20,928 nucleotides of DNA from a virus. The stretch is taken from the IMG/VR virus record IMGVR_UViG_3300027763_001142, positions 1 through 20,928 of that record, one strand, 5' to 3'. The notes below the pieces were generated by a model that saw only the letters and a program-made list of their open reading frames with translations, was not told where the DNA came from and did no database searches. Below, in pieces: positions 1-20,928 of the stretch (positions are counted from its first letter, which is position 1; each line of letters begins with the position of its first letter). The translations under genes were made by a program, and so were the position numbers.

Positions 1-57
1 ACTCTAGTAACAATAAGACCACGACCACGAGCAACCCAACTAACCCACTAACAAAAA

Positions 58-73
58 CCTGATACGTATCAGG
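58..73. promoter_or_regulatory. 16-bp perfect palindrome (operator or small hairpin)
   Basis: CCTGATACGTATCAGG equals its own reverse complement. As DNA it could be a dimer-binding operator. As RNA it could fold into a 6-bp stem with an ACGT loop, sited 5 bases before the AGGAGCAAC ribosome-binding cassette. Neither role is proven. No T-run follows, so it is not a terminator. Confidence 0.45.
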
Positions 74-78
74 AAACT

Positions 79-91
79 AGGAGCAACTGAC
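79..91 (+). promoter_or_regulatory. Conserved extended ribosome-binding cassette (copy 1)
   Basis: AGGAGCAACT at 79-88 precedes the ATG at 92. AGGAG is a Shine-Dalgarno core. The following CAAC is shared with four other gene starts (1175, 2677, 3168, 12669) and is not needed for 16S pairing. Confidence 0.75.
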
Positions 92-1159
92 ATGGCCGCG
101 ATCAACTTCGGCAAGACGGTAACGCTTAAGCAAGCTGCGCAGATCATCCTGTCCACCCCCAAGAACCGGTACCTACTGCAAGGTGAGCCGGGTATCGGCA
201 AGTCATCCATCCTTGGGTACCTGTCTGCCGCCCTGCCTAATCACCTACCCGCGTACATTGACGTACCCAACATGGACCTTGGCGACATCGCCATGCCGGT
301 TATCGACCACGACAAGAAGGTCACACGTTACTACCCCAACAGCCGGTTCCGTTTGCAGGAGGGCAAGCCCGTCATCATGATGTATGACGAGTTTCCCAAG
401 GGTTCGCCGCCCATCCAGAACATGCTGCACCCCTCACTTGAGGTGCACTACCCGCGCCTTGGCGATATCCCTATTGACCCCACGTCCATCGTGTTCCTGA
501 CGGGTAACCTATCCAGTGACGGGGTGGGCGACAGTCTCAAGGCGCATACCCGTAACCGCATTATCCCTCTGACGGTATGCAAACCAGACGCAGACCAGTG
601 GATTGAGTGGGCGATGGACCACGACATTGAGCCGGTTGTCATGGCATGGGTTAAGCAGTTCCCTCATGCGCTGGCTAGCTATCTCGACGAGGGCCAGACG
701 GACAATCCATATATCTACAACCCCAAGAAGATGCAGACATCCTTCGTGTCGCCCCGGTCACTGGAGCGGGCTAGCTACATCGTGCGAGCCAGAGGCGAGA
801 TAGATCAGGACAGTCTTATCGCTGCCTTGTCTGGTGCTATTGGCGAAGCAGCAAGCCGGGATATGCAAGCCTATATCGCGTATCAGGATCAGCTGCCCAC
901 GTGGGAGAGCATCATGAAGTCGCCCAAGACTACCAGCGTGCCCGATAGCGCTGGCGCGTGCGCCGTCATGGTCTTTGGTGCGATAGCCAAGCTGGACAAG
1001 AACAACATCACTCCGTTCATGGAGTACGTGGAGCGCTTCGAGCCGGAGTGGCAAGCGGCCTTCTGTATCAACCTCGCTAAGAGCAAGACCAAGCAAGCCG
1101 TGGCGTTCAGCAGCAAGAAGTTCGCTGACTGGGTGCAGAAGAACGAGGACTTACTCTAA
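92..1159 (+). CDS. MoxR/CobS-like AAA+ ATPase
   Basis: A 355-residue AAA+ ATPase. Walker A is GEPGIGKS at residues 31-38, Walker B ends in the acidic pair MMYDE at 96-100, a sensor-1-like FLTGN lies at 135-139, and basic residues around 153-156 (TRNR) are candidate arginine fingers. MoxR/CobS-type ATPases act as hexameric chaperones paired with a VWA-domain partner, and that partner type is encoded 27 bases downstream. The start at 92 follows a strong AGGAGCAAC ribosome-binding site. Protein class is clear from the motifs. The phage substrate is unknown; remodelling of a host or replication complex is inference from better-studied pairs such as CobS/CobT, NorQ/NorD and RavA/ViaA. Confidence 0.88.
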   Translation: MAAINFGKTVTLKQAAQIILSTPKNRYLLQGEPGIGKSSILGYLSAALPNHLPAYIDVPNMDLGDIAMPVIDHDKKVTRYYPNSRFRLQEGKPVIMMYDEFPKGSPPIQNMLHPSLEVHYPRLGDIPIDPTSIVFLTGNLSSDGVGDSLKAHTRNRIIPLTVCKPDADQWIEWAMDHDIEPVVMAWVKQFPHALASYLDEGQTDNPYIYNPKKMQTSFVSPRSLERASYIVRARGEIDQDSLIAALSGAIGEAASRDMQAYIAYQDQLPTWESIMKSPKTTSVPDSAGACAVMVFGAIAKLDKNNITPFMEYVERFEPEWQAAFCINLAKSKTKQAVAFSSKKFADWVQKNEDLL

Positions 1160-1174
1160 CAAAACCTACCAACG

Positions 1175-1186
1175 AGGAGCAACCCG
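1175..1186 (+). promoter_or_regulatory. Conserved extended ribosome-binding cassette (copy 2)
   Basis: AGGAGCAAC at 1175-1183 lies 3 bases before the ATG at 1187 in the 27-base gap between the ATPase and VWA genes. It is preceded by CTAACAAAACCT, as in the first leader. Confidence 0.75.
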
Positions 1187-2410
1187 ATGGACAACGAAGT
1201 AACCGACAAAGAAGAGCGCAAGCTCAAGAGGGCTAAGATCAGCCTGATGCGTGAGCCCAAGTTCGCGCTGTGGTCTGGCATTATGATGATCGGCAAGACT
1301 GAGGTGGTGGACAACGAGCCTACCGCTTGCACTAACGGACGCGACGAGCGTTACGGACGCAAGTTCATTCAGTCCCTGACAGACAAGGAGCTGGCGTTCA
1401 TCGTGCTGCACGAGAACTTGCACAAGGCGTTTAAGCACCTGACCACGTGGCGCAAGCTATGGGAAGAAGATAGCGAGCTGACTAACTGGGCCTGTGACTA
1501 CGTTATCAACCTGATGCTGGTGAACATGGACCCGCAGGAGCAGTACATCTCGCCGCCGCGTAGGGATGGCAAGGTGTTCGTTCTTATCGACAGAGCCTTC
1601 GCAAACATGAACACCAAGCAGGTGTTCGATATACTCAAGCAGGAGAAGAAGGATGCTAAGAACGGCAAAGGTAATGGTGCTGGCCGTTGTTATTCTGATG
1701 GGGGCGGGGCTTTTGATCGTCACGATTGGGATGGTGCTAAGGAACTATCAGAAGAGGAGCGCAAAGAGCTTGAGCGCGAGATCGACCAAGGGCTTCGCCA
1801 AGGACTGATGGCCGCTAAGAAAGCCGGTCATGGGGCTGGTGACTTGGATCGTCTTGTTGGCGACATGCTTACGCCTACGGTGGACTGGCGCGAACAGATG
1901 CGGGAGTTCGTCAAGTCTATCTGCAATGCCAAGGACACTTCATCATGGCGCAGGGTCAACCGGCGCTTCCTGTCTGGCGATACGTATATGCCTACGCTAG
2001 TGGGCGAATGTGTCGGGCGTATCGTGGTGGGCGTTGATACGTCTGGTTCGATCAGTGGTGCCGATATCACGCGCTTCCTCAGTGAGGTCAAGGCTATCAC
2101 TGACGAGGTACATCCCGAGAAGATCGACCTGATGTACTGGGATGCTAGCGTGTCGGGGCATGAGGAGTACGACGAGGGCAACATGAGCACCCTTGTGGAG
2201 AGTACCAAGCCGCGAGGTGGTGGCGGCACTGATCCGCGTGCCGTTATGAACTACATCAATAACCGTAACATGCAGCCCGAGTGCATCGTGATGCTAACCG
2301 ATGGAGCGATAAGTGATTGGGGTACTGAATGGACTGCGCCAGTTCTTTGGGCAATCACCGGACGGGGTATCACTGCCCCAAATGGTAAGTCTATCCACGT
2401 TGAGAACTGA
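1187..2410 (+). CDS. VWA-domain protein with HExxH metallopeptidase-like N-terminus (CobT/DUF2201-like)
   Basis: A 407-residue two-part protein. The N-terminal part has HENLH at residues 75-79, an HExxH zinc-binding motif, followed by a conserved-looking WACDYVIN at 101-108 whose Asp104 could be a third ligand. This matches the metallopeptidase-like DUF2201 type. A charged linker (about 150-215) leads to a C-terminal von Willebrand A domain with a complete MIDAS: DTSGS at 284-288, Thr348 in GGGGTDP and Asp372 in LTDG. Such proteins are partners of MoxR/CobS-like ATPases, here the preceding gene. Peptidase activity is untested; many family members may use the fold only for binding. Its start has the same AGGAGCAAC cassette as the ATPase, suggesting coordinated translation. 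Confidence 0.85.
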   Translation: MDNEVTDKEERKLKRAKISLMREPKFALWSGIMMIGKTEVVDNEPTACTNGRDERYGRKFIQSLTDKELAFIVLHENLHKAFKHLTTWRKLWEEDSELTNWACDYVINLMLVNMDPQEQYISPPRRDGKVFVLIDRAFANMNTKQVFDILKQEKKDAKNGKGNGAGRCYSDGGGAFDRHDWDGAKELSEEERKELEREIDQGLRQGLMAAKKAGHGAGDLDRLVGDMLTPTVDWREQMREFVKSICNAKDTSSWRRVNRRFLSGDTYMPTLVGECVGRIVVGVDTSGSISGADITRFLSEVKAITDEVHPEKIDLMYWDASVSGHEEYDEGNMSTLVESTKPRGGGGTDPRAVMNYINNRNMQPECIVMLTDGAISDWGTEWTAPVLWAITGRGITAPNGKSIHVEN

Positions 2411-2414
2411 CCCG

Positions 2415-2657
2415 ATGGCTAGGGCAATCGTGAGGATAGGCTACAAAGATTATATTATGAATACGGCGGATGCGCTGCACATCCTAGACTTACTAAGCAA
2501 AGCAGAGCGGTACGAGACTACGTATGCGTCCGCTACGAAGAGTAAGACTTACCACGTGTATGATGTACCAATGGAAGACAAGACTGATAGCCTAGAAATA
2601 GTACATGACGACCTGTACCGCATGGCGAAGCTAGCGGGCAGACCAATCAAGGGATGA
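2415..2657 (+). CDS. Small unknown phage protein
   Basis: An 80-residue protein beginning MARAIVRIGYKDY. I do not recognise a family. The frame stays open further upstream to a start inside the VWA gene (2313), but the ATG at 2415, four bases after the VWA stop, gives a non-overlapping gene. The ribosome-binding site is weak (only GAG/GA-rich sequence upstream), so translation may depend on reinitiation after the VWA gene. It is rich in charged residues, has no signal peptide or membrane segment, and has a central predicted helix. Confidence 0.6.
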   Translation: MARAIVRIGYKDYIMNTADALHILDLLSKAERYETTYASATKSKTYHVYDVPMEDKTDSLEIVHDDLYRMAKLAGRPIKG

Positions 2658-2676
2658 CATTCGTCACCCTTAACCA

Positions 2677-2689
2677 AGGAGCAACTACA
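2677..2689 (+). promoter_or_regulatory. Conserved extended ribosome-binding cassette (copy 3)
   Basis: AGGAGCAACT at 2677-2686 precedes the ATG at 2690. It decides the start of the next gene: an upstream in-frame ATG at 2654 overlaps the previous stop (ATGA) but lacks this cassette. Confidence 0.7.
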
Positions 2690-3124
2690 ATGACTGTGAT
2701 TACTACAATCGAAGGCTTGCCTGTTATAAACGCGAAGAAGCCCCTCATGCTGAACATAACGCCGGAGGATATCAAAGCCGCGAGGAAACATTCGCCGGGT
2801 AACTGTGCAGTAGCTAAGGCGTGTAAGCGGGAATGGGAGGTCGAGGAGGTTCGCGTGCATCTCTCGCGTATCTACATCCGCCGCAACGAGAAGAACTGGA
2901 TTAGGTTCGCAACACCATCTCCGATGCGTAACGAGATCATTTCGTATGATCGGGGTGGTGAGTTCTTACCCTCGGTGTTTACCATCAAGCCTGTCTCTCC
3001 GTCTCAGCGCACGGGCAAGAGGCAGGGGACCAATACCGACAAGAACGACAAGAGCCGGACCCTTCGCAAGAAGCGCAAGGCGTACACTGTTGTTAAGGGT
3101 GTCCGTGTAGCGGCGCACAAGTAG
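2690..3124 (+). CDS. Unknown basic phage protein
   Basis: A 144-residue protein starting MTVITTIEGLPV. The start is set by the AGGAGCAAC cassette just upstream; the alternative ATG at 2654 would add 12 residues. The C-terminal third is strongly basic and low in complexity (many Lys/Arg from about residue 105), which could mean nucleic-acid binding. Two cysteines near residues 36 and 42 are not enough to argue for a metal site. No family recognised. It sits between the VWA gene and the DUF3150-like gene and shares their leader type, so co-regulation with the AAA+/VWA module is likely. Confidence 0.65.
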   Translation: MTVITTIEGLPVINAKKPLMLNITPEDIKAARKHSPGNCAVAKACKREWEVEEVRVHLSRIYIRRNEKNWIRFATPSPMRNEIISYDRGGEFLPSVFTIKPVSPSQRTGKRQGTNTDKNDKSRTLRKKRKAYTVVKGVRVAAHK

Positions 3125-3132
3125 GACCAACC

Positions 3133-3158
3133 GGGGGTACGGTATGCGCCGTACCCCC
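3133..3158 (+). promoter_or_regulatory. Strong intergenic hairpin (10-bp perfect stem)
   Basis: GGGGGTACGG at 3133-3142 pairs perfectly with CCGTACCCCC at 3149-3158 around a 6-base loop TATGCG. No U-run follows, so it is not a standard rho-independent terminator. It lies directly upstream of the CACTAACA plus AGGAGCAAC leader of the DUF3150-like gene and could be an RNA processing or stability element, or a partial attenuator. Confidence 0.65.
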
Positions 3159-3167
3159 ACACTAACA

Positions 3168-3180
3168 AGGAGCAACGACA
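3168..3180 (+). promoter_or_regulatory. Conserved extended ribosome-binding cassette (copy 4)
   Basis: AGGAGCAAC at 3168-3176 is followed by GACA and the ATG at 3181. The upstream bases CCACACTAACA resemble the complement of the 3' hairpin region at 17326-17350 more broadly than the cassette alone. Confidence 0.75.
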
Positions 3181-4047
3181 ATGAGCATCACATCATCTTC
3201 CGTGCTGACCGAGATGAACATCTCCGTCTGGACCGCTAACAAGGTAGACAAGGGCGCTACCGATAGCGTGACTAACAACGCCTACGCAGTTAAGGACGCT
3301 GCCCAAGTCCGCAAGAACCTTATGGCTGGTACTCACCAACGCAAGGCAATCTCTGACTACGCTGCTGCCTGTAGGAACTGGCACAGTACGCGCACGTTGC
3401 CGTGGGCGGACCGTGGTCCGAGACTTATGCCGACTAGCTTGTTCATGGAGTACAAGAAGGAAGCTAACCTGCGCCGGGAGACCTTCTTCAAAATGGTGGA
3501 CGAGTTCGTTCAGGACTACCCCGCTCTGGTGCAGACCGCGCATAACTACCTAGGCAACCTGTTCAACGCCGATGATTACCCCTCTGCCCTCGAAGTGTAC
3601 AGCAAGTTCGGGTTCCGTCTGGTGTTCTCACCGGTGCCCGAGAGCGGTGACTTCCGACTGGACCTGCCAGCGCAGGAGCTGGACGAGGTGAAGCGTGGCT
3701 ATGAGGATAGCTTCAAGGACCGCTTGGCCGATGCCATGAAGGAACCTTGGGACCGGCTGCACAAGGTGTTGCTCAACATCTCTGACAGGATGACTGACGA
3801 CGCTGGCGAAGACGGGACAGAAGCGCGTCGGTTTGCTTCCAACAATACGTTTATCACCAACGCGCAATCCCTGTGTGCTATGCTCACCCATCTCAACGTG
3901 ACCAATGATCCTAAGCTGGAAGCCGCACGCCGCCAGCTGGAGCAGACTATGGCTGGTGCGGACATTGAGACCATCAAGGAGAGCGCAACGGAACGTGCCG
4001 AGATCAAGGGCAAGGTTGACGCAATCCTTAATCAGTTCGAGTGGTAG
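3181..4047 (+). CDS. DUF3150-like protein
   Basis: A 288-residue, mainly helical and charged protein. Overall composition, length and position directly downstream of a CobS-like ATPase and a CobT-like VWA gene fit DUF3150-type proteins, which commonly accompany this pair in phages and plasmids. That assignment is from recollection of family context, not from a decisive motif. There is no signal peptide or membrane segment. The C-terminal part (about 215-280) is likely coiled helix. The start is supported by the AGGAGCAAC cassette. It is probably a third component of the AAA+/VWA module; function unknown. Confidence 0.75.
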   Translation: MSITSSSVLTEMNISVWTANKVDKGATDSVTNNAYAVKDAAQVRKNLMAGTHQRKAISDYAAACRNWHSTRTLPWADRGPRLMPTSLFMEYKKEANLRRETFFKMVDEFVQDYPALVQTAHNYLGNLFNADDYPSALEVYSKFGFRLVFSPVPESGDFRLDLPAQELDEVKRGYEDSFKDRLADAMKEPWDRLHKVLLNISDRMTDDAGEDGTEARRFASNNTFITNAQSLCAMLTHLNVTNDPKLEAARRQLEQTMAGADIETIKESATERAEIKGKVDAILNQFEW

Positions 4048-4055
4048 GACCAGAC

Positions 4056-4901
4056 ATGCTTAACGATATTGACTTTGACTTCGTGGACTTCGGTATATCC
4101 AACCTTGGCTGGGCTAAGAGTAAGACCAAGACCTACGACAAGCCCATGCAACTTAATATCAAACTGGCACCGCTAGCATACGAAGCCGCTAAGAAGTTCC
4201 CTAAGTGGGTATTCTCGGGCGTGCCCCAACGTAGTTATGACGACCGGATAGAGATATCGAAGCTTGGCGTGTACGAGAACCGGGAGAAGATAGGTACTCT
4301 GAGTATCTGCAATTCCAAGTACGTCATTGATAATGACCGCATCAATACGGCACGCAAACGGGGTGACGGAGCACAGACAGGCAGCATTAAGAAAGCGCTG
4401 GCGCTTATGGCTAAGTCCTTCGGTGGTAAGACTATCGAAGAGAAATCGCGGGAGGCGTATGACAAGTTGGCGGGTGCTCTAGGTTCTAGCCACAGTCTTA
4501 AACAGATGGACTATAACAATGCGGTTAGCGCCCTCTTACGTCACCTAACGGTGTATGCCCTTGAGAACTTTGAGGTAACTGCTGCTGCTGCTATCGCAGC
4601 GGGCGGTAATGCCGGACAAATCAATGGTATCCCGGAAACTAGAGATGACCGCGATACAGTCTCAACAATACACAATGCCCTGCACGGTAAGCGTGGGCGG
4701 TTCGTTATGATCGACGGTAGCGATTATGTTGTATCTAAGAGCCTAGACTTTGAACCAGAGCTTTACTCAAGCGACACACTGCCAGCACCTATTAAGCTAG
4801 GTATTGGTATGCTCAAGCTGCTTGAGGACAACCACTTCATGAAGGACGTAGGGTTCAGGCTCAACGCCACAACCTTTTACGTGCTGGCGGAACCTGACTG
4901 A
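4056..4901 (+). CDS. Unknown phage protein
   Basis: A 281-residue protein starting MLNDIDFDFVDFG. The ATG at 4056 is chosen because TAGGA at 4045-4049 gives a well-spaced ribosome-binding site; a GTG at 4041 would overlap the previous gene's stop. No recognised domain. Visible features are an acidic N-terminus, a Lys/Arg-rich stretch around residues 95-125, an Ala-rich helix (AAAAAIAAGG) near 175-185 and a C-terminal hydrophobic/acidic segment. It is the last large gene of the AAA+/VWA block, and its stop overlaps the start of the next gene (TGATG). Confidence 0.75.
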   Translation: MLNDIDFDFVDFGISNLGWAKSKTKTYDKPMQLNIKLAPLAYEAAKKFPKWVFSGVPQRSYDDRIEISKLGVYENREKIGTLSICNSKYVIDNDRINTARKRGDGAQTGSIKKALALMAKSFGGKTIEEKSREAYDKLAGALGSSHSLKQMDYNNAVSALLRHLTVYALENFEVTAAAAIAAGGNAGQINGIPETRDDRDTVSTIHNALHGKRGRFVMIDGSDYVVSKSLDFEPELYSSDTLPAPIKLGIGMLKLLEDNHFMKDVGFRLNATTFYVLAEPD

Positions 4902-5077
4902 TGGATGACAAGAAGAAAGGGCGGGGTAAGGGCAAGGACGAGGCGTTAGTACACGTTAACGTCCGCTTGCCCCCCGCTGTAGTAGGTTTCTATAAGCAGT
5001 CCCCCAACTACACCAAGCGTATGCGGGAGATACTGACGGACTTCGCTTACGGCGATATCGACTACACAAAGAAATAA
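4901..5077 (+). CDS. BrnA-like ribbon-helix-helix protein (short gene)
   Basis: A 58-residue protein starting MDDKKKGRGKGKDE. A basic N-terminus leads into VHVNVRLPPAVVGFYKQ, then YTKRMREILTDF. That order (beta strand with R-L-P/D, helix with a V-x-x-F/W-F/Y-K core, then a turn and T-R-M/I-x-x-x-L helix) is the ribbon-helix-helix pattern of BrnA/DUF4415 antitoxins, which bind DNA as dimers. No BrnT toxin is next to it, so this would be an orphan, possibly a repressor. The start overlaps the previous stop as TGATG. It ends 6 bases before the TTGACT promoter element at 5084, an obvious candidate target. Confidence 0.7.
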   Translation: MDDKKKGRGKGKDEALVHVNVRLPPAVVGFYKQSPNYTKRMREILTDFAYGDIDYTKK

Positions 5078-5083
5078 TTCTAT

Positions 5084-5112
5084 TTGACTTTGTCCACCCA
5101 CACGATTAAGAT
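5084..5112 (+). promoter_or_regulatory. Sigma70-type promoter, predicted leaderless
   Basis: TTGACT (5084-5089), 17-base spacer, TAAGAT (5107-5112). The ATG of the VRR-NUC gene starts 7 bases after the -10 box, where transcription should begin, and no Shine-Dalgarno sequence lies between. The -35 is embedded in TTGACTTTGTCCA, which resembles the TTGACTATGTCAA before 12679. Confidence 0.65.
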
Positions 5113-5118
5113 ACCTTC

Positions 5119-5427
5119 ATGGCACAAACACCTGAGAAAAAAGTTAAAGCTAAAGTCGTAGAGATACTCAAGGCTCACGGCGTTTATTATTTCTTCCCTG
5201 CTACATTTGGTATGGGGCGCAGCGGCGTACCCGATATTGTGTGCTGCTACCAAGGTAAGTTCTTAGCCATTGAGTGCAAGGCGGGCGCGGGTAAGACCAC
5301 GGCGCTACAGGAGCGAGAGCTTGCGGCTATCAAGGCGGCTGGTGGTATGCAGCTGGTGGTCAATGAGAAGAACGTAGGCGAGGTAGCCGTGCTGCTGAAC
5401 GTGCTGCGGAAGACGGAACTGTCATAG
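5119..5427 (+). CDS. VRR-NUC domain nuclease
   Basis: A 102-residue protein that is essentially one VRR-NUC domain, a PD-(D/E)XK fold found in phage and bacterial structure-specific nucleases and Holliday-junction-type resolvases. Visible motifs are GMGRSGVPD at residues 31-39 with catalytic Asp39, IECKAG at 51-56 with Glu52 and Lys54, and a following LQ-rich helix (Gln64). It likely cuts branched DNA during replication, recombination or packaging. The ATG at 5119 sits at the predicted transcription start of the upstream promoter, implying leaderless translation. The stop overlaps the polymerase GTG start (TAGTG). Confidence 0.88.
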   Translation: MAQTPEKKVKAKVVEILKAHGVYYFFPATFGMGRSGVPDIVCCYQGKFLAIECKAGAGKTTALQERELAAIKAAGGMQLVVNEKNVGEVAVLLNVLRKTELS

Positions 5428-7244
5428 TGCAGATCATCACCCTCGACTTCGAAACTTACTACTCCCAGAGCTTCTCGTTATCCAAGATAACGACGGAGGA
5501 GTACATCCGCTCGCCTGAGTTCGAGACTATCGGCGTATCAGTTAAGGTGGATGACGGCGAAGCCATCTGGTTCAGCGGGTCGTGGGCCGATACCAAGAAC
5601 TTCCTTAACCGGTTCGACTGGGACAACGCGGTGGCAGTAGCCCACAACGCTGTATTCGACATGGCTATACTTAGCTGGGTGTACGACATCCGGCCCAAGC
5701 GCATTGCGGATACTCTGTCTATGGCGCGTGCGCTGGGTGCGGGTAGTGTCAGCCTTGCTAACCTAGTTAAGCAGTACAAGCTGGGCGAGAAGGGCGATGA
5801 GGTCGTCAACGCGCTGGGTATGCGTAGGCTGGACTTCGATGCGGCAGCACTGCGCCGCTACGCTGCTTACTGCAAGAACGACACCGAGCTAACGTACAAG
5901 CTGTTTAACGTGCTGGGCCCGAACTTCCCTGTGTCTGAGCTGCGCCTTATCGATCTGACCATACGTATGTTTACGGAGCCAACCCTAGAACTAGATGTGG
6001 TGAAGCTGAAGGATCACCTATTTAACGTTCAGAAGGTTAAGGGGGACCTGCTTCTTTGTGTTGCTGCTAACCAAGAAGTCCTAATGAGCAACCCAAAGTT
6101 TGCTTTAGCGCTAAAGAACATGGGTGTCACCGCACCAACGAAGATCAGCCCGACCACGGGTAAGGAGACCCTTGCGCTTGGCAAGAACGACGAGGACTTC
6201 AAGGCACTGCTGGAGCACGAAGATGTACGGGTGCAGGCATTGGTGGCCGCACGGCTAGGCGTGAAGTCTACGCTGGAGGAAACAAGGACTGAGCGGTTCA
6301 TAGGCATAGCCAAGCGGGGCAAGCTGCCCATCCCACTACGCTATTACGCAGCGCACACCGGACGGTGGGGGGGCGATGACAAGGTGAACATGCAGAACCT
6401 GCCGCGTGCGTCAGCGCTTAAGTTCGCAATGCTAGCCCCTAAGGGTCACGTTATGATCGACAGCGACAGCAGTCAGATCGAAGCACGTACTCTGGCATGG
6501 CTAGCGGGACAGGAGGACTTGGTCGAAGCCTTTGAGAAGGGCGAGGACGTGTACAAGATCATGGCGTCTAAGATTTACAACAAGCCCGAGGCCAACATTA
6601 CCAAGGACGAACGGTTTGTAGGCAAGACCACGATCCTTGGGTGCGGCTACGGTATGGGCGCTGCCAAGTTCAAGAAGCAGCTGAAGACCTTTGGCGTTGA
6701 GATCAGCGAGGAAGAAGCGCAAAGCATCATTGACACCTACCGCACAAGCTACCCTGCTATCCCGAAGTTATGGAGGAAGGCCGGGGCCGTACTAGAAACT
6801 ATAATTGGCAACCTGACGGAGAAGTTTGGCCGCGATGATTTGCTGGTAGTGGAGGGCACGAAGGGTATCCTCTTACCTAACGGGCTGTACCTACGTTACC
6901 CCAACCTACGGACATCTAAGGACGAGGACGGTAAGCCCGAGTACGTCTACGATACCAAGAAGGGCAAGACGACTGTGCCTAACCGTATCTACGGCGGCAA
7001 GGTGGTGGAGAACGTCTGCCAAGCTCTGGCCCGCATTATCATTGGGGAACAGATGCTGCTGATAGCTAAGAAGTACAAGGTTGCCATGACGGTGCATGAC
7101 GCTATCGGGTGCGTAGTTCCCGAAAGTGATGTTGATGTTGCGCTGGAGAATATCCAGATATTTATGCGTATTCGCCCGACATGGGCACCTGACCTACCGC
7201 TCAACTGCGAAGCAGGTGCGGGCAAAAGCTATGGAGACTGTTAA
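5427..7244 (+). CDS. polA: Family A DNA polymerase with 3'-5' exonuclease
   Basis: A 605-residue replicative polymerase with no 5'-nuclease domain. Proofreading exonuclease: Exo I DFE at residues 7-9, Exo II HNAVFD at 73-78, Exo III YCKND around 148-152. Polymerase: GRW-x-NMQNLPR near 312-327, motif A DSSQIEAR with Asp347, motif B (O-helix) R396-x3-K400-x3-L404-x3-Y408-G, motif C VHDA at 556-559 with Asp558. The position equivalent to E. coli Phe762 is Leu404. The usual Glu after the motif C Asp is Ala559. GTG start is inferred from the one-base overlap with the previous stop; MQIITLDFE is a typical N-terminus for this group. It should replicate the phage genome together with the primase-helicase at 14287. 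Confidence 0.95.
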   Translation: MQIITLDFETYYSQSFSLSKITTEEYIRSPEFETIGVSVKVDDGEAIWFSGSWADTKNFLNRFDWDNAVAVAHNAVFDMAILSWVYDIRPKRIADTLSMARALGAGSVSLANLVKQYKLGEKGDEVVNALGMRRLDFDAAALRRYAAYCKNDTELTYKLFNVLGPNFPVSELRLIDLTIRMFTEPTLELDVVKLKDHLFNVQKVKGDLLLCVAANQEVLMSNPKFALALKNMGVTAPTKISPTTGKETLALGKNDEDFKALLEHEDVRVQALVAARLGVKSTLEETRTERFIGIAKRGKLPIPLRYYAAHTGRWGGDDKVNMQNLPRASALKFAMLAPKGHVMIDSDSSQIEARTLAWLAGQEDLVEAFEKGEDVYKIMASKIYNKPEANITKDERFVGKTTILGCGYGMGAAKFKKQLKTFGVEISEEEAQSIIDTYRTSYPAIPKLWRKAGAVLETIIGNLTEKFGRDDLLVVEGTKGILLPNGLYLRYPNLRTSKDEDGKPEYVYDTKKGKTTVPNRIYGGKVVENVCQALARIIIGEQMLLIAKKYKVAMTVHDAIGCVVPESDVDVALENIQIFMRIRPTWAPDLPLNCEAGAGKSYGDC

Positions 7245-7495
7245 TGCACCCCGCTATCGAACTACTTATCGCCCGTATGCAGAGCAACCCTGAGGAGTTT
7301 ATCAGGGGCGAATGGGAAATGGAGGAAGGTAATTGCATGGCCCATGCGAACGAGGAAGAACTTGCTGCGCTGAAAGCCACCCGCCGCACTATAACACTCG
7401 ACGGGATACACAAGCTGATAATGAAGCACCTACTTACTCCAGAGCAGACGGATTTGTTTACAGGAATGACGAACCAGAAAGCCCCTAAACCATGA
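7244..7495 (+). CDS. Small unknown protein
   Basis: An 83-residue acidic protein. Its ATG overlaps the polymerase stop (TAATG), with GGAG about 8 bases upstream, and its own stop overlaps the next ATG (ATGA). Predicted helical, no membrane segment, one cysteine. No family recognised. Its tight coupling between the polymerase and the methyltransferase-like gene supports expression. Confidence 0.7.
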   Translation: MHPAIELLIARMQSNPEEFIRGEWEMEEGNCMAHANEEELAALKATRRTITLDGIHKLIMKHLLTPEQTDLFTGMTNQKAPKP

Positions 7496-8082
7496 CCGAC
7501 TTCAAGTTTACCCAAGACTGGTTTCACTGGGCCCCAGAAATATGGCAACAGCTAACACCGACGCTGCCGGAGCGTAAACGTTTCTTGGAACTGGGCGCGT
7601 TCGAAGGACGTAGCACGGCGTGGATCGTAGAGAACATGCTCGAAGACGACGGCACACTTATCTCTGTTGATACGTGGGAAGGCGCAGAGGAGCACGTTAA
7701 AATGGGGCTGGCGATGCCAGACGCCGAAGATAACTACGACCACAACCTGAACCTGCTGGGTGAGCAGCACCCCAGACGGGCGGTGCTCAAGTTCAAGATG
7801 ACTTCCTACGAGGCAATTACCCGGATAGCCGGTGGACCGCAGTTCGACTTCGTTTACGTAGACGCTTCGCATACTGCGCCCGACGTACTTACCGATGCTT
7901 GCGTAGCTTGGCCGCTGCTCAAAGACAAAGGCGTTATGGTGTTCGATGACTACCTGTGGGGCGAACAACGCGACGTGCTGCACAGACCCAAGCTGGCTGT
8001 TGATGCCTTCGTTAACATATTCGCAGAGCAACTGAAGCCCGTGCACATGGGCTACCAGTACATAGTGAGGAAAGAGAAATGA
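7492..8082 (+). CDS. Class I SAM-dependent methyltransferase-like protein (Methyltransf_24 type)
   Basis: A 196-residue Rossmann-fold protein. Motif I is FLELGAFEGRS at residues 31-41 (the SAM-binding Gly-rich loop), followed by ISVDTWEG with Asp60 at the end of strand 2, then FDFVYVDASH around 117-126 and a late VMVFDDY strand. This is the pattern of Methyltransf_24 proteins, common near glycan-modifying genes. The substrate is not visible; a sugar or small molecule is more likely than DNA because no DNA-methylase catalytic motif (NPPY or PCQ) is seen. It is followed, after one small gene, by a glycosyltransferase-like protein. Confidence 0.8.
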   Translation: MTDFKFTQDWFHWAPEIWQQLTPTLPERKRFLELGAFEGRSTAWIVENMLEDDGTLISVDTWEGAEEHVKMGLAMPDAEDNYDHNLNLLGEQHPRRAVLKFKMTSYEAITRIAGGPQFDFVYVDASHTAPDVLTDACVAWPLLKDKGVMVFDDYLWGEQRDVLHRPKLAVDAFVNIFAEQLKPVHMGYQYIVRKEK

Positions 8083-8264
8083 GAGACGAGGTTAGGTTAA
8101 ACTTTAGATGGACTGCCGGGGAAGAAGCCAAGCCAAATAAACGGCACGTCCAAGAGCTTTTGGACAGCGACTGGTTACTGTCTGCGGATTTTCTTAAGGA
8201 CGTTATTTTCGAAGCTACCGAACTATACAACGAAGTTCTTACCAAGAAGCATATACCCAAATGA
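8079..8264 (+). CDS. Small unknown protein
   Basis: A 61-residue protein. The ATG overlaps the previous stop and its own stop overlaps the next ATG (both ATGA). GAGGAAAGAG just upstream offers a ribosome-binding site. Tryptophan-containing N-terminus, acidic helix in the middle, Lys-rich end. No family recognised; position suggests an accessory to the flanking methyltransferase- and glycosyltransferase-like genes. Confidence 0.65.
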   Translation: MRDEVRLNFRWTAGEEAKPNKRHVQELLDSDWLLSADFLKDVIFEATELYNEVLTKKHIPK

Positions 8265-9043
8265 CCGACGAAATCAAAGTAGCCGTTAAAGACCCCAACG
8301 CTAAGCCTAGCATTATGATTGCCACGCCGATGTACGGTGGCATGTGCACGGGGCACTACGTAAGCGGCCTGCTCGCTGCTGTGTCCAAACTGCGTGACAT
8401 GGGCGTGAAGGTGTACTGGGCGCAGATGATGAACGAGAGCCTGATTACCCGGGCGCGTAACGATCTGGCTAACACGTTTCTGGAACGCGGCCACGACTAC
8501 CTTATGTTTATCGACGCAGACGTGGGGTTCACCGCCGAGGCTGTGCTTACTCTGTTTGCTGCTGATCGGGACGTTGCCTGCGGTATCTACCCTAAGAAGG
8601 AAGTGGACTGGGCACGGGTAGAAAAGGCCGCGAAAGACGGCAAGGAGGGCTTACAGGACTACGCTGGGTCCTTCGTGTTCAACATGATCGGCACAGGCCA
8701 CGCAGAGACCGACTCCGATGGCATGATCGAGGTGCGTCACGCCGGTACTGGCTTCATGCTAATCAAGCGGGGGGTGTTCGAACACCTGAAGCCCCATGTG
8801 CCTACGTACCGCGTAGCATCCTTTAAGGACGAGAACGGTGAGTATGCCAAGCCGCTGATCCACGAGTACTTTGCTACCAGCATCGACGAAGGTGGGGCGT
8901 TACTGTCCGAGGACTACCACTTCTGCGAACTGTTCAGGAAGCACGGAGGTAAAATCCACGCCAACCCGTTCCTCCAGTTGCAGCACGTGGGTACGTATGT
9001 GTACGGCGGGGATATCGTGAAGTCTGGGGGCAACCTGAAATGA
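8261..9043 (+). CDS. GT-A fold glycosyltransferase-like protein
   Basis: A 260-residue protein. The N-terminus IMIATPMYGG (18-27) and the segment YLMFIDADVGF (80-90) fit a GT2/Anp1-type GT-A glycosyltransferase, with Asp85-Ala-Asp87 as the metal-binding DxD. NESLITRARNDLA before it is also typical of phage and roseobacter members. The acceptor is unknown: a modified DNA base, virion glycan or host surface sugar are all possible. Start overlaps the previous stop (ATGA). Together with the methyltransferase-like gene it forms a small modification cassette between polymerase and GcrA. Confidence 0.8.
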   Translation: MTDEIKVAVKDPNAKPSIMIATPMYGGMCTGHYVSGLLAAVSKLRDMGVKVYWAQMMNESLITRARNDLANTFLERGHDYLMFIDADVGFTAEAVLTLFAADRDVACGIYPKKEVDWARVEKAAKDGKEGLQDYAGSFVFNMIGTGHAETDSDGMIEVRHAGTGFMLIKRGVFEHLKPHVPTYRVASFKDENGEYAKPLIHEYFATSIDEGGALLSEDYHFCELFRKHGGKIHANPFLQLQHVGTYVYGGDIVKSGGNLK

Positions 9044-9471
9044 TACTATTCTGGACACAGGCCAAAGAGAAAATCCTTAAGGCGTTGTGGAGCAAAGGTT
9101 CTAGCGCTAGGGAGATTGGGGACAAAGTCGGGGCCACGCGAAACGCTGTTATTGGTAAGGCTAGGAGGCTTAACCTCGAAGCGAGAGTACCCGAAAGCTT
9201 CGTAACAAAGACTAAGAAAGCGCCAATTAAAAAGGTTGCTCCTCCGCCTCCTCCGCCGCCCCCTGCTACCCCGGGAGTAAAGTACTTACCTAGGGGGAGC
9301 GCTTCGGACGTGCTTATGTCTTTGTCCGCTGACAACTGCCGGTGGCCGGATGGTGATCCGGCGGGTTATGACTTTACCTTCTGTGCTGGTAAGAAGCAGG
9401 GTAGCTCTCCTTATTGCAAAATACATAGTGAGATAGCCTACCCACCCTTAACAGCAAGGAGAGGTAGATGA
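9040..9471 (+). CDS. gcrA: GcrA-family cell-cycle transcription regulator
   Basis: A 143-residue GcrA homologue. The N-terminal HTH region FWTQAKEKILKALWSKG (residues 4-20) then AREIGDKVGATRNAVIGKA is diagnostic. A Pro-rich linker with eight consecutive prolines (68-75) separates it from the C-terminal domain NCRWPDGDP (99-107), Cys115 and SPYCKIH (123-129), which in GcrA contacts the sigma70 subunit. In Caulobacter, GcrA activates sigma70 promoters carrying CcrM-methylated GANTC sites. A phage copy could redirect host cell-cycle transcription or stimulate phage promoters. Both domains look intact. The start overlaps the previous stop (ATGA). It is the strongest host clue in the window. Confidence 0.93.
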   Translation: MILFWTQAKEKILKALWSKGSSAREIGDKVGATRNAVIGKARRLNLEARVPESFVTKTKKAPIKKVAPPPPPPPPATPGVKYLPRGSASDVLMSLSADNCRWPDGDPAGYDFTFCAGKKQGSSPYCKIHSEIAYPPLTARRGR

Positions 9472-9731
9472 CTACCGGAGCTGAAATGTTGATGCAGGCT
9501 CACGATACCATACGGGAGCGGGGCAGGTCATATGGGCCCATTAAGCAAAACCACGAGCGCATTGCAGCAATCTGGAGCACGTTGCTGCAACACCCAGTGA
9601 CCCCGGTTCAAGTTGCCATGTGTATGGTCGGTGTTAAACTTGCTAGGTTAATGGAGACCCCAAACCATGAAGATTCAGCAGTCGATATCGCAGGTTACGC
9701 TTCGTGCATTAGAGAATGTCAGGAGGGCTGA
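9468..9731 (+). CDS. DUF6378-like small phage protein
   Basis: An 87-residue protein. The order AHDTIRERGRSYGP, then a helix with HERIAAIW, then VKLARLMETPNHEDSAVD and a GYASC ending is typical of a small phage family annotated as DUF6378 (assignment from memory). The spaced polar/charged helices resemble all-alpha NTP-pyrophosphatase-like folds, but I cannot confirm catalytic residues. GGAGAGG gives a good ribosome-binding site and the ATG overlaps the GcrA stop. Function unknown. Confidence 0.75.
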   Translation: MTTGAEMLMQAHDTIRERGRSYGPIKQNHERIAAIWSTLLQHPVTPVQVAMCMVGVKLARLMETPNHEDSAVDIAGYASCIRECQEG

Positions 9732-9735
9732 GAAC

Positions 9736-9924
9736 ATGTTGGAGGAGGCTGGAGATTTCTTTAGCAAGCTACGGGGAGAAGTCGGTACCAATGAACGGTA
9801 CGTGGACGCTATCTGGAACTTGCGTTACCCTAAGGCGTTCCCCAAGGCTTCGTCGGCATGGCCCTATAGGTCCGCCGAAAATAGAGTTGAGATACCAAAC
9901 AAAGTGAGAGTCCTACGCCCGTGA
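9736..9924 (+). CDS. Small unknown protein
   Basis: A 62-residue protein starting MLEEAGDFFSKLRGE. The ATG at 9736 is chosen because AGGAGG at 9721-9726 is well placed and because the longer start at 9667 would overlap the DUF6378-like gene by 65 bases. Aromatic- and charge-rich, no membrane segment, no family recognised. Its stop overlaps the next start (GTGA). Confidence 0.6.
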   Translation: MLEEAGDFFSKLRGEVGTNERYVDAIWNLRYPKAFPKASSAWPYRSAENRVEIPNKVRVLRP

Positions 9925-10289
9925 CTGACCGCAAAGAATCCAAAAAGAACATGCTCGAAAGCGCTAGGATGCTGGATTGGATGAACCGTGCAGAAGACGA
10001 ACACTATATCAGGCACAACCAGAAGTCAGCCGAACTTATTGCTTACAACTTTGAACGTGGGATGTCCCGTACTCAGCTGGTACGTATATGGGGCTACAAA
10101 CTTGTAGAAGCAGTAGTAGGTATGGAGACGACGAAATCCGTGAAGGACGAAAAACCTAAAGGGAGTAGTTGGGATGAAAAAGTACGTGGGACGGGAACCA
10201 CCGCTACACCCAGCCGGGTGCGGCATAGCCATGGTTCTTTCTCTGGTCTTTTGGATAATCATAATTTACGTCGGGCAGATGGTCTATGA
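9921..10289 (+). CDS. Unknown protein; C-terminal third overlaps another gene
   Basis: A 122-residue ORF with a GTG start overlapping the previous stop. The first about 85 residues look like a real helical protein, with a possible HTH-like segment around AYNFERGMSRTQLVRIWGYK (residues 41-60). The last about 36 residues are Ser/Thr/Gly/Arg-rich without structure and are read in a different frame from the small membrane gene at 10174-10308. Either the two genes truly overlap by about 116 bases, or the true end differs because of a frameshift. No family recognised. Its stop overlaps the next ATG (ATGA). Confidence 0.6.
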   Translation: MTDRKESKKNMLESARMLDWMNRAEDEHYIRHNQKSAELIAYNFERGMSRTQLVRIWGYKLVEAVVGMETTKSVKDEKPKGSSWDEKVRGTGTTATPSRVRHSHGSFSGLLDNHNLRRADGL

Positions 10290-10308
10290 TTACGTGGTCC
10301 TACAGTAG
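10174..10308 (+). CDS. Small single-pass membrane protein (overlapping gene)
   Basis: A 44-residue ORF starting MKKYVGREPPLHPAGC. Residues about 17-38 (GIAMVLSLVFWIIIIYVGQM) form one strongly hydrophobic transmembrane span after a short positively charged N-terminus; the end is VYDYVVLQ. AGGGAG at about 10160-10165 is a suitable Shine-Dalgarno at 8-9 bases. It overlaps the end of the preceding ORF and the first 23 bases of the next one in other frames. The combination of a good start and a clean membrane helix argues against chance, but there is no homology evidence. Role unknown; a small lysis or membrane-modifying protein is possible. Confidence 0.5.
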   Translation: MKKYVGREPPLHPAGCGIAMVLSLVFWIIIIYVGQMVYDYVVLQ

Positions 10309-10951
10309 TATTAAGACCTTCGACCAATGTCCGAAGAAGTACTACCACCTCAAGGTAGCCAAGGACGTTAAGGATGAAGGTAGCCCTGCTACACTCTATG
10401 GACAGGAAGTACACAAGGCGGCTGAAGACTATATAAAGTTCGGCACCCCCATCCCGACCAAGTTCAAGTTCGTTGAGCCTGTCGTGTCTGCCTTTAACAA
10501 TATCCCCGGCGAGAAGCACACGGAGCTAAAGCTGGGTGTCAAGAAGACGGACGCTGGCTACGAGCCTTGCGGGTTCTTCGACAAGGACGTGTGGTGGCGC
10601 GGCATTGCCGACCTGCTCATTGTAAGCCGGGGTAAGGCATGGCTGGCTGACTATAAGACCAGCAAGAGCGCCAAGTACGCAGACACTAAGCAGCTAGACT
10701 TACTGGCTGGCGCTGCGTTCCTGCACTTCCCACAGCTCCAGCGGATCAAGTCGGCGCTAGCGTTCGTGGTCAGCAACGAGTTTATCAAGAAGTCCCACGA
10801 TGCCACGCAGCGGGACACTTATATTAATACGTTTAACCCTGAACTGGAGCGCCTAGCTAGTGCCCACCAGACGGGGGTTTGGAACGCCGTAACTGGCCCG
10901 CTATGCGGCTGGTGCCCCGTAACTAGTTGTGAACATTACAGGAGACGTTGA
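10286..10951 (+). CDS. PD-(D/E)XK nuclease, RecB/Cas4-like with probable Fe-S cluster
   Basis: A 221-residue nuclease. The N-terminus SYSSIKTFDQCPKKYYH (residues 5-21) and the GQEVHKAAEDY segment with His43 are typical of the RecB/AddB/Cas4 superfamily. Catalytic residues are Asp109 in GIADLLIV and Asp122-x-Lys124 in LADYKTSK. Four cysteines, Cys15 plus Cys207, Cys210 and Cys215 at the C-terminus, match the split Cys arrangement that holds a 4Fe-4S cluster in Cas4 and AddB. It probably trims DNA ends in phage recombination or replication, near the SNF2 helicase. Start overlaps the previous stop (ATGA); stop overlaps the next start (TGATG). Confidence 0.85.
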   Translation: MITWSYSSIKTFDQCPKKYYHLKVAKDVKDEGSPATLYGQEVHKAAEDYIKFGTPIPTKFKFVEPVVSAFNNIPGEKHTELKLGVKKTDAGYEPCGFFDKDVWWRGIADLLIVSRGKAWLADYKTSKSAKYADTKQLDLLAGAAFLHFPQLQRIKSALAFVVSNEFIKKSHDATQRDTYINTFNPELERLASAHQTGVWNAVTGPLCGWCPVTSCEHYRRR

Positions 10952-11253
10952 TGCCCTACAAAGACCCCAAGGACCGTAAGTATAAGAACGCTGCCAAGTA
11001 TGAAGACAGCCCGAAGCAGGTGAAGAACCGCGTAGCCCGCAATGCCGCCCGTAATAAGCTGATGAAGGCTGGCAAGGTGAGCAAGGGTGACGGTAAGGAC
11101 GTTGCCCACAAGAAGGCGTTCGACAAGGGCGGCTCCAACGCAGATGGCGTGCGTGTGGAGAGCGCGTCGGCTAACCGCTCCTTCAAGAGAGACAGCAAGC
11201 ACAACCTCGTGTCCGAAGTCAGCAAGCGCGAACGGACAAAGAAGAAAAAGTAA
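10951..11253 (+). CDS. HNH-like small basic protein
   Basis: A 100-residue, very basic protein starting MPYKDPKDRKYKN. The segment DVAHKKAFDKGGSN, followed by a spaced Asn and SANRSFKRD, resembles the core of HNH endonucleases (His, then GG-x-N, then N-R), but the CxxC zinc knuckles of many family members are absent. It may be a nuclease or simply a DNA-binding protein. ATG at 10951 is preferred over TTG at 10948; CAGGAGA upstream is the ribosome-binding site. Its stop overlaps the SNF2 helicase start (TAATG). Confidence 0.65.
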   Translation: MPYKDPKDRKYKNAAKYEDSPKQVKNRVARNAARNKLMKAGKVSKGDGKDVAHKKAFDKGGSNADGVRVESASANRSFKRDSKHNLVSEVSKRERTKKKK

Positions 11254-12635
11254 TGACCATACTCACTGACTACAAGTGGACGGGCAAGTTCAAACCATTT
11301 GCCCACCAGAAGGAAACGTCTGACTTCTTGTCCCGCCGCCGCAAGGCGTTCTGCTTCAACGAGCAGGGCACGGGTAAGACTGCATCCGTCATCTGGTCCG
11401 CCGACTACCTAATGAAGCTGGGCAAGATCAAGCGGGTGCTAGTCATCTGCCCCCTGTCCATCATGAAGTCGGCATGGCAGCAGGACATGTTCAAGTTCGC
11501 CATGCACCGCAGTTGTTCGGTGGCCCACGGGGATGCCAAGCAGCGCAAGAAGATCATCGCGGCTGGCTCGGAGTTTGTCGTTATCAACTTCGACGGGCTT
11601 GCCGTGGTCAAGGACGAGATCATCAAGGGTGGCTTCGACCTGATCGTGGTGGACGAGGCTAACGCCTACAAGAACCCCATGACCAACCGCTGGAAGGTGC
11701 TGCGCGACGTAGCCGCCGCAGCTAAGGGTCTATGGATGCTTACTGGTACGCCAGCAGCACAGTCGCCACTGGACGCCTACGGCCTAGCCAAGCTGGTAAA
11801 CCCGGACAATACGCCCAAGTACTACGGCCAGTTCCGGGATCAGGTTATGTACAAGGTCACCCAGTTCAAGTGGGTAGCCAAGCCGGGATCACAAGATACG
11901 GTACATCAGGTACTCCAGCCCGCTATCCGGTTCGAACGTGACCAGTGCCTAGACCTGCCGCCTGTCACTCACGTAGAGCGCGAAGCGCCGCTTACCCCCC
12001 AGCAGGCTAAGTACTACAAACTGCTTAAGGATAAGATGACTATGGTAGCCGATGGGGAGTCCGTTACCGCCGTCAACGCAGCTACCAACCTCAACAAGCT
12101 ACTCCAGATCAGCGGTGGTGCGGTCTACACGGATACAGGCGAAGTCGTTGAGTTCGACGTTAGCAACCGCCTGAACGCTGTCCTTGAGGTGATCGAGGAG
12201 TCTAGCCACAAGGTGTTGGTGTTCGTGCCCTTCACACACACTATAGAGCTGCTCAAGGCTACGCTCGACAAGCACGGCGTCAGCAACGACGTTATCAACG
12301 GCAAGGTCTCGGTAAACAAACGTAGCGACATAGTTACGCGGTTCCAAGAGAAGCCCGACCCCTACGTGCTTATCATCCAGCCACAAGCTGCATCCCACGG
12401 ATTGACGTTAACGGCGGCGAACACCATCATCTGGTATGCCCCAGTGACATCCGTTGAGACTTACTTGCAGGCAAACGCCCGCATCAACCGTCCGGGCCAG
12501 CACAACCCCATGACCATCGTACATATCAAGGGCAGCGAGATTGAAAGCCGCCTGTACAGCATGTTACAAAGCAACATCAACAACCACGAAAAGATAATCG
12601 ACCTTTACCACCAAGAACTCTCCGGTACCGCTTGA
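11253..12635 (+). CDS. SNF2-type superfamily 2 helicase/translocase
   Basis: A 460-residue SF2 ATPase. Q-like FKPFAHQ (13-19), Walker A NEQGTGKT (36-43), motif Ia ICPLSIMKSAW (65-75), Walker B DEAN (134-137), motif III TGTPA (164-168), and in the second RecA lobe QPQAASHGLTLTAAN (376-390) and motif VI QANARINRPGQ (406-416). It is a compact SNF2-like translocase of the kind common in phages. Its likely role is moving along dsDNA and remodelling replication or recombination intermediates; the adjacent RecB-like nuclease is a plausible partner. The stop codon lies inside the TTGACT element at 12632. Confidence 0.93.
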   Translation: MTILTDYKWTGKFKPFAHQKETSDFLSRRRKAFCFNEQGTGKTASVIWSADYLMKLGKIKRVLVICPLSIMKSAWQQDMFKFAMHRSCSVAHGDAKQRKKIIAAGSEFVVINFDGLAVVKDEIIKGGFDLIVVDEANAYKNPMTNRWKVLRDVAAAAKGLWMLTGTPAAQSPLDAYGLAKLVNPDNTPKYYGQFRDQVMYKVTQFKWVAKPGSQDTVHQVLQPAIRFERDQCLDLPPVTHVEREAPLTPQQAKYYKLLKDKMTMVADGESVTAVNAATNLNKLLQISGGAVYTDTGEVVEFDVSNRLNAVLEVIEESSHKVLVFVPFTHTIELLKATLDKHGVSNDVINGKVSVNKRSDIVTRFQEKPDPYVLIIQPQAASHGLTLTAANTIIWYAPVTSVETYLQANARINRPGQHNPMTIVHIKGSEIESRLYSMLQSNINNHEKIIDLYHQELSGTA

Positions 12636-12659
12636 CTATGTCAAATACATAGGTACGTT
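12632..12659 (+). promoter_or_regulatory. Possible promoter/operator before the coiled-coil protein gene
   Basis: TTGACT (12632-12637) lies 16 bases before TACGTT (12654-12659). The -35 is good, the -10 is poor (3 of 6). TTGAC-TAT-GTCAA at 12632-12644 is a perfect inverted repeat with a 3-base centre and matches the 5084 element at 11 of 13 positions, suggesting a shared operator. Confidence 0.4.
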
Positions 12660-12668
12660 AGGGTCAGA

Positions 12669-12678
12669 AGGAGCAACT
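12669..12678 (+). promoter_or_regulatory. Conserved extended ribosome-binding cassette (copy 5)
   Basis: AGGAGCAACT at 12669-12678 abuts the ATG at 12679, the shortest spacing of the five copies. Confidence 0.75.
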
Positions 12679-13104
12679 ATGACCGACACCATTGATACTA
12701 AGAAACTGGAGAAGACCATCGAAGAGATGGTTGGTATCTACATCAAAATCCGTAACCGGATTGAAGAGGCCGAAGAGCGCCACAAGTCGGAGCTCGAAAA
12801 GCTTAAGGAAGAATACGACATCGTTAGCCAGCACCTGCTGGGTATTTGTAACGAACAGAACCTAGACAGCATCAAGACCCCTGCTGGCACTGTCTCCAGA
12901 CGGGTATCGTCGCGTTACTGGACTAGTGACTGGGCTCACATGCACCAGTTCATTCTTGATAACCAAGCGCCGTTCCTTCTGGAGCAGCGTATCCACAACG
13001 GTAACATGAAGCAGTTCTTAGAAGAAAACCCAGACACGCTGCCTATCGGACTTCAGGCAGACCGCAAGTTTGTTATCCAAGTCCGCAAACCCACAAGCAA
13101 GTAA
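12679..13104 (+). CDS. Conserved coiled-coil phage protein
   Basis: A 141-residue protein. Residues about 8-58 form a charged coiled coil (KLEKTIEEM to EEYDIVSQHLLG). The C-terminal part has SIKTPAGTVSRRVSSRYWTSDW and FLEENPDTLPIGL, an arrangement I recall from a widespread, unnamed phage family that usually sits directly before the ssDNA-binding-like gene, as here. Some members are loosely compared with Gam/Gp157-type DNA-protection proteins, which I cannot confirm. AGGAGCAAC start; 9-base gap to the next gene. Confidence 0.8.
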   Translation: MTDTIDTKKLEKTIEEMVGIYIKIRNRIEEAEERHKSELEKLKEEYDIVSQHLLGICNEQNLDSIKTPAGTVSRRVSSRYWTSDWAHMHQFILDNQAPFLLEQRIHNGNMKQFLEENPDTLPIGLQADRKFVIQVRKPTSK

Positions 13105-13113
13105 GGAACTCCT

Positions 13114-14028
13114 ATGTCTAACGTAACCATCTTCAAGAGCAAGGACGCTGTCGTTTCGGCGGGCGCACGCGAGCTCAGCGATTTCGCCAAGTCCCTTTCC
13201 ACCGGGGGCACGACAAGCCGCCGCATCCAGACCAACACCAACGGCACCTTTAAGCGCATCATCAACGGTGAGCAGATCGGTAACGCTGTCCGGGGTGAGA
13301 TCAACGTCATCATCCTACATGCTTTGCCGAAGGTCTCACGCATCTACTACGCAGAGAAGTTTGACCCTAACAAGGAAGCATCGCTGCCTGACTGCTGGTC
13401 TAACCTAGGTGACAAGCCGGAAGCCGCTGCTGGTAACCCCCAGCATACCAACTGCGCAGACTGCACCATGAACATCAAGGGTTCGGGTGACAACGGTGGT
13501 CGTGCTTGCCGGTTCCAGCGCCGCATCTCGGTCCTGCTGGCTGATGATCCGTCTGGCGATGTATACCAGTTCAACGTCCCGGCCAAGTCCTTGTTCGGTA
13601 AGGGCACGGGTAACGTGCATCCGTTCGAGAGCTACGTGAAGTACCTGCTGGCTAACGGCGAAAGCCCCGATGCCGTGGTCACCAACATCAGCTTTGACTC
13701 TAACGCTGACACTATGGAGCTGCTGTTCACCCCCCTGCGCAACATCTCAGACGAAGAGTACGCAGGTGTTAAGGCTGCTCAAGCGAAGCCGGAGACCAAG
13801 CGGTACACCATGATTACGGTGGCTCAGACGGACGGCGTTAAGAAGCAGCCCCTTGCTGTGGAAGCTAAGCCCGCTCCCAAGGTTACCCGTAGTGCGGAGC
13901 CGGAATATGAGGTTGAAGCCGATGCCCCAGCCGAACCCGTGAAGCGTGCCGCCAAGAAGCAGGAAGCTGCACCAGCCGCTAAGAAGGACATTGCGTCCGT
14001 GGTTAGCGCTTGGGGCGAAGACGATTAA
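13114..14028 (+). CDS. Probable phage single-stranded DNA-binding protein
   Basis: A 304-residue protein. The central part is beta-rich. Cysteines 94, 114, 117 and 132 (CxxC at 114-117) could bind one zinc. The C-terminus is low in complexity (Ala/Pro/Lys/Glu, about 235-295) and ends in SAWGEDD, an acidic tail with an aromatic residue like those that SSB and T7 gp2.5 use to contact replication partners. Location between the coiled-coil gene and the primase-helicase fits a replisome role. SSB function is inference from tail, composition and context; there is no recognisable OB-fold signature by eye. AAGGA at 13103-13107 is the ribosome-binding site. Confidence 0.8.
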   Translation: MSNVTIFKSKDAVVSAGARELSDFAKSLSTGGTTSRRIQTNTNGTFKRIINGEQIGNAVRGEINVIILHALPKVSRIYYAEKFDPNKEASLPDCWSNLGDKPEAAAGNPQHTNCADCTMNIKGSGDNGGRACRFQRRISVLLADDPSGDVYQFNVPAKSLFGKGTGNVHPFESYVKYLLANGESPDAVVTNISFDSNADTMELLFTPLRNISDEEYAGVKAAQAKPETKRYTMITVAQTDGVKKQPLAVEAKPAPKVTRSAEPEYEVEADAPAEPVKRAAKKQEAAPAAKKDIASVVSAWGEDD

Positions 14029-14030
14029 CC

Positions 14031-14270
14031 ATGATTTATGGCTATAGCGCACGGTTAGTTACGCTTAACAAAGAAGCTAATGGTCACCTGCTTGGAGTGA
14101 AGCTGGGGAGGGAGTGCATGGAGCGCAACCTCCCGGTGACACAGGTCGCCCGGGAACTGGGAGTAAGTAGGCAAACTATTTACAACTGGTTCTGCGGGAA
14201 GGGCTGTCCGCGTAGGGACAAAGCTACTGTGGTTACAGCGTACCTAGCCCGCCTCAAAAAGAACAAGTAG
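14031..14270 (+). CDS. Small HTH DNA-binding protein
   Basis: A 79-residue protein. A Cro/CI-type helix-turn-helix is clear: NLPVTQVARELGVSRQTIYNW (about residues 32-52, two helices with the central ELGVS turn), followed by a basic GKGCPRRDK. It is probably a regulator of phage transcription or replication. ATG at 14031 is chosen over an in-frame start at 14010 that would overlap the end of the ssDNA-binding-like gene. The ribosome-binding site is weak, so coupling to the upstream gene (2-base gap) is likely. Confidence 0.75.
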   Translation: MIYGYSARLVTLNKEANGHLLGVKLGRECMERNLPVTQVARELGVSRQTIYNWFCGKGCPRRDKATVVTAYLARLKKNK

Positions 14271-14286
14271 ACCTCCACGGTTATTC

Positions 14287-17130
14287 ATGTCTGGTTTCGA
14301 CCTACTCAACGCTGTCCAACCGGACAGTGGCTGGTTCGCTGTCCTCGGTATCAAGGGGAAAGGGGACGTACGCCAAAAGCTTGTGGCTACCCGTGAAGAG
14401 GTAGACCAGATAGCCGCCGACTATATGGCACAGGGTAGAAACGCCTTCTTTGGGGTTGCTAAATACGAGACAGACAAGGGCCGCACTAAGGATAACGTGA
14501 AGGCCATAAAGGCGTTCTGGCTAGATATCGACTGCGGGGAAAGCAAAGCCGAGGTTGATGAGAAGACTGGTAGACCCGACGGATACATAGACCAGCCTAC
14601 AGCACTAGGGGAACTAAAGCGGTTCTGTAAGCTAGTCGGTTTGCCCAAGCCTATCCTCGTTAACTCGGGCCGAGGTGTCCACGTGTACTGGGCGCTGACC
14701 GAGGAGGTTACCCGGGAACAATGGGAGCCTGCGGCTGACCGGCTACGGCAGCTCTGCAATACCCACGAGCTGTACGTTGATCCAGCAGTCTTCGAAGTGG
14801 CTCGCGTGCTGCGTATCCCCGGCACGTTGAACTTCAAGGACGACCCGGCGACAGAGGTAACTATCATAAATGAGGCCGCACCAGTCAATTTCGAGGCGTT
14901 TCGCAGCCTGCTAGGGGTCAAGGAGAAGCCCGTAGCGCCGCCCAAGCGGGAACTAAGTGAGCTTGCCAAGTCCCTGATGGACAACACTATATCGGTGTTT
15001 TCCAAGATCATGCGCCGCAGCGAAAAGGGCAACGGGTGCCAGCAGCTATGGGACTGCTACGAGAACCGGGCCACCTTGTCCGAGGTCCGCTGGTTTAACG
15101 CCCTGTCTGTAGCCAAGTTCTGTAGGGACAAAGACAAGGCCATCCACAAGATGTCCGAGGGTTACGACGACTACGATCCCGCAGCTACCGAGCAAAAGAT
15201 ACGGCACATAGGTGGCCCGCACAGCTGCAAGGAGTTTGAGAAGAACAACTCGGGTGGCTGCGATGGGTGTCCGTTTAAGGGCAAGATTAAGGGCCCCATC
15301 GTTCTGGGCAAGGAAGTCCTCGAAGCTACAGAGGAAGACAACGTAGTAACCGAGGAGCCCGAGGAAGAAGGTGCGGAAGCCACAGTACATAGAATACCCA
15401 AGTACCCGGACCCATATTTCCGGGGCCTGAACGGCGGCGTCTACTACATGCCACCCGGGGGCGAGAAAGAGGCTGAGCTTATCTATGCAGACGACATATA
15501 CGTCGTCTCACGGGTAAGGGACCCCAACGTAGGCGACGGTGTCGTCATCAAACTACATATGCCGAAAGAGGGTATCCGGGAGTTCACGGCGTCCAACGAC
15601 GACCTGTCAAGCAAGGACGAGCTACGCAGCATACTGTCTCTGAATGGCGTGATGTGCAAAACCAAACAGTTTAACAGGGTTATCGACTACATCGTCGATT
15701 CCTGCGCTGAAATTAGATACAAAGGGAAAATGAACGAGATGAGACTTCAATTCGGTTGGGCTGACAACGACAGCAAATTCATCATCGGTGACCGTGAGAT
15801 CAGCAAGGACGGTAGCTTCTATAGCCCGCCTTCCGGGACCACAAAGGCCATGGCCGACAAGATGCAGCCAAAGGGCACGCTGGAGAAGTGGCGGGATGTC
15901 TTTAACCTGTACGGCAAGCCCGGGCTAGAACCCCATGCGTTCGCAGCGCTGTCTGCCTTCGGCTCACCCCTGCTTAAGTTCACCGGCCAGAGCGGGGCCC
16001 TGCTCAACATCGTTCACCCTAGGTCGGGTACGGGCAAGACGACCATCCTGCATATGATTAACAGTGTATACGGCGACCCCCTGACGCTGTGTATGAACAA
16101 GGAAGATACGCATAACTCGCGTATGCAGATGATCGGCGTGCTTAGGCACCTTGCGCCAACCATCGACGAGATCACCAACATGCTGCCGCAGCAGATATCG
16201 GACCTTGCCTACGCCGTCCCGCAGGGTCGGGCCAAGGAGCGCATGAAGGGGTCAACAAACGAGCTTCGGCTTAACGCCACAATGTGGCAGTTGATGTTGG
16301 TCAGTAGCTCCAATTCGTCCCTGTATGAGAAGTTGTCGGCGCTTAAGGGCGCACCAGACGGCGAGATGATGCGTATCATGGAGTACAAGATCGACTACAC
16401 AACGGCGCTAGAGCAGTCCTACGCTAAGGAAATGTTCGACCACCAGCTGCTTAACAACTACGGGCACGCGGGGCCTATCTACGCCGACTACCTGATAAAG
16501 AACCGGGACGAGGTCATATCAGATGTCCTCAAAACCCAGAGTAACGTTGACCTTGAGCTTAAGATTACCCAGCGCGAGCGGTTTTGGTCGTCGGTAGTAG
16601 CGTGTAACCTTGCGAGTGGCCGCATCGCCAAGAGGCTTGGTCTGCTTGATTGGAACTTGAAGACCATCAGGGAGTTCTCTTACGACATGGTCAACGGGCT
16701 TCGTAATGAGGTCGTACCCCCGGTCAACAACCCTGTGGGGGTCGTCGGTGACTTCATGAACAGGCATTACCACAACATGCTAGCCATAAATGACGGCGTA
16801 GACTTGCGGTCTGGCCTTAACGTAGCGCCGAGGGTGGAGCCCAAGGGTGAGCTTATTATACGGTATGAGCCCGACACCAAGCGGATGTTCATCGTGTCCA
16901 AGGCGTTCAAGAACGACTGCGTGAAGTTCCAGATCAACTACCGAGACACTGTGAACGAGTTGCTAAAGATGGGCATCATCACCAAGCTCGACGATAAGCG
17001 CATGGGCAAGGGCACGAACCTTATGTCCACCAACGTGCACACGCTGATCTTCGATACCACGCACAAAGAGTTCTTGGACATGAACGCTTTCCTGCCCCCT
17101 GAGGTACCCGATGCTGGTGGAGAAGGTTAG
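14287..17130 (+). CDS. AEP-type primase fused to a DUF927-like helicase
   Basis: A 947-residue replication protein. The N-terminal archaeo-eukaryotic primase domain has FWLDID with Asp80 and Asp82, SGRGVHVYW with Ser127 and His132, Asp165 in LYVDPAVF and RVLRIPGTLN (173-182). A Cys cluster (C314, C325, C328 in CDGCPF) probably binds zinc. The C-terminal helicase has Walker A SGTGKT (580-585) and acidic IDE (626-628), like DUF927/SF3-type phage helicases. It would unwind and prime DNA for the family A polymerase, replacing a DnaG/DnaB pair. No clear Shine-Dalgarno precedes the ATG (ACCTCC... lies upstream), yet the N-terminus MSGFDLLNAVQPDSGWF matches this group, so initiation is odd. Confidence 0.92.
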   Translation: MSGFDLLNAVQPDSGWFAVLGIKGKGDVRQKLVATREEVDQIAADYMAQGRNAFFGVAKYETDKGRTKDNVKAIKAFWLDIDCGESKAEVDEKTGRPDGYIDQPTALGELKRFCKLVGLPKPILVNSGRGVHVYWALTEEVTREQWEPAADRLRQLCNTHELYVDPAVFEVARVLRIPGTLNFKDDPATEVTIINEAAPVNFEAFRSLLGVKEKPVAPPKRELSELAKSLMDNTISVFSKIMRRSEKGNGCQQLWDCYENRATLSEVRWFNALSVAKFCRDKDKAIHKMSEGYDDYDPAATEQKIRHIGGPHSCKEFEKNNSGGCDGCPFKGKIKGPIVLGKEVLEATEEDNVVTEEPEEEGAEATVHRIPKYPDPYFRGLNGGVYYMPPGGEKEAELIYADDIYVVSRVRDPNVGDGVVIKLHMPKEGIREFTASNDDLSSKDELRSILSLNGVMCKTKQFNRVIDYIVDSCAEIRYKGKMNEMRLQFGWADNDSKFIIGDREISKDGSFYSPPSGTTKAMADKMQPKGTLEKWRDVFNLYGKPGLEPHAFAALSAFGSPLLKFTGQSGALLNIVHPRSGTGKTTILHMINSVYGDPLTLCMNKEDTHNSRMQMIGVLRHLAPTIDEITNMLPQQISDLAYAVPQGRAKERMKGSTNELRLNATMWQLMLVSSSNSSLYEKLSALKGAPDGEMMRIMEYKIDYTTALEQSYAKEMFDHQLLNNYGHAGPIYADYLIKNRDEVISDVLKTQSNVDLELKITQRERFWSSVVACNLASGRIAKRLGLLDWNLKTIREFSYDMVNGLRNEVVPPVNNPVGVVGDFMNRHYHNMLAINDGVDLRSGLNVAPRVEPKGELIIRYEPDTKRMFIVSKAFKNDCVKFQINYRDTVNELLKMGIITKLDDKRMGKGTNLMSTNVHTLIFDTTHKEFLDMNAFLPPEVPDAGGEG

Positions 17131-17305
17131 CTACGACATCAACTGGAAGGCGTTTAAGCGGGGGTACTCGTTCTTTATACCTTGCCTAGACCCCGTGCGT
17201 GCCAAGCAGGAGATACTTCGTACCACAAAAAGGTTCAAAATCCCTGTGGTTACGAAGGTGGTTATCATAGAGGGCATAAGAGGCTTGCGGGTCTGGCACA
17301 CGTGA
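17111..17305 (+). CDS. Small basic phage protein
   Basis: A 64-residue protein overlapping the end of the primase-helicase by 20 bases in another frame. It starts MLVEKVSYDINWKAFKRGYS, contains SFFIPCLDP and ends VVIIEGIRGLRVWHT. The regular alternation of strand and helix and the compact length suggest a real conserved protein (an alpha/beta miniprotein), but no family is known to me. It is the last gene before the + strand terminator. Confidence 0.65.
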   Translation: MLVEKVSYDINWKAFKRGYSFFIPCLDPVRAKQEILRTTKRFKIPVVTKVVIIEGIRGLRVWHT

Positions 17306-17313
17306 GTTAACTT
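17285..17313 (+). promoter_or_regulatory. Weak possible promoter for a 3'-end small RNA
   Basis: TTGCGG (17285-17290), 17-base spacer, TAACTT (17308-17313). Each box matches consensus at only 3 of 6. It is noted because transcription would begin about 17320, at the base of the hairpin whose loop is antisense to the phage leaders, giving an RNA of about 70 nt ending at the terminator. Confidence 0.2.
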
Positions 17314-17318
17314 TACCC

Positions 17319-17390
17319 CGAGAGAGTTGCTCCTCTCGTTAGTTGGTGTGGTCTAACTGGCCCTCGTCGGGAAACTGACGGGGGTCTTTT
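17319..17390 (+). ncRNA. Candidate antisense small RNA (3'UTR-derived or independent)
   Basis: Hairpin: CGAGAG (17319-17324), loop AGTTGCTC (17325-17332), CTCTCG (17333-17338). GTTGCTCCT (17326-17334) is the exact complement of the AGGAGCAAC cassette used at five + strand starts. With the loop A it is complementary over 10 bases to the copies at 79, 2677 and 12669. Downstream, GTTAGTTGGTGTGG (17338-17351) is partly complementary to the CCACAC and CTAAC boxes of the leaders. The hairpin is followed by a rho-independent terminator, so seed loop plus terminator resembles a bacterial sRNA. It could also be an inverted remnant of a leader. Expression is unproven. Confidence 0.4.
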
Positions 17391-17394
17391 TATT
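17361..17394 (+). terminator. Rho-independent terminator of the + strand block
   Basis: CCCTCGTC (17361-17368) pairs with GACGGGGG (17377-17384), 8 bp with one G-T, around the loop GGGAAACT, followed by TCTTTTTATT. The T-run overlaps the stop codon of the convergent gene (17390-17392). On the opposite strand no T-run follows, so termination is one-way. Confidence 0.85.
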
Positions 17395-20300
17395 GCTTAA
17401 AGGGCTTCGTGGGTTCCGCGATTGGCCCCCCGGCTATGTACCACTCTAGGTCATCCAGATAATCGTCTTCTATGGGCACACCGTCTATTTCGCTGTCTCT
17501 CTTCTTCAAGAAGGCTTCGTAAGAATTATCCAAAGTTTCGTCGTCTATCTGGAACTCTTCTCCGGGGTACCGCGTATTGTACTTCTCTATTGCTTTACCA
17601 GCCGCGACAGCTTTGTCGCTATCGTCTGTAGCCATGGCTACGTTCATCAACGCTATGGCACGTGCCTTTTCTGTGTTGGCACGCTGTATCTGCTTAATAG
17701 CTTCAAACCGCATATTTTGCTGACGGGAAATTGCCTCGGGTGTGAAACCAAGGAACGCAGCTATCTTGCTGATGGTGTCTATATCTTCGGGCGCAACGAC
17801 CTGAGAACCCTTGCTCGTCTCAAGTCCTTCGGTTACCACGCGCTCGCCCATAATTGGGCCTTTGAGAAAACCGGGCATAACCCGTTCTACGCCGCGTAGG
17901 ATGTCACCGTTGTTCCAGTCTTTTGCAGCAAGGTCTATGTTGGTACCGAGGGACACGGTAGGTCCAAGGTTAGCAAGCAAAAAGTTCTTGGCGGTCTCGA
18001 CCCACGTATCTCCGGGCAAACCTTCCCGGAACCACATACCGTTGTACGAAGTGCTTGGAGCAAAGTTAAACCCGGATAGGGCGGATATTGGACCAATTTC
18101 TAGTATTCGAGCTAGGCTAGATTGTTTTCCTCCCAACGTAGGAACAGTTATATCCCCGAAGTGACTTGGCAGGTACTGATAGCGGAACCTAGCGTCTGCA
18201 TTGTTCGCAAGGTAGGGGTTCAATTCTCTACGCTTACGCTTGTCCTCGTCATCCTCAAACTGATCCAATGCAAGGTCTATGATGCTGTTAACTACACTAT
18301 ACAGTGGCAGACCTGTTGCGCCACCAAACACAGCGGCCATAGCCAAAACGCCCAGTAGTTCCTTACGGGCTTCGATCTTAAGCTCGGGGTCCAAACCCCG
18401 TGTTGACATCAAGATAGCCTTTACGAAGAACTTCGTCTGAACCGCAGAGAACATCTTAAACATGAATATGGACCTACCAACGGGGTGCTTGAACACCGGA
18501 GGCCGTTCTGTAGCTCTATAGTCGCCAAGTTTATCGAAGGTACCCTCTGCCGCTTCGTCGATAGCGGCAGCATGGGCGTCTTTCTCCGACATAGTCTTTC
18601 TGAACTTATCGTAAGCCAGATCGTACCACATAAGGAACGACATCTCGCGGGACATAGCTTCCGTAGCACCAAACATGCTTGTCGCCGCATCATATACTGT
18701 CTGCTGCAACCGTTTAGTCGCCTTGGAAGACAAGTTAGTTGGCGTCTTTGTACGCCCTGTTACAGTAGCAACTTCCGTCTGCGCGACTACCCGGCGTAGC
18801 ACCGCCTCTCTAAGGGCGGCACTCCTTCTAGGGTTATTTTTAACGCGGCCCGCTTTTTTGAGCGAAGGCATCGTAAGCATTACGTCGCCGTCTTCGTCAG
18901 ACTCCTTAATCTGGAGCGCATCAAACGCTGCCAAGTACTGTAAGAATTTCACATTACCCTTAATGAACCCATAGCGGGACCACAGTGTGGGCATCACGCG
19001 CATAGGTATAGAGGTCATATTCGTAAGGGCACTACGGGCGCTGGACAGGAACCATATGAAGTTCATGGTGTTAAGCGCAGACGCCAGACGGTTACCTACT
19101 GGCGGGTTAACGTTCTCCTTAGCAGAGGATACCATCCGCTTCAGCAGCACATCTAGTCGCTGCTTAGTAGCATCGTCCTTCATACCCCCGGTCTTAAGGA
19201 GTTCACTCGCCATCTCTATAGCGCGGTCTATACGGTCTACATGCTCCAGCTTGCTGAGTTCGTTAGCGTAGGCTTCGGCTGTAGCGCCAAAAATACGGAT
19301 AGGGTCGGTGGAGAACCCGGTTCTGTTCTTGGCGTGCATGAAGCGCTTACGGATACTACTGTCAGGCAATGCCTCTAACCGGGCTTGGTAGAACGTATCT
19401 TTGAGGCTTTCCTTCTGTGCGTCACCAAGATTTGACTTATCAATTATGTCAAAGGTGGCCGCAAGGGCCCCATCGGAACCTACAAATTCACCACGCTCGT
19501 TAGCAGTATCTCCGTGCCCGGACTCGAATACATTGCCGTCGTCAGGCTCTACCCCAAGCTCACCAGCAATTACGCGCTTATAGTGGTTGCGTTCTGCGGC
19601 GCTGTCAAACTTATAGAACTCCGGTTCGCCATTAACGCCCCCGGTCTTAACCCGGAACCAGTACTCACCGAACCGCATAAACGGCGAATACTCTTCGGGG
19701 ACCGTCTCTCTAACTATGTTGTTATACTCGGGGTCTTCAGCGCTCCTAGCCTTTTCATACTGAGCCTTCAACGACTCTTTCATGCTGGTACGAGTATTAG
19801 CGTCTAACCCCGGTATGGCATCTACAGCTCTATCAAGCAGTGTACGCCGCAGCGCATACATGTCTTTGTAGAACTGACGCAGCCTTATGTATTCCCGCTG
19901 ACCGTTCTCCTGCTTACCAAGCTCGTCCCAAGCGGCGTAGGCTTCTTTGATGTGGGCCTCACGCTTTGCGCGGCCTTCCTTGAGGTTTTTAATTTCCCCG
20001 GGGATATTGGTGTTTGCAAGGAGCCTAACATATCCTTGCATAACAGAATCGTTCTTAAGCGCCTCACCAACGTTATCGTGTGCTGTCACATCTATCCGGT
20101 TCAACCGGGCTAGAACTTGCATTTTGCTTAGGGCCGCGTTGCCGTACTTATGAACAAACTTCTCGGCACTCTTGCCTATTTTATTAAACGCTTCAGTCAG
20201 GTTAGCACGCTTAGCAGAGAGGGCGTCTACCTCGGTCTTAATACGCCGAAGGGTAATACCAAACTGCTTATTTACAGACCCAGCGATATCCGCGACAACG

Positions 20301-20928
20301 GAATCCGGCATAAATTTAAGGAGTACTTCGAGCGAAGGTAGGCTGAAGGCGTTTAGTTTGTCCTTAAGCGCCGCGATAAAGGCAGAGGCGTCGTGTTCCT
20401 TTATGGCTGTGCCAACTGCCGCCGTACCTTGGGTAGCATTGAACCCGCGCCGGAACTTTTGAGCGTTAACAGAAAGTTTTTCCTCAACCTCAACAGGGGT
20501 ACTTGGTTTACCTGCGCTTTCTGAAGCAGTAGCAGCAGCAAACAACGGTAGTTCTTCGGGACCTTTAACCGGCGCAACTTCAGGGGCCGCTCCGGGGGTC
20601 GTTCCAAGTGTCGCTCCGGGGGCCGCTTCCGTCTCTGGTACTTCTAGACCAGCGTTTCGCAGAGCTTCTTGGTATTCAGCGTCGATCCCGGGCTTATTCT
20701 GCTGGTACGCATAACCAGATATGGCGCGTTCTGCATCGGCTTGGGCCTTGGCTTCAACCTGTGCTTCCTTAGCGGAAAGTGGAGCGGGGGCAGCGGCGGG
20801 GGCGGCGATAGGAGCAGCGGGAGCGGCGGGGGTAGGAGCAGCGGGAGCGGCTGGAATAGGAGCAGCGGGAGCAGCGGCGATAGGAGCAGCGGGAGCGGCT
20901 GGAATAGGAGCAGCGGGGGTAGGAGCAG
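17390..20928 (-). CDS. Large virion-type/polyvalent protein, 5' end outside window
   Basis: The frame is open from the window edge to the TAA at 17392-17390: 1178 codons seen, start beyond the window. In protein order: an Ala/Pro-rich repeat N-terminus (20926 to about 20780); a linker with a tetrapeptide-like Ala/Pro/Gly series; long charged helices (about 20400-19700); a hydrophobic stretch with NFIWFLSSARSALTNMTS (about 19080-19010); a second with LLGVLAMAAVFGGATGLPLY (about 18365-18300), the best membrane-spanning candidate; and a Tyr/Pro-rich then helical C-terminus with LGFTPEAISRQQ. The second hydrophobic region and C-terminus resemble large LPD38/PLxRFG-type phage proteins, often virion-internal and injected with DNA. 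Family assignment is from memory. Internal TTG/ATG codons are not likely starts. Confidence 0.85.
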   Translation of the reverse strand, partial: APTPAAPIPAAPAAPIAAAPAAPIPAAPAAPTPAAPAAPIAAPAAAPAPLSAKEAQVEAKAQADAERAISGYAYQQNKPGIDAEYQEALRNAGLEVPETEAAPGATLGTTPGAAPEVAPVKGPEELPLFAAATASESAGKPSTPVEVEEKLSVNAQKFRRGFNATQGTAAVGTAIKEHDASAFIAALKDKLNAFSLPSLEVLLKFMPDSVVADIAGSVNKQFGITLRRIKTEVDALSAKRANLTEAFNKIGKSAEKFVHKYGNAALSKMQVLARLNRIDVTAHDNVGEALKNDSVMQGYVRLLANTNIPGEIKNLKEGRAKREAHIKEAYAAWDELGKQENGQREYIRLRQFYKDMYALRRTLLDRAVDAIPGLDANTRTSMKESLKAQYEKARSAEDPEYNNIVRETVPEEYSPFMRFGEYWFRVKTGGVNGEPEFYKFDSAAERNHYKRVIAGELGVEPDDGNVFESGHGDTANERGEFVGSDGALAATFDIIDKSNLGDAQKESLKDTFYQARLEALPDSSIRKRFMHAKNRTGFSTDPIRIFGATAEAYANELSKLEHVDRIDRAIEMASELLKTGGMKDDATKQRLDVLLKRMVSSAKENVNPPVGNRLASALNTMNFIWFLSSARSALTNMTSIPMRVMPTLWSRYGFIKGNVKFLQYLAAFDALQIKESDEDGDVMLTMPSLKKAGRVKNNPRRSAALREAVLRRVVAQTEVATVTGRTKTPTNLSSKATKRLQQTVYDAATSMFGATEAMSREMSFLMWYDLAYDKFRKTMSEKDAHAAAIDEAAEGTFDKLGDYRATERPPVFKHPVGRSIFMFKMFSAVQTKFFVKAILMSTRGLDPELKIEARKELLGVLAMAAVFGGATGLPLYSVVNSIIDLALDQFEDDEDKRKRRELNPYLANNADARFRYQYLPSHFGDITVPTLGGKQSSLARILEIGPISALSGFNFAPSTSYNGMWFREGLPGDTWVETAKNFLLANLGPTVSLGTNIDLAAKDWNNGDILRGVERVMPGFLKGPIMGERVVTEGLETSKGSQVVAPEDIDTISKIAAFLGFTPEAISRQQNMRFEAIKQIQRANTEKARAIALMNVAMATDDSDKAVAAGKAIEKYNTRYPGEEFQIDDETLDNSYEAFLKKRDSEIDGVPIEDDYLDDLEWYIAGGPIAEPTKPFKQ
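20811..20928. repeat. 24-bp tandem repeats coding for Ala/Pro octapeptides
   Basis: On the + strand, units starting GGAGCAGCGGGAGC lie at 20811-20834, 20835-20858, 20859-20882 and 20883-20906, then a shortened 15-base unit (20907-20921) and a partial one to the edge. The second and fourth units are identical. Read on the - strand each codes an octapeptide of AAPAAP plus IP, IA or TP. Length is a multiple of three, so copy-number change keeps the frame. The array continues past the window. Confidence 0.9.

Follow-up and report, generated by a model that had tools for sequence, protein, structure and literature searches.

The c4 antisense RNA of phages P1 and P7 blocks translation of a phage mRNA by pairing around its ribosome-binding site through bases that sit in RNA loops, and the sar RNA of P22 and the OOP RNA of lambda are further phage antisense RNAs that act on phage mRNAs (PMC12197685). 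How does the present locus compare with these systems? We analyzed an entire uncultured virus record of 20,928 bases (hereafter, the window), in which a small element, composed of a seed hairpin, a linker and an intrinsic terminator, is located between a 64-aa ORF and a convergent gene on the minus strand that encodes a DarB-like protein. Like c4, the element is phage-encoded, carries complementary bases in RNA loops, and is predicted to pair with ribosome-binding sites. However, c4 is directed at a single target (ant) and functions in prophage immunity, whereas the element lies at the 3′ end of a replication operon and has several dispersed targets; unlike c4, it also has its own terminator, seeds that covary among lineages and, in some lineages, a second seed. 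By definition, a c4 RNA is encoded together with the antirepressor mRNA ant and acts against it; an element that lies 3′ of the primase operon and matches Gam-like, AAA+, VWA and other early leaders does not fit. The sar and OOP RNAs are encoded opposite their targets with full complementarity, whereas the element is encoded elsewhere and uses short seeds; with the element and all its targets in separate places on the + strand, it is not a cis-encoded antisense RNA of this kind either.

DicF is a short phage-encoded RNA that blocks translation by pairing, as we propose for the element, but its targets are host mRNAs, whereas the targets recognised here are the phage's own early genes and are supported by coevolution. 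Silverman et al. (2025, Mol Cell 85:4678) reportedly described a trans-acting phage sRNA, likewise a short phage-encoded base-pairing RNA. The alphaproteobacterial RNAs of the cuckoo/CcsR type, which are bacterial, present anti-Shine-Dalgarno bases in hairpin loops of fixed, C/U-rich sequence. The element likewise shows anti-Shine-Dalgarno bases in a hairpin loop, but this loop joins CUCC to several target-specific bases, and these covary with the phage's leaders; because the loops vary, the element does not belong to that group.

A base-pairing regulatory RNA is expected to be a conserved intergenic structure ending in a terminator and to have a covariation-supported seed for ribosome-binding sites, and the element meets both demands. 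It resembles a trans-acting repressor sRNA in its working, is a member of no named family tested, and represents a new family of phage-encoded base-pairing RNA without an Rfam match (at the gathering score, neither the window nor five relatives matched any Rfam 15 family). It is already known that phage antisense RNAs can be directed at ribosome-binding sites and that trans-acting phage sRNAs can act on host mRNAs. The literature, consulted in open access only, described neither this RNA family nor a phage early-gene regulon with covarying seed and target, and such an absence is weak evidence. In our view, the element is very probably a regulatory RNA that the phage encodes and that works by base-pairing; its likeliest role is translational repression of early and replication genes, although its accumulation, the repression and the timing are inferred.

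The element and its complementary leaders in the window

The initial annotation of this DNA had described the 9-mer GTTGCTCCT as the reverse complement of a cassette preceding five + strand genes, and a site scan confirmed this. The cassette, AGGAGCAAC, was found seven times against 0.15 expected by chance, a number reached by none of 100 shuffles: five copies are on the + strand (Table 1) and two on the minus strand, at 17326 in the hairpin and at 9235. Each of the five + strand copies immediately precedes the ATG of an open frame, with the start of the third gene corrected from 2654 to 2690. The copy at 9235 was set aside; it is probably a chance occurrence, because it lies within a coding region. 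Eight bases of the 9-mer had been placed in the loop of a 6-bp hairpin; the hairpin is as described, but seven of the nine bases are in the loop and two (CT) in the 3′ arm of the stem. The loop A lies outside the 9-mer; at leaders 79 and 12669 it nevertheless adds a tenth matching base.

Table 1. Positions of the element, its target sites and the genes discussed in the text
Feature	Position	Strand	Remarks
Seed hairpin, CGAGAG-AGTTGCTC-CTCTCG	17319-17338	+	6-bp stem, 8-nt loop
Antisense 9-mer GTTGCTCCT	17326-17334	+	Exact antisense of AGGAGCAAC
Linker	17339-17358	+	Small stem possible (GTTAG..CTAAC); position of second seed in divergent lineages
Intrinsic terminator	17359-17391	+	12-bp stem (17359-17386) and T5
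Possible RNA promoter	17284-17318	+	Position of TATACT-like -10 in relatives; weak in window copy
Target site before AAA+ ATPase gene	79-87	+	
Target site before DUF2201/VWA-like gene	1175-1183	+	10-nt match GAGGAGCAAC
Target site before ORF 2690-3124	2677-2685	+	
Target site before gene 3181-4047	3168-3176	+	
Target site AGGAGCAAC	12669-12677	+	Ribosome-binding site of Gam-like gene
AAA+ ATPase gene	92-1159	+	
DUF2201/VWA-like gene	1187-2410	+	
ORF of 144 aa	2690-3124	+	
Gene of 288 aa	3181-4047	+	
DNA polymerase gene	start 5427	+	
Exonuclease gene	start 10286	+	
SNF2 helicase gene	start 11253	+	
Gam-like gene, 141 aa	12679-13104	+	Most conserved target; PF07352 in relatives
Gene 13114		+	Between Gam-like gene and primase/helicase
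Primase/helicase gene	14287-17130	+	Last large gene of operon; anchor for searches of relatives; PHROGs primase/helicase
Conserved 64-aa ORF	17111-17305	+	Immediately 5′ of element

Two further features that had been claimed downstream of the hairpin, a rho-independent terminator and additional leader-complementary bases, were both recovered: the terminator has the form given in Table 1, and GTTAGTTGG (17338-17346), in the linker, exactly complements CCAACTAAC at 36-44, 5′ of the AAA+ gene. These two stretches may form a second contact in the window's lineage, and another possible second contact, CCAACC against GGTTGG, was seen in the L002/L089 phage. The 75-nt RNA folded at -36 kcal/mol (z -4.1), and none of 200 shuffles was equally stable. 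The duplex energies of individual leaders in the window were only mildly beyond those of shuffles, and their ranking is weakly informative next to the evolutionary test given below.

Several palindromic sequences were observed near the leaders. Perfect or near-perfect palindromes lie just 5′ of two target sites, at 58-73 (CCTGATACGTATCAGG) and 3133-3158 (GGGGGTACGGTATGCGCCGTACCCCC), and L089 carries CGTGGGAATTCCCACG at the equivalent place; these might be leader hairpins or operators. A near-palindrome at 12631-12644, TTGACT-A-TGTCAA, overlaps the stop codon of the helicase gene and doubles as a -35-like sequence. At the equivalent place, relatives have TTGACAnnGTCAA followed by a -10-like hexamer, possibly the promoter and operator of the Gam-like gene.

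Some of the gene labels remain uncertain. PF07352 matched seven of ten members of the Gam-like family, with the window copy under the Pfam cut-off, and a PDB profile search with the family gave nothing significant. PHROGs labels this family 'minor head protein', against Mu Gam or Pam3 gp33-like in Pfam; because the neighbours are replication genes, the PHROGs label is doubtful. The 64-aa ORF had no match in a comparison with Pfam and PHROGs, and the label DUF3150, given earlier to the gene at 3181, found no confirmation in Pfam.

Conservation among relatives and covariation of loop and leader

Primase-anchored searches yielded 202 loci with a primase and a Gam-like gene, corresponding to 118 distinct versions, of which 102 were readable for the leader and the downstream region and 85 had a CTCC-bearing body. 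In relatives down to about 51% primase identity, the sequence directly after the 64-aa ORF contains a hairpin whose loop has CUCC on its 3′ side, and a terminator comes next; nearly all carriers of the element have a terminator at this place. The loops observed were UUGCUC, UUUGCUC, UUAGCUC, AAUCGCUC, CUAGCUC and UUGACU. The stems show compensation among versions (GGAAG/CTTCC, GAGAG/CTCTC, GCAAG/CTTGC and GTAAG/CTTAC); in 73 hairpins the five inner pairs were canonical throughout, the fourth being GC, AT, CG, TA or GU. Because the hairpins were selected for at least four pairs, it is this variation alone that counts as evidence. When a viral collection was scanned for GGAAGTTWGCTCCTTCC, the element was present, among the matches listed, in 69 of 76 additional loci: 67 of these had a recognised 64-aa ORF or primase upstream, the remaining two (L310 and L362) were truncated and of the same form, and the other seven of the 76 were a single unrelated sequence family.

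A nucleotide search with the 3′ block matched no cultured phage, and a protein search of cultured phages gave distant primases only (at most 29% identity). The anti-leader hairpin is missing from two phages with such primases, Pseudomonas phage Rollin and Rhizobium phage RHph_TM3_14A, and so the searches yielded no cultured representative. Genome contigs contained just partial, distant primases (28-38%) in Methylophaga, Sideroxydans, Rhodospirillales, Rhodobacterales and Methylophilaceae, and no host could be assigned.

Within the same phage, loop and Gam-like leader correspond to each other, as in the pairs GTTGCTCC/GGAGCAAC, GTTTGCTCC/GGAGCAAAC, GTTTTGCTCC/GGAGCAAAAC, GTCGCTCC/GGAGCGAC, ATCGCTCC/GGAGCGAT, CTAGCTCC/GGAGCTAG, TTAGCTCC/GGAGCTAA and GTTGACTCC/GGAGTCAAC, and the length of the loop (TT, TTT or TTTT) is mirrored in the leader (CAAC, CAAAC or CAAAAC). 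Loop classes were based on the hairpin; classing by the last CTCC in the body had proved noisy. In 62 of 85 versions, the complement of the own loop was identical to the Gam-like leader over four bases; 20,000 permutations reached 25 at most. In 16 phylogenetically disjoint pairs that differed in the loop, the own leader fitted better ten times, worse never and equally well six times (p=0.001); disjoint pairs picked by leader differences alone gave 8:1 with seven ties, a weaker result because leaders also drift alone. The longest complementary run averaged 9.87 with the own leader and 7.68 with swapped leaders. For genomes G001-G014, the loops were recorded before the genomes were scanned. The loops of G012 and G009/G014 then had an exact match in the Gam-like leader, and every + strand match in G002 and G004 (10 and 8, respectively) was a ribosome-binding site; a full-length loop match was absent from G003, G005 and G007. 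The initial annotation had proposed, as a check, that related phages should conserve the loop and covary it with the leader cassette, and the outcome (62/85; disjoint pairs 10:0) is strongly positive. It had also named loss of the loop with the cassette kept as grounds for refutation; this was met in L004, a single version that lost the hairpin and kept the leader, against the 62 exact agreements.

Might the complementarity nevertheless be a matter of chance or a relic, an ordinary terminator hairpin that holds an inverted leader cassette and has no role in pairing? The Shine-Dalgarno core alone ensures some complementarity, with a mean run of still 5.6 nt in leaders shuffled with GGAG kept, and the group L025-L031 retains only the terminator. 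However, such shuffling with GGAG fixed reduced runs of at least 9 nt from 86% to 2%, so the core cannot explain the complementarity; loop and leader change jointly outside the core in many lineages, and the stem changes are compensatory. The inverted relic that had been offered earlier as an alternative is excluded by the loop-leader covariation, and we find a functionless origin in general scarcely credible.

Pairing of loop and leader is thus supported by evolution, on the evidence of sequence comparison, but repression as against activation is not thereby shown. The RNA might activate or protect the leaders, or the leaders might act as a sponge for the RNA, with the true output elsewhere (e.g., a host mRNA or sRNA); evolution reveals pairing and not its sign, and the linker GTTAGTTGG pairs with the leader region 36-44 as well. 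On the other hand, the paired stretch always takes in the Shine-Dalgarno core, a few bases from the start codon. In known sRNA biology, pairing over this core near the start codon leads to repression. We regard activation or a sponge as very unlikely, and the joint change of loop and site as strong evidence, albeit from genomes alone, that the virus regulates these genes by RNA, most likely by shutting them off.

Genes carrying the address, second seeds and exceptions

Which genes carry the address recognised by the loop? The comparison of own with swapped leaders gave z values of 15 for the Gam-like gene, 5.7 for AAA+, 3.3 for 3181 and 3.0 for 1187, and the own RNA thus fits the leaders of the four targets named at the outset (AAA+ at 92, VWA at 1187, 3181 and 12679) better than swapped ones. 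Values were marginal for the primase (2.2), helicase (2.2) and polymerase (1.9) and near zero or below for 10286 (0.1), 5119 (0.4), 8261 (0.7) and 13114 (-2.9). These gene-wise values ignore tree structure; only the Gam-like gene has the added disjoint-pair test. In phages like L048, L058 and L061, the Gam-like leader has drifted and the match is retained by a 519-aa frame further upstream, probably the helicase, judging by position and length. In most genomes, the own suffix was top or joint top among the + strand GGAG ribosome-binding sites; it was nearly absent from the minus strand, and the ribosome-binding sites of structural genes were almost without the motif. The minus strand of G001 codes for terminase, portal, head, tail-fibre and ejection proteins.

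The window's own lineage uses a single seed for all five leaders. In divergent lineages, a second seed was found: where there are two hairpins, the linker complements the AAA+ leader over 11 nt, both in G006/G011/G013 (TTGTTTCTCCT to AGGAGAAACAA) and in G005 (TGCTTTTCCTT to AAGGAAAAGCA), and in G009/G014 GTTACCTCTAA pairs with the AAA+ leader TTAGAGGTAAC and over 10 nt with the 3181-type leader. Further contigs have second seeds of 10 nt for AAA+ (G022), 9 nt for the 1187-type leader (G024) and 12 nt for the 3181-type leader (G015); G017 has 6 nt only at the AAA+ leader, and the G027 contig is cut there.

Other departures besides L004 were observed. L025-L028, L030 and L031 have lost the seed hairpin and kept the terminator and a TATACT-like hexamer; their Gam-like leader, GAAGGAGATTAAA, has diverged too, an apparent co-loss. 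Seven versions (L044, L047, L052, L065, L087, L088 and L292) are without the element and have unrelated leaders. In G003, the loop TTT faces CAAC leaders and is one base longer; in L202/L203, CAAA stands against CTAA with no match past the core; and L275 and L034 each fit the other's leader better than their own. These exceptions indicate that the coupling of loop and leader can decay.

Proposed source and working of the RNA

Of 85 versions, 47 had a hexamer with at least five of six bases of TATAAT at or just past the stop codon of the 64-aa ORF; five control windows gave 0-10 of 85. TATACT was the commonest such -10-like hexamer before the hairpin and predicts a start near the hairpin base; the -35 is poor, with codons constraining part of it, and a consensus promoter scan before the hairpin of the window copy found none. 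A separate transcript is likely for the group of relatives as a whole, although inferred from sequence alone.

We considered that the element might instead be a cis-acting 3′ UTR, in which the hairpin at the mRNA end would fold back about 4.7 kb onto the Gam-like leader, without a free sRNA, and limit translation or set the stability of the same transcript. Element and Gam-like gene do share one + strand block, the Gam-like leader is the best conserved partner, and the window copy has no evident promoter of its own. Against this, many relatives conserve the -10-like hexamer immediately 5′ of the hairpin, a separate promoter-like sequence likewise precedes the Gam-like gene in many, and several targets lie far upstream (79-3176); dispersed multiple targets, such as the ten in G002, suit action in trans better. 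We therefore judge the cis-acting 3′ UTR unlikely and retain the base-pairing sRNA as the preferred reading.

In such an sRNA model, the 3′ end of the replication operon would give rise to an RNA of about 70-75 nt that stops at the intrinsic terminator; in most relatives a small promoter of its own would probably drive it, the other possibility being that it is the tail of the operon transcript. The exposed loop would bind the phage's own early and replication mRNAs at the Shine-Dalgarno region. The Gam-like gene is the predicted partner in almost every lineage; the genes for the AAA+ ATPase, VWA-like, 3181-type and helicase proteins and small early genes would be further partners that vary with the lineage. 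Pairing would hide the ribosome-binding site and block ribosome loading, so that less early protein would be made once transcription reached the end of the replication block, whereas structural genes, having no address, would be spared. The repression, timing and partners are inferences from established sRNA biology, as are the effect on translation and any need for a chaperone. We speculate that a late limit on the Gam-like DNA-end protein could free DNA ends for packaging or recombination.

A bolder reading, which we hold tentatively and to which we give somewhat less than an even chance, is that one sRNA is the master riboregulator of apparently lytic phages, silencing their own early genes through a lineage-specific address shared by loop and ribosome-binding site, and that it is bispecific in divergent lineages. 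If so, one seed of the bispecific RNA would serve the Gam-like gene and another the AAA+/VWA early block, and, with addresses varying from one relative to the next, each phage would keep a private switch in a co-infection. Temporal control in lytic phages is usually ascribed to transcription factors and polymerases; the present case, if true, would be a post-transcriptional early-gene shut-off made by RNA and recognised through the coupled evolution of seed and target in uncultured phages. The natural loop/leader series (CAAC, CAAAC, CAAAAC, CGAC, CTAG, CTAA and TCAA) could serve directly to test pairing rules and orthogonality, the second seed illustrates how a regulatory RNA can gain a separate specificity, and other viral genomes may likewise hold regulatory addresses in ribosome-binding sites shared by their early genes.

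Two minor observations concern the surrounding coding regions. A short tandem repeat at 20810-20914, with five copies of AGGAGCAGC at 24-base spacing, lies within the DarB-like coding region on the minus strand. According to the genome search, the primase of the two phages G002 and G004 (also L043 and L069) has one in-frame TGA inside the matched stretch.
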